DNA of 64,000 bases from Asterella californica (taxonomy: Eukaryota; Streptophyta; Marchantiopsida; Marchantiales; Aytoniaceae). The stretch is taken from positions 29,734,001-29,798,000 of the forward strand of contig JAYKYS010000006.1 in the NCBI GenBank assembly GCA_036924285.1, written 5' to 3'. Positions 1 through 64,000 of this stretch are shown piece by piece; positions within the stretch are counted from its first letter, which is position 1, and each line of letters begins with the position of its first letter. A model generated the notes under the pieces. That model searched no databases, had not been told where the DNA came from, and saw nothing but the letters and a program-made list of their open reading frames with translations. Both the position numbers and the translations under genes were made by a program.

Positions 1-604
1 ACAAGTTAAGATGCGAAGCCGAGCTGGGCTGCGCTTCACCCCTGCGTTTCCCCAGCAGGTGGCATAATCCAGAACAGAGTCTTTGCTCTTGGGAATATTG
101 ATAACTTTTCCGTGTTAGTAGTAGAGATAACTACGGTACTTTCTTAATTCCCATAGAATGCATCACCAAGTCATTCCAAAAGTAATCACAGAACCTGAAC
201 GGAGAATCAGACAAAGTCCATCCCTATCAATTAAGTACACATAAAAGAGCACACCACCAACAGTCCTCCTTTCTCTGGACTATCCTGTGCATAAATTCTC
301 CGATACAGAAACTCACTCGGACGCATAACCATGGCAAAACGGCCTTCAGGATATGGACCGCTATCAGTAAAACTGCGAAAAATTCTCGCTTAATCACCTT
401 AACCAAGCAAATATGCCAAATGGCAAGGTGCAGAGGTGTCAACTGAGAATTCAATCGGTTTACTGACAATTTAAAGAACAATACGGTGCATCCAGCGTTC
501 TACTAGCACTTGGTGATCTAGTACTTACGAGTCGCGTGAGTGCATTCCTGTTAAAACAGAAATAAGTGTGTACCCTGTCGAGAAAATCTTTATCCGTTGT
601 CTCC
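1..604. other. 3' flank of TTM3, no gene seen
   Basis: This stretch lies downstream of the TTM3 stop codon and probably includes its 3' UTR. No open frame here has protein-like composition. The first 80 bases are richer in G and C and could belong to a neighbouring gene outside the window, but nothing recognisable is present. Confidence 0.5.
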
Positions 605-1207
605 TCAGGCTTTGCCCGCTTTGCCCGCTCTGAACACTGCGAACTTCGATTTCGTTGAGTAGATGTACTCGATTCCCTGAGATTTTAAAAAGTCTCCGAG
701 TACCTGCCGAACTCCCTCGGGATCGGTGGACTCACATTCGACTTCGTAGGTGGTTCCGAAGTCATATTGCGTTTCATCCAGCTCGATCTTGAGCCCCTCC
801 CAGCTGAACACATTTCGCACGTTCCGAAACCCCCCTAAACAGATAAATTCTTTACAGCCAAACTCAGCCACCACCTTGTTCAGCAAACTGCTATCAGTAG
901 ATGCCAATCTCCACGGCTCTGCAACACAAGCTCGTCCTAGAGAAACGTCAATATCTTCTTCCAATTCCTCTCCCCGGCTAATCCCGTCTACAATCACAGC
1001 ATTCCCCTTGAATGTGACAACGCACTTGCTATCACCATTATAGAACCGCAACCTCAAAACAGCTCGCTTCGAACTAAGCTGTTTGTCGGCACCATCGAAG
1101 AAAACATTTTCTTGGATGTGAGTGACCTCGTGAAAGGCCTTCAGTGACGCCGCGACTTTCTCATGAGCTTCAGGACCTGGTAGCTTCAGCTTCACTTCTA
1201 CCTCCAT
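605..1207 (-). CDS. TTM3: Triphosphate tunnel metalloenzyme (TTM3-like, CYTH domain)
   Basis: A 200-aa CYTH-superfamily protein. The N-terminus MEVEVKLKL carries the diagnostic ExExK motif (E2, E4, K6), followed by alternating basic and acidic beta strands (for example VLRLRFYN, CVVTFKG, LKIELDETQYDFGTTYEVE) that build the eight-stranded tunnel. Plant TTM3 enzymes hydrolyse tripolyphosphate with a divalent metal; the exact substrate here is inferred from the family. The ATG at 1207 is chosen because the ExExK motif must sit at the extreme N-terminus; the frame is open further upstream but offers only a GTG. The length is close to Arabidopsis TTM3 (about 210 aa). It lies 109 nt downstream of the CDC26 stop on the same strand, and that gap contains no AUG. 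This matches the CDC26-TTM3 bicistronic transcript known in plants. There is no intron in the coding region. Confidence 0.9.
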   Translation of the reverse strand: MEVEVKLKLPGPEAHEKVAASLKAFHEVTHIQENVFFDGADKQLSSKRAVLRLRFYNGDSKCVVTFKGNAVIVDGISRGEELEEDIDVSLGRACVAEPWRLASTDSSLLNKVVAEFGCKEFICLGGFRNVRNVFSWEGLKIELDETQYDFGTTYEVECESTDPEGVRQVLGDFLKSQGIEYIYSTKSKFAVFRAGKAGKA

Positions 1208-1316
1208 AGCGGAAAAGAAAGTAAGGACCAAGGCGAATTGCAATCCAAGTGAAGTTAAATCCGACCAATCCAATCTAAGAAACACACGAAGGAAGTGCTG
1301 GACCCACTCGCCTCTA
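1208..1316 (-). promoter_or_regulatory. CDC26-TTM3 intercistronic spacer
   Basis: These 109 nt separate the CDC26 stop from the TTM3 start on the minus strand. I find no ATG in any frame of the minus strand here, so a ribosome that resumes scanning after CDC26 would meet the TTM3 AUG first. No TATA box or strong splice pair is visible. This supports translation from one mRNA by reinitiation or leaky scanning rather than a separate TTM3 promoter, although sequence alone cannot exclude the latter. Confidence 0.6.
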
Positions 1317-1529
1317 CTACTTATTGAAGCCTATGCGTTGGGCAACGGAAAGTTTAGGGCGAGTTTCGGTGACTTGAGGGGTCGCTGAGCCACCCGCAGA
1401 ACCGGCAGACGAGGAAGACGCAGCAGCAGCAGCTTGCGATGATGCAGCAGCGCGACGTCGTGCTTGCTCTAAATCCTCTTTGTCATCTGCCTCCTTAAAT
1501 TCCAACCTCGTCGGTTTGCGCTTCAGCAT
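1317..1529 (-). CDS. CDC26: Anaphase-promoting complex subunit CDC26
   Basis: A 70-aa protein whose N-terminus MLKRKPTRLEFK closely matches the conserved CDC26 signature (animal CDC26 begins MLRRKPTRLELK). In other species this N-terminal segment threads into the TPR superhelix of APC6/CDC16 and stabilises it. A charged helix follows (ADDKEDLEQARRRAAASS), then a low-complexity Ala/Ser linker and a short C-terminal tail ending in SVAQRIGFNK. It is a small APC/C subunit acting in ubiquitin-dependent cell-cycle control. The ATG at 1529 gives the canonical N-terminus. The upstream neighbour, divergent and 214 bp away, is CDC16, its direct binding partner; the downstream neighbour is TTM3 on the same strand. 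Two consecutive TAG codons end the frame. Confidence 0.92.
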   Translation of the reverse strand: MLKRKPTRLEFKEADDKEDLEQARRRAAASSQAAAAASSSSAGSAGGSATPQVTETRPKLSVAQRIGFNK

Positions 1530-1743
1530 CTTCCCTCCCTGCTCGTCAATTCTGCTTCCGCTTGTGAACTTCCTTCCTCTCTACTCACTCCCAGAACACC
1601 TTTAGCCACGAGAGTAGTCCCGTCATGGAATCTTCCAAAGATTCTTTCTGGACGTACGTGATCGATGGGCGCGCTGTATCCGACGGAGGAGGCTCTTTTG
1701 GGTCAGGAAGAGCGGGAAGAGGGGATTGCAAATTAACGAAGTT
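1530..1743. promoter_or_regulatory. Shared divergent promoter of CDC26-TTM3 and CDC16
   Basis: A 214-bp gap between the divergent CDC26 and CDC16 start codons that must hold both promoters and both 5' UTRs. No TATA box is seen. It is pyrimidine-rich toward CDC26 and purine/GC-rich toward CDC16, with a GGGCGCGC stretch near 1669. On the plus strand an ATG at 1625 opens a 69-codon frame that overlaps the CDC16 start region and ends at 1834, so its TGA overlaps the ATG at 1831 as ATGA. If transcription begins upstream of 1625 this would act as an overlapping upstream ORF. Confidence 0.6.
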
Positions 1744-3480
1744 ATGGGATCAGAGGAGCGAACCCTTCCCGAGCGGAAGAGGAAGAGAAACATTGACAAC
1801 GCGGTCGAGGTGGTCGAGGACGTTGTCGCGATGAGGGAAATGGACTTGGAGAAGCTGCGATCGGTGGTGCGCGATTGCCTGGGGAAGCACCTCTACTCGT
1901 CTGCGATTTTTTTTGCAGACAAATTAGCCACAATGGCTGGGAATACGCCCCAAGATTTATATATGCAGGCGCAGGCTCTGTACCTCGGGAAGGAGTATCG
2001 GCGTGGCCTGCACCTGCTGCGAAGATTTCATCTCGTTTCTGCAGACTTGCGGTTCAGGTATCTGGCAGCGAAGTGCCTGGCGGAGGTCAAGGACTGGGAG
2101 GAATGTTTAGTTATGCTAGGAGAAGGGGATGTAGACGAGGACGGGAACGTAGAGATGGCAGAAGAGCAAGGAGTGGATCTTTCTGAAAGTAAAGATATAG
2201 AGGAGAGGGAAATTCATATCTCGTCGGCAATGTGTCTTCTGCGCGGGCGAGCGTTTGAAGCGTTAGAGAACAGGGCACGGGCGCTTTGTTGGTACAAGGC
2301 TGCTCTTAAAGCGGATCCATTTTGTTATGAAGCGTTTGAGCACCTGATTGACAACCATATGTTGACCAACGAACAAGAGTCCAAGCTTCTTTCATCTCTA
2401 AAATTTGATCCGGAAGATCGGTGGCTGTCGCTTCTTTATTCGTGCCGAGCTAATAAGTATGGGCAGGGCACAAAGATCGAAATGAAGATTGCGGAGCTCG
2501 AGCAGGAGCTGGAAGAGCCTCAGAGTGATGACGAAAGTCGGGCAATCTGCTCGCTGAAAGACAACACGGATGTCATGGCCTGTAGAGCAGATTTAGAGTA
2601 CCATAGGGGTGACTTTCAGAAGTGTTATGAGAGCACAAAAGCTCTATTGGAGAAAGATCCTTACCATCTAAGATGTATGCCCCTGCACTTGGGTGCGGCA
2701 TTGGAACTCGGCCGCAAGAACGAGCTTTTCCTTAGAGCTCACAGCTTGGTACAGGAGTATCCGACCAAGGCTATTTCTTGGTTTGCAGTTGGATGCTATT
2801 ACTACTGTATAAGGCAGTATGATCACGCACGACGGTACTTCTGTAAGGCCACTGCCATGGAGTATTCCTTCGCACCAGCTTGGCTGGGGTTTGGGAATGC
2901 TTACGCTGCGCAAGACGAAAGTGACCAGGCAATGGCTGCTTATAGAACGGCAGCTCGTCTTTTTGCAGGATGCCACCTCCCGAACCTGTGCATTGGAATG
3001 GAGTATCTCCGTACGAATAATCTCAACCTTGCGGAACAATTTCTTCTCCAAGCAAAAGCAGTTTGTCCTGACGATCCTTTGGTCTTCAATGAGTTGGGGG
3101 TAATGGCGTATCGGAACAAAGACTTCAAAACTGCCGCGGATTGGTTTGATAAAGCACTCACCCTGGCGCCCAAACCCTTGACAGACTCATGGGAACCTAC
3201 CGTTGTCAACTTTGCCCACACTTTGCGCAAACTGAAGATGTATACAAAAGCTATAGCAGAGTACGAAAGGGCTCTTGCACTGTACCCTAGAGGGGCCAGC
3301 ACGTATGCCGCTTTGGGCTTCACTCACCATTTACAGGGTAACAGTTCTGTTGCTATCGACTTCTACCATAAAGCTCTGGGACTGAAGCCAGATGACTCCT
3401 TTACTGCGGAAATGCTCTCAATTGCCCTTGCAGATGAGTGCCTCTTACAGAACTCGTCAGGTAGTTCAACGTTCTTCTAG
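1744..3480 (+). CDS. APC6: Anaphase-promoting complex subunit 6 (CDC16 homologue, TPR protein)
   Basis: A 578-aa TPR-repeat protein and scaffold subunit of the APC/C ubiquitin ligase. Residues 30-60 (MREMDLEKL...HLYSSAIFFADK) match the conserved start of plant APC6/NOMEGA, and TPR helices such as WYKAALKADPFCYEA (about residue 183) and repeated units from about 300 to 560 cover the rest. CDC26 from the neighbouring divergent gene is expected to dock in this superhelix. Two starts are possible: ATG 1744 adds a basic 29-residue extension with a KRKR cluster, while ATG 1831 gives 549 aa, closer to Arabidopsis APC6 (about 543). The coding region has no intron, which is unusual since angiosperm APC6 genes are intron-rich. 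Full length suggests a functional gene; origin by retroposition or intron loss is open. Confidence 0.92.
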   Translation: MGSEERTLPERKRKRNIDNAVEVVEDVVAMREMDLEKLRSVVRDCLGKHLYSSAIFFADKLATMAGNTPQDLYMQAQALYLGKEYRRGLHLLRRFHLVSADLRFRYLAAKCLAEVKDWEECLVMLGEGDVDEDGNVEMAEEQGVDLSESKDIEEREIHISSAMCLLRGRAFEALENRARALCWYKAALKADPFCYEAFEHLIDNHMLTNEQESKLLSSLKFDPEDRWLSLLYSCRANKYGQGTKIEMKIAELEQELEEPQSDDESRAICSLKDNTDVMACRADLEYHRGDFQKCYESTKALLEKDPYHLRCMPLHLGAALELGRKNELFLRAHSLVQEYPTKAISWFAVGCYYYCIRQYDHARRYFCKATAMEYSFAPAWLGFGNAYAAQDESDQAMAAYRTAARLFAGCHLPNLCIGMEYLRTNNLNLAEQFLLQAKAVCPDDPLVFNELGVMAYRNKDFKTAADWFDKALTLAPKPLTDSWEPTVVNFAHTLRKLKMYTKAIAEYERALALYPRGASTYAALGFTHHLQGNSSVAIDFYHKALGLKPDDSFTAEMLSIALADECLLQNSSGSSTFF

Positions 3481-6076
3481 TCAAAACTGCATTGCGGAGA
3501 AGATTTCATTACATTGCAGAACCAGAGGTCTTTTACCTTATACGTCAATCGTTGGAATTTACAAATTGCATGCAAGACAGAATGAGGGTTATGAGGTCTG
3601 TCGTAAGGTTCCGTGATTACTGCCAGATGACTCTGCAGCTTCATTACCCTCGGCTACAAAGTCCTAGCTCAGAATTCATTAGGTGTTTCACATACCTTCT
3701 AGGCAGAATGCCAGCAGATTCTTTACTAGGAGATACGTCTTCAAGATGTCTAAGGAGCAACCTTTGCGAGGGATCATCGGAGCTTTGGACAGATTGTCTA
3801 CACAGGACAGAAGGGAGTTTTTGGAGGAACTATTGTACTCGGATCATGCAGAGAAGATCTCAAAAGCGGATAACCTGGTGGAACCACGGGAGTGCATCTC
3901 ACTACCAGATTGCCTGGCTTGAGGCGGCTTGGAAGGATTGAGCAGTGATCACGTCGACAGGAAGTAATGTATTCGAAGTTTGAGGAGTTTGGTTTGTTGG
4001 ACCAGGATAGTCAGTGTGTAGCCAAGACCTCATGACGATTAAACCAGTGGTCCTTCTCAGATCCTCGAGGAATTGACTGCCCCTGACAGGTACTTCTCAT
4101 TTATCACTCTACGATGCCGTTATGTCCTTGTAGTTGGCAAAAGAAGAAAGAGAAGTGTTCACATCAGATCTCACCGTCTAGAAGGTCATGAGGTCTGCAT
4201 ATATTCCAGCACCTTGTATTTATACTTGTATTTTGTCTTACTGCCACCAGGGGGTCCCATCTTGGAAATGTGCTCACCCTACACATTTCTTCTTGGCCCG
4301 AACTCGGTTATATACATTCGCTGACTTCTCAGACCAAGTTAGCATACATGTTAGCACTCTTCGTTACTCACTTTGTACTTACATGGGTTCAAAACTATTT
4401 GTGGTTACCTAAATGTGCGGGCGAAGTCACTTTTTTCTCTGAAAGCCGCTTTACTCGTGTATCAATATATATTCCAGCACCTTTAATCACCTGATGAGCA
4501 GTGATGAAATGACCTACGACTTGAATGGTTTACGACTTGAAAATCTCTCCGGTCATGAATTATGCTGTATCAGCATCGGATAATTCGAAGCTATATTGCT
4601 CTGGACTTTAACTCTCCGTCATGGTGCAGTGGTTTAAGTGTGTCACGTATCGCGACACCAAGATATGTACACCAGTACATACTGACGTACGTCTCCAATC
4701 TCTCTAGTCAGATTGTGCATTGGTACATACCGCCAGTCGTTATCCTCATCACTGCAAGGATTAGAGAAGGAACTAGAAGAGGCCATGAATTTCGTTAAGA
4801 GAAGAGAATATGTAAGAACTGGACTGTTGATCTGAAGAAAAGGACAAATTAAGGTAACTGGTCTAACTTTGCTTAGCCTTAGTAAGTCGTGAGACAAAAC
4901 TAAGGTTGCTCTTGAATAAAAACGGTTGTCACAGTGAGACAGTGCTTCCGTAGACGTTTCCTAAATGAGTTTGATATCTGTGGTCTGTCTTTACCACAGA
5001 AAAGTTTATCGACAGGTGCCAAGGTCCTCAAGTGCAATAAAAACAATGCGAATATGTGCATCTCCTTTTCCAATTAGTTCTTCATAAGTCTTAGCAAGTA
5101 TTTGTTGTGGTGAAGTATTGACGTGACTCATAGTTTTGCTTATTTACCTGGCAGGTATTATGGACTTGTACCTAAGTGCACATACCTTGCACTCTATCAA
5201 GACCGGAAAGTTAAGAGAAAACTCCGTTTTGCTTTGGGAGTGCTTTTCGCAGGTATTATTCAACTCCAACTGCTGGTACGATCATCATGGTACAGCTCCA
5301 AGGCTCAGGTTCAGGGGTTCAATGTTCTATGTTCACTGACCTTGCCACACCTCGTTTATCTCAGGAATGGATGAAAGTACAGTGCCCATTCCTAACTGCA
5401 ACATTGTCATTGCTCGATGTAATCAAGAATTGCGCAAGGCCTATCATGTGAACTTGTGTGTAAGCACGGTTTTTCTATTTCGCTCTGTTTGAGATTAAAT
5501 GTGAAAGTTGGGCACACTTGTCTGATCATTTTTGTGTGGGTGGCTGCAGCTTTATCCAACTTATAAGCCGGTGATTCTTCTGCGGTGTTCAAAATGCGTA
5601 TCCGTGCTTCATAGGTGCTTGACGTGTCACCGTGTGAGAAGAAGTTTGAAGTGAGAAGAAGAGTAACATGGGTGTCTGTTGCGATCTCATTTTATGTGAC
5701 ATAGCTCATCTGTATCACTTTTAATTCCACTTGCTTGTATACTCTGATCTAAATCTCAGCTCGATATATACTGGACCTTCTGCTAGAAATATGTATAGCC
5801 AATGGGTTTCCGGTTAAGGAGCTTCACTGGTGTTTGTCTTTCACCACCTTGGAGAGCAAAAATGTTGTATCCACTGGTTTTTCGTCGTTCACCATCTGGT
5901 AATGCAGAAAGGCAATATCCTGTCGTGCTTATTCATGAATATTATTGTTTGAAGCTCCAGTTCATCGTTCATTGTAGTGTTGCACAAGGTCTCTGCAGAT
6001 GCTACTTTACAGTACTTGTCGGTACTCATGAAAAGGAGAACGTAAATTGACGTTCAAATTATAAGTTTGATTCTTA
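3481..6076. other. Intergenic/3' UTR region downstream of APC6
   Basis: About 2.6 kb without a convincing gene. It starts with the APC6 3' UTR. A plus-strand frame at 3683-3922 contains an ATG at 3746 followed by a charged, protein-like 58-residue stretch (MSKEQPLRGIIGALDRLSTQ...), but I recognise no family and it may be UTR sequence. The phrase TATATTCCAGCACCTT recurs at about 4199 and 4466. At 4625 TGGTGCAGTGGTTTAAG resembles a pol III A box, but no B box follows. From about 4500 to 6076 I see nothing further. Confidence 0.4.
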
Positions 6077-6343
6077 TCATGTGAAATAAATTTTCGCTTT
6101 CAACTCAGCTAAACAGTCTGTCGGGAGAGTGAGAAATGAGTTCAGAAACGAGTCTTCCACTTGTGGAACTTCTGCAACCCCAACAAGTTGACACTCGCCA
6201 GAAGAATCTAGTCTCTTGCCCCTTCCACCCCTGATAGCGCCTTGTACTGTCTCTGTTGTCAGCACTGTGTTGACAACAAGAGGAGGTGCACTGTATATGC
6301 TGCCAACGGTGAAATTAAAGTTGGCAAGAAAATTCAGCTCCAC
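6077..6343 (-). CDS. Plastid protein of unknown function, exon 2
   Basis: Second and last coding exon (88 codons plus stop) of the gene that starts at 7618. The acceptor is CTGTAG with the AG at 6345-6344. The exon opens in phase 0 with VELNFLANFNFTVGSIY, which continues the beta-rich sequence of exon 1 after ...ERSSGK without interruption. Other stretches read as a conserved soluble domain (VLTTETVQGAIRGGRGKRLD, then GECQLVGVAEVP, then LNSFLTLPTDCLAELKAKIYF). Joined with exon 1 the protein is 276 aa. I do not recognise a named family. Confidence 0.75.
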   Translation of the reverse strand: MELNFLANFNFTVGSIYSAPPLVVNTVLTTETVQGAIRGGRGKRLDSSGECQLVGVAEVPQVEDSFLNSFLTLPTDCLAELKAKIYFT

Positions 6344-7054
6344 CTACAGCGTCATCGAACCAAACATTTAGCACAAGGTATCCTCATCCGCCGATAACAA
6401 CGATTAACTACCTTCACTTGAAAAATACATGGTCAAGCTGCGAAATCTGGATTCTTGTGCCCAATGTAAGAGAACGTTAACTTAAGATTGCTTTCAGTTA
6501 GCTGAATGAGAAGATTGACGAGCATGGAGGTTGTATGCATTTGCTTTGATCTGCAGTCTTCCATCCGAAATCGCTGATAGATCCATGCTCCGGACGGCGC
6601 CCGCCGACCAGACCACAACTAACATGCTAACATGCTAACGTGCTGTGTGCAGCCCTCCGGTAAGGGTCTCAATGCAGTCAGTGCTATATCGCCCTTCGTC
6701 AAGGGTGGGAGAACCCACTGAGTGGCATCTAACTTCCCCGATTGTCATCACTGTCATCTCTTTGTTGAGTTCTACATCTACCTTTGTTCCGAGTGGAAGG
6801 AGCCCAATGAGACGCATCTATTTACCTTCGTCTCTTCGTATGTGTTGTCAACGAAAACAACAACTACTTGACAAGGCTGATCTCTAGAAAGTCAGGAAAT
6901 TATTGGCCAGCATGCTGAGTAATCAAACAATTTCACAGTTACAGAGTATGCAGAGGTTACCCTAGGCCGTGATAAACTGACCATGAATGATGTATTCACG
7001 CAGTTTCATGCATTTAGAGTATGCATAGTTCACTCTAGGCCATGACAAACTGAC
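6344..7054 (-). other. Intron of the plastid protein gene
   Basis: A 711-bp intron defined by a donor AAG|GTCAGT at 7055/7054 and an acceptor CTGTAG|GTG at 6344/6343, both phase 0. Short open frames inside it (minus strand 6433-6618 and 6635-6817) lack protein-like character. They would break the smooth domain continuity seen when the two exons are joined directly, so I treat them as intronic. Confidence 0.7.
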
Positions 7055-7618
7055 CTTGCCACTGCTACGCTCCAAGTAGCCTTCCAGAGCCTTCGGTACG
7101 ATCTCAATACTCAGAAGTGGGGGTAAAGGCAATCCTAGCAAGGTGGTCGTAGACGAGCTGACCGGCGGAATTTTCAGCTTGTCGGGATCAAAGCGCAACA
7201 GCGTACGACCATCGGAAAGCTCGCGAGCCAGCCCGCTGCCTCCTCCGCCTTCCGCATTGTACACAAAGTCTGGATACCGCGCGACTCCTAAGCCGCAGCC
7301 ACTCAATGTACGTAATTGCACTGTGCCGCACTCACCGTCGGTGCATTCAACCTGTTCTTCGGCAGCAATTGCTGTTCGAGCAGCTACGTCAAGTGCACCG
7401 AGCGCGGTCGTTACAGGGAGCACGAGCGCCGCACGTCTACGAGAAATTTTGAGACTTGAATCCTCACGATCAACGCCCTCAGAATCATGGCCCTCTTGCA
7501 CTTCAATTCTCAACCTCAGTGCTACATTCCGACTGCCTTTTCCTTCACCAAAGCCTCTTGCCTGTCTCTTCAGGGTCGGGCCTGCAGGAATAAGCACTGC
7601 GGCTGAGGAAGCAGCCAT
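7055..7618 (-). CDS. Plastid (probably thylakoid) protein of unknown function, exon 1
   Basis: First coding exon, 188 codons from ATG 7618. Residues 1-40 are rich in Ala, Ser, Lys and Arg and poor in acidic residues, typical of a chloroplast transit peptide. At 59-86 lies SRRRAALVLPVTTALGALDV followed by AARTAIAA: a twin-arginine motif, a hydrophobic core and an Ala-rich end. That arrangement looks like a second, Tat-type thylakoid targeting signal, so a lumenal location is inferred. A Cys-containing region follows (CTDGECGTVQ), then a beta-rich domain with LLGLPLPPLLSIEIVPKALE. The exon ends at a clear AAG|GTCAGT donor and continues at 6343. The full-length product is 276 aa; biochemical function is unknown to me. 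Confidence 0.8.
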
Positions 7619-9048
7619 AGCTGCCAAGTTTCACACCTCCGCTATGACGCGTCTTTCACTTTCAATGCCGATATCTGCTGGACAAGTGGGCGGGGCTGCG
7701 GACCAAATCAAATCCTGAACGCGCTCCATACATCACAGACACTTGGGCACCCGCTTGAAACAACGCTCGGAATACTCGTCAGAACCGAAAGCATTTCAGG
7801 TTCGCTATAAAGGTTAAAGGTTAAAGTTGTTAACTTGTCCGCAGGCATAGGACTGTCTTTTGTGGATAACCACAGCGTACCTGGACCAGATTGCACATAT
7901 AGCACATACAACGACATAAGAACAATGATGTAACCGACGTAGATAGTTGATAGAACTTGTCTTTTGTATTGTAGTTGAATGACTCGTGGTGTAGTAAGGT
8001 GTCAAAGTTCGGAGTAAATATTCTTCAACGGAGGAGAGATAAATGGAAGTAAAATTGTCACATGTAATTTTGTATATAAGCGCGACTCATTATGAATCTT
8101 GCTTGTGACTGGACATCACTATTTTATCGTCTGATTTTTTTCAGTTTGTACGCTCTGAGATAATTACTGAGAGCAATGGAGAATCCATTGCAAAAAAAAA
8201 GCAGACGAAACGAATGAAGAGTTGTTAAGGAAAGCATGTGGTGTTTTCTTGCGAGTACTTCCGGAGGTGTCCGCATGAAACATTGATCGAAGTCTAGACG
8301 AAGTCGTAACTCACGTCCGATCTAGAATCTTTCAGAGGGTTCTTAACTTTGACACTCCCTATTAGAGAGTTTCAAACATAACATCCGCCCGCGGGGTTTA
8401 TTCCTTCGCTCGCTGAGGTGCGTTACGCGCACAGGTTGCAAACTCTATTAGGGTGTGTCAAAACTATAGCTTGCGGATGATATTCGGTTTTCTGAAACTT
8501 GAATTCCAGGTGCATATGTTGAACTTCACGGGTACCTCGTGATGATGTGACAGATTTTTATCTCAATTTGTAGTTCTCTTGTCAAGTACGTATGTTGTGA
8601 TTTTGAACTTAAATGGAGAGTACTGTCGTCTTTCTGTACTCTGGTCGTGTGTCCATAACTGCAGTTCTGGATTCCATTCAAACTAAACGTCAATATCTGT
8701 CTATTCAATCCAATAACTCTACTCTAGAAAATGTACTTAATCTATAAAAGAATACTCTATTCTAGATTTGACACCCCTATTTGAGTTACTTGCAGAAACC
8801 ACACTTCTGCGATTCACGCAACAAGTTCGCCTCTAATTTTTATTATCAAACGTATTGTCACAATGAAGAGTATTTTCTAAATTTCAAAAAAGAGAATTTT
8901 CTCTTGTTGGATTGGAGTTCATGTCAAACAGTTCTAGCAGAGAGGACATGAACCACTCGCACATTGGAGAAACTATTTTGAGAGTTTTTAGTTTTCATCT
9001 AACGAGAGAGAGAGAGAAATACCTCGTGTTTGAAGCAAAAAGTTTTCT
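7619..9048. other. Promoter side of plastid gene and AT-rich intergenic DNA
   Basis: Starts with the upstream region of the plastid gene, then AT-rich DNA. The phrase TTTGACACCCCTATT at about 8768 recurs at about 60,510, and a variant TTTGACACTCCCTATTA lies near 8348; these may be ends of old LTRs. A GA dinucleotide run is at about 9004-9016. No gene is seen. Confidence 0.4.
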
Positions 9049-9775
9049 TTGTGGAAGTTAACGAAGTTTTGGAGTTACAATCATATTAGATTTAAAAAAC
9101 TTTTGGCAAAACTTTCTCTCAGAGTTATACTAAGACAACTTGTGAGGATGGATTGCCTAACTTTTGTGCGACCCGTAAGTATCATCAAAGACCATTTTAT
9201 CTTCAAGAAGAATTCATGCGTGAAACATGCTCTTGTTTCTTTACAACTAGTCGTGGTTTTGATAGATTTGGTCATGACAATAACAAGGCATGCATATGAA
9301 GATCATTGTTTTTATGGAGGTGTCACATGGATCTATGGTCATGTACAATAAGAGAGTTACGATTGCTTTAGAATCTATCTTATGTAATCAAGTGAAGTTT
9401 TCATCTCCTCAAAAAAGAAAATATATTTCTGCTGCTTTTGTTGAAAAAGGCTTTCTTGATGATATAAGACTAATACACGGATCATTATTCCTCTTGGACA
9501 ATGACCAAGATTTGATGGAGAAATCTACTATGATAAAAATGCAATTACTATGTAATTGCACAAATAGTATGTTGTCGCCGTAAGAAAATTATATTTGTGT
9601 TTACAAGTATTCCATGGAGTTGTCGAGACATAACATTTCTCAAAAAGTCTCCTTTGTGGCATCATTTGGACAATGATGGTGTCTTCTTCGAGAAAGATGA
9701 ATATATTTTGAAGTATTCTCATATGCTTAATCGAGTCTCAGCTTTTAGAATGACATCAAGAGATAGAAAAAATTG
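9049..9775 (+). pseudogene. Decayed PIF/Harbinger transposase
   Basis: Fragments in several frames resemble a HARBI1-like DDE transposase. One frame gives a stretch ending SCVKHALVSLQLVVVL, and its neighbouring frame gives FDRFGHDNNKACI. Further on are RVTIALESILCNQVKFSSPQ, AFVEKGFLDDIRLIHGSLF (position of the first catalytic Asp block) and IFVFTSIPWSCRDITFLKKS. The same blocks, in the same order, appear on the minus strand at 57,084-57,950, which shows one shared transposon family. Multiple frameshifts and stops make it non-functional. The transposon ends were not identified. Confidence 0.7.
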
Positions 9776-10499
9776 AATTTCAGCACTTGCATAGCACACG
9801 CTAGAGTTGCAAATGAGCATTGCATCAATGTGTTAAAATCAAGATGACATTCCCTTAAACAAATTAAGGACAAAACTCAAGATGAAGTATCAAAATTGAC
9901 TGCTAGTGAGATCGTTTGGTTGTTGCGTCATGTTGCATACTTTTTGTTTGAAAATACATGACTATTGGACAGAAGAGGATGGAGAACTTGTCACCGAAAG
10001 AGATCTAAAGAATCTTAGAGGTGACATGGACGCTCAGGATAAAACTAGAGGTGAATCTGTCACCAGAAATAGAGTTGTACAAACATGTTTAGAACACAAC
10101 GGATCACCTGAAGGTCTTTTATGCAAAACTTAGCTGTTATTAATCAAGTTATTGCATAGAGAGTATATCAATTAAACAATGGAACCAACTCTCTCCTCTC
10201 TGCGAAGAAGAAGTGTCTTTTCAATTATGGGTATTTTTAATTTGTTTAAATATAGACTATTGATAAATTAGTTGAAAATGATTTTATTGGGACTCAAGCT
10301 CCAAAAACTGCAATTTCTTTCATTTTAAGTACTAAAAATATTTTTCTTGTTTTAACAAAAAATAAAAATATCTTAAAACTAGTCATATACTGAAAAATTT
10401 CTCTAGTATGTCTCAATGTTGAAACAGATTTAAGACTAAACACTTGAGTGCGTCGCAAGCGAACAGAAGATGAGGTGTCTACCTCACTCATTCCCCATG
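9776..10499. other. AT-rich intergenic DNA
   Basis: Probably more of the decayed Harbinger element or its flank. No coding or structural feature could be supported here. Confidence 0.3.
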
Positions 10500-11060
10500 T
10501 TCTTAACTAAGGGAGGAGAACACCCTATGAGGGATGTTCGATGCATGGATGAGCCAAGAAGAGTCTCCATCCTAGAGTCTGACGGATGAACTCTAGGGGC
10601 ATGAGGTGATGGTTAGGCTAGTAACAAGGTGCATTCTGATCCAGACTTGGACGAGGGCTTGAGATCAATCAAAGAGCTAGGACAAGACTAGGAAACGGGA
10701 CAACGAGTTAGACCATCGTTCGGGAGCTTGAGACCTAGACGGATATCACGAGCGGTTGGACCGTGAGGTGTGTTGGAGGTATGGTTTAGGACCTTGGACT
10801 TTATGGAAAGTCCGCCCCAAATCACATTGTGACTTGCTCATGTTTTGGGACCGACTTAGCCGAGTTTAGATAAGAACTTAGGGCATGTTGTGCTTGAGAG
10901 TTAAAGAGACGGTTCAACTCCAATCCGGACCAAATGAGACAAAGATAAGTGGTGCATGGAGACTAACGTGTGATTGTGGTTTGCATGTTAGCGTTGTGAG
11001 TTTTGTGACATATTGAGCAAGAGCTTCCATTAGCAGAACAAGGCGATAGGTGCTTGAAAT
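10500..11060 (+). repeat. Dispersed repeat R1, copy 1
   Basis: About 560 bp clearly homologous, in the same orientation, to 35,340-35,840. Shared phrases include GGACTTTAT with GGAAGTCCG, GACTTGCTCATGT, ACTTAGGGCATG/ACTTAGGGAATG, AAGTGGTGCATGGA and TAACGTGTGATTGTGGTTTG. There is no coding potential. It is probably the LTR or leader of an old retroelement; the second copy continues upstream into sequence related to 19,060-19,720. Confidence 0.75.
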
Positions 11061-11975
11061 GAACTCAGTTTCCAAATTCCAATGGACAACGTGTTTGTAT
11101 GAATGATAGAATGTTTGTTTAATTGATTGTTGAATGGATTGTGAGTTGTATCATGAACTGAACGAATGACATTCAATTGAGTTTGTATGAATGATTGTGT
11201 AAAATGAGCAAAATATAGATTAAAACTGATAAAGTATCTACCTACATCGTGATCAATTTAGATTTCAATCTATACGTCAATTATGTGTGGGTCGAAACGT
11301 CATGCATCGACTTAGATGTTTAGATCAAAACTTAATGAATTGACCTATACATTTAGGTCGATTCAACATACATCTAAGCCCAAGGTTGGAGTTCTAATTG
11401 GTTTTGGTGGATCACACGAGGGTTTTCATAAAGACAGCGGATGATTGTTAGGATGAATGTCCGCAATGAAGACTTTCATGAGGGTCATTGGTTATTGAAA
11501 TTTATCATTTAAAGATTATGTACCTTCAGTGATAAGATGAGGGTGGATTGACAAGAAGAGTGTTATGCAAACTAGGAGTGGTGTTACCGAAGAAGAGCTT
11601 GATTAGTTGCGATTGTTGGTGACACACTTTTTTGTTTTGCTTATCTAGATGTTAGTCCCTTCTCCAATCGCTTTGTATGAAAATTACAGAGTTCTACATC
11701 GTTAAGTTGTTTGGCATCTTTTAAATGTTCTAGAGACTAAACATGTATGGTTGTATGGTTGTAGACATTTGTGTGTAAAGCTTTTAACGACAGTTTTCAT
11801 CTAGATATAGACACCGGTTTAGTGACACGTTGTGTGAAAGATTGGTTTCGTTCTTTCCATGTGAAAGAAAAATGTTATACCGCTCGAGAATATGTCACGT
11901 GAAGAGTGAAAAGTGTGTTGCAACTCCTCACCTATCTCTTGTTGACCAAACGAAGACCAAATGCGGTTATTGATC
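11061..11975. other. AT-rich intergenic DNA
   Basis: About 0.9 kb without a supported feature. It contains short direct repeats of the type GAATGATTGTTGAATG around 11,100-11,200 and ends at the target-site duplication of the Ty3 element. Confidence 0.4.
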
Positions 11976-11980
11976 AGCTT
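11976..11980. repeat. Target-site duplication AGCTT, left
   Basis: The five bases AGCTT precede the left LTR and the same five follow the right LTR at 18,201-18,205. A 5-bp duplication is typical of Ty3-type integrases and fixes both ends of the element. Confidence 0.9.
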
Positions 11981-12487
11981 TGTAAGATGAGGCTCTAGAG
12001 TGAACTCCAAACTCGAATGCCCGTGGTGGTGCATTCGTAGCCTTTATATAGTGAGAGGAATAGTACATGATAAGCTTCCGACCAATGCTCATCTCTCACG
12101 CGGATCGCTGATGTGGCTTACATGCAGCCTTAGATCTAGAACAACATCTAGAGGTTCAGAATGAGCCACGTAGAAGGCTCGCTGGAAAGTTCTAGAAGCT
12201 TCTTTCTAGAAACTTCCTTCTGGAAGCTTCCCGGCTGGAAAGTTCTAGAAGCTTCTTTCTAGAAACTTCCTTCTGGAAGCTTCCCGGCTGGAAAGTTCTA
12301 GAAGCTTCCTTCTAGAAACTTCCTTCTGGAAGTTTCCCGACGGACTTTTGGCGCACTCGCCTAGTGGTAGAAGTACTATTTGCTGCATGTATTCTTCGGC
12401 CAACTTAGCCGTAACTAATTCTTATACCAAAGACTTCTACCAAACCAATTTCTCCTCTAGTTGATAAGTAGGACTCTACTTATTACA
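11981..12487 (-). repeat. 3' LTR of the Ty3 element
   Basis: 507 bp, beginning TGTAAGATGA and ending ACTTATTACA on the plus strand. It contains three 53-bp tandem units at 12,181-12,339 and a TATATAAAGG box on the minus strand near 12,041-12,052. It is the downstream LTR of the minus-strand element. Confidence 0.95.
12181..12339 (-). repeat. 53-bp heat-shock-element minisatellite, three units (3' LTR)
   Basis: Three tandem 53-bp units. Each unit contains a GAAnnTTCnnGAAnnTTC run and two further TTCnnGAAnnTTC cores (for example TTCTAGAAGCTTC, TTCTAGAAACTTC, TTCTGGAAGCTTC). These are canonical binding arrays for heat-shock transcription factors. The last unit differs slightly from the others, at the same bases as the last unit of the other LTR. 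Confidence 0.9.
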
Positions 12488-12503
12488 AACCTCCCCCCTT
12501 TTA
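12488..12503 (-). promoter_or_regulatory. Polypurine tract
   Basis: On the minus strand AAAAGGGGGGAGG lies just before the 3' LTR, the expected primer for plus-strand DNA synthesis. It overlaps or immediately follows the pol stop codon at 12,501-12,503. Confidence 0.85.
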
Positions 12504-15500
12504 AGAAGCAACGTCCTCGTTGCTCAACTGCTGTTCGAAAGCTTGCACTATGAGTGGGGCGTGTGCAAGATTGGTTGCAGGTTCCCATGTTGCTTCATGT
12601 AATGGATAACCTTTCCATTTGACCAAATAATCTACCCGTTGATGACGAGTCCCACGAACACGTTTCTTTAAGATGCATTCCACTTCAAACTCTTCCTCGC
12701 CATCGATAATTTGAGGCAGTGGTCGTGACTCTTGCGAATTGCCAAATTGAGGAGGTCGTGGTGTATATCGTCGTAATAAAGACACATGAAAAACCGGATG
12801 AATCTTCATGTGGGGTGGAAGTTCGAGTTGATATGCCACTGCTCCAATTCTCCGGACAACAGAGAAAGGCCCGATGAAGCGAGGGTTGAATTTACGACTG
12901 CCGATCAGAGTAAGGTTGGTTGTGGATAACCAAACTTGATCACCAATCGTGAACTCTTCATGCCGACGATGTCCATCGGCATATTGCTTTTGTCGGTTCT
13001 GAGCAACTTGTAGTTTCACCTTAGCTTTTTCCACTCCTTGTTGAATCCGTGCAACGAATTCATTAACAGCATCCACTTTGGTGTTGACTGACGACGTCGT
13101 GCTGAATCGTGTCAAACTTGCTGGTGTGAGAGGATGTTCGCCGTACATGAGATAAAAAGGTGTTTCACGAGTAGATGCATTGAGGGAGTTGTTGTAGGCA
13201 AATTCTACCAAAGGGAGTAAAGTGTCCCACTTCGCTTGCTCCTCCAGAGTAAAGGCTCGTAGCATGTCTTCAATGGTGCGATTGGCTCTTTCGGTTTGTC
13301 CATCGGTCTGTGGGTGATAAGCCGTAGACATGGCAAGTTTGGTCTTGAACAGACCAAATAGGGTTCTCCAAAACATGCTCGTAAACTGAGGACCTCTATC
13401 TGTTATAAGCACCCGCGATAGACCGTGCTGAGCAAAAATGGTGTTCAAATATATCTGAGCAAGTTGCGGTGCTGAGACGTCTTTCGTGGTCGGTCGAAGA
13501 TGGATCATCTTGCTGAGCTTATCGACGAAGACGACGATGGAGTCAAAACCTGAGCTCGTCATGGGAAGTTCACACACTAAGTCCATACTAACATGTTCCC
13601 AACGTTTGGAAGGGATCGGGAGGGGTTGAAGGAGACCGGAGGGTGCTTGATTTGTAGCCTTATTCTGTTGACACATTGCACAACTCCGAGTGTATACTGC
13701 AACATCCTCTGCCATCTTGGGCCAATAGAACACTCGTTGGACTGCTTCCAATGTCTTTTCTGCCCCCATGTGTCCTGCAATGGCTGAATCGTGACATTCA
13801 GTTAGTATGGTGGTACGTAGTTCTGGATCATCTGGGATCCATAACTTCCCTTCATGGAATACCAAACCATGGTTGCGGGTGATGGTTCTTGAAGGTTTTG
13901 CTGCGACAGTCTGTGCATCCGATTTTGTGCCCTCGATCAATTTTGTCCAGAAGTCAGAATTCACCTTGACTTCAGAGACTAGGTTATGCACCATAGGCAT
14001 GCGGGTTAATGCATCAGCAATTTGCTTCTTGCCCTCAACGTACGTGATGGTCATGTTGAATCGTTGCCTCCATTCTGCCCAACGGATTTGTCTCTTTGAG
14101 AGATCCTTCTGCGTCTCCAAATAGACTAAAGGTTTGTGGTCTGTCTCGACCACAAAAGCCTTCTCCCCTAGATAGTGCTTCCAATGCTTAGTAGCGAGAA
14201 CTATCGCCAATTCTTCTCTCTCGGTGGTGTGATAGTTCTGTTCTGCTGGTAACAACTTCCGAGAGAAGTATGCAATTGGATGCCAACCATCCTTCCATTC
14301 TTGCTGCAACACCGCCCCTACTGCCGTGCCTGATGCGTCCGTTGCTAACTTGATAGGTTTTTTTGGGTCGTACCACTTGAGGATCGGAGCATGTAGTAGC
14401 GCGGTTTTCAATGCTTGAAAACCTACTTCTTGCGCTGTTCCCCACATCCATTTCTTGCCTTTGCCTAACAGGGCAGTTAGTGGTTGTGCAAGCTTGGCAA
14501 AATGCTTAACAAATCTACGATAAAATCCTGTCAATCCCAAGAAGCTCTTAAGTTGGGTCTGATCTTCTGGAGCCTTCCATTGTTGGATGACAGCTATTTT
14601 ATCGGCCATTACTTGTATGCCTTCTGCACTCACTCTATGTCCTAAGTAGTCCACCTCCGTCTTGCCAAATTCACATTTTGAAATTTTGGCGTACAGTTTA
14701 TTTTGACGGAGTACTTGGAGAACCTCTCTCAAATGGTGCACATGGTCCTCCATAGTTTTGCTATAGACTAGGATGTCGTCAAGAAATACAACGACTGATC
14801 TGTCTAAGTACGGACGGAATATGTCATTCATCAGGCCCATGAAGGTGGCCGGTGCATTTGTGAGACCAAATGACATTACTAAGTATTCGAAGTGACCATA
14901 CCTTGTTCGAAAGGCAGTCTTTTCCACATCTTCATCAGCGATTCGAATCTGGTTGTACCCGCTCCGTAAGTCTAGCTTCGTGAAGTACTTTGCTCCTTCG
15001 AGTTGGTCGAACAAGTCATCCATCCGAGGTAGTGGATACTTATTCTTCACCGTTTGTTGATTGAGTGCTCGGTAATCGATGCACATCCGTAAGCTGTTAT
15101 CCTTTTTCTTAACAAAAAGGACTGGAGCTCCATATGGTGACACGCTGGGCTGGATGAACCCTTTTTGTAACATCTCCTCGATTTGCGCCTTGCACTCCTC
15201 CAATTCATGTGGCGCTAGTCTGTATGGGGCCTTACAAGGAGGGGTGCTCCCTGGAATCACCTCGATTTTGTGGTCAATCCTTCGTTTTGGTGGTAACCCT
15301 GAAGGAAGATCATCGGGAAAGACATCCCCATATTCTGCTATCACTCCTGTCAAGCTTTCTGGTATCTGCCCGTCGAGTCGTGCACTCGGGACTTCTCTTA
15401 TTAAACCCAAAAAACAGACATCGCTGCTACGTATAGCACTTGTACCTATTACATACAAAGGCAAGTTCTGTCTTCGAGATCTCACTCTATCTCCGAAGAT

Positions 15501-15611
15501 TTTCCACTGTTTGGTTTTCACCAGTTTTCTTCGCCAATCCACTTCGGGATTATACTGCTCCATCCACGGCATACCCAATATGACATCATAACGGGCTAAT
15601 GTGATCACTCG
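12501..15611 (-). CDS. pol: Ty3 pol: reverse transcriptase, RNase H, integrase, chromodomain
   Basis: A frame of about 1,036 codons. In numbering from the [14 protein letters not shown] segment, reverse transcriptase covers about 130-340 ([23 protein letters not shown], active site FLDD at 275-278). RNase H runs from about 415 to 540 (LATDAS, ETDHKPL). Integrase has an HHCC zinc domain (about 607-650) and the catalytic triad D676, D737 and E773, with 35 residues between D737 and E773, then a GPF module ([10 protein letters not shown]). A C-terminal chromodomain lies at about 975-1025 ([20 protein letters not shown]). The frame has no internal stop. It is continuous with protease except for one in-frame UGA at 15,614-15,612 and has no ATG of its own at its 5' end, so it must be expressed as part of a larger polyprotein. 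Confidence 0.93.
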
Positions 15612-15938
15612 TCACTCAATATCTTCACGATATTCACCTAAAGTAAGTTCTATCTTTCGAGGTAGAGATTCAATCTTCTCAGTCTGTCCATTGGGCAGTT
15701 CCACCTCTTCACTCTCATCACTTTCTAACTCCATTCCCAACTTCATAGCAGTCGATCGAGACAAAAAGTTCTCTGTTGCACCAGGATCGATTAGTACTCT
15801 CACCTGGGTCCCTTCCAAGACTCCATCCGTGACAATCAATTGTGCATTGTTTTTTGTCAATCTCCTTCTCCTTCCCTCGCCTTTCTTCTCCCTCCTTGCA
15901 CCAGTAAGGCCGCGAGGTGCATTTACTGGTGTTCTTCG
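15612..15938 (-). CDS. Ty3 protease segment, reached by -1 frameshift from gag
   Basis: 108 codons plus a UGA stop in the frame entered after slippage on GGGAAAC. The active-site region is VLIDPGATENFLS, the plant-type variant of the retropepsin D-S/T-G loop, preceded by an Arg-rich linker. The frame is closed upstream by a TGA just before the overlap with gag (about 12 codons of overlap), so it cannot be translated independently of gag. It ends at an in-frame UGA followed by CGA GTG ATC, directly continuing into the reverse transcriptase frame. The UGA is either a point mutation of a sense codon such as TGG or CGA, or a readthrough stop. Confidence 0.8.
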   Translation of the reverse strand, partial: RRTPVNAPRGLTGARREKKGEGRRRRLTKNNAQLIVTDGVLEGTQVRVLIDPGATENFLSRSTAMKLGMELESDESEEVELPNGQTEKIESLPRKIELTLGEYREDIE

Positions 15939-15944
15939 TTTCCC
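15899..15944 (-). promoter_or_regulatory. Programmed -1 ribosomal frameshift signal
   Basis: On the minus strand the slippery heptamer G GGA AAC (15,944-15,938) is in the correct gag phase (CTG GGA AAC). A six-base spacer GAAGAA follows. Then comes a perfect 9-bp stem, CACCAGTAA at 15,931-15,923 pairing with TTACTGGTG at 15,907-15,899, with a 15-nt loop. The gag stop TAA is inside the stem. Loop bases CCTC could pair with GAGG just downstream to form a pseudoknot. Slip sequence, spacer and hairpin all match known retroviral -1 frameshift sites, and protease lies exactly in the -1 frame. Confidence 0.85.
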
Positions 15945-17053
15945 AGTCTTGTCTCGATTTCTTCATCTCCTTCCGTCTCATTCAGATGATTCAGAGGTCG
16001 ACGATATGAAGATCTTGGATCTCTAGGAAAACGACTTCGGCAATTTGCAGCTATGTGGCCGAATCGCCCACAGCTGTAACATCGACGTTGCTCGAGTTGA
16101 GGTGTAGCATTCCTGACACCTTCTCCTCTAGGAGCTCCTTGACGTCTTTCTTCTGGCCGTCCTCGACGATCTCCACCTTCAAATTGTCGTGGCTGATAGC
16201 GGATGTTGCCTAGCTCCATGGGTGTCGGACCGTTTGCATAGGGGATTTCGGATCTATTCTGATGATTTGGTGGAATCATCACTTCTCCTCCTAATGCTCC
16301 AGCAATTCTCTGAGTGCAAGCGATGGCCTCAAAAACCGTGAGTGGGTTTTGCACCATTACTTCTTGTCGAATTCTTTCCTTCAACCCCCTCTTGAAATTA
16401 TCAAGAGCCTCCGCCGGACTCATATCAGTGATTGCAACTTGCAAGTCGAGGAAGGCTTCTACATACTCTTGAAGGCTTCCCTTCTGTTTCAATCCCCACA
16501 TCCTCGTTCGAGCCATTTGCACCGAGTCCACAGACTGGAAATTCTTCAACAATCCTTCTTGCATTGCAGTCCATGTGACTGTCCTCCCTTCCGCCAACAC
16601 CGATCTCTCCCATGCATCATACCACGTGAGAGCTTTATCAGTCAAGTAGCCACACGCAAACACTCCCGCTACGTGGTCCGTGATTTGCGTACTGAAAAGT
16701 CGCAAATATCGATTCATCCGAGAAATCCAATTCTCGACTACTCCCATAAGTCGTTGACCTTTGTACGGTTCAATGTTACATGTCTTCTTCATCCGTAGTA
16801 GCAGGGCACCTTCCTCATCGACTGGAGCTCTAACGATTTGTGCCACGGGTTCTCTTGGTGCAGCTTGCTCTCCCACCACTGGTACTCCTTGAGACGATCC
16901 TCCTCTTGCAACGTCTGTCATACTCTGACCCTCGAGGTTCAGCATTTTGTTTTGTAATGCTTCAACCGTCATCTTCATCTCTCGAAATTCGGTCAGCATG
17001 CCTTGCATCAGTTCCTGCATCACCAACTCTGGATTTGGAGGTTGTTGCTCCAT
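15923..17053 (-). CDS. gag: Ty3 gag protein
   Basis: 376 aa from ATG 17,053. An N-terminal coiled coil (about 10-45) precedes the retrotransposon gag core at about 85-255, recognisable from the segments YLRLFSTQITDHVAGVFACG, LTDKALTWYDAWE and LKNFQSVDSVQMARTRMWGL. A single CCHC zinc knuckle CYSCGRFGHIAANC uses C325, C328, H333 and C338. It is the structural protein of the virus-like particle. It ends at TAA 15,923-15,925, within the hairpin of the frameshift signal; residues L370-G371-N372 are encoded at the slip site. The ORF is preceded by two small leader ORFs. Confidence 0.93.
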   Translation of the reverse strand: MEQQPPNPELVMQELMQGMLTEFREMKMTVEALQNKMLNLEGQSMTDVARGGSSQGVPVVGEQAAPREPVAQIVRAPVDEEGALLLRMKKTCNIEPYKGQRLMGVVENWISRMNRYLRLFSTQITDHVAGVFACGYLTDKALTWYDAWERSVLAEGRTVTWTAMQEGLLKNFQSVDSVQMARTRMWGLKQKGSLQEYVEAFLDLQVAITDMSPAEALDNFKRGLKERIRQEVMVQNPLTVFEAIACTQRIAGALGGEVMIPPNHQNRSEIPYANGPTPMELGNIRYQPRQFEGGDRRGRPEERRQGAPRGEGVRNATPQLEQRRCYSCGRFGHIAANCRSRFPRDPRSSYRRPLNHLNETEGDEEIETRLGNEEHQ

Positions 17054-17098
17054 GATCGCTCTCTCTTTCTCTTACGACACGTAAGTTTCAAGCTTCTC

Positions 17099-17302
17099 CT
17101 AGTACAGAGTTATGACGGCCACTCGGAAACGTTCGTATACTACAGGTACTACAAAAGGGACAGGAGAATCAATTATCTCGCGGTAGAAATCCTCACCAAA
17201 ATTTCTAATCACAAACTCTCTATGTAACGATTTCGGTCTACAGACATAGCGGATCTCCACCCACGTGTTGAAGGGAACAGGAGCGGGTAGGTTTAGATCC
17301 AT
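17099..17302 (-). CDS. Leader small ORF B (67 aa), paralogue of ORF A
   Basis: Begins with ATG 17,302 (MDLNLPAPVPF) and ends 45 nt before the gag ATG. It aligns along its whole length with ORF A: PAPxxPF near the start, then the block FGEDF, a polar six-residue segment, and SPVP...PVV near the end. Conservation at protein level with clear DNA divergence suggests an old tandem duplication kept under coding constraint. I recognise no family. It could be an accessory protein or only a translational control element upstream of gag. Confidence 0.6.
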   Translation of the reverse strand: MDLNLPAPVPFNTWVEIRYVCRPKSLHREFVIRNFGEDFYREIIDSPVPFVVPVVYERFRVAVITLY

Positions 17303-17307
17303 GCTCA

Positions 17308-17523
17308 CTAAATCAAGATGTAGACGGTCAAATCCCAACTAGCTGCATATGTCACTACTGGAAGAATCACCGGGACTGGCGAATTCATCACTTGACCCAT
17401 GAAATCCTCACCGAAATGATAAACAAGATACACTCGAAAATGCTCTCGACGCATATACATAAGCTTGATATGAAAAGGATTCAAGAATGGTAATTCTGGA
17501 GCTGGAAATCTACCCCCATCCAT
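17308..17523 (-). CDS. Leader small ORF A (71 aa), paralogue of ORF B
   Basis: Begins with ATG 17,523 (MDGGRFPAPELPF) about 100 nt after the primer site and ends five bases before the ORF B ATG. Shared features with ORF B are the MD start, PAP and PF near the N-terminus, FGEDF in the middle and SPVPVILPVV near the end. On the expected mRNA it is the first substantial ORF. A minimal ATG-TGA pair overlaps its start as ATGTGATG, which could modulate initiation. There is no signal peptide or known motif; function unknown. Confidence 0.6.
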   Translation of the reverse strand: MDGGRFPAPELPFLNPFHIKLMYMRREHFRVYLVYHFGEDFMGQVMNSPVPVILPVVTYAASWDLTVYILI

Positions 17524-17627
17524 CACATAGCTCTCTTGATCCTTTCAACGCACTCAGAGTTCCAATTGCTAGGTATCCCGATCAAAGGTCCTTCTAAGAG
17601 GGGTAATCCGCTCTCTTAGAGTTTCCT

Positions 17628-17639
17628 GCTCTGATACCA
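17628..17639 (-). promoter_or_regulatory. Primer binding site for initiator tRNA-Met
   Basis: On the minus strand TGGTATCAGAGC, one base after the end of the 5' LTR, is the standard complement of the 3' end of plant initiator tRNA-Met. It confirms element orientation. Confidence 0.95.
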
Positions 17640-17640
17640 T

Positions 17641-18200
17641 TGTAAGATGAGGCTCTAGAGTGAACTCCAAACTCGAATGCCCGTGGTGGTGCATTCGTAG
17701 CCTTTATATAGTGAGAGGAATAGTACATGATAAGCTTCCGACCAATGCTCATCTCTCACGCGGATCGCTGATGTGGCTTACATGCAGCCTTAGATCTAGA
17801 ACAACATCTAGAGGTTCAGAATGAGCCACGTAGAAGGCTCGCTGGAAAGTTCTAGAAGCTTCTTTCTAGAAACTTCCTTCTGGAAGCTTCCCGGCTGGAA
17901 AGTTCTAGAAGCTTCTTTCTAGAAGCTTCCTTCTGGAAGCTTCCCGGCTGGAAAGTTCTAGAAGCTTCTTTCTAGAAACTTCCTTCTGGAAGCTTCCCGG
18001 CTGGAAAGTTCTAGAAGCTTCCTTCTAGAAACTTCCTTCTGGAAGTTTCCCGACGGACTTTTGGCGCACTCGCCTAGTGGTAGAAGTACTATTTGCTGCA
18101 TGTATTCTTCGGCCAACTTAGCCGTAACTAATTCTTATACCAAAGACTTCTACCAAACCAATTTCTCCTCTAGTTGATAAGTAGGACTCTACTTATTACA
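17641..18200 (-). repeat. 5' LTR of the Ty3 element (promoter copy)
   Basis: 560 bp, same ends as the 3' LTR but with four instead of three 53-bp units, which accounts exactly for the 53-bp length difference. On the minus strand the order is: heat-shock-element array (18,052-17,841), about 130 bp of other sequence, then TATATAAAGG (about 17,712-17,701). Transcription should begin about 30 bp further on, leaving only a short R/U5. Confidence 0.95.
17841..18052 (-). promoter_or_regulatory. Heat-shock-element array, four 53-bp units (5' LTR)
   Basis: Four tandem 53-bp units with roughly ten GAA/TTC modules each, spaced as alternating nGAAn pentamers (for example GAAAGTTCTAGAAGCTTC). The second unit differs by one base (TTCTAGAAGC versus TTCTAGAAAC). 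The array sits upstream of the TATA box in the direction of element transcription, as in a heat-inducible promoter. Heat control is inferred from the motif. Confidence 0.85.
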
Positions 18201-18205
18201 AGCTT
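18201..18205. repeat. Target-site duplication AGCTT, right
   Basis: Direct copy of 11,976-11,980; the pre-insertion site would have read TGATCAGCTT followed by GCTCTTATGG. Confidence 0.9.
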
Positions 18206-18730
18206 GCTCTTATGGTGAAATCCAAAATAGAGGGGTTCTAAGAGGGTTATGATTTTATCTTGTTTATGCTAAGAACATCGTTCAAGAGATGGTGGTCATT
18301 ATGATTAGATCCTCAGCTCGATACCTTGATATCTTCATTGGTATATTTTTCATTCACGTGTTCCTTCACGTTGGTGTCTTGGAAGAACAAGAGTGATCTA
18401 TTTTGGATCGGCTGGTACACTTGCAGCGAACCTAGAGCATAAACCTCATGATGTCCATGATCTAGATCAGAGAGTTAAGAAGATACTACATTTTTTAAGT
18501 GTGTGTTTCAGAAGAACTATCAACTTGAGGTTTATCTAATAAATCCTTTATTTATTCTCACTCTCCGTTATTTTGTGCAATAGAGCAAGTTTACTCTCAG
18601 ATAGATCTCTATGCCAAGAGAAGAGAGGAAGTTATATCAGAGAAGAGGACCCTCGAGGTAGCAAGATGAGATGAATTATGCCAAACAAGAGTTGATGCGG
18701 ATCCAAAACTCTACTCTCTTTTGATCAAAG
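18206..18730. other. Intergenic DNA right of the Ty3 element
   Basis: The continuation of the pre-insertion locus. No gene is seen; short open frames have no recognisable content. Confidence 0.3.
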
Positions 18731-19012
18731 ATGATCTCTCCTACTGAAACATCAAAGATTTTGATCCTCGACTTGGATGAACTGCTCGTGCGGATAGTTC
18801 GCAATCCTCAAGAACTCCAAGGCATCAAGGAAAGAGATACTAGATTGAGACAACTAAGCGTCCTCACATTTGGTATGTGCCACGGAATGGAGTTCTGCAT
18901 TTGCTTTGAAGATTTCTTCGTGATCATCTGGACATCGAGGACCATGCAAAACTACAACATTCTTTTGAGAGCGAAGGGAAACGATGAAGTATGTACTTGT
19001 AGGTGTGGCTAG
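18731..19012 (+). pseudogene. Fragment of an FCP1/NIF-like HAD phosphatase
   Basis: 93 codons from ATG 18,731. KILILDLDELLVRIV matches the N-terminal catalytic strand of plant FCP1-homology proteins (usually LLVLDLNGLL or DxDxT), and EFCICFEDFFVIIWTSRTMQ matches the downstream (F/V)xxW(S/T)SR motif with a following Asn. The linker between them is unusual (an expected RPH/RPF-type motif appears in another frame), and the remaining C-terminal two thirds of the domain are absent. Surrounding sequence is repeat-derived. It is most likely a gene fragment carried or broken by transposons; a single exon of a longer gene is the alternative. Confidence 0.55.
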
Positions 19013-19059
19013 TGAAAACTTTAAGGTATTTTTTTCTCTTGTCTTTCTATATACTTTTG

Positions 19060-19720
19060 GGGATCGAGGACTCCGTCCTCCTCTTTGGTCCATATAAATT
19101 ATACCAAAAACTGATAATGGGATCAACAATATTTCTCAGTTCTGATATCCGTTCTAAGAGTTCTTGGTATCATTGGCAAGCTCTCACTGAGAGCTTTCTA
19201 ATGATGCATTACTCACCTCTAGATCTTATATGGAGCTCTGTCCACAACCCACAACGTTGCTAGAACTCCAACACTTTGCGTTTTTCTGAAAACTATGGTC
19301 TACCAACATACTGAGACCTTGTGATTTGGACCCGCGTCTGATCAACGTCCGTCTGTGTTAACCACATCTCGATCCGCTCGGACTCATGGTTCGGACTTAC
19401 ATCTCAGACTTATGTTTTGATCCGTTTCCAAGCTTGTCCCCTTATGGTAACATTTGTCTGGGGTCCACTTGAGATAGATCTCTATGTCATAATCGAATGT
19501 TTCAACTTTGGTTCAGAGAACCACATAGAGTTCATTTGTTCTCGATTTCTTGATCAAGCCGTCAAGTCTTACTCACAGTGTTCACAACCTAGCGCAAGTC
19601 CGCTAAGGTTTTGTTGTTCGCGTCTGCGTATGATCTTGAGACAGAGGGTCACGACATGCACTCCCACTTTGGAGGTTGATGCCCTCATCACCAATGACTC
19701 TTAAGTTATCGTCAAGTTCA
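19060..19720 (-). repeat. Dispersed repeat, inverted relative of 34,960-35,340
   Basis: The plus strand contains GGGGATCGAGGACTCCGTCC and CTCCTCTTTGGTCC, the complement of GGACCAAAGAGGAGGACGG near 35,310. ACTCCAACACTTTGCG matches the complement of GCTAAGTGTTGGAGCTCC near 35,130. GGTTCGGACTTACATCTCAGAC matches the complement of the region near 34,990. It is probably part of the same old retroelement family as repeat R1. Confidence 0.6.
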
Positions 19721-21130
19721 AAATGAACGAAATTCTAGCACCAACCCCTTGGCACTAGAATTGCGTTCTTGTAGCTAATCCACAATTTTCTTCTTGGCTT
19801 GAGTCTTAAGTTATTGTTAGAACACTTAGAAAATTTCCAACTAGTCTTAGAGAAGCCTAACCTCTTTGACCACCCCTAAACAAAACTAGTTGACAAATTC
19901 TAAACATTCTACTTAAGACTCTAACTTGCTAACTTATATGTATTCACATCTACTTACTAGGTCTCTCGAAGCTCACTTTCTGGTCGTAATTTGATTTGAC
20001 TTAGACGTGCGATTATTTTTACCTTGCAATTAGAAAACTGCAATGCAAGATCACCCCAAGCTCCAACACACGTGTAAACAATTCACACTTGGTTGGCCAG
20101 TGCTAAGATAAACCTAAGTCATGACATCAAGACTTAGTCTTGATTTAGATGCTTATCCAAAATAGCTCACTTCCTTTGAGTGCGCTTCGTTCCTCCTCTT
20201 GACAACATCCTAGGCATTTGATCATAACTAGTCAGAACGGTAACAACAACATGAGCAGTACAAAACATGAAGGACACCGTCGTGACGAACGAGAAACAAC
20301 ATGGTCTCAACGTTGAGCAAAAGCAACATCAACTATACAGACGACGGTCCCACCACAGCCATGGTCCAAAGTGAATCCCAGTGTCGAATAGCGAGGGTAG
20401 TAGCAGCAAGAGCGAGAACGAGATCGAAACAGGAAGGCCAGCAGCGACTAGAAGATAGTGATAGTGTAGATAGAGAACAGAATTAAAGTGACAGTGAGGG
20501 AAGCCCTCTTGTCGCATCGCCTCTTTTAGCTTAGGTCTGAAAGGAAGACAACAGCCGCAATGCCTACTCTTCGTCTAGCATAACGCGTCATGGACGAGTG
20601 ACATTAGAGAATTTTCTTTTTGACAAATGTCTGTGTTTCGAAGTTTCCAACGTCGATTGGAGATGCATATTCACCCTTGACAACCTTGTTTATACCGTTT
20701 GAGCGTCTGCAATGCTTCACTTATCGCAGGAGATATAACTCCAACCAACCAATTTTGATAATTCTTGTACTACATCAACACTTGTCATTTATCTTATCTC
20801 GGACAGAAGTTGATCGAGCATACATATTGTTCTTCCCACTATCAAAGAAAATGAAATATAGTGAAAACTTTAAGTGTTATTATAATAATCTGATTAGTAC
20901 GTAAAGGATTCTAGAAATATTAAATCTCTCCTCTTTTGTATTTTGGAGTATCTTTATGTACAATAAATCATCCTTCGCTTCGTTGGGAAAACATTTGATA
21001 AATCATGATTGAAACTGATATATCATGATCTTTATATATTATTTTGATAAATCATAATTTTTAATATTATTTCTATAAATACAGTTACACAGTTCGATCT
21101 TCTCAGAAAATCATCTAAAATTTACATTTC
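19721..21130. other. Intergenic DNA with one copy of a hairpin repeat motif
   Basis: No gene is seen. A copy of the TATTCACC motif lies at about 20,668. From about 20,990 to 21,060 the phrase TGATAAATCATGATT recurs. The rest is AT-rich without supportable features. Confidence 0.4.
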
Positions 21131-21140
21131 TTTCACCTTT

Positions 21141-21231
21141 TAAGTTGTGCAAACCACTATCATGGTTGTCTTGATACTAAACCATTAAGTTGTGCAAACC
21201 ACTATCATGGTTGTCTCGATACTAAACCATT
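21141..21231. repeat. 45-bp tandem duplication
   Basis: The block beginning AAGTTGTGCAAACCACTATC is repeated after 45 bp with one visible base difference (TCTTGATAC versus TCTCGATAC). The second copy runs into an AAACCATTACTCGAGG hairpin-like sequence related to 62,090. Confidence 0.85.
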
Positions 21232-21785
21232 ACTCGAGGTGGAACTGAGAGGAGTGGGTCTTTAAGAGTCCCTTGAGGGTTGTGCTATACATAAAGGATA
21301 TTATCTTTCAAGTGAAAATTATACTAATAAAAAGATATTAGTTCCACCACAAATTAGACTAGCCATTGATCTTATAAAACTTTGCAAAATGACCATAGAA
21401 TGTAATCCAAAAATGTGAATATGTATGCAACATGAACTTCTTGAAGGAAGAAAGAAAAGGACAAGCAGAAAATCGAAAGAGAAATATCTCGATCTGATGG
21501 GTGAAGAGAAGTGAATGGGATCGAATTTATAGATTATATTAAGTAATGTGTAAACTTAATATCTGAAGTTGTATTAATACTTGCAAGTAAACGAATAGAT
21601 TAAGTTAGTATAAGTTGATATAAAAATGAGAAACATGTTGTAGAGAATAGTACCACATCTCACGTGACAATAGAACTATTTATAAAACCCCATTGACTAC
21701 ATAGGTACACATCTAGCAATCTGGAATAGTGACCTTATCTCTAATCCGGATATGTGAGATCGAATCCCTATTTGTTTTTTCTAAA

Positions 21786-22510
21786 GATATCTACGAGAAA
21801 ATGGATTTCTATGAGATCTCTAAGAAAAAAGTTATAATGATTATTTCAAAAAAAGTTGTAAAAGAAAAATAAATTTATTTTCCTTTTAAAAATTTACTTT
21901 TAAAAATTTAAAAAGCGAGACACTTGACTACTCTATTGCTCAGCTGTCAATGTAAAACACTGCACTTGCAATGCACTCGATCTTCGTTATAAGTTATGAG
22001 TTCGCTTTGCCAGCATAGTAAGTTATGAATTGCGAATCGATCCATTCGGTTGCTTTGCCCGCATAGTAAGTTATGAATTACGAATCGGTTTTCTGAGAGA
22101 TATCTACGAGAAAATGAACTTCTATGAGATCTCTAAGAAAAAAAGTTACAATGATTATTTCAAAAAAGTTATAAAAGAAAAATAAATTTATTTTTCTTTT
22201 ATAAATTTATTTTTACAAATTTAAAAAGTGAGACACTTGACTACTCCATTGCTCAGCTGTCAATGTAAAACACTGCATATGCAATGCACTCGGTTTTCGC
22301 TATAAGTTATGAGTTCGCTTTGCCCGTATAGTAAGTTATGAATTGCGAATCGATACATTAGGTTGCTTCGTCCGTGTAATAAGTTACGAATTACGAATCG
22401 ATTTTTTCAAGAAATATCTACGAGAAAATGAACTTCTATGAGATCTCTAAAAGAACAAGTTATAATGATTATTTCAAAAAAGTTATAAAAGAAAAATAAT
22501 TTTCAAAATA
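21786..22510. repeat. Tandem repeat, about 314-bp unit, 2.3 copies
   Basis: Units begin with ATATCTACGAGAAAATG at 21,787, 22,100 and 22,414. Each contains ATGAGATCTCTAAGAAAA, an A-rich block, GAGACACTTGACTACTC, GCTCAGCTGTCAATGTAAAA and two subrepeats TAGTAAGTTATGAATT(G/A)CGAATCG. The third copy stops early. It resembles a small satellite or the inside of an unknown element; no coding frame. Confidence 0.85.
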
Positions 22511-24383
22511 AATTTAGAGAGAGTGTACTATTAACAAGTCGTAACCAGACAAAGTAAAGAAAACTTACTATTGATTCGATCGGGAAATACTTCGTCTAGT
22601 AAAAAAAATGACCTTAGGCTAGAAACGTCGAACGCTCTAACTTAAAGCACGGAAAAGATAGATTATTGCGTTCATGATCACGAAAGTAATAATTACGAGG
22701 AAGTTGTAACTGTATCGAGGTGATTTCTAGCCATTTCTAGACGTTGCATTGAGGTTAAACCGTGAAACAACTGTTCTCACCAGCTCTCACCTTAATCTAA
22801 GCTATTTAATCAACCACAACTTACTGCGTTTATGATTAGACGGCCGTCCGTACTACTAAGCAACACAACTATTACTACGGCCGCCCGCACTACTTTTCCA
22901 TGCTTTTGGCTCTTTATTTCTGTCCGTCTCATCTCCGTAAAGTACCAGTCCGAACAGCACAGTAGTTGCCCGTGATGCAGCTGCTTGCTTGGATCGCTAT
23001 TCGAATTTTGTAACTGTAGCGAAGTTGTGTGCAGTGTCGACTATGAGACGACTTCTCTAAGGAGCGTGGAGAAGCTGCAAGAGTGGAGGACAACAAGAGA
23101 AAGGAACGTTCTGGTGAAGACGATAGCGCATGCTTCCAGCGCTTGGTCCGTGGCTCTTTGTATCTGAGTTCGAATCTGTTTCAAAAGTTTGCATCGCCCC
23201 CCGTCTCATGGCTTGGCTAAGGATTTCACCGTCGTCACCGCCATAAGGACCAAACTCTGCGTGAAGTAACGCGTTGGTGAAGGCGACGTCGAATTCTTCC
23301 TGCGGACTCTTGGCTCTGCCTTGCGGCTCGGAGTAGTGGAATAATTCTTGGTCGAAATCACTCTGGCCTTTGGTATCTTCTTGTTCGGGGCTTCCGTTGG
23401 GGATGTGAAAGGTTTATTAGTCGATTTTGGAGTAACTAATCGACGCAGGCGATTCTCTCCTAGGCATTAATTCGCGACTTCCAATCGTTCCCCGGAGCAG
23501 CGGTTGGGTTAAGCAGAAGCACGGCTTTGAGGTCGACTGCAACCTGTGATATGTTTTCCTCGTGTCCGGGCAAGAATTTTCAGACGTATGCTTGAAGTTA
23601 TTCCCTTAAATACTCCTGTTTGACAGGAGGATCAGAAAGGTGAGTGTAGTAACAACTTATAACTTAAGTGTCGTAATAAGTTCTCTTTGATTGAAGTCGC
23701 CCTACCATCCATCCACTCACGCTACTCATCTTTTGATCTACCTACTGATCATGTGGGTTCAACAGACTTTGCTTTAGCTAGTAGTCTGAATAACCGAATT
23801 CTTTAAGATATGATTCCTGATGTGTGGGAATTCCGTTGATGTTCAGGAAGAAAGGACGAATTGCGCTGTTATGGCTGGTTTCGGTTTCAACAACTTCGGA
23901 ATAGGACAAGCGTGAAACAACACTCATGGTGCTGCATCGCTTTTGTCTCAGAAGGTTGTTGTTCAACGACGATAACAGAGATGGGTAATTTATTCCGAAC
24001 ACCTACTGACAGACGGATACATACTGGCTGCAGATGGATGATCAGGTAGATGGATGCAGTCCTCTTGGTTCTAAGGCTTATTCGAGCATGAGCAGTACCC
24101 ACTATATCAGTGTAACCCGCACATTAGTCCAATCAACATCAGTTTCAGGATTCCTACCCTAGCGTCGCACTAATCCGAGTCTTCGTGCTCTCTTAAATCT
24201 TGTACGGTTCGTAGATCAGTTGTGTGTTTGATACTGACAGCTTCTTCGTACGTGTGTTGCTCTGTGGATGTACTAAGCAGACTCTGAGCAGTACTTCAAC
24301 ACATTATTCACCTACCTGAGTTTGTTATTCAAGTTTCGCTTGAAGGAGCCGGGACCGTGTTTAAGCAAACTTTCTACGGAGCC
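22511..24383. other. Intergenic DNA and probable 5' UTR of the RING gene
   Basis: No coding exon recognised. A GC-richer stretch at about 22,950-23,640 ends in a good donor-like sequence AAAG|GTGAGTGT near 23,640. It may be a non-coding first exon of the RING gene, with an intron reaching to about 24.3 kb. This is inference from composition and the donor only. Confidence 0.35.
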
Positions 24384-25415
24384 ATGGAGAACAGCATGAG
24401 CGTGCCCAGAAAACGAAGATCCAAACCGTTGTGTTGCGAACCAGCCAAAGAGGTAGAGGAGGGTCACAAGAAGGCGAGGGTGGTACATCAGATCCAAGAG
24501 GCGGAAAGACAACTTGAATTATGTGAGATCTCGAAGGAACAATATCACCGAAGCTTGTGGGACATATATCACAAGATAAGCGTTCACCTTGGGCCCAAGG
24601 AGATAGCTGCTCTCTGCCAACAGCTTGAAGGAGTTGGTTCAAGTGAAGAGCTGAACCCCTTGATACACTGCAACAGAATCAACACAACAGCTACAAGCGC
24701 AACTGAAATTTCATCCCTAGAAGCTCAGGTTGAGGAGCTACGCGCTCGTAACTCAAAACTAGAGAAATGTATTGGGGACATATCGCAAATCGCACATATT
24801 GATCCTCGAACCGGCAAGGAGAAGGACTCAGAGCTTGAATCTGCTTTACAGACGTCATCGGCACTCGAAGGAGCACTTGGGAAGAAAAGCGACCATTTGG
24901 AAGTGAGGGATGAAATGCAGTCTGTGAACAATAGGCAGTGCGTGATGATGGAAGGAATAAGAATGGAGGATTATAAGACAAGTATTGGCGAACTGGAAAA
25001 CTGCGTGGCTGTAACATCCTCCCAAGCTCCAAGAGTTGATTCTTGTTGCAACGATGACCGAGATGGGAATTTGATCTCGGTTGAAGAACTGCTTCAACAA
25101 AATACTGAGTTGAAAGCGGAGCTTATTCGGGTTCGTTCTCACTTAGAAATGGCTGGAGTCCAACTAGAATTGGAGATTGACAAAAAAAATGATGCGATCG
25201 CAGAGCTTTTGGTTCTGCAGAATCAGAAGGCCATCTACGACGCCAAGAAAGCTGAACTTGTTGAACTACTAAAGCAAAAGCAGATATTTGAAGCTGGGAA
25301 GACCGAACTTGCAGAATTACGTAGTCTGAAGCGGACTTTGGAAGCCGATAGAGATGAGCTTGCTGCATTGCGCTGTCAGAAGAAATCATTCGAAGCTGTC
25401 GAAAACGAGCTCAAG
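24384..25415 (+). CDS. Coiled-coil RING-finger protein, exon 1
   Basis: 344 codons from ATG 24,384 (MENSMSVPRKRRSKPL). A basic N-terminus with a KRRSK cluster (possible nuclear signal) is followed by long charged helices, for example VHQIQEAERQLELCEISKEQ and EISSLEAQVEELRARNSKLE. At about 289-340 there are three tandem 17-residue repeats of the type KAELVELLKQKQIFEAG, continuing a coiled coil. The exon ends at AAG|GTAAAG in phase 0 and joins 25,580. An upstream GTG at 24,357 is in frame but is not used as the start here. See exon 2 for the RING domain. The complete product is 798 aa. Confidence 0.8.
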
Positions 25416-25579
25416 GTAAAGTTTGAGGCTTCAACGTTAACTATGAGCATGAGAGATCCAGTTCTTAGAAAAGAATATGCGAAATCTAGAACAAACGAGC
25501 CGTTTAATTTGCTACGACAGGTTATAACTGTTAAAACTACTCTATAAGCAGAAGGGCTTACAAGTGGTCCTTTCAACAG
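25416..25579 (+). other. Intron of the RING-finger gene
   Basis: 164 bp with donor GTAAAG and acceptor TTTCAACAG, both phase 0. Reading through would hit a stop at 25,547, while removing it joins two continuous coiled-coil segments. Confidence 0.8.
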
Positions 25580-26944
25580 GCAGTGTATGAAAGATTGCCG
25601 CATCAGGAGATGCTACTCAAAGCTGCAGCAGAGGAGCTGCAAACATTAAGGGGACAGAAAGAAACTCTTCAAGCCGCAATTGAAGAGCTTTCAAATTCTC
25701 AAGATCTGAAAGTGAAGCACGAAGCCGTAACTGCACACACTGCTGCATTGCAGAAAAAGAGAGCAAGTTTGGAACCCACAGTAACAGAAGAGCTTCCTGC
25801 ATTAGAGAAAGACTTTTCTGAAACAGTGGTAGTAGAAGAGATGGAAGAATTGCGCAAACAGAAGGATATGTCCAGACCTGAAAGGGAGGAGCTTGAATCG
25901 TTACGACGGGAGATAGCTATAACTGAAGCTGGAGATAGAGAATTTGTCAACATCCACGGTCGCGAGAATGCAAGGACTGTCAAGGAACAAAGCTTAATGG
26001 CAAAGGTGGAACGCTTGATTCAGAAACAAGCAAAGTTGATGAGAACTATCGCTTACTTGGAGGAAAAGAGGACGGAAGACAAGCAAGAGCGCGATCGATA
26101 TTGCGTAGAGCTAGAAGCTGCGAAGACGAAGATATATCAAACTTCAGCCAATCTAAACGCTGCTGAGCAAAAACTGGTTTCTGTCATCAAAGAAAACGAA
26201 ATTTTGCATGAAGAGAAAATTCATATGCTCGGTGAGAAACAAGCTCTGCAGGCAGAGAAGGATCGTTTGTTAGAGGACAAGCAAAGTCTGGAACGGAGGT
26301 TGCGTCGCTCGAATGAACACGTAATAGATCTGCAGGGAGGGAAGAATCCTCTGTTCAAGGAGAAGCAAGGTCTGAAACGCAGATTGCGTCATACGGATGA
26401 ACAGATCACAATTCTGCAGGAAGAGAAGAATCGTTTGCTCAAGGAGAAGCAAAATTTGGACCGGAGACTACGTCACGCTAACGAACATATTGCAGATCTG
26501 CAGTTCGATATTGAACGTGTCCAGAAGGCGAAGACAAGAGTGGAGCTAGACGCAACCGTTCTAAGCAGAGACCTCTTTGCCCGGATTGAATCTCTTAAGG
26601 CAGAACTGAGACTGAAACAAGAGGAAGACGACGCTGCCGGAGCGAACGACCACCAAATGTTTGGTGATCCTGAAACTCGTGAGGAGTTTAACCACGCTTA
26701 CTTGGACGACGACGGGAAATTGTGGGACGGGGCGCCTACAGATACAAAGCAGCTTGGTGATGCTGCTGCCGCCAATGCCCTTTGTAACATTTGCCACGAG
26801 AACACCAGAGATACTGTGATTCTACCGTGCACCCACATGCAGAGCTGCGCCCAATGCGTGAAGGAGTTAATACAGAGAGACAAATCTTGCCCCACCTGTG
26901 ACACAGCGATCTCGGGATTCGTTTCCTGTAACCAAGCCGCTTGA
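25580..26944 (+). CDS. Coiled-coil RING-finger protein, exon 2 (C3HC4, putative E3 ligase)
   Basis: 454 codons, residues 345-798. Almost all is predicted coiled coil. At 571-654 there are three tandem 28-residue repeats, each four heptads long, with cores KQSLERRLRRSNEH, KQGLKRRLRHTDEQ and KQNLDRRLRHANEH. An acidic linker (about 690-735) leads to a C-terminal C3HC4 RING with ligands C746, C749, C761, H763, C767, C770, C781 and C784, the small C-terminal class seen in many plant E3 ubiquitin ligases. The product is probably a self-associating ubiquitin ligase; substrate unknown. A truncated copy of the repeat region and of the 3' end lies at 40,724-41,000. Confidence 0.82.
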   Translation, partial: AVYERLPHQEMLLKAAAEELQTLRGQKETLQAAIEELSNSQDLKVKHEAVTAHTAALQKKRASLEPTVTEELPALEKDFSETVVVEEMEELRKQKDMSRPEREELESLRREIAITEAGDREFVNIHGRENARTVKEQSLMAKVERLIQKQAKLMRTIAYLEEKRTEDKQERDRYCVELEAAKTKIYQTSANLNAAEQKLVSVIKENEILHEEKIHMLGEKQALQAEKDRLLEDKQSLERRLRRSNEHVIDLQGGKNPLFKEKQGLKRRLRHTDEQITILQEEKNRLLKEKQNLDRRLRHANEHIADLQFDIERVQKAKTRVELDATVLSRDLFARIESLKAELRLKQEEDDAAGANDHQMFGDPETREEFNHAYLDDDGKLWDGAPTDTKQLGDAAAANALCNICHENTRDTVILPCTHMQSCAQCVKELIQRDKSCPTCDTAISGFVSCNQAA

Positions 26945-27653
26945 GTTTACGTTGACGAATGTGATCGTCGCTTGTACAGACCGGATACTACTCACTGTAT
27001 AGTGTCACCTTGCATCCTTCCAGATGAATCACACCTTCTACCTCTCATTTGTGTAGACTAGTTACAATTTGAAACGAGGGAACATTTTGCGGAGGGTTTA
27101 GTAACAGTTGGATAGTCATACGAATTGCCTGAAGGCATGTCCGAAGGAGTGGTGCTTCTAGTGGTATCCCTCTCCAGATTTTCAGCACTGAGAGGAACGC
27201 CCAGGACCCACTCGCTTGGCCGCGGACGTGCCCGAGCCTTCGTTCTTGTGGAGAAAACAGTGGCAGGGTTGTAATTTATGGGTGATTAGCATTGTCCATC
27301 AGTAGACTACGTAGGTATCAGTTCCTGTTTCTATCTTAATCCTTTTCCTCTATCCTTGCTTGTTCATGCTGTAAGTACTCGCGTTTTGGATCGTCTTTAT
27401 AAAGGTTTGTGTGCACAGTATTCCATCGTGGTCAAGATTTACCGCATGCTGAGACAGCTCCTTGAGCCACTTCCCACTACTCGAACTTAACTTGAACACT
27501 TGAAATGCTAGCATCCAAGCATTCTTGGCTCCTCGGCTAACCTAGAGGCAGTGAAGGGATACGACAAGCACACATCTTATCAACACAAAGAGCTGCTCGA
27601 TCACCTTCTTCGTGGGTTCGAATTGGGTTTTCGATTTCCGCACATGAACTGGC
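26945..27653. other. 3' flank of the RING gene
   Basis: Begins with the 3' UTR of the RING gene, whose first 40 bases recur in the pseudogene at about 40,930. No other feature supported. Confidence 0.4.
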
Positions 27654-28118
27654 ATGGGGAAGCAATGGGGACCTCAATCACAGGCTCATGAATTTTTGAA
27701 AGAAAGCGTTCTGAGACACTTAAAGGAGTCAATCTTGAACACAACTCTTTTGTGGTGTTTGCTTTTGGGACAGAAGTGCTTAATGAAAACGATCGCTTCT
27801 GGATCAACAGTTGACTCCTTTCGAAGTTCCTCTACAACACTCTCGGAACACGAGAAACAAGCATCAAAAGTCCTTTGCCCCCAAAGTTTGGCGTACATAT
27901 CTCGAGGCAAATTATATCTTGGTTATACTCCAGAGTCCAGTAATCATTTGCTGATTAGAGAGCGCATCGATTCATCGTTCCCCAAAGTGGTTCAAACAGC
28001 TTTTTGCTTTATCAGTCCCCCCAGTACAAAAGTCGAGCTTGATCAGACCTCAGACGCTGCTGAACAGAACGAAAGTATGAGGGTGGCGGTTGAACGGGCG
28101 ATGATAGAGTCAAGCTGA
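27654..28118 (+). CDS. Hypothetical 154-aa ORF
   Basis: Open frame from ATG 27,654 with fairly balanced composition and a charged C-terminus (AAEQNESMRVAVERAMIESS). It lies 0.7 kb downstream of the RING gene on the same strand. No motif or family recognised. It might be a small gene, an exon of a larger one, or a chance frame; overlapping minus-strand frames are shorter. Confidence 0.25.
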   Translation: MGKQWGPQSQAHEFLKESVLRHLKESILNTTLLWCLLLGQKCLMKTIASGSTVDSFRSSSTTLSEHEKQASKVLCPQSLAYISRGKLYLGYTPESSNHLLIRERIDSSFPKVVQTAFCFISPPSTKVELDQTSDAAEQNESMRVAVERAMIESS

Positions 28119-30060
28119 CCTATACATTCACAAGCCAAACATCCACTGCATACTCAGTTCGTGAAATAATTGTTGTGATAGATTAATACTATCCTACCTT
28201 ACACGAGAGCGATGATCTCATGATCAGTATTGCTCGCTGTTGGAGTAGTCTTTGATGTATCTACAATATCAATCGATAATGAAAATATCTTGCCCAGTGT
28301 ATGATCACCGCTGTCAGTGGATGCGTCACTTGAAACTTCCACCCTTTTGCATTTCATTTGTGTGTAGTCCAAGAGGAACTTTTTGTGAAGTTCATTAGCA
28401 GTTCTATGCTAGATGGCATTGAAATTGCCCGAGAGTATGGCGAAGGTAGTTGTTCTAGAGATTATAGTGGTGTTATCCTCCTTAGTTTTACACCTCAATC
28501 TCTTCCATCTCTATTTGCGGACATGTCAAAAATGAACACTGAGTTGTACGTGCGTAGGAATCTGTACCCTAAACCCTAAACCCTGCAGAACCATCATCTG
28601 TTTATCCATGGTCACTTGAATTTCACGTATTGTTGTTCAAGTTCATTCTTTTTCTTCCCGTTTGTTCAGAATATTTCTTACATTCCCGAACTTCTCCTGA
28701 GGTTACTAATGTGAAAATCAACGTATTTGGAAAAGTGTAAAGACATCATAAGGAAGTTGCGCCTTGATAACAAATCATGTAGATGGAGATCTGGATCTTT
28801 ATGTATATTGGTCTCCAAAATATAAAACTGAGCCACTCACTGTCTTTATATTGTACTCATATTTGATCGTAAACCATCTTTGAATTAATTTAATGATTTT
28901 AATTAAAAGCTTTCTGCAATTAAAAAAGTAGTTGTTCCACTTAATAAAATTTGGGATAACAAAAGATGAACTATTATATTAAAAAGCATACATTAAAAAC
29001 ATACCATTATTTTGGAACTACCTAACAATGGAAACTGCAACTTTTGTCGCTATCTTTATTCTTTATTTCCCCCTCTTCACATTCAAATAACTGATTAGAA
29101 AGAGATACTACGGGTAGTTAATTCAATCACATCAAATTTGTACATAGGACTAGATATTGTTCAAATTTATGTACCTTTTTCTACCATAATTATGATTTTC
29201 ACTTACACGGTAAGTTTAATTCCCTGATTCTTTCCATGTTTTTGTAAATCTCTGTCGTTATAACTTCTGTTCATTCTATACTTTAGTATCGAACAGTTTG
29301 AATAAATAGTGGATAAAACAAGGGTTTGTAAGACAGATTTTCAAGAGATTTATGGAAGTCCTACTTATAATTGAATGATAGTTGAACTTTGATGATGATC
29401 GCTGGATCTATTACCTCTTCCATTGAATAAAGGAAGGCTAGCGAAGATATTGCAACTGTATGGTTTGGTTTGCTTCCTAAGTGAACCCTTTTCCATTGGA
29501 ACGAAATGAACTGTTTTCAAAGTTATTAACCAAACCATTTATTAATCAGATCGTTCACAGCAATTTCTCTGAACTCAGGATTGAAGAGGCAAATATGCAA
29601 AGGTTTAATTAGGTAATAAAATTAATGTGTTGACTAATTCATTTGCAAGTTGTAGCACTTGTGAGTCTATGCTTCCCTTATATATCATGTCTAATCTTCT
29701 CGCATCTCCAGGTCCAGTTATCACTTAATATTTAAAGCGAAATTTGAGTTTTTCTGTAAACTTGGTACAGAAATTTCACATAATATATTAAATCTTTTCC
29801 AATAACAGCAAGCAAAAGTTTCCCGATGTTTATCTTGCATGCATATTATTCAACTTATATGATTCTAGTGACAAAAGAATAATGATGATTAAATTGCATT
29901 GCATTTCTCTTGATATTAAGGAACCGAACCATTTGAAGACTATTTACGTTGAGGATCAAACTGGTTTCAAGACTATTTACTTGAAAGATGAAAACATTTA
30001 CAAACCTATGAATCAAACTGTTAATTTTAACTAAACTAACCTAAAATCGCAACAAACCAT
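28119..30060. other. AT-rich intergenic DNA with interstitial telomere-type motif
   Basis: The sequence becomes strongly AT-rich after 28.7 kb. At 28,567-28,584 there are two and a half copies of CCCTAAA, the plant telomere/telo-box motif. No gene or transposon domain seen. Confidence 0.5.
28567..28584. repeat. Interstitial CCCTAAA repeat
   Basis: CCCTAAACCCTAAACCCT, the plant-type telomere unit. Too short for a former telomere; it may be a telo-box regulatory motif or a repair scar. Confidence 0.85.
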
Positions 30061-30188
30061 TCTATCTTCTGCAGTCCGCTTGTGGAAAGAACCGGACTCG
30101 GGTCGAGTCCTACATGGAGAACGGAGAGTATATCTCGAACTAGCTAACTATGAGGAAGGAGGACATTCACCTCATGTACACATTTGTA

Positions 30189-30510
30189 GATGGGCATCCA
30201 TATTCACCCTTTTCCGAGTTCGGAAGAGATGGAAATACATAACTATTTAATTTAATATCTAACTCTTCCGGCGGGAAGGGTTAGATATTAAATTAAACGC
30301 CTCACTGAAATAATGTAATCGTGAGTAGAACTTCCCGGTCTTGTACCTTCTGAAATGCGAGAGCCGGCTAATCACTTATGGGTTTACTCCTGCTCTCCCC
30401 GTGTTTCCAAGCATGAGATAACAAATAATATTTATAATATTTTTTAATTTTTATGTTTACTTAGTATATATTTTTTATTTAACACTTATATATTTTCTGG
30501 ATAACTATAA
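30189..30510. repeat. Hairpin repeat H1, copy A
   Basis: Starts with TATTCACCC, then a small hairpin (TTCCGA/TCGGAA). Next is a long near-perfect hairpin around 30,248-30,298 with arms of about 24 nt (TTTAATTTAATATCTAAC... against ...GTTAGATATTAAATTAAA) and loop GGCG. An AT-rich tail with AACACTTATATATTTTCTG follows. The same layout recurs next to it and at 48.8 kb. Confidence 0.65.
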
Positions 30511-30539
30511 ATGAGCAAAAGTTCTCAGAGTTCATCGGG

Positions 30540-30840
30540 CATGAATATTCACCTCATGTACACTGAAGTGTACATGAGGTTCCTTAATATTCTAACCCTT
30601 CTGATGGGAAGAGTTAAAATATTAATTAACGTACTCTGGCAAACGGCGCGATATAACAAGGAGGGCTCCGGACTTATACCCCAGGGATCGCAGCAGGCCG
30701 TCCTTCACTTATGGATTCTGTCCAGACGAGTTGGCTACTCCAAGATTGAGTAACATAAAATATTTCAGAATTAATTTAATTTTTATAATAACTTAATAAA
30801 ATAAACTTTTATAACACTTACACGTATTTTGATAAGAGAA
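30540..30840. repeat. Hairpin repeat H1, copy B
   Basis: TATTCACC followed by a perfect 12-bp-arm palindrome CCTCATGTACAC with loop TGAA at about 30,551-30,578. A second hairpin follows around TAACCCTTCTGATGGGAAGAGTTA, then CACTTATGGATT, an AT-rich stretch and AACACTTACACGTATTTTGATAA. The layout matches copy A although the arm sequences of the first hairpin differ. Confidence 0.65.
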
Positions 30841-31029
30841 AATGAAATTCACTGTACAAGGCCGTGGGGAAAGATATGCGCTGCTTTGACACTAGTTAGA
30901 AATACCAAACCTAGATGTGTTCTTTATATGCAACAACATAACGTAACTAGAAGGTCTCTGTTCTTTCCATTCCATGGTAGAGCTTGCATATTCACCCTCT
31001 TCTGTATATTTATTCACTAATCCTTTCTT

Positions 31030-31802
31030 AGACAGGTTAGATTGTACATTAAAACGTGAATTGACGAATATTTTAATTCACCCTTGGTAATCTTACTATT
31101 TCACCTGCGGCTCGTTCAAGTTGAAAGATGAGTGTCTGAAATAGAATCAATATGCCCAAAAGTGTATCACGAACATAGTATACGTAAAAGCAGCGTTCTC
31201 TGTCATGGTGGTAGCTGTCCTGCCAATCCCTCTTATCGTTCTTGGAAAACATTATTGGAGCTATATTATCATTGAGATCATTTGCATTATTTTTCATTTC
31301 ATTCTGATGAGAAAATTGTCGGGGCTATATTATCATTCCAATGAGAATGGAAGTCTGTATCCAGTGGCTGTCGAAGCAAAAGAAGTTAGTAGCAAAGCAG
31401 GCATAATGGTGGAACATAAAAAGCTGCAAATGCAGTTCATGTGAAGGAGAAGGATTGTTCACGTTTATCTTCCACAAGCCTTGTGCTTTATTTCGAATAT
31501 GAAATGAGATGTACTTATGTAGTTATGAACATACTCTCTCTGTACTGTAAAATGTTCTCCTCTATTTCGAATGTACATACATCCTTCGAAACAGAAGGAA
31601 AATTTTTGTATATCTGTACATGAAGTTAAGGGCAGTATCAAAAGCGATGTTTTGCTGCAGAGGTGCAGAACAATGGCCTACAGTATAGAGAAGAACAGAA
31701 GTGGTAGAAAATATCGAAATCTGAATATAAAACCTGAAATTGATATCAAAGGTACAGTAGAAAAGGTGAGAAGTAATCTACAGTAAAGACAAGCAGAGGG
31801 TC
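31030..31802. other. Intergenic DNA
   Basis: A further TATTCACCC motif lies just upstream at 30,988. Several short plus-strand frames (for example 31,205-31,444) have no recognisable features; nothing supported. Confidence 0.3.
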
Positions 31803-32333
31803 TCATATGTGGAGTCTGCAGTCCACAGTCTTCTTCGTGTCGTTTAAGTGTGTTATGTGACAATCATTGGTAAAGAAGCAAAGAGTTGAGTATGTGGAGT
31901 CCACAGCGATATCTTTTTGTTCTGCGATATCTTCATGTATGTGTCTTGCAAGAAACGTTGAAGTCTGTGAGTAGAAACTGTGAAAGCAATACGTGGAAGA
32001 GCAAAGAAGAAGCAAAAGTGAAAATGTATAATATAACTCTCTGTGCTCTGAGGGGTTGTTGTAGAGCGCTGCACAAGGGTAGAAATCCCTGAAGCCTCTG
32101 AACGGTGTGGAACTTTGTGCAGGCGTGTTGTTGAACTTCTTCAACAGCGGTACTTCTTGCAGTCCTTCATTGTCCTCTTCGTCTTCATTCCAAGTGAAGT
32201 AGCGGCCTCGTCTGTATGTGCGTTGTGAAAACAAAATGTCATCAATGTTAGCCAAGGTGATTGTTTCAGAATGAATAAAAAATTTTCATAAAGACTCAGA
32301 CCTGGCTCGTTGATACCTGCTTGCATCAGCCAT
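31803..32333 (-). CDS. Hypothetical small two-exon gene (starts MADASRRGRYFTW)
   Basis: A short first exon at 32,333-32,317 (ATG GCT GAT GCA AGC AG) is followed by a donor GTATC and an acceptor CATACAG, giving a 105-bp intron. Exon 2 from 32,211 continues in frame as RRGRYFTWNEDEEDNEGLQE and further charged, then Pro/Phe-rich sequence to about PSEHRE; after that the frame runs on to a stop at 31,803, but composition suggests UTR or another intron. The product would be up to 141 aa. I recognise no family. The join is my reading of splice sites and is unproven. Confidence 0.4.
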
Positions 32334-34849
32334 CTACAGCGCGGTGCGTATTTTCCAGAAACAATCATTGATTGCATGGTCAATTTCGAGCAATTGGTTT
32401 GAGATCTGACCTTGAAATTTCAAAGAGTAGTAATGAGGGGTTAGAGTGAATTTCCTTTGAAGTTTGAGTCCAATTGGATGTTTGAGTTGGGAGCAATAGG
32501 TTGCAGAAGTTAGTATTACAATGTGACGTGTTTGAAGGAGAAGAGAGATTTCACCCACATCTCTTGAACAAATGACTTGGGGTTTGGAGGTGGAACTTCT
32601 TGGAGGTGTTGCAAGTGAGTCAAGGCAGGTATCTTGTGAATTTGGTGCAGAGATCGCAATCAGAGAAGACGTTACACTATGTTGAAGTTGTTGATCAAGA
32701 ATCTCTAATTGCAAGGTTAGGACGGTAGAAACTGAGACATTAGATACTAGACTCGAGATAAAGGTTGATCGATTGTGTAGTGAGAACACAAGGATTTTTA
32801 TCTAATTCATCCAAGGTCTTGCCGTATCTCTCTACAGCCAAATATCTCAGGTATTTTCAGATCAAACTTCATGCTCTATCGACAACATTGTCCAACAATT
32901 TCATAGACATTTGAAGTTAGAATTGCCTCAAGATCTTTTGTCACGGTTTCAACCGGATTTGAGAGGGCATGTCCTTGTGTATCTCTTCGGATCAGCAAAA
33001 TTCAACCTAGACTCTATTCAGAAAAGCTTTTACCTATCTTCGCACATGACACAACTGGAAGCACGATCAATTTCTATTCTTGGTCATTACACTAGAACTC
33101 GTGTAAGTAGTGTGGACACATTTTACAACTATCCCACGTCTTTATCATCTCCGACGTTGTCTACTCGACTCTCAGTTCGATTGACATAGATAAGTTTCCA
33201 ACTTTCATGTTTCATTCTTGTCATGGTCAATCACCGAATTTTTTATTTTATTTCTTGTTTCGGAATGTCATAGCTTGAGGAGCACTATGCACAGTCATCT
33301 TTACCAGCCATTTCTGCAGAGTCTAACACTGTTCTAAGTCTCTTACAGAAGACATTCTGTCAGATGAGGATCTCGTGGATCATTCCTGCAACCCTTGAAG
33401 CTTTTTCTTAGAGCTAGTTGATCGAAGCAAATCCAGTATATTGCAACCTTTAGTCTCAAGATCGAGCACAAACGCGAACAACAGAACCCTAAAAGACTTA
33501 CGTTAAGTTGTGAATACTACGAGTAGGACTTAACGGCTTGATCGGAAAGTCGGGAACATGTGAACCCTAAAGGGGTTTTTGAACCAAGATTAGAACAATG
33601 GGTTAAGGCGTTGTCGAGGTGAGAGTTTTCCTGAGAAAGACGGAATCTTATGGCTGTGATATGATCGTGAAGACTATGATACGACTACTCAAGGAAGCGC
33701 TAGGCTTCTGGCTGTGGTTGTTTACTCAAGGGATAGACTTCAGGTTGTAACGTGAGACTATAAACACTCACACAGGTCTGTTAGGTCCTGTAGTATGTTC
33801 AAGAAATAAAAATCAGATGGAACTAGTAGTTATAAGATCAGATGATGAACTTTAACACTCAAGAATAGGAAAACATGTGATGGTTTAGACTTCAAAACTT
33901 CTCTGAGCACAAATACGAACTTTCAGCATGAGATCAAATCTGAGCATTGAGATATGAGCAGAAACATTCTGAGTAAAGAAATTACGACAATTTCTGGTAT
34001 CCAGTCAGCTATTTTGACCTAGAACAGAGAATTGGCTCGATAGCTTTCGATGATTCTTACAGGATTTGGAGTCTACATCATGCTGAACATCCCTATGAAA
34101 TTTGACCTCTTGATTGTACACAGTTCTCCATATCTCGAGCTCTGAAGTTGCTGCTCTAGATTGAGAGCTTTTCAGACCCTATCTGCTTCAGCGGTTGCCT
34201 TGAATTATTCACTCACTCAAATGACATGAAAATTTCTAGACAGTTGTAGCCCTGCTGACAATGAACGCGACCACGAAGGTTTGAAGCGATATTCTCAAAT
34301 CTGCTACAATTGACACCGAAAATCCCAAAATCACCAATTGTGACGCAATTCTGGCCCAATCCAAACTTCAATTTGGCATAACTCTCTCTTTATTGCTCCA
34401 AATTGATTAAAAATTTCACTGACAGCGACTTGCACAATGAGCCCTATCTTCCTGTCTTCTCAGATTTCAAAATGTCCTTTAAAAAACTCAAACTCCTCTT
34501 AAGACCTCTACTTCTAAGTTTAGAGTAACACAAAGGACAAAATGGACCATGGGAGTTCATAGCTTCACTTCCATGTCCTTTTGTGCCCCAAACCACGTGG
34601 TGAATTAATTTCACATATAGGCTATCACGTCAAGCCCCTAAAGTGCCAGCGTAAATTTTAAACTACATGCGAAGACATGTAAAACAACACGTGACCCTGA
34701 AAGATAACTTAAACAAGCTAGAAAGCATGCATGGGCGACATGTAAGTACAACCCATGAGCTTAAACTCTATCAATATGGTAAACAATCTACTAGGACTCA
34801 AAATATATAACATCCTCCAGAATCGACTTATCTGAGGTCTTAACTTCAC
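32334..34849. other. Intergenic, probable retroelement-derived non-coding DNA
   Basis: Frames on both strands lack ATG starts or family resemblance. The text at about 34,000-34,500 (for example TTTGGCATAACTCTCTC and ATGAAAATTTCTAGACAG) has the style of non-coding LTR-retrotransposon leader sequence, similar to 59-60 kb. No domain seen. Confidence 0.35.
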
Positions 34850-35840
34850 TCAGAGAGGCTAACTCCTAACAGAGAGGTGAATTATTTACTATGTGAAATG
34901 ACTCACATCACGACATCATAGTGACTTATTCCAAGAGGACTCTAGACGAACGCTGACCTAAGAGGACAAGTCTAGAAACAGACCGAAACGTAAGTCTGAG
35001 ATGTGGATCCGAGCGCATCGAGACAAGGGTCCAATATAGACAGGTGCTAGTCAGACACTGATCCGCACCACAAGGTCCCAATTTGGTATTGGACCACGGC
35101 TCTTTGATAAAACGCTAAGTGTTGGAGCTCCAGTGACGTTTTGAGATGTGGACGGAGCTCCACATAAGATCTCGAGGTGAGTAAGATATCATTGGAGGCC
35201 TCAGCGAGGATTTTCCAATGAGATCAAGATGTCTTTGAATTGACATCGAAGTTGAGAATTATGACCGATCTCATAATCAAGTTGTGATATAATTCTCAAG
35301 GACCAAAGAGGAGGACGGTCGATCCCCAGAAGTATATATGCGACGTACTCGATGCCTGAATGGACCAAGACGAGTTACTCGATCTCAGAGTTCAACGAGT
35401 AGACTTTGTGGACATGAGATGATGGCTGGACTAGTACCAAGACGATATAGTCCAGACCTGACGACCCAATGGCTGGAGCAAGACCATGAGATGAGATGAC
35501 GGGTTAGATCACCGTATAGGATCTTATACCCAGATAGATATCATGTGCGGTTGGACGGTTAGGAGTGCTGGAGACATCATTTAGGACCCTGGACTTTATA
35601 GGAAGTCCGTCCCAAGTCATGTTATGACTTGCTCATGTGTTAGAACCGACCTAGCCGGGTCTAGGTTGAGACTTAGGGAATGCTGAGCTTGAGAGTTAGA
35701 GAGACGGTACAACTCCGGTCCGGACAAAATGAGATAAAAGTAAGTGGTGCATGGACGCTAACGTGTGATTGTGGTTTGTGAGTTTCGTGGCTTACTGAAT
35801 AAGAGCTTCCGTTGACGCAACAAGACAGTAGATGCACAAA
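34850..35840 (+). repeat. Dispersed repeat R1, copy 2 (longer)
   Basis: The right half (35,340-35,840) is a direct copy of 10,500-11,060; the left half is related in inverted orientation to 19,060-19,720. Together they define an old non-coding element of about 1 kb, probably an LTR or a solo-LTR-like remnant. Confidence 0.7.
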
Positions 35841-38609
35841 AAATAGATGCATTACGCTTCGATTTCGTCGAAGTTGTTTGTTCTCATCGTACTAGTTACA
35901 CTATAGAGTGTTTTCAAATCACTTACGTTGCCGTCTTATCCTCTGTACCATCGAATAGTCTTCTTTTTTGCTGATATACAGTTATATCGATCAAGGTCCT
36001 ACATCCACATCCACATTGATTTTGATTTTTGTTCTATTCCACCAGAGTTCCTCCTTCCAGGTCTTGACTTTGTTTCTTGTGAGCAAATCTTTCTCCACAA
36101 CCGTTTCTTGTCTACATGTAATCATCGGTCCTTGTCACTATATGCACTCAAAAGGATCTTGGTTAATCCTGCGAGACTGCAAGTCTCACATCTTCTCCTA
36201 TCTGAAATTTTAACAGTCCCCACTCGACCCTCGTCTTCTCATTCGTCTTCTCAAACCATCCGTACACGTTGTGTACCGTTTGAAATGTGTGCAATGTGTC
36301 TGTACGGACGTCAAATTCACTTTGTTCCATTTGGTTGTAAACATCACCTGTATCCTTCCAATGTTATCAAGACGAACGGCTAGAGCTAAACATCTCTACG
36401 CCACCGTTGATCCAAGATACACGTAGAGTCCTTGTACCAAAGTTGCTTGAGTTGTCTTTGACGATCAATTGTACAGGTGGGAACTTGGATTTGTCATGCT
36501 GGTCTCCGTTCTGTCAATTTCTTCAAGATAAATGCAACAATAAGTTACTATCAATTGAAAGAGAGGGATCGTTGATGCATCTAAATGTACAAGGTATCAT
36601 ATCTCTGCAGACTACTAGCATTGTGCAAGTGAAACAGCAGGTCATCACAATTCTAGGATGGAACGGAGAGAGTCATCGGAGGGCAAGTATGTGTAAAGCA
36701 GTTGAGTAACAGAGGCCTCTATACCTTTGCCGATATGGTATGTTGCTGCATGAAAGACAAAGCCGAGCCGCATCACCAATCTGCAATGAAGAACATCTCC
36801 GAAAGCATGCTCGAAGATGACGAAGAATTGTTCATCTTGTTTGATGTCGCTGACATGAAGAACCGTGTCGAATTCAACTCCAGCAATATCTTTGAACGTG
36901 CTTTACAATTCAATAAATCTTGTAGTAGACATCCTTTGCGTAGTACTCTTTAAACTTGTTTAAGATCTATGATATGTTCTGGTAAATACTCGTCACGTGC
37001 AGACGACTTATGGCTTATGGAATACAAAAGATACGCAACGACTCTCTTTGAAAAACCATCCTCCGTCCTGAAAGAGTGACTATAACGGATATAGATAACG
37101 TATTTTTTGTACAGACACGAGCACGCTACTTCACAATGGAGCAACCGGATGGTGATCTTCTTCAAAAAGAGGAGTGCATACTTGTAGCGTCTCTAACAAT
37201 AGAGCAGAATAGAACAGTCTCGAATTTTCAGGATGCTCGAACACTTCTGTAGTACATGCCGATTTGTAACGTTCTGGAACGCAACCTTGCGGAGGACCGA
37301 GCATACGAAAGTACATATTATACGAACATCGGGAAGCCTTTGCATTTTTCTGTTTTTCTGCTACTACCATCCTGCGTTCAAATACAGTGTCATACTGTGC
37401 AGGCGGCGGTAACAGGAACTCCACATGAAGTTTCGGATGCGCAGCGCTGTCTTCTCCAACGCTGGGCATTTTTACCTTCGCTTGCTTTCAAACTTGTACA
37501 TACTCGCACACTGTACAGTTTTCAGTTTGTTCAACACAGAACATGGAATTTCGCCTTTCTTTCTTTTCGAACCTGTACATACTGGATCTACAATTTTCAC
37601 TTCGTTCCAAACTCAACCTGTACTCAGTGTAGACTGCAAGATATTACTTTAGCAACGAACAATGCTTGTACACTGGCCCGCTTGCAGTATACACTAAGAC
37701 TGCAAACGTGTTATAGAAGACACACAACTTGTAGATACTCGATTTTCACTTCGTTCCAGACACAACCTGTACGTAGTGTAGGCTGCAAGGTATTAGTTTA
37801 TACACTAGGACGCTGTAAAGAGATTTTCATCAACTCTGTCCACATCCAGTATGGCCTCGGTTTCCAGTTTTCTCCCGGACTACAAGAAGCGAGGTGAAAT
37901 CAGTCCATGCTGAGTATGGCCTCGCTTTTCTATCGGACTGGAAAAAGCGAAGAGATGTTATTCTCCGGTCTTACGAAAGTGGCCAGTACACATGGCTCCA
38001 TGAATTTCCGAAACATCTTTAGGGAACGTGAAAATGCATTATTAAATACCCCTGAGGAAAACTAGTATAAGCCGACTAAAACTGAAGTGTACAAGCAGTG
38101 TGAGATGTGTACATCCACAATGTCATGTACATTTCTGTAATTACTTATTATTTCATGTAATGCGAGGACATCTAGATTGTAGAGAGATTTTAACGGTTTA
38201 CTGCACTTTATGTTCTTGTGAATTATGGATACCATGTTACCTTTTTGAGCAGTACGCTTTGAAACGTGTGAAAATTCTGTCCATTTTTATGATAATGTCT
38301 GTCTGATTTCTGGGATTTTCTTTTTGTGGGGATATACGCATAGTGTAAGTTCATTACTCACTAACAGTCACTGAATGAAGTAGTGAACACTGCAACTATG
38401 AGTAGTGAAGCGTAATCATAGTTGTCTATAGTTAATAAGTATAATAAGGTACATTTAAAGCAGACCAGTTAAATAACATATGCAAAGTAATAGTGATTTA
38501 CAAGAGGTCATAATTCAGAAGATTCTGAATTTCCGATCGATTAATAGTTTGACTAAAAGATACCGTGGACTAACTCACCAGAAAGAATATTTTATTTGAT
38601 TCCATTCCA
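35841..38609. other. Intergenic DNA with short direct repeats
   Basis: Several 70-210-codon frames (36,407-36,709, 36,702-36,953, 37,131-37,469 minus, 37,256-37,897 plus) show no family features. A roughly 65-bp direct repeat (ATTTTCACTTCGTTCCA(A/G)AC, then CAACCTGTAC and TGCAAG) is present at about 37,594 and 37,740. A second short one (AGTATGGCCTCG) lies at about 37,849 and 37,914. Most of this looks like degraded repeat sequence. Confidence 0.4.
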
Positions 38610-38619
38610 TTATATTAGA

Positions 38620-38957
38620 AGAATGGAAATGCTATCAGTTCTTAGGAACGAGTAAAGGTATCATATTAAAGGAATCCAAAAATATATTTATATTAGAATA
38701 ATTAGATAACTTTTATCAATATTAAAAGGTAATATCAAACTTGATATTTTTTTCCAAAATTATCTAGTTTGATATCTATCTCAATTAATATTATCGAGCT
38801 TGGAATCTATCATCTCTTAAGAATTATCAAGTCAAAATACCTATCATTTTTAAAGTTATCGAATCTAGTATCTATATCTTTTTAAATCATATCAATTTCT
38901 TGATTTGAAAGAATCTTCTAATATATTTTTTTGATAATTGATAGACTACTCGTTCCT
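38620..38957. mobile_element. Mutator-like MITE 1
   Basis: A 338-bp AT-rich element with imperfect terminal inverted repeats (left AGAATGGAAATGCTATCAG; right end, complemented, AGGAACGAGTAGTCTATCA). It is flanked by a 10-bp direct repeat TTATATTAGA at 38,610-38,619 and 38,958-38,967. A 9-10-bp target duplication is typical of Mutator-like elements. It has no coding capacity; the interior is full of ATTATC/GATAAT motifs, as in MITE 2 at 61.5 kb. Confidence 0.75.
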
Positions 38958-38967
38958 TTATATTAGA

Positions 38968-40717
38968 TTCACCTAAAACAATACAGTTAAGTAGTTTCTA
39001 GCACCTAGTAAGAAGGTTGATGTGATATCTATATTTAGTTAAATTTACTGAAGTTTGAACATTAATTATAAGCATTCGATCCCAAAGAACCAGATCAGTA
39101 CATTTCGAAGATATATGGTTCTTGTGTGTTCATATCATTCATGATTATAACGCTCTAGAACCACTCTGAATGTTTGTTATGTACAAGTCACTTCATTTTA
39201 CTTGATTTCTTCTCTCTTCTTTTTGTCTTAGGCATTATTTGTTTCACACGGAGGGATCTAACCTAATACATAGATGGTAAAAATTGAAGTACTTTTATGA
39301 CATGTGGTACTCGAAAAGAGAGAATGTGGTCAACAAAGTAATAATTTCACCTATTATCTTACTATATGGTGAATAATAGGTCGATTAATCAAGGTGTGTT
39401 TTTTGAACATTTTCCAATGAAGAGAAAATCCAATATGGCTAACACATCAGTAATGGTGGAAATGTATAAGAATTAATTGCTACGTGTTGACAATAGTATA
39501 TATAACGTTTTCCTGTGCATTCTAATTGTACCATAGTGGTATACACATGACACCAACTTTCATGATGTGAGATAAATTGGTCAAACACGTTGTGGTATTA
39601 TTTTACACGAGAAATGTATCTAGAAATACACTGAATATCTAACCCTGGAAAACGTGTAAAGTCAAGAAAGACGAGGGACAACATACAAGCACAAGTTTCT
39701 AATCCAGAATACTGAATATATCTTCTTTTATCTTCTTTTAATTATCCACAAAATTCAAAAGACACAATCATGGATGCCTAAAATCATGAACTAACATTTC
39801 CGTTGCATAGTCTCAAAAAGGCTTCTCCAATGATACCCAATCGGTGTTTAAAATCATGAAATAACATTTTCGCTGCTTAGTCTTAAAATGTATTCTCCAA
39901 CGGTACCCAATACGAGGCATATTTCATCTCTTTTGACATGCCGAAGTTAACAAAGTCTGTTGGGTAGACATCCTATGACATCTAGCACAATTTCTAGAAT
40001 ATGTAAGTGAAAGAAGCTAACAATAAACTAATTTTAAATTATATCCACGAAGTCTAAGTGGTCTCTTTTATTACCATCTCCTTTTAAATTAGGTTTTAAT
40101 CCTCAAATGAAACCTATAAAATCATCTCGAATTACCTACTCAATTGCAACATATGATATTTCACTGAACATCTGGTCATAACTGTTATCATTCTAGTAAA
40201 GTTTAGAATCAAATTATATACTCTACTTGAACTGGAGTCAATTCAACCTTATAACCATCACCTTTGATCTTTGAATAAAAATGGTGTATAACCATTTCTT
40301 GTTATCACATCAGATCTATATATAACCGTGTTCTCGCATCCCCAAATCAAGCATATGATATCTCACGGAATAGTCAAACAGAAGATGCTACAGTTTCAAT
40401 CAATGTTAACCTGGGAGCGTAGTACACGAATTCGTTTAGTTCTCTCCTTTTATCCAAACTTATAACTGTCTTCATAAATATTCAAATCTATAAAGTAACA
40501 AGAAATCTCATATCATATAGTTCTCTAGAGCTAATCACATCAGATTCCATGAACTTTTGCATCAAACCTCTGTCATCACGTCATCTACTTCCATATACTT
40601 GCTAAAACTGAATGTTTTCTGAATGTTCGAGTAAAACTTGCATCAGTTTCTCTGTGTACTAAAGTCACTCAAATAACTGTTTCTATAACTATAAGCATTC
40701 GATTCCCAAATAACCTT
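38968..40717. other. AT-rich intergenic DNA
   Basis: A 68-bp tandem duplication (AAAATCATGAA(A/C)TAACATTT... to ...GGTACCCAAT) lies at about 39,780-39,912. The phrase ATAAGCATTCGAT(T)CCCAAA followed by AACC occurs at both 39,069 and 40,690, bracketing this stretch. No gene seen. Confidence 0.5.
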
Positions 40718-41000
40718 CATTCTATGCAGAGTGAAAAGCATTTTCGTTTGTTTAAGGAGAAGCGGAATCTGAAATGGAGATTGCATCACGCGACTGAACA
40801 GAATGAAACTTTGAAGTCGGAGGTTGAACGTCTGAGAACGAGAATACAAGAGTGGTATACGTACGAGACTCAAGCTTACCAAGCACCCCCTTGCATGTCG
40901 ACCTGCGAAAGAGCTGTCTGAAGATTTTATCCTGTAACCTTCCTGCTGGAGTTTATGTTGACTGATATATGGTAGCAAGCTCATGTATATCCTGTTTACC
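40718..41000 (+). pseudogene. Truncated copy of the RING-gene 3' region
   Basis: Frame 40,724-40,921 reads MQSEKHFRLFKEKRNLKWRL and continues HHATEQNETLKSEVERLRTR. It parallels the third 28-residue repeat of the RING protein (EEKNRLLKEKQNLDRRLRHA) and the sequence after it. Downstream, TCCTGTAACC...GAGTTTATGTTGACTGAT matches the end and 3' UTR of the RING gene (TCCTGTAACC...GAGTTTACGTTGACGAAT). The acidic linker and the RING finger are missing. It is a partial duplicate 14 kb from its parent, most likely a pseudogene. Confidence 0.7.
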
Positions 41001-42443
41001 TTGCGTTAACGCTAGTTCCAAGCGATTGTCAGCTTCTGTAAATCTTTTGTGTTAGTCCACTGAAGAACAGTAAAATTCTGACCTGGAGTTCATATGCATT
41101 AAACAGTTCTTTGTCTAGATGTCATGAAGTTACCAGAAGGTATGAGGAAAGAACCTGTGAAATGTTACCGCTTCACTGAGAACAATACTAGTGGACACAA
41201 CTGGGGCTTCGTTTATGTGACATAACAATGGAATCCGATTGTACTCGCTTAAGAATTTGTCCATCTTCGATCACTCTCTAAGACCATTGTCAGAAGTTCA
41301 GTCCTGTTCTTACCTTTTTTGTTTTCTTTTATCCTAGTTTTTCTATTTCTGACAACTCGCATTCTTTTACGATTTTTATTACGATAAGAGAATAAATGCA
41401 TCGCAAGCTAACCATATGCTATATATTTTATATACCCTTCATAATACTTCTATTACTTACATATTCCTATACTAACTTTACTGCCAAATTCCAAATACTT
41501 CCAAGAAACTGTCTATTAATCTTTCTTGTACAATTCTATGAAGAAAATACTCAGAGTAGAACAAAGATGTTACCCTACAGCAAGACTGGTCGTAGCAGAG
41601 GATCCTATTTGATACGTAAGAAGTATACAAGACTCCAGATGCATGAGAAAGAAAAGCTGCTTCCAAAACTTATAGCAGATTCGATCAGTGCACAGTGCAA
41701 ATTCCCAGCATTCTATAGACCTACTCATCAGCACCTATTTAGAATCTGAAATGCAAGTGGGGGAGTGTCTAGTTCAATTTTAGGTAAAGCGACATTAAGA
41801 TAGAAATTATCCGCATGTTCTAGATCTGGGTTATGTAAAACAAATTTTAAACACCAGAATGATGAAAGCACGTTGTGTCGTTAACTGCTCTTCCACTGTA
41901 GGGGCAAAGTGTCAGATGAGATCTTCTCACATTCGGCTTTTTATAAGGCCAAGAAGACTCGAGTGTTTGTAGCGTGTACCTTGTCAATTTCGACTGAGTG
42001 CAAGTTATCCTCAGGACTAAACTTGGAAGCTTACGTCTGTATAACGTTGACATGCCTCGTGTGCACTTGAGAACTTGCGACAAACAGGTTCTCTCCAAGT
42101 CTCCAGAACCATTCCGCCTGTAACAAAAGCCAAAATGTGTCCTGCCTCTCGACAAGATTTGATCTCCACGCTGAACAGAGTGAATGCAGAGTCGGTATGG
42201 ATGATTCTCTTCATCAAATTCTCTTAGCTGCAACGAGGTCTGAATGAAACAGGACGGTCATGTATGTCTGAGAGCAATGATTTTGTTTTACATTTTTGAG
42301 GTCGAGTCCTCTTCAACACCAGACCCGAACCTATCCTTCTTATGGTTTTCAAGACAACCCTTGGTATAAAGGGTGGAAACTGTTGTCAAGATGCACTTGT
42401 TCGCACCCACTTGAGAATAGCCTTACATAAAGAGGCTTTCCCT
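41001..42443. other. Intergenic DNA with a candidate copia 3' end
   Basis: At about 41,752-41,775 the plus strand reads AAGTGGGGGAG followed by TGTCTAGTT, the usual look of a copia polypurine tract plus LTR start. No matching reverse transcriptase lies upstream. Otherwise nothing supported. Confidence 0.35.
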
Positions 42444-45084
42444 ATAAGAAAAAGAGATAGAGAATCTATGCATGAGAGAGCAATTATGTGTAAGCTAATT
42501 GTTTATTGAATAATAAAGTAGGTGGTCCATATACCAGGTATTTATATTTTGGTACAAGGGTAGGGTAGGTCTGCCAAAGGGCACGAGCTCAAATATCCTG
42601 AACTAGTTTTTGTACTTAAGTTCTCACTTAGACCGCTTAATTCCAACACTCTCACTCAGCGACTAGTTGTTGCAGACTAATTTAATCCTAGTCTTGGATT
42701 AAATTAGTCTAACTATGGAGCCAGTAGACCCTTAGTTAGGACATCCGCTATCATCTCTTGAGTATGGCAGTACTTCACTTCGATTGTCTTGGATATAACT
42801 TGGTCCTTAATGAAGTGATACCAAATATCTATATATTTCATCATGTCGTGGAACTTGGACGTTTCTACGAGTGTTATTGCACTCTGGTTATCTCAATACA
42901 AAGTGGTAGTCTCATTCTCAGCTAATCCTATATCAACTAAGAGTTGACGAAGCCATATTGCTTCTGAGAAACATGTGCTCAGTGCCATATACTCAGCTTC
43001 AGTTATTGATAGTGCGACACATTTCTGTCTCTTCGATGACCAACTGATTGCCCCTTGAGAATAGATGAAAAAATTTTCAGAAGTTGAACTTCGTGATTCG
43101 ATATGACCTCTGCAGTCAACATCAACGTAGCCGAATAGAGAGATTGGTTGAGACAGGTGTTTATATTCAAAAATATTGATCTGAGTACCCTTGATATAAC
43201 AAAATGTATGCTTTATGACGGTGATGTGTTTTAATCCTGGGTTAGTCATGTATTGAGATAATACACTAATGCTAAATGTTAGATCACGACGAATGCAAAT
43301 GATAGCCTAGTTAATCGAGCATGTTGCGCTCTGGTATGGATAAGAAGTACAATGTGCTTCTCTTCATTACAAGCATGAAAGTCTTCAGTTGAAATTTTTC
43401 TCTTGGTGTCAACAGTGTACTAACAGGTTGGCAATTCTGTAGATCAAATTGAAGCAACTTTTGGATCCGGTATAAGATTTGATTCAGCCTGATCCATTCT
43501 TTTCCTCAGTTCTGATTAATATCTATACTCAAGCAATGGTGGATATTGTCTATGTCACTCATTTTGAACTTTACGCTGAGGTTGCTCTTGATGTACGTCA
43601 GCATTTCTTTGCTACTGCTTGCTATGACCGCATCGTCAACATAAAGTGCTAGGATGGTAAACTGATTATCATTATGAATGTAATACACGTTATCGTCAGC
43701 TCTTAACACACTGAACCCAAGAGAAAGGAGGAACTTATCTATGATCAAGTACCATTCTCGAGAAGATTCCTTCCATCCATAAAGTGTACGAAGTAGCCTG
43801 CACACTTTATCGGTTCTTGGGGCATTGACGTCGTTAGGGACAGCCATGTAGATCTCTTTGTTCAACACCCCGTTTAGAAATGTTATCTCCACATCCATCC
43901 GGCGGACATGAAGACCTTGTTGAGCTACGATCGTCAGTATCAGTCCCATTGATTACACACGGATCACTAAGGAGAAGGTGTCTGTATAGTCGAGTCCGTA
44001 CACTTGTGTGAATCTTTGGGCGGTTGACTTGTATCAGGTGATGGACCCATCTGAATTTAGTTTCAACTTGAAGGTCCACTTGTGTTATGGGTCTTCGTCT
44101 GTGTGGTAAGTCCGTGAGTGTCCACGTATCATTCTCCTCGTGGGACTTGAGCTCTTCAATGATGACCCCGGACCATTGAGCAGCGTCTGGAGATGACAGA
44201 ACCTCTTGGTAGGAGTTAGGCTCCATCGGGTCTGGTCTCAAAGTCATTATTAAAGTACGCTTTTTATTAATGGGTGTCTTGGAGATCAAGTATCATAACT
44301 TTCTACTAGATCGCGGTTAGGAAGGGTTTGATTGACGTGTGGATCGCCGGGAGTGGTGGTGGTGCTTGGACCTCGATGGGAGGAGAAAACGCTGCAACCT
44401 CGATCTCACTTGAGTGTGGTGGTGGAGACTGCGCTGGTGAGTGATGTAGATATGGGTGCAGCGGGCTTATATTCTCTATATCAGCTGGAGGACTATGCAT
44501 GGTTCAGACGGGAGAAGATAAATGCATAGTAGAATAAGCTGAAAAGAGATAACGACTGTGCGACTGTGGGCTACTGATAGATGAGCTAACCACAGACTGA
44601 GTTGGTGTGTGATGTATGTCTTTGCCAACTCTTCCTCCTCCAGAACCCGCAGAGAGGAGAGGAAGAACGAGGTCACGACCAAGGCTGTTACTTGAAGAAG
44701 GACCGAGGCCAGAGCTAACAAAAGGGTCGAAGACGGGAGATGGAACAAAAGGAGGCAAAACAAACTGGCTCAGAGAGGAAGAGTAGCTCCCACTTAGGGG
44801 ATAGGGGTTGTACTTGAAGGAGGAGGGTGGTGATGAAAAAAGTGCACATCATTCTGAATTTCATCTTCATTGGCTCACAATAGAAAAAAGAGAAAGAGAA
44901 TCGATGCAAGAGAAAGCAAGTAAGTGAAAGCTAATTGTTTATTGAATGATAAGATAAAAGTACTTTAGACGAGGTATTTATATTTTGGTACAAGGGCAAG
45001 CTAGACCTGCAAATGAACACGAACCCAAATATCCTTAACTAATTGCTAGAGTGAAGTTAACACTTAAAAAGCATAAATCTAACA
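42444..45084 (-). mobile_element. Internally deleted Ty1/copia retrotransposon
   Basis: Two LTRs of about 205 bp (42,444-42,648 and 44,880-45,084) share the phrases AGCTAATTGTTTATTGAAT and TTTATATTTTGGTACAAGGG at a constant offset of 2,436 bp. They differ at many positions, so the insertion is old. The interior keeps only the C-terminal integrase linker, reverse transcriptase and RNase H on the minus strand; gag, protease and the integrase core are deleted. Purine-rich GAGTGAGAG just inside the left LTR would be the polypurine tract. Confidence 0.8.
42893..44289 (-). pseudogene. Copia reverse transcriptase and RNase H remnants
   Basis: Three broken frames in copia order. 44,289-43,834 holds the start of the RT domain (SSPDAAQWSGVIIEELKSHE, then ENDTWTL) and goes out of frame. 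43,949-43,506 has RRMDVEITFLNGVLNKEIYM, LRTLYGWKESSREWY and the active site LYVDDAVIAS. 43,249-42,893 has the C-terminal RNase H segment (SWSSKRQKCVALSITEAEYM). Frameshifts between segments make it inactive. Confidence 0.85.
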
Positions 45085-46903
45085 TGCCCGTATTAATCTC
45101 AAGCAGAGTGAAGAGCGTACACTACTTCTGGGGCACTTCTCTAAGCACAGCTCGCTTTTGAAATCTCATCTCAACCAGAGAGATCCCAAACTGATGCGGT
45201 TTCCTTTCCAACGCGTTAGTGTCTCTCACATTTTCTGTTATCAAGCGTGCAGTTGTAGGTCGACGTCCGTTACATCCTGCTCTTCAGTCATTTTTACTCC
45301 TTACTTAACGGGACATTTATAGAGAAGTCATATCATGGCGACTCAGAGCTTCATAGAGCACCTGTCTCTCCAACCATCTTTGTGTGCGTAACTCAATTCG
45401 CGCTACCCGTCGCGTCATTGCTCAAGAAATCTTCAACTTGGCAACTGCCTGAATCTCTTTCAACTCATTCCAAGTTCCGACTTGAGGAATTCACTAGACC
45501 ATCAGGCTTTCCCTGAAGATCCGTGTCTTCTGTTGACGTCTATTGCTTGCTTGTCGTCCATCAGGCACTCCCTCCTGAGCATAATTCCTGGTTCCTCGCA
45601 GGTTAGGGCGTTAAGAGCTGATAAATGATTCCCCGAACCATGAAACCTTGTGATTCGTAGACAGGAGAAACTTTTGCAGCTCAGTATTCGTCCACTCATG
45701 ATCCATTCGGTCCTCATTCTGTCACCGAGCTGCTAGCAGATAACCAAAGAAACTGCATCTGGACTCCAAACTCAAGACTCAAAATCATGTTTCCTCAACT
45801 TGTGAAATTTCTGCAGAAAGTAAATCAACAAACAGAAAGAGTTGATTGTAGTAAGACGTTCAAAGCAGAGATGATATACTGATATCACCAAATCAATCCA
45901 TACGGTGGATTACTTATATTAGACAGATAGAGAAGACAGGATACAAACCACAAACGAAGGTTTGTCGTGAACGCTCTAGGTACATTTTGCTATAACTTGC
46001 TTACCGTCTAGCTTACTTCCGACCAGAATATGTCCTGCCTAGACCCTATCCGTCCGTCATGAGATGATCGTTTTATATGTAGAGGTTACAGTGCAACTGA
46101 TTCTACTAACAGAATTCGTAGATATCTGAACCTTGTAGCAGGTTCCAGAGCGGGTTCCATCCGGTAAAATCCTATGAGAAACGAACGATTATAGGCCTTA
46201 TGTCAACAGCAATAGTAGGACACAGCAGGGAGAGCTCAGAGTAAGATACGTCGGATACCATAGCTCCGGCTGCAGGAATTCGATTTTCTTGCTTCTTACT
46301 CTCTCAACCATCATCGGATCACTCACTCTTTCAATCCAGTCTCGGGTACAAGAACCATTCTGGTCGAGTTTGTTGAATCACAACAGGTCCAGGAATTCAA
46401 GAAGCTGAAACGATGACGATTCAAGCCAACGACCTAACGAAACAGGTGAGAGCCACCATGAAGGTACGATGCAAATGAGAAACTTGATAAAGCTTTTAGA
46501 CCTCCGCTGGCTAACTGGACCACCGACTTGCATCGAATTCGGATGACTATTTGAACTTTGTAACGGCAGCGCGCTACTTGCACTGTGGACTTATTTTCTT
46601 TTTCCTTTTCGTATACTCGAGACTATACTCTAATTTGACTCCTGAAAGAGTTTTCCTCCCAGAGTCTATGAAGAACGAACAGAGACCAAGCGGATCGTTT
46701 ACTCCCTTCGTTGCAAGGTAGGGCAAACATCGGACTCCTGGGCCCAGACCCTAGAAATCACGAGGAGAGAAGGACATATACGTACACCAAAACATGATTC
46801 AGTGTTGACGAATGGAACCGTCAGCAACACTCACTGACCATGTTTTGTCTAAAGCATTTTCCGTCTAAAGGGTCGCTGCCAAGACTGTCGTGGAAGTGCG
46901 ACT
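45085..46903. other. Intergenic DNA
   Basis: No gene supported. At 46,268-46,285 the 18-base string GGCTGCAGGAATTCGATT is identical to a common cloning-vector polylinker plus T; see findings. Confidence 0.35.
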
Positions 46904-48151
46904 TTGGAACGACTTGCGAGGTTCAAAACCGTGTGCGCTTGTTTCAGAAATGTTCACATTCTTTTGTTCGTACGAGTGACCCGCCCTGATGGCCAGCCAG
47001 CTAATTGCTGGAGCAAATTGTTGTTGAAATGGAAACCAACCTGCGGTACACGTCTGGTCGCATCCAGGGAGAGTATCATATCAGGAAACTGGAAAAGAAA
47101 GCAGCAAGTCGCAGTCACAGAGAGGGCTGTGCAGCAGTCGAGACACAACTTGCGCCGAGTTCAATGCAGGCGCTGGAAGAACATCGGCACCGCAGCAGCT
47201 TGTAGAATTCTCTGGGAAGCACACTGTAATCGACCTCTCGCACCTACAGTAACCAACTGTCACGAAGGAGCTTCAGCATAAGTTGCTGCTGAGACGTGCA
47301 GTCGTGCTCGACAGTTCCCGAAGTGTGGGGAGTCAAAGCCAAATAGCAGCTGTCAAATATGACGATAAAGGCAGGGCTAGTCCAGGGCCCCTTATGTCAC
47401 CCACTAGTGACTTATCAAGATCTTATAGCCAAAAATTGCTTCAGCGCTATCAACTTCCAAGCGAAAAGGACCCCAGTATGGTAAAGGCCTCAACTTTTCA
47501 GCTCCTGACGCGGGGCTCACTGCCGCGGAAGTTAAAGATTCTGGAATGAAGTCAAGGTGAAAAGAGGTAGCCTGTTCAGTCGGTGGTCTATGATATCGGG
47601 CCACATCTGTCCATTGAAGGTTTCAAACCTTCCTTGTAGGCAAAACTGGTCACTCCAAAAGTTCGAGGAGTTCTGTTGTAATTATTCAGGGACTTCCAGA
47701 CGATCTGAAATGGTATTACGACGGAGTTGCAAATCTGCTCTTCTTCGAGTGACAGGATGACAGGGCAAATGGGACTAACATCAGGGCCGGCAGAATACCA
47801 TTAGTGCTTCAGTCGACTGAGCTACAGATATACTTTTCGAATGCTATTCAACCTGAATCGTATACAGAATGCTGGATGAAGTTAATATTAGTTTCATGGA
47901 TCTACAGTACTTTTTGTGAAGAACAGAGAATGGTCGATCTTCGTCTGGAGACACAGTTGTGCTTAGCGCATGACAAAACTTTGAAGCAGAGCAGACTTGT
48001 GAGTCAGAAGGTACCGTCCGTCCGTCCATCTCCGTCAATATTCATAAATATTTGTCCTATATTCGCTGGCGCAGTGAGCCTGAAAGTTTTTACTTTGTTC
48101 GGGCTCGGAAGATGTTCAGCTTTTCAATTACTCATACTGCCCGGCAATTGA
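46904..48151 (+). other. Region with several adjacent unrecognised ORFs
   Basis: Plus-strand frames at 46,904-47,281, 47,005-47,205, 47,283-47,549 and 47,804-48,151 follow each other in a GC-richer island. Individual stretches look protein-like (RIQGEYHIRKLEKKAASRSH; SPTSDLSRSYSQKLLQRYQL), and the frames switch as in a spliced or decayed gene. I could not build a convincing splice model or assign a family. Confidence 0.25.
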
Positions 48152-48820
48152 AGTCGTCTCAGTCAGCAGGCGTTCTATAGAGCCATCAAGCTTCCTCGTG
48201 GGCTTGGATAAAAGAGATCGTCCGACGCTATTCACGACCTTTTCACAGAAACCAAGACGTTATGTCTGGCTGGACAAGCAATCTTGCTGTTAGAACATCT
48301 CCCAGTTGATGCGTGTTGTCCAAGTTGATCCTCACCGAAAGGAGATATACATTCGGTGGGCTGAACATAAAGGGTCACTGCAGCAGCTTCGAACTGTTAA
48401 CAGCACGTTGTTGGTGATTTCTCGGGCGTAGATGATGATCGTGTACAAAAGATGCCGTCGTTATATCATGATCATGAGAGTATGCATTCTCGTTACGGAA
48501 GCATGCATACTCGTCAAAGTCGTCGTTCACAACCTATTACTAGAGTTGAACTCAAGGTGTGCACCGAAGGGTACGCATAGTATCGGAGTTCTTCTTGGTA
48601 ATATCCACTCGGAAAATCGAGATATGTTTTTGCAGAATATAATTTTCTGGATTTTCACGGACAGAAAATAATAAATTTCGACCAGTGAGTGTTAGTTTTG
48701 GTGAAGAACGGATTCCGAAAACTCAAAACTTGACTGATAAGAAACCAAATTAGTTGAAACCAACCACTGCTTAGAACATTGTCACTTTGAAACGGAATCA
48801 CTCTATCCGGCACCTGTGCA
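48152..48820. other. Intergenic DNA
   Basis: Nothing supported beyond a near-palindromic cluster of GCATGCAT-type sequence around 48,480-48,510. Confidence 0.3.
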
Positions 48821-49110
48821 TATATTCACCTCTTCCATTTGAAGATGGAAAAGTGCAGCTAGTTTTTTAATTTATTATTTCATGTTTTTGACAAAAGGTT
48901 AAATAATTAATTATTATTTCGTATAAACTAATGTCTGTTTAATACCAGGGTCCTTAATCCTAATTTTGGAAGTGTGTGTGCTATTGTCTTATGGGTTATG
49001 TCCAGATTTCCTACAACTCTCTGTTTTGTTAACATTTAATAATTATTAGTAATTTTATTTTTTATTTTATATTTTATTTTATATATAACACTTACTTATT
49101 TTCTGATAAC
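48821..49110. repeat. Hairpin repeat H1, copy C
   Basis: TATTCACC at about 48,823 is followed by a small hairpin (CTTCCAT/ATGGAA), AT-rich arms, CTTATGGGTT at about 48,988 and AACACTTACTTATTTTCTGATAA near 49,088. These are the same landmarks in the same order as copies A and B at 30 kb. Confidence 0.55.
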
Positions 49111-49189
49111 ACAAAGAGAACAAGCACCGGATATCTCCAAGCAAAACTCAAATCTTACACCACTGCAATCACAGGTGGAAGGTGTTTAT

Positions 49190-49390
49190 CAACATGCTAA
49201 ATCGTAAAGAAAACAAATGGTTTGTTCACACTGTTTGGCCGCAGTTTTAGTTCTAAACCATCCAGAACGGATGGAAACGGTCTGGTTCGATCTGGTTCTA
49301 TTCCCAAAAAGTGAGGTTTGGTTCGGAACCAAACCGGGCTGGAACCAAACCGGACTGAGACCTAACATTGAAGAGAGGAAACCCATCTAG
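49190..49390. repeat. AACCAAACC-rich palindromic block
   Basis: Contains the perfect palindrome GTTTGGTTC G GAACCAAAC near 49,316-49,334 and further GAACCAAACCGG copies beside it. Simple-structure DNA of unknown origin. Confidence 0.6.
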
Positions 49391-51190
49391 ATTCACTTTC
49401 TGATTTGCAAAGCTGTACTTGTTAGTGTGTTCAGTTCAGCAGGGGAGTGTAATTAAACAGGGCCCTCAATAATTGCGAGGATACACCACACACCTAGAAT
49501 TTGTCGTTCTTCTGTTTCACACTCGCTTGAGTACGGTCTTCTTGTTGTTATTGTTTTGTTTCACCTCATATTCACTACTTTCTGGGTGCAGGAGGACTAA
49601 ACTGGTGATGTACATACAGCCTTCCACCAGCAGGGACTAGCTCTTTGTTTAAGCCAACATTCACTTTGTATATTCGACTTTGTCATCTTCTTGAGAAGAT
49701 GAAGAGAAGGTGGTATGTACATTCTATCGTAAGGGTTAGGTAATAAATTAATATTTGTTATAAAAAATAATATTTAATGTTACTATTATATTTTTTATGA
49801 AACGTTAATTAGTTTCACTTTTTTATTATTTAGACCTCTTTTCTCCATGAGACTTCTGCCGCAGCATGCTGCAGGAGTCTTCCAGGCGGATGAGACTGCC
49901 AACAAGCTAATGCTGGTTCGCTTTCGATATTATACTTTAAGAAACGCGTTCTGATGTATTCTATTTATGAATTATGTATGGATGTGACTCTTCTTTCACT
50001 TATCATTTAACATTTACAGAAAAAAATGAATTTAAATTTTAACTTAGTGTATATTATATATATATATATAAGCAAAAGAAAAAAAACATTAATATACAAA
50101 AAACATGAAAAATAATCAAAACTCTCCGGAAAACCTCCCCGTATCCATCCCACTACAAAACCAATCCACTTTCTCCATTTTCTCCTTATTATCACGCTTG
50201 TCCTCACCCGGTCTACGTTCTCCAGGGAACTTTGGATGTATCTTCGCAAAAAGTAGATTCTGTAAATTCCATTTTGAACATATCGAAGATACGTTCAAGT
50301 GTTCGAACTTTGCTAGTGTTTTTGGAGTTCTTCAGAAGTTGTTAAGGAATAACAACTTCATTGCTAAAAAACTGACCATAACATTCTGGAAGTGCAAGCT
50401 GCATAACTCGCCGCGTTTAGCATCAAAAGCTTGAGATACTCGCTTCTACGAAAGACTTGTCATTAAGAGCATCATAACATTTAACAAGCAAGACCGTTTC
50501 TATACATACGAAAAGAGACCTTCTCTTCATCTTCTCAGGAAGGTTTAGACCCATAAACCCTAAACCCATACCCTAAACGTATATGTGTACTGATTGGTGC
50601 TCTTGTTCGTTACATATTATTGCGCTTGTGACATACCCCAGTGGTAACTCAACTGTGACTTCACGCGGTGTTAAGTTATGAGCAGAGGAGTTAGTGCATG
50701 TGGAAAGTATGGTTGTTCAGTTCATGCATTCTTGTTGAACTATTTATTTAATATATCATAGTTTATGAGATAAATATTTTACCATTTTTAGTATCATCTC
50801 AGTTTCAACTTGAACGTAAGAGTGTGGAGTTTGAGGATTAGAAGGAAATTTTGTTGATAGTGACTTCCTCATACGAAGTTTCCTAGTAATGATACGGACT
50901 AGTTTTTTTTGTTTGGTTTTGTTTTTAGACCTCTTTTCGCTGTGGGCTTTCTGCAGCCGTCGTCTTTATAGCATTACCATATATTCTTCACGGGGTGTCA
51001 AAGTTAAAGAAAATATATTCTTTGACGGGAAAGAGAATATTTTATCATAACTTCAGGACGGTCATTCAGTAGAGCCGCTGGTATCCACATTGACAAGTGA
51101 CCATATCCTATGGTTGTGGGTAATTAGAGGAGCGTCTCAAAGATAGTCGTGGTTCACTAACAGTACTTGTCATTTACATACGTGTAAATT
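49391..51190. other. AT-rich intergenic DNA
   Basis: Contains a near-palindrome TCATCTTCT TG AGAAGATGA near 49,682 in an H1-like setting (TATTCGAC before it), a (TA)n run at about 50,051-50,070, and telomere-type AAACCCTAAACCC at about 50,555-50,568. No gene seen. Confidence 0.45.
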
Positions 51191-51464
51191 GATTTGATCT
51201 TCTGCGTAGCAAGAACTCCAGCATTGAAGGTGCGTGAAGTAGTGGAAGCAGTGGAAACATTTCTGTCAAAGATGACTGATACATGTGCGAGGATGCATTC
51301 CAAGATGAGCGGTAAATCTGAAAAATTGAAATCGAATACAAACAGTTGCGAGAATTGTGACGAAATCAAATCAGAGACAAACAGTGTAAGAGGATCTGAG
51401 AGTGATATGGCTCCAAAGGCGATCGACCGACTCTTTGAAGAGAACTCGTATCCGTCTAAATGAT

Positions 51465-52185
51465 AACGATTAGGAAAAAATTGTTGTCTATATCGAGGAC
51501 GAGGAGAATTTTGCAGCACTTCATGGAACGGGTCGAAAAACAAAACTTGGTGCAAGAAAGTGTTTGAGCAAAGCTACAGCGTTCGGAATTATGGCCGCAC
51601 AGCTTTCGAGAAAAAATGAGTTTCTTGTTGTTACAGACGTAGAACTAAAGAAACGGTTCGATCGATACATAGATATGTACAAGGAAGCTAAAGAAATTCA
51701 AGACAGCATAGGAGGAGGTCTTACGGAAGATGAAGTGGTTAGAGGTTTGACATTGGAGGAGAAATTGAATGAAAAATCATTTTTCATTCAAACATTGATC
51801 CTCCTGCTTTATGTTCTATACCATCGGAAGAAGAAGTCTTGGGTTATGACTCTTAGTTTCAAGCTGAGAGTACCCTTCCTCGATATGGGACAGATAGTAC
51901 ATTGCCTCGGTATGAAAAAGATGACAAAGATATGGATATCTCTCAGTGCGAATATCAAGCCTACGATGAAGAAAGTCCGAATGCGAAGGAGAGACCTAAG
52001 AATGAAGAAGAAGAAAAAGAAGAAGGTATTCAAGGTGAAACAAGGGGAGGAGCTGTCCCTAATCTTGCTCAATCTGCACAAGAGACATCCCGACATCATA
52101 GAGTCAGTCGTAATGTAATCGGAGTTTTGAATTTATATGAAGAAATATCCAAGAGAAAGTCCAATATAGAAAGATGTATGTAGAA
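51465..52185 (+). pseudogene. Myb/SANT-like accessory gene of a Harbinger-type transposon, broken
   Basis: The plus strand reads EDEENFAALHGTGRKTKLGA and continues RKCLSKATAFGIMAAQLSRK up to and past the ATG at 51,591. Then follow LKKRFDRYIDMYKEAKEIQD and GGGLTEDEVVRGLTLEEKLN, the typical layout of Myb/SANT-like proteins that accompany PIF/Harbinger transposases (R-F/Y-x-Y...K near the end of the third helix, then a glycine-led turn). After about 51,790 the frame shifts; an acidic, Lys/Glu-rich tail continues in another frame from 51,902 (KERPKNEEEEKEEGIQGETR) to a stop at 52,183. Stops and a frameshift indicate a pseudogene. Confidence 0.5.
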
Positions 52186-52740
52186 TATCGTATGACTACA
52201 TTGGAGAAAAAGAAATGAGCGCGAGAAAGGAGGAAAGTAGAAAGAGACACACGCCTCTGCTTGTTGAGTTGCATAAAGCATGCAAGTCTTTTGAGGAGAT
52301 AAAAAGATTTATCAAGATGCTCGATACTATGTAATATTTATAGATAAGAGTAAATTTCACGTTTATGAAATGATGTGTATGTTCTCAAATCTTACTATGG
52401 TTCCGAGATATGTTTGAGGTCGATGTGTTTACACAATGGCCTGAAGTATAGTTTGCTGTTCTTTAATGTGTTCTCGTGCTCGGGTTGAAGATGACAGTTT
52501 CGTGTAGATTGTAGTGTTTTATCGTGAGGGTTTACTGTGGATTCTAGTGGTTTTTCCGTGAGGGTTTACTTGTGGATTTTCGTGCTCCGGTTTAGGGTGT
52601 AGTGTGTTTGCGTACTCAGGTATTGGTTGGGGTGTGTTCTCTTGTGAAAGATATAGGGTAATAGCTTCGTTTAGGGTTCAAGGTTTTTGTGTTTTCTCTA
52701 GCTCGTGTTTAAGGTGAGAGCTTCGTGTGGGATTTCGAGC
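52186..52740. other. Intergenic DNA
   Basis: GT-rich plus-strand sequence with loose repeats of TCGTGAGGGTTTACT and GGATTCT/GGATTTTCGTG near 52,500-52,600. No gene. Confidence 0.35.
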
Positions 52741-53300
52741 ACGAGAAGATAACATTCATGATTTCAGGATATATGAGAGGAGAGAACCTGGAGGCCAAGA
52801 GAGAATCAGATGACTTCGCTGCAAGAGGAACTTGGTGATCGATAAGTTCAGCGAAGTCTCTTATCGCATCGCATACGTCACGAGAAGAGAGAACCTATCA
52901 CAGACGCCATGAGCGGAGAGAACCTAGAGGTCACGAGTTCAGCGAAGTCTCTTATCGTAGACGTCACGGGAGGAGAGAACCCGGAGGTCACATGAGAAGA
53001 AGAGACTTCACTGCAAGAGGAACTTGGTCACGAGGAACTTGGCCACGAGAGATGCGGATGACTTCTGCAAGAAGAACTTGGAAGAAGACATCTTTTTGTT
53101 GAGAGAAGACTTGTCAATTAGCGATGAGGATGTGTCGATGATTTTAGAAATCTAAGTTAGAACGCAGCGGCGAGAACAAGAACAACAAGAAGAAGGACGC
53201 AGCGAGAACTTTGAGAAGAAGAAGAAGCACACGGATTGACAAGGAGAAGGACGCAATGAGAACTTGGAGAAGAAGCACACAGATTGTCAAGTAAGTGGTG
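52741..53300. repeat. Purine-rich imperfect minisatellite
   Basis: Recurring phrases GGAGAGAACC, AGTTCAGCGAAGTCTCTTATCG, GCAAGAGGAACTTGG and AGAAGAAGGACGCA(G/A) are arranged irregularly. It could be translated on the plus strand as a repetitive charged protein, but no frame stays open. Confidence 0.6.
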
Positions 53301-53640
53301 TTCGCTACTTTCGGTGCGGTTCTCATATCTCAATGCGGTGCGTTCGTGGTGTTCTCAGTGTGGTTCGGTGAGTAGTACGTCAGGAATCGCAATGATTCAT
53401 TTTACGAATTGATCTCAGTGCAATGGACTCACACGAGATCAATTTGCAATTTCAGTGTGATTTGATTTCAACAGAGCTCATATCACTCTGAGCTCTGCGA
53501 AGCGCAGTAGTCGTGGTGTGCGAGCTCAGGTCACACTAGTCGCACTCCGCAATGAATATTGAGGTGTCAGTGTGATCTCCGCGGATCGCACTCCGATGTA
53601 GGCACCGCACTTCTTAGTGCGATCTACGAATATCGCTCGA
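53301..53640. repeat. Short-motif array (CTCAGTGYGATC type)
   Basis: Many copies of CTCAGTGTG, CAGTGTGATCT, ATCGCACTCCG and related 10-12-mers. The same motif in opposite orientation dominates 55,850-56,350. Confidence 0.6.
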
Positions 53641-54140
53641 ATTGTGTTTAGGGTGCTTGAAATTAACTCACTCGAATCGTGTTTAGGATGTTTGAGAAAA
53701 GTTAATTTTGTGCAAATATCTTATCTTTTAGGATGGCCACTCAAAACGAAGGAGTACAAGAAAAAGTCGGGACAAAGTGATTACCAAGGGAAGAAGGACC
53801 GTATTATATATCTTTTTTTGTACATGACAATGAACCATCTCGTATTAAATGAGAGTGGATGGAGAAAAAAGATATATGGAGAACAGTGAGCAAAATCGGG
53901 GAAGAAGCTTTGGATAAGCTAGTCTTGCTTATAGCACTTTCATTTGATTTTACACCGCTTGACGTATGTAACTTATCTGTAAATCTTTGTCCATGACCTC
54001 TTTATCTCTAAATCTTGTTCGTCATTGTAAGAGTCTTTGTCGTTGTAAGAGTGTTGTGTGGTTTTGCTGTTGTGCTTCTCAGCTTCTGAAATTGCTGTTG
54101 TGCTTCACTGCTTGTGTTGTTTTGCTCCTGTTACACTGAT
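53641..54140. other. Unrecognised short frames
   Basis: An ATG at 53,733 opens a short reading (MATQNEGVQEK) that ends quickly; the following sequence looks like decayed coding DNA. No family recognised. Confidence 0.25.
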
Positions 54141-54146
54141 GATCGC

Positions 54147-54420
54147 GAGGGTTGCTTGTGGTTTTAGTGCTGTGCTTATTTTTCATTTTATAGCGAAGGT
54201 TAGCCTTAGGTCTCTAGGCTCGAGAGGGTTGCTTGTGGTTTTGCTGCTGTGCTTATTTTTCATTTTATAGCAAAGGTTAGCCTTAGGTCTCTAGGCTCGA
54301 GAGGGTTGCTTGTGGTTTTGCTGCTGTGCTTCTTATTTTCGATTTATAGCGAAGGTTAGCTTTAGGTCTCTAGGCTCGAGAGGGTTGCTTGTGGTTTTGC
54401 TGCTGTGCTTCTCTGCTTGT
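54147..54420. repeat. 77-bp tandem repeat, 3.5 copies
   Basis: Units start GAGGGTTGCTTGTGGTTTT at 54,147, 54,224, 54,301 and 54,380, each with TTATAGCGAAGGTTAGCC and TTAGGTCTCTAGGCTCGA. Copies 1 and 2 are nearly identical, so expansion is recent. Confidence 0.9.
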
Positions 54421-55845
54421 GTGGATAAACTCTATGACGAGAGTTAGCCTTAGCTTTAGCGGTTGTTTGTTTTGACTTTATGGTTCTCTGAATATTGTTT
54501 AGTTTAGATTATGTAAAAGTTTTATCGAGTCTTACAACGTGGAAACTTCAATTTCTCTGATCGGTGAAGAGAAGATTTTGCCCAATGAAGACTTACTCCG
54601 AGCAGCTTTTGTGATACCAGCTGGTACTGTTGATATGCTTCTTTTCGTCAAACATGTCAGGATTTCTGATTGGTTTTCAGATAATGATAAAGTAGGAAAG
54701 AGGTATTTTGCAAGTGAATGTGCTTACCCAGAATAAATATCAGTTTTCCAATGTCTTAATGCAGTATTCTTGGCTAGAAAAAGACTTAAGACAGTGACAT
54801 GTCAACTTGTAAAATCCAAAGTTGAAGAGATGGATGTAGATTATGATTTTGCACAACTTATGGTAGATAATTTGGAGGGACAGAAGCACATCTTCAGAAG
54901 CACATGCGACAGACGAAAAGAGCAGGGACAGTAGAGACCTTCGTTGGAATAGCTTGGACTGGTCTCGCACAAGAAGAAACAATCAAAGTTCTAGACAGCA
55001 TTCCTCACCAAGTTGTACTTCAGCATGGCCTAAATGAAAAGTATAGAGCTTGACTTCTGTTTAGTATATGTTTTATAACCATCGCTTGTAAGAAAAGTTT
55101 AGAGTGTAGAGTTGTGTTATCTTTTGTTTAGATAAATGTTTTATAACCTTTGTATATGCTTGTATTTGCGAGTGGCTTTATGTCCCTTTGCGAGTGTACA
55201 TGCAACGCTTGTTGATCAATATGAGATATGCCATAGTGGCTCTCAGTAGAGTTGTGTTATCTTTTGTTTATTCATTTCTTCTTGAGTCTACCGATCTAGA
55301 TAGAGACGATTATTTGCTGCATGTTCTTTTGCTGTGGTTGAGAGGATGGGGAAAGAATACTCTGAAAACTCCAGTGTATGTCCAAGCTAAAGTACTCTTA
55401 AGCTTTCGGATGAGATCTCTTTCCGGCGTTGAAGAACTACTGGGGTGTTATGGTTGAGGCAGAGACAGACATAGCATGGAGATCTTGTTCAATTTTACAA
55501 CAACTCGAGTCTGTGAGAAGACTTAAAATACTCAATGAGAAGAGATTCTTCTTTTCTGTAGTACATGCAAACTTTCTCTAGTTACGTATAGACTCTGTTT
55601 CTACTCCGTGCGTGGAGACTCCTTTTTTACACGTAGACTCTTTCTTCGTGCCCTGAGGAAACCATCCCTAGAGACAAGATGGCTTTGTAACTTGAATAAT
55701 AAAGATGTGGCTTCTAAAAGACTTATAATAATTTGTCTTCATTCTCTTCTCTTAGTTATGTGAAGGTGTATGGTACTAAAACAACGCAGCATTCTTTTTT
55801 GTACATTCGGTTCTCTATGTTATGGTACTAAAATAGCACGAAATG
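54421..55845. other. Intergenic DNA with unrecognised short frames
   Basis: The frame 54,539-54,736 (METSISLIGEEKILPNEDLL) begins with a good ATG and has protein-like composition, but no family is recognised and it ends after 65 codons. The phrase AGTTGTGTTATCTTTTGTTTA is repeated at about 55,110 and 55,250. Nothing else supported. Confidence 0.3.
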
Positions 55846-56350
55846 AAGATCCACATTGCTGTCGCACTGAGGTGGTTTCATCACTGCACTCGTCATAGTA
55901 CATTGTGCATCGCATTGAGCGGGATCGGGTCGAGGTGGTTTCATCACTGCACTTGTCTCAGTGCGTTGTGCATCGTACTAAGCTAGATGAGATCGCTGTC
56001 GCACTGAGCTGATCTCACGAAGAAAATCTAGTGTTGTGTCGCACAGAGATGGTCTCATCACTGCACTCATCTAAGTGCGTTGTGAATCGCATTGAGCGAG
56101 ATCAAGGAGTACGTTATGCATCACACTGAGCGGGAACTCTGATCGTGCTACACTAACATAGTGCGATCCGTTATCACACTGAGCATACAAATGTGTCGCA
56201 CTGAGACACACACATCGATCAAGTACATGGTGAGATTACTGAGAGCACACAATGCGATCCGTTGACGTACTGTGGGGTATCGCATTGAGCCCGGTCCTAA
56301 ATTGCTCAGAGACCACACACTACGAATACAAGTGCGATCCATGGTCGTAT
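55846..56350. repeat. Short-motif array (GATCGCACTGAG type)
   Basis: Irregular repeats of CGCACTGAG, GGTTTCATCACTGCACT and AGTGCGTTGTGCATCGCA. The core motif is the reverse complement of that in 53,301-53,640, so the two arrays flank the 53.6-55.8 kb segment as inverted arrays. Confidence 0.65.
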
Positions 56351-56354
56351 TGAG

Positions 56355-56720
56355 CTCGATACACTTTATAAACTTTAGTCAAGTACATAACACTCGTTCT
56401 TTTCTATCTTGTGCGAGAAGGAGATCACACTACACTTTATAAATTTTCGTTAAATACATAACACTCACACGAGAACACACGAGAAAACACGAGAAATGTC
56501 ATCATTCTTTGCGGGAGAAGGGATTACACTACACTTTATAGACTTTAGTGAAGTACATAACACGCACTCTTTGTGAGAAAAAAGGATCATACTACACTTT
56601 ATGAACTCTCACTCTTTGCGGAGAAAAAAGATCATACTAACTTTATAAACTCTAGTGAAGAAAATGAGATCATACGACACTTTATAAACTTTTGTCAAGT
56701 ACATAACACTCGAGAGCGAT
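56355..56720. repeat. TACACTTTATAAACTTTAGT repeat cluster
   Basis: At least five copies of CACTTTATAAA(C/T)T, most followed by TAGTGAAGTACATAACACTC or a close variant, separated by ACTCTTTGCGAGAA-type spacers. Tandem, imperfect. Confidence 0.75.
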
Positions 56721-57083
56721 TGCACTGCAACCGCAAGGACTTTTATTATGATTTGAATAGAACTCCACCTGGATTTCAATTCTGTTGAAGACAAATTGTA
56801 ATCATTCGAGTTCTTTGTTGTCTCCTTGATGTCTTGTTAGCTCCGCTATCTCTAGAAGGTATTTTCTGTATCTCTTTCGGCCTCTATAATTAATTCTCCA
56901 TCCTCTTTTGTTCACTCGTCCTGATTTCTAAGCAAAAAGTTATGTAACATAGCGCAACACCTTACCCATCTGACTAAAAATCAGTTCTTTGATCTTCTTT
57001 TCAGTTGATTCTCACTTGTTTTAACGAATGTCATCTCGGCTTCAGTATACCGATGCAGTGCTCATTTGCCACTCTCGTGTGTG
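56721..57083. other. Intergenic DNA
   Basis: Nothing supported. Confidence 0.3.
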
Positions 57084-58060
57084 CTAAACAGGTGTTGAAA
57101 TCCTGCTTCTCTTTATCTCATGTGGCCATCCTGAAAGAAGGAATGAGGTGAAGCAATGGAGAATATCATGAGTCTCCAAGTAAATACTGATCATTATCAA
57201 ACAAAGGACTTGCACTATCCATATATTTCCAAAGAAAAGATTTTTGCAAACAAGTGATATCTTGACAGCTCCATGACATACCTGTGAATAAAAATAAAAT
57301 CCTCTTCTTATGACAACATACAACTTGTGTATTTATCGAGTAATTGCATTTCTTGTCATAATATGTTTTTTCATCATATCTAGGTCTCTGTGATAAAGAT
57401 AATAAGGTATCGTCTATCAACCATATACATCCAGAGAATCCTTTCGCTGCAAAAGCTTCGAGGTTATCTTCCTCTCCTCTCGATTGGGCCATTGTATCGA
57501 TCTTTTCAACATTGACTCCAGAGCCTACATCACTCTTTTAGTACAAAGAATCATCGGTCAATGTCTGATATCCAACAGAAACATAGATCGTCCAAGAGCA
57601 CCACCATTACCGTCATGCCCAAATCGATTGAGTGCAACAACAACTTGTAGTGACACATGAGCTTGTTTCACACTAGCTCTATTGTGGAAAATAAGATGTA
57701 CTTCAACTAAAGCTACCAGTGTAGCAAAACTTTTGTGATCTATCCTTGTGAGTTGACGGAAAGAATCAGCAGGAAGATTTTGAAAATAGTTTCGATAAAA
57801 ATCTTGACTCTTCAAGAACGTAAACTGTTGCGGTCTTTCTAAATAGCGTGAAGTAGATAGGATCCAGTATAACTCCAAAAATTCATCATCTGAATCAAAT
57901 ACATTCTCCTCGTCCTTATTAGAATTGGTAAAATTCTCGCTCTGCAACCCTTCTGGTCTTCTCCTCTCATCCCCGATGAGAAATTAGCTCTGCAACCCCT
58001 CTGGCCTTCTTCTCTCATTCTCATCCGAATCGCTCGAACTAGATGAACAATCACAACTTG
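57084..58060 (-). pseudogene. PIF/Harbinger (HARBI1-like) transposase, broken
   Basis: On the minus strand, 57,947-57,558 gives an acidic N-terminus, then HKSFATLVALVEVHLIFHNR and HVSLQVVVALNRFGHDGNGG. This passes through a stop into a segment with TKRVM and ALESMLKRSIQWPNREERKI. Frame 57,492-57,166 then supplies GCIWLIDDTLLSLSQRPRYD (first catalytic Asp block), TYYDKKCNYSINTQVVCCHK and ILFLFTGMSWSCQDITCLQK. These are the standard blocks of HARBI1-type DDE transposases. Several stops and frameshifts inactivate it. It is the same family as 9,049-9,775 and may form one system with the Myb-like gene at 51.5 kb. Confidence 0.8.
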
Positions 58061-59940
58061 ATGATGCTAACATAACACGCATCTCTAAGATCTCTTCCAA
58101 ATTTCCAACAATTCTTTTCTCACCGAAACACGAGGTATGGTGAGATATTCACTTCGAGTGCTAGACCGTGATGCTGAATAACACTATGATGTCCGCAAAA
58201 GATTTACATACTGAAACACTCTCAAGTGCTAACAGAGCACCAACTTTTGTTGAGTGTGGAGTTCTTTTCTATTTTGAAATCAAAAAGTGTGATCTTAAAT
58301 GCTCCTCATTAACCATGTACTACTCAACGCATTTAATTCACGGACAAAACTACAACGGGTAATGAGATAACAGCCGTGGCTACTTTTCTCCTTGTACCTC
58401 TTGAGATATCCGCAACCGAAATGATCGTTATCCGGAACTCATGCCCGCGGAGAGCAGAATAATCATCATGATATCGCGTCAGATTTTACGTGAAGGATGT
58501 CTAGGAAAACGCGAGGTTCCTGGCTGTGGAGATGTTGTGTGCTGAACAGAGACAAGAAAGAGACAAACACGCACGAAAACGAACGTTGCTGCAATATATA
58601 TCAACTTCAAATATATGTACACTGCCGGTTCTTTCTTCCTAAGAACAAAAAACTGAGAAACAGACCGGAGCGGTCTGTGATATGCTTCAAACCCCTAAAA
58701 CGAACCTCTGAATCTCAACCCTGACCCAAAACCACCGAAGCGTAGCTCAAAGCAAGAGAAACTTCTCTTTGCTAACAAACAGAGCTGCTCCAGTATCACA
58801 CGATTGAAACCCAAGTCCAAACCACATCCATGTACAAGCTCTTAGCCAAAGCTGGCTACCACAAGCTATATATAACCAACCAGAACTCTAACGAACTCAA
58901 AAGAGCAAAACCCGTAGCGAAGAAATCCAAAAAAGCCTATATGAGAACTTTCTCCTTTCGTCGAATTGACTTCAGATGCCGATAGGCACTCCTCCGCTGA
59001 CTCCGTTAACCCAAGAAACCTTCAGATCCGACTCCCAACAGCCGAGATATCACCGATTTTTTATCGCAGGTGACCGAACCTTCAAAAATTGCTCCCTGCG
59101 GCTTAAAACCGCACACACCGCTCAAACGGATCGATTGATCTGATATCTATCTTCCCTGGCAGGTAGATCTAGCTATCACAAACCCAATGAGACTCCAACC
59201 AAGCCGTTTGGAGTTCCCCTTGCAAAACCACGCAAGGAAATTTGGCCGCAAGTTGCAAAAAACTGACGTAAATGAACTCCTTGCGGCTCAAACTCGCTCA
59301 CCTCACCCAAACCAACAATCCAATCCATGTATTGTCTTCTCCTATGCGTAGAAAAAGATTCACTGGTCGCGTAGGCACCAAGAACGAAGAGCTTGGCACA
59401 CCGATCGCGAAGAACAACCCAATTTTAGGCCGCAGACGATGAAAAATCTGACGCAAGCGCTTCCCTGCGAGTCAATTTCACTCAGAACTCCTAAACCGCC
59501 TGATGAAACTTGGTATCGTCTTCAATTTCCTGTAAAACTCGGTGTTCTAATCCTGATGGATCCAAGGACAGCAAGTTTGGACTCCAGAACGGCCCGAACG
59601 GTCCAACTCTCTTTCACAAGTAATTGAAACTCTCAAATCTGCTTCCTGCGTCTCAATTTCCCTCAAAACACAACCCTCGATCCATCTCTTCAAGAACCTT
59701 ATTAACCCACACGTAGCTTGCACAGATCTGAACCTAACGACGCCTTGTGCGTTTGCATTGGACCTCCAAATCTCTCGAACCGTCCGTTAACAGGTCGCAG
59801 GCGCAAGCTAACCCCTTAAGCAACCCCCTTATGCAGTCTCTGTAAGCACAAGGTTTCTTCAATAATGAGGAAGCTGACCCCTTGCGTCTTTAATATAACG
59901 CCTGGGGTTGCAAATACCCAGTCAGCAAGTAAACTAAGGC
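58061..59940. other. Probable non-coding retroelement remnant
   Basis: No domain found. From 58.9 to 59.8 kb there are repeated phrases of the kind CTCCCTGCGGCT(T)AAA, TCCTTGCGGCTCAAAC, TTCCCTGCGAGTCAATTTC and TTCCTGCGTCTCAATTTCCC at irregular spacing, typical of retrotransposon leader DNA. It leads into the tandem repeats at 59.94 kb. Confidence 0.4.
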
Positions 59941-60415
59941 CTAGCTTGATTTTCTCTTCTTTCGAGTCGCATAACTTCTCCAGTAGGTGTCCAAATGAAG
60001 TAGACAAGATGCCCATGGAAAGTTGACAACGAGCTCTACCCATCTATGTGATGAAAGTGAAGATCCGAAGTTGTGCCAAAAGTCCATAAGCTCAGACCTA
60101 GCTTGTTTTACCCATCTTTCGAGTCTTGTAACTTCTCCACTATGCGTCCAAACGAAGTAGACAAAGTGCCTATGAAAAGCTGACAAGGAGCTCTATCCAC
60201 TGATGCGATAAAAGCGAAGATCCGAAGTGGTGCCAAAAGCTCGTAAGCTGAGGCCTAGCTTGTTTCACTCATCGTTCGAGTCTTATAACTTCTCCACTAG
60301 GCGTCCAACGAAGTAGACGAAGTGCTTATGGAGTGCTGACAAAGAACTTTATCCACTGATGCGATGAAAATGAAGATCCGAAATGATGCCAAAAGCCCGT
60401 AAACTAGGGCCTAGC
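59941..60415. repeat. 158-bp tandem repeat, three copies
   Basis: Each unit begins near CCTAGCTTG, contains TTCGAGTC...ATAACTTCTCCA, CGTCCAA(A)(C/T)GAAGTAGAC, GAAGATCCGAA and ends GCCAAAAG...TAAGCTGAGGC. Copies are about 85% alike. A partial fourth start lies at 60,412. Directly after it (60,470-60,510) GGAGCCGATCCACGACACGACAACGGCC and TTTGACACCCC resemble the primer site and LTR edge of an old retroelement. Confidence 0.85.
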
Positions 60416-61483
60416 TTGTCTTACCCATAAGTGCCTTTGGAGCGACAAAAGTCAAATTTGATTTTCATGTAGGAGCCGATCCACGACACGACAACGGCCA
60501 CTAAATTTGACACCCCTATTGCTTGTTGGCAATGATACGGACTAGTATGTCGGGTCTACCTAAGGGAACTAGCATCGGCTGCTCGTCTGGTTAGTTTTGA
60601 GCTAGACATGTAAACCTCTAGAGGGAATGATTTATGTTGATAAACCATTCTCCCCGAGGCTTTGCCGAGAGAGTGGTTTATCACATCAACTATTACTCTT
60701 TGTGTATTATTAATCAATGTAGGTTGGTGTGTTACAGAGACTAAACTGAGTAGCATATCAGTTTCTGGACCTAAACTGAGCCCAAACTGTGATTTATTAT
60801 TTTCCGACTCTAGAGAGTGGCCTACATGGAAAAGATCAATGGTTTATGTAAAATCGGTCATGGAAATATAAAGGGAAAAGGATCAAAGTGCTTTATGTAA
60901 TACATAAACCTTTCTTTCGATATGGCTTATCATATAAATCACGACTTCAGAGGTTTATGTACCATGCATTCCTTTTGAATGTTAGTCACAGTTTGACGTT
61001 AAAAAATGTTTATTAAATTTTCCCACGTGTTTGAGTGGTATGTAAATCACTGAAACCAAAACATAACTTAAAAGAATGGCAGATCAGTCTTACAAACCGT
61101 ACTAAACGATGGTTTATCTGTTCCCCTAACCAAATTCTAACTTAAGAAGTGGCATATGAATCTCTTGATCTTGAACCGAATCAAAATAATAACATTTCAA
61201 ATTTTTAAACCTAGAACCATGACAAACAGTGGTTTGTTAATTTCCGGACCTAAACAGTGCTTTATAAGTTGTATGAACTTGGACAGTGATGTAGGGAATA
61301 AAATCGATGGTTTATCAGATATAAACCACCAAAATATATAAATAAAAAGAGGTAGAAATGGTAATTTTATGTACCATGGAACACGCATATATTTGTGAAT
61401 GCCAATCAGTCAATCACAGTTTCACGATAATAGTTTAATGTCTATTTTCTATTGTTACATATCTCTGTAAAACATTTTAAATG
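60416..61483. other. AT-rich DNA with AAACCA/TGGTTT hairpins
   Basis: Contains a hairpin around 60,640-60,680 (GATAAACCATTCTC pairing with GAGAGTGGTTTATC) and many TGGTTTATC/AAACCA words to 61.3 kb. No gene. Confidence 0.5.
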
Positions 61484-61492
61484 ATATATCAA

Positions 61493-61773
61493 GGGGAGAG
61501 TAATCTATCAGCAATCAGTAACTGATATCAAGAAAATTTTCTGATATCGGTAAAAATCAAAAAATAAATATTCAGCTCAATAACTTTAAAATATAACTCA
61601 GATAGTTATCGAGATAGATAATTATAACTTAGATAGTTATAGAGTTCGATAACTAGAACGTGGATAACTAGTTATCAAGGTGGATATTTATTTCCTGAAT
61701 CAGTAAAAGATTTCTGATATCTGGAGAATTTTTCTGATATTAATTGGTGATTACTGATAGCATTCGTATTCCC
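61493..61773. mobile_element. Mutator-like MITE 2
   Basis: A 281-bp AT-rich element with terminal inverted repeats (left GGGGAGAGTAATCTATCAG; right end, complemented, GGGAATACGAATGCTATCAG). It is flanked by a 9-bp direct repeat ATATATCAA at 61,484-61,492 and 61,774-61,782. The interior is rich in GATAACT/AGTTATC words. It shares the CTATCAG terminus and internal style with MITE 1 at 38.6 kb, so both belong to one family. Confidence 0.8.
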
Positions 61774-61782
61774 ATATATCAA

Positions 61783-62580
61783 TCACTCAAACCAAAACCG
61801 AATTTAAATCATTACATCAATCCTAGAAACTTAAACCTAACCTAAACAATGGTCTATCAATTTCACTACCCAAAACTTAACCTAAATAGTGACATGTTAA
61901 TTTCTCTATCTTGAGCCACATCAAAATAATGATTCGAACCTAAAACACTGACTAAACCATAGTTTATCGATTCCGGACCTAAACAGTGTTTTATGAGTTG
62001 TCCTAACCTAGACGGTGTACAGAAAAATACTAAGGAGAAAAAGCAGAAATGGTTGATGTATAGCATAGGTCACAGGAGCAGTGGTTTCTCAGTCCTAAAC
62101 CACTCCCCGAGGTGGACACTGAGGGGAGTGGAGTATTTAGGACTGAGAAGCCACGACTATCGTGGATTCTAATATAAAAATATAAAAATATTTTACTGTT
62201 GTATATGATTACACATATCATTTATTTAAAGATCATGGTTTATCAACCAATTATGATTTATTAAATATTTTGTCTGATAATCGACATGGAAGATTTTATC
62301 GTTAATAAAACCACTCCAAAATACAAATTAAAAGAAAAAAAACTACATCTTTTCCTTTTAATTCCCCTTTATGATTGGTTAAATACAACGATACCGATTA
62401 CTTTTGTATCGGATTTATGACACAACGATATCGATTATTTTACATTGTAAATGATGCATGTCTGACTCTATTTGGCATATGGATGCCAAAATGACTATGG
62501 AGCCATTGTTCCACTCATCATTCTCTGTTAAAGTTTTGAAGCTTGATTTTGAAAATTCTGAAACATTTTTTTGTTTTCTC
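61783..62580. other. AT-rich DNA with a long hairpin
   Basis: At 62,080-62,155 an inverted repeat pairs GTGGTTTCTCAGTCCTAAA plus CCACTCCCC with GGGGAGTGG plus TTTAGGACTGAGAAGCCAC (28-bp stem, one small bulge). Related sequence is at 21,225 and 60,645. No gene. Confidence 0.6.
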
Positions 62581-62724
62581 TCACAGTAAAGTTTCCAAGG
62601 TTATCTGAAGATCTTCATGTCTAAGAGCTTCTTGGCATACCTCTTATAATGTCTCACAATAAAGTTTCCAAGGCTATCTGACGATCTTCATGTCTAAGAG
62701 CTTCTTGGCATACCTCTTATAATG
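62581..62724. repeat. 72-bp tandem duplication
   Basis: Two adjacent copies beginning TCACA(G/A)TAAAGTTTCCAAGG and containing CTAAGAGCTTCTTGGCATAC, with about three base differences. Confidence 0.9.
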
Positions 62725-62964
62725 TCTCGCATAATTCTGTTACTATTTAGTTTTTTTGGTGAAGTGGTTTTTGTCCAGAGTATTCCCTATACAGGTATCA
62801 GAAATGGTGATTTCCAGCAATAATGCTCTATTTGCTATATTTTCAACTGAAACATAGCAGAATATCATTGTAAACTCAAGTCCAAAGAGGTATCCTGGAG
62901 CGACACTCGCAAAGAGAGTAAGTAAGACATCCATGGATGAAATTTCTCAGGCAACATTTGGTAA

Positions 62965-63150
62965 TATCACGTAGAGCACTAGCTCAATGGGTATCAGTTG
63001 CGATTCTCATCTTTCCTATTACGGTTTGATCCCAGTCTTCCTTCCAAGAGGGTTTCACGTCAGAGTCTTGTGCTTGGGAGTTGGATATGTTGTTCTACTC
63101 TGTTCGGTCCGGTCAATAGGAATCCAAACATTGATTTTTCATAAAAAAAA
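62965..63150 (+). mobile_element. Candidate tRNA-derived SINE
   Basis: AGCTCAATGGGTATCAG at 62,981 resembles a tRNA A box and GGTTTGATCCC at 63,023 a B box, about 40 nt apart. About 100 bp of unrelated sequence follow, ending in an A-rich run (CATAAAAAAAAATATAC) near 63,145. The layout fits a plant SINE; clear target duplications were not found. Confidence 0.5.
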
Positions 63151-63427
63151 ATATACTTAATCGTCTCCATAGCTTGGATATTGCTAAGGTGCTTGCCCTG
63201 TCGTACGCATACACATGGCTACACAACATACATCGCTATGAGAGATACATCACACACACACATAACACATGGACGATATCATATACATACACAAGTGTAT
63301 CACAATCAGGATTAAATCAATATTTATATTAATTTATGTTAATTTATGTTAATTTATATTGGATAATATTTTATTTAATTATTCAATATAATTATATAAC
63401 TATATGATAATAACTGAATCAAATAAT
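63151..63427. other. Intergenic DNA with simple repeats
   Basis: A (CA)n-like stretch lies near 63,250-63,268, and TTAATTTATG is repeated at about 63,330-63,360. Nothing else supported. Confidence 0.4.
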
Positions 63428-64000
63428 TAGGCAACTACACTAATAGATGGATGTGTGGAGACAACCGTCCTATCAATCGACAGACGAAGTCCGATAAGTA
63501 TGCCATGCCGACATCTGAGGAAATCTTTGATGTAGTGGAGCATATGAAGACCTTCAGTACTTTGGACCTTCGAGCAGGATATCATCAGTTGTCGGTGAGA
63601 GAGGAAGATAAGTCCAAGACATCATTCTAGGGAATTGACTCTCACGACAAAGATAATTTGTATCAATGACGGTTCTTACCATTTGGGTTGAAGAACACCC
63701 CTGTTAAGTTCCAAAGGATGATGGACACGATCCTAGCAGGATTGGATTTTGTATTGACTGCATCTCAGTCTATAGTGCTACAGTGGAGAAGCACGAGAAA
63801 CACTTACGGGATGTGTTCGAGCGATTGAGAGCTCATTGGTTGAAGTTACACGCTAGGAAGTGTAAGTTCTTCCAGGAGTTGATAGAGTATCTAGGCCACC
63901 TCATATATCCAAGTGGGTTGGGTGTTTAACAGATGAAGGTTGAGACTATTGCACGTATCTCACACCTCACAAATGTGAGTCGAGTTCGAGCATTTGTTGA
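63428..64000 (+). pseudogene. Ty3-type reverse transcriptase remnant, runs off the window
   Basis: The plus strand reads YAMPTSEEIFDVVEHMKTFS and then TLDLRAGYHQLSVREEDKSK, followed by a stop. A shifted frame gives RFLPFGLKNTPVKFQRMMDT, and another gives CKFFQELIEYLGHLIYPSGL. These are standard Ty3 RT blocks. The catalytic DD motif is damaged, and several stops and frameshifts are present. It is a different, older family from the element at 12-18 kb. Confidence 0.85.

Follow-up and report, generated by a model that had tools for sequence, protein, structure and literature searches.

A Ty3-type retrotransposon in liverwort DNA carries, in the U3 part of both of its LTRs, an array of tandem 53-bp units composed of heat-shock elements (HSEs), and the two LTRs of this insertion differ by exactly one such unit. 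Judging from this copy and its relatives in the same genome, we consider it likely that the array serves as an HSF-driven promoter working like that of ONSEN, here placed in a Ty3 element, with the number of sites altered in about half of the insertions.

Anatomy of the element

Self-comparison of the window (the whole 64-kb stretch of DNA analysed here) revealed 5.2 kb of coding sequence between two repeats of about 0.5 kb on the minus strand (Table 1). The LTR pair, the target site duplication, the primer binding site, the polypurine tract and the order of RT, RNase H, integrase and chromodomain identify this copy as a Ty3-type chromovirus, in agreement with the earlier note, which had assigned the LTR retrotransposon to the Ty3 type and not to copia. 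The pol domains were located by searching the frame in pieces, and the chromodomain at the C end of the integrase matched PF00385 with an E value of 2.8e-16. The 5' and 3' LTRs are identical at 507/507 common positions, a single 53-bp gap being their sole difference. The primer binding site is presumably of the initiator tRNA-Met type. The TATA box of the 5' LTR begins at LTR position 491, 130 bp downstream of the array end. A protease-like segment is visible in the pol frame upstream of the in-frame stop; because of this stop, and because pol and gag lie in different frames, the window copy may not be self-sufficient.

Table 1. Positions of the retrotransposon and its parts in the window
Feature	Position	Strand	Basis or remarks
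Full-length Ty3-type chromovirus retrotransposon, 6220 bp	11981..18200	-	LTR pair, matching flanking 5-mers, gag/pol domains
5' LTR, 560 bp, TG...CA	17641..18200	-	self-comparison and alignment
3' LTR, 507 bp, TG...CA; the 5' LTR less one 53-bp unit	11981..12487	-	self-comparison and alignment
Target site duplication AGCTT	18201..18205	+	
Target site duplication AGCTT	11976..11980	+	
Array of four 53-bp units; 40 GAA/TTC modules in 8 three-module and 4 four-module HSEs	17841..18052	-	5' LTR; Tandem Repeats Finder: 53 bp x 4.0 copies (97% matches)
Array of three 53-bp units; 30 modules in 6 three-module and 3 four-module HSEs	12181..12339	-	3' LTR; Tandem Repeats Finder: 53 bp x 3.0 copies (98% matches)
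TATA box TATATAAA of 5' LTR	17703..17710	-	
TATA box TATATAAA of 3' LTR	12043..12050	-	
Primer binding site TGGTATCAGAGC	17628..17639	-	1 base past 5' LTR
Polypurine tract AAAAGGGGGGAGGTT	12488..12502	-	adjoins 3' LTR
gag frame	15923..17071	-	Retrotrans_gag / Ty3_capsid, CCHC knuckle
pol frame	12501..15611	-	RT, RNase H, H2C2, integrase core, SH3-like, chromodomain, in this order
In-frame stop in pol frame	15612..15614	-	between protease-like segment and RT

The gag frame had 6 matches in all, the best of them in the liverwort Riccia sorocarpa (70% over 65% of the frame), and the RT stretch showed 85% identity to proteins of the same species, the highest value among the best 120 of 7959 matches. 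Together with those of the APC6-like gene described below, these matches make a liverwort the most likely host. A search of a viral contig collection with gag gave no match, and a 27-bp double-HSE pattern had one match each in 4 contigs of that collection.

The neighbourhood of the element holds several further features. An inverted dispersed repeat adjoining it (19048-19486 and 34917-35338) is 71% identical over 442 bp. A CYTH-domain gene (minus strand) and an APC6-like gene (plus strand) lie head to head at 605-3480, both close to intact single frames; the closest relative of the latter (1618-3480) is in Riccia fluitans (88% over 92%), followed by Calypogeia fissa (84%), among the best 120 of 1095 matches. 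A coiled-coil frame with a C-terminal RING finger occupies 25535-26944 on the plus strand and contains three tandem 84-bp repeats (26245-26503) that keep the frame. Other tandem arrays are found at 59929-60428 (157-bp unit, 3.2 copies) and 54143-54410 (77-bp unit, 3.5 copies).

An array of heat-shock elements in U3

Each 53-bp unit consists of three 14-bp subrepeats plus 11 bp and contains exactly ten GAA/TTC modules in a 3+3+4 arrangement, which read GAAnnTTCnnGAA, GAAnnTTCnnGAA and GAAnnTTCnnGAAnnTTC on the element's strand. HSEs of at least three nGAAn modules are present in U3 upstream of the TATA box. A minisatellite of 53-bp units with about ten modules each, four units upstream of the TATA box in the promoter LTR and three in the other LTR, had been proposed beforehand, and this description holds. 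The accompanying claim of some 40 correctly spaced modules stands in part: the spacing is right inside each element, but the modules of the 5' array form 12 separate three- and four-module elements, not one run. The two joints within a unit measure 4 bp from module to module, which shifts the register, and the joint between units measures 10 bp and is in register with one pentamer absent. Two of the three joints between elements displace the register by one base, so the 40 modules cannot be read continuously.

All perfect three-module HSEs of the window (28/28) fall inside the two arrays, 16 in one and 12 in the other, against a mean of 1.31 and a maximum of 5 in 200 dinucleotide-preserving shuffles of the window. 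When a single unit was shuffled 5000 times, no shuffle matched its 4 overlapping three-module HSEs or its 10 modules, and the shuffled unit averaged 4.8 modules. A chance origin of the HSE architecture is excluded by these shuffles.

Just after the array, each LTR has an ABRE-like TACGTGGC (17825-17832 and 12165-12172, minus strand). The ABRE-like motif YACGTGGC was dropped as a signal in the LTR, since its 2 occurrences in the window, compared with 1.27 expected, are within chance.

The array across the family

Relatives were sought in the same genome, using an assembly of 516.7 Mb in 773 contigs. The array as query gave 585 first-look candidates, the array-free right part of the LTR gave 850, and a piece of a more distant copy gave 853; 40 were scored for each query. 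For the third query, 16 of the 40 places were already in the sample, 20 were added and 4 were left out. Mates of LTRs were located by position, and the final set comprised 113 LTRs with both flanks, a sample that is not random in that the array query favours long arrays. A truncated LTR with an array but without its left flank (L016) was excluded from the 113.

Every one of the 113 LTRs read whole bears the array, and none is array-less. The arrays span 53-332 bp, corresponding to one to about six units and 9-60 modules, with the following lengths in bp (number of LTRs): 53 (8), 78 (2), 105 (1), 106 (20), 120 (2), 131 (3), 145 (6), 146 (1), 159 (53), 160 (3), 173 (1), 201 (2), 212 (10) and 332 (1). 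Among the LTRs obtained with the array-free query (39/40 read whole), the lengths were 159 (14), 106 (10), 145 (4), 212 (3), 53 (3), 160 (2), 120 (1), 78 (1) and 131 (1). At least one four-module element was kept in 110/113 LTRs and TATATAAA in 112/113. The survey of unit number that the earlier note had suggested thus revealed wide variation, among copies as well as within them, from one LTR to the other.

In 112/113 LTRs the array also occupies one constant position in U3, ahead of the TATA box. This fixed position is what argues against a role like that of human satellite III, with the array acting as an HSF sink or giving rise to heat-induced non-coding RNA instead of serving as the element's own promoter; hundreds of LTR candidates in the genome (the 850 of the array-free query, 40 of them scored) would suit such a role, which we nevertheless regard as very improbable.

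Some places in the sample were unusual in structure. Two solo LTRs have their own target duplication (C11:4715306 and C145:939810). At C627:18491528-18495427, two inverted, closely related LTRs, one of 3' type (with the other of 5' type; L010 and L013), have outer flanks that both read GTCTG once one is turned round, and the locus looks like an element whose 3' LTR end inverted after insertion. At C62:1788591-1794758 (L061, L062), one LTR is preceded by a purine tract and followed by a primer site, marking tandem elements that have this LTR in common.

Array length differs between the LTRs of one insertion

We compared array length within 37 LTR pairs that have exact 5-bp target duplications. 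Four same-strand pairs were left out: two had target duplications one base apart, one had 23 substitutions and was not a true pair, and one lay in a tandem of elements. The arrays differed by at least one subrepeat in 19 pairs and by a single base in 1, and were of equal length in 17; in the pairs drawn from the array-free query sample alone, 11/18 differed. The steps in the 19 differing pairs were 14, 14, 28, 39 (three), 53 (ten), 54, 92 and 106 bp, so that 18/19 are sums or differences of 53 and 14 and the remaining one is 54. The longer array was in the 5' LTR in 11 of these pairs and in the 3' LTR in 8. The 348-bp flanks of the pairs, by comparison, contained 119 substitutions and 2 indels in 12,871 aligned bases.

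When LTR elements replicate, the 3' U3 of a single RNA is the source of both U3 copies, each of which is made on its own at a late stage. Seven of the 37 pairs had no substitution outside the array, and 4 of these 7 already differed in array length; pairs with differing and with equal arrays had similar substitution counts (p 0.55). If change were slow and followed insertion, young pairs should agree, yet they do not, and differences do not become more frequent as substitutions accumulate, which points to reverse transcription as the step at which unit number probably changes. Unequal recombination or gene conversion after insertion, or errors of assembly, could also have produced the differences, and tandem units invite both. 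We give this explanation a minor but appreciable chance, as it sits poorly with the differing pairs that lack substitutions and with the flat share of differing pairs, a comparison of modest power at 0-12 substitutions per pair; the target duplications are intact in all 37 pairs too, by way of how the pairs were selected.

A tree of 93 LTRs, built from the sequence outside the array, requires 38 or more changes of array length, close to the mean of 42.4 for shuffled lengths, and five sets of identical flanks contain more than one array length. This near-absent clustering shows that array length is labile, with no sign of selection for a best number.

Variation in modules and spacers

Unit variants were compiled from 247 units in 91 arrays of 62 insertions, leaving out the 22/113 arrays whose lengths are not multiples of 53. 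All ten modules were intact in 223/247 units. Variants common to at least two insertions occurred at 9/30 module sites and at 19/23 spacer sites (Fisher 0.0002), and when the module mask was slid along the unit, 0/52 shifts gave a count as low (observed 9, shifts 11-23). G/C-rich spacers mutate more, and allowing for base make-up weakens the conservation of the core: shared variants were found at 7/10 module and 14/14 spacer sites among G/C sites only (0.059) and at 2/20 and 5/9 among A/T sites only (0.016), and a context-adjusted binomial on an earlier set of copies gave 0.046.

The core:spacer ratio of shared variants (9:21) was not significantly different from that of single-insertion variants (7:11) in these units (one-sided 0.37). 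A value of 0.048 had come from a smaller sample that included an LTR with misaligned flanks (L007); without L007 and with copies added, the contrast gave 0.21 and then 0.37, and the claim of selection on this ground was dropped. The lower variation of modules than of spacers is consistent with selection on the modules but does not prove it.

The lack of a significant contrast, together with the very labile and nearly unclustered repeat number, is what a neutral minisatellite would produce if its unit had chanced on HSE-like motifs and had multiplied through slippage and hitch-hiking without acting as a promoter. This origin appears improbable to us, however, given that a single unit already has ten modules, a number reached in 0/5000 shuffles, that the modules are intact in so many units, and that 0/113 LTRs are array-less, though length shifts as frequent as these would often have lost the array.

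A heat-responsive promoter as the favoured reading

We therefore return to the HSF-driven promoter as the preferred reading. On heat, trimers of a class A HSF of the host would bind the three- and four-module elements upstream of the TATA box and turn on the element's RNA, tying its copying to the heat response of the host as in ONSEN. Units would be gained and lost in 53-bp and 14-bp steps, most likely through slippage or template switching of reverse transcriptase among the units during U3 synthesis, so that in about half of the insertions the two ends would carry unlike promoters. Work on ONSEN ranks 4P elements as the most efficient class and 3P elements as moderately efficient, and the combination of one 4P with one gap element accompanies an ONSEN induction of 884-976-fold (passages of PMC5059998); in vitro, the liverwort HSF MpHSFB1 binds to an HSE (part of PMC12445474).

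The array may bind HSF in a family that is not mainly heat-induced, being either silenced or run by an HSF programme unrelated to heat (development, drought or oxidative stress, for instance). HSFs act outside heat, which favours such a programme, as does the one ABRE-like YACGTGGC per LTR, though at a count within chance. The 5' LTR has 18 CG sites, unlike the LTR of ONSEN, and 18 and 19 CHG sites on the two strands, which could be methylated, so the LTR may be silenced. Against this reading stand the 7/37 pairs without substitution in their flanks, which indicate recent movement and, at some time, transcription in the germ line. On balance we hold a mainly non-heat or silent family to be rather unlikely, and continue to favour the heat-driven promoter.

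Unit number may also affect the strength of the heat response, the tuning that the earlier note proposed. A bolder version, which we advance tentatively and think possible though doubtful, is that reverse transcription re-deals the site number, from 9 to 60 modules, in about half of the insertions, making the array a self-varying heat dose meter; the family would then form a standing range of heat thresholds, within which a heat wave would favour the best-tuned copies and raise their number. With 113 LTRs and near-identical flanks, the family offers a natural series for relating site number to heat threshold, and lets one ask whether the promoter strength of mobile elements evolves by repeat slippage at reverse transcription. 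If heat induction holds, a Ty3 chromovirus in an early-branching lineage of land plants reached heat-shock coupling through stacked sites, not through one strong site.

Comparison with known systems

Ty3 elements linked to heat, and LTRs with putative HSEs, are already on record in the literature cited here. TCN3 and TCN12 of Cryptococcus are LTR elements that heat mobilises and whose LTRs contain putative HSEs (passages of PMC12810828); they have one or two such sites and a fungal host. Ty3/Gypsy elements of Cryptomeria are induced at 45 C (table in the review PMC9780303), and so resemble the liverwort element in type and in its proposed heat induction; the passages of the review covered here do not mention an HSE array. 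The proposal of an independent Ty3 counterpart to ONSEN accordingly stands as to the Ty3 type, but to call it the first would be too strong, with the HSEs of TCN3/TCN12 and the heat-induced Ty3 elements of Cryptomeria in print. Among the sections of open-licence literature covered, we found neither an LTR built on an HSE repeat array nor an HSE-bearing Ty3 element of liverworts. In Caenorhabditis, Helitrons carry HSEs that overlap, look tandem and are bound by HSF-1 (passages of PMC6927752); these elements differ in being DNA transposons with no LTR promoter.

Tnt1 of tobacco resembles the liverwort element in having repeated stress-responsive U3 boxes (BII) of varying number, and in one case template switching in the course of transposition added a further BII repeat (parts of PMC2923131). 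Tnt1 is a defence-induced copia element, whereas ours is Ty3, and in the case reported there both LTRs of the new copy are identical, whereas the liverwort LTR pairs often differ.

ONSEN (ATCOPIA78) of Arabidopsis also has sites of heat-responsive-element type in its LTR promoter; its nTTCnnGAAn elements are bound by HSFA2 and need HSFA1 (passages of PMC3907296), and its heat-responsive element was formed by duplication of a shorter motif (passages of PMC5059998). ONSEN belongs to Ty1/copia, whereas the liverwort element is a Ty3 element with a chromodomain and with integrase after RT, and the ONSEN promoter is without CG and CHG sites. As the earlier note had maintained, the sites of ONSEN are far fewer: the same passages of PMC5059998 give each LTR a single 4P and a single gap element, compared with 12 HSEs in an array of labile length in the liverwort element.
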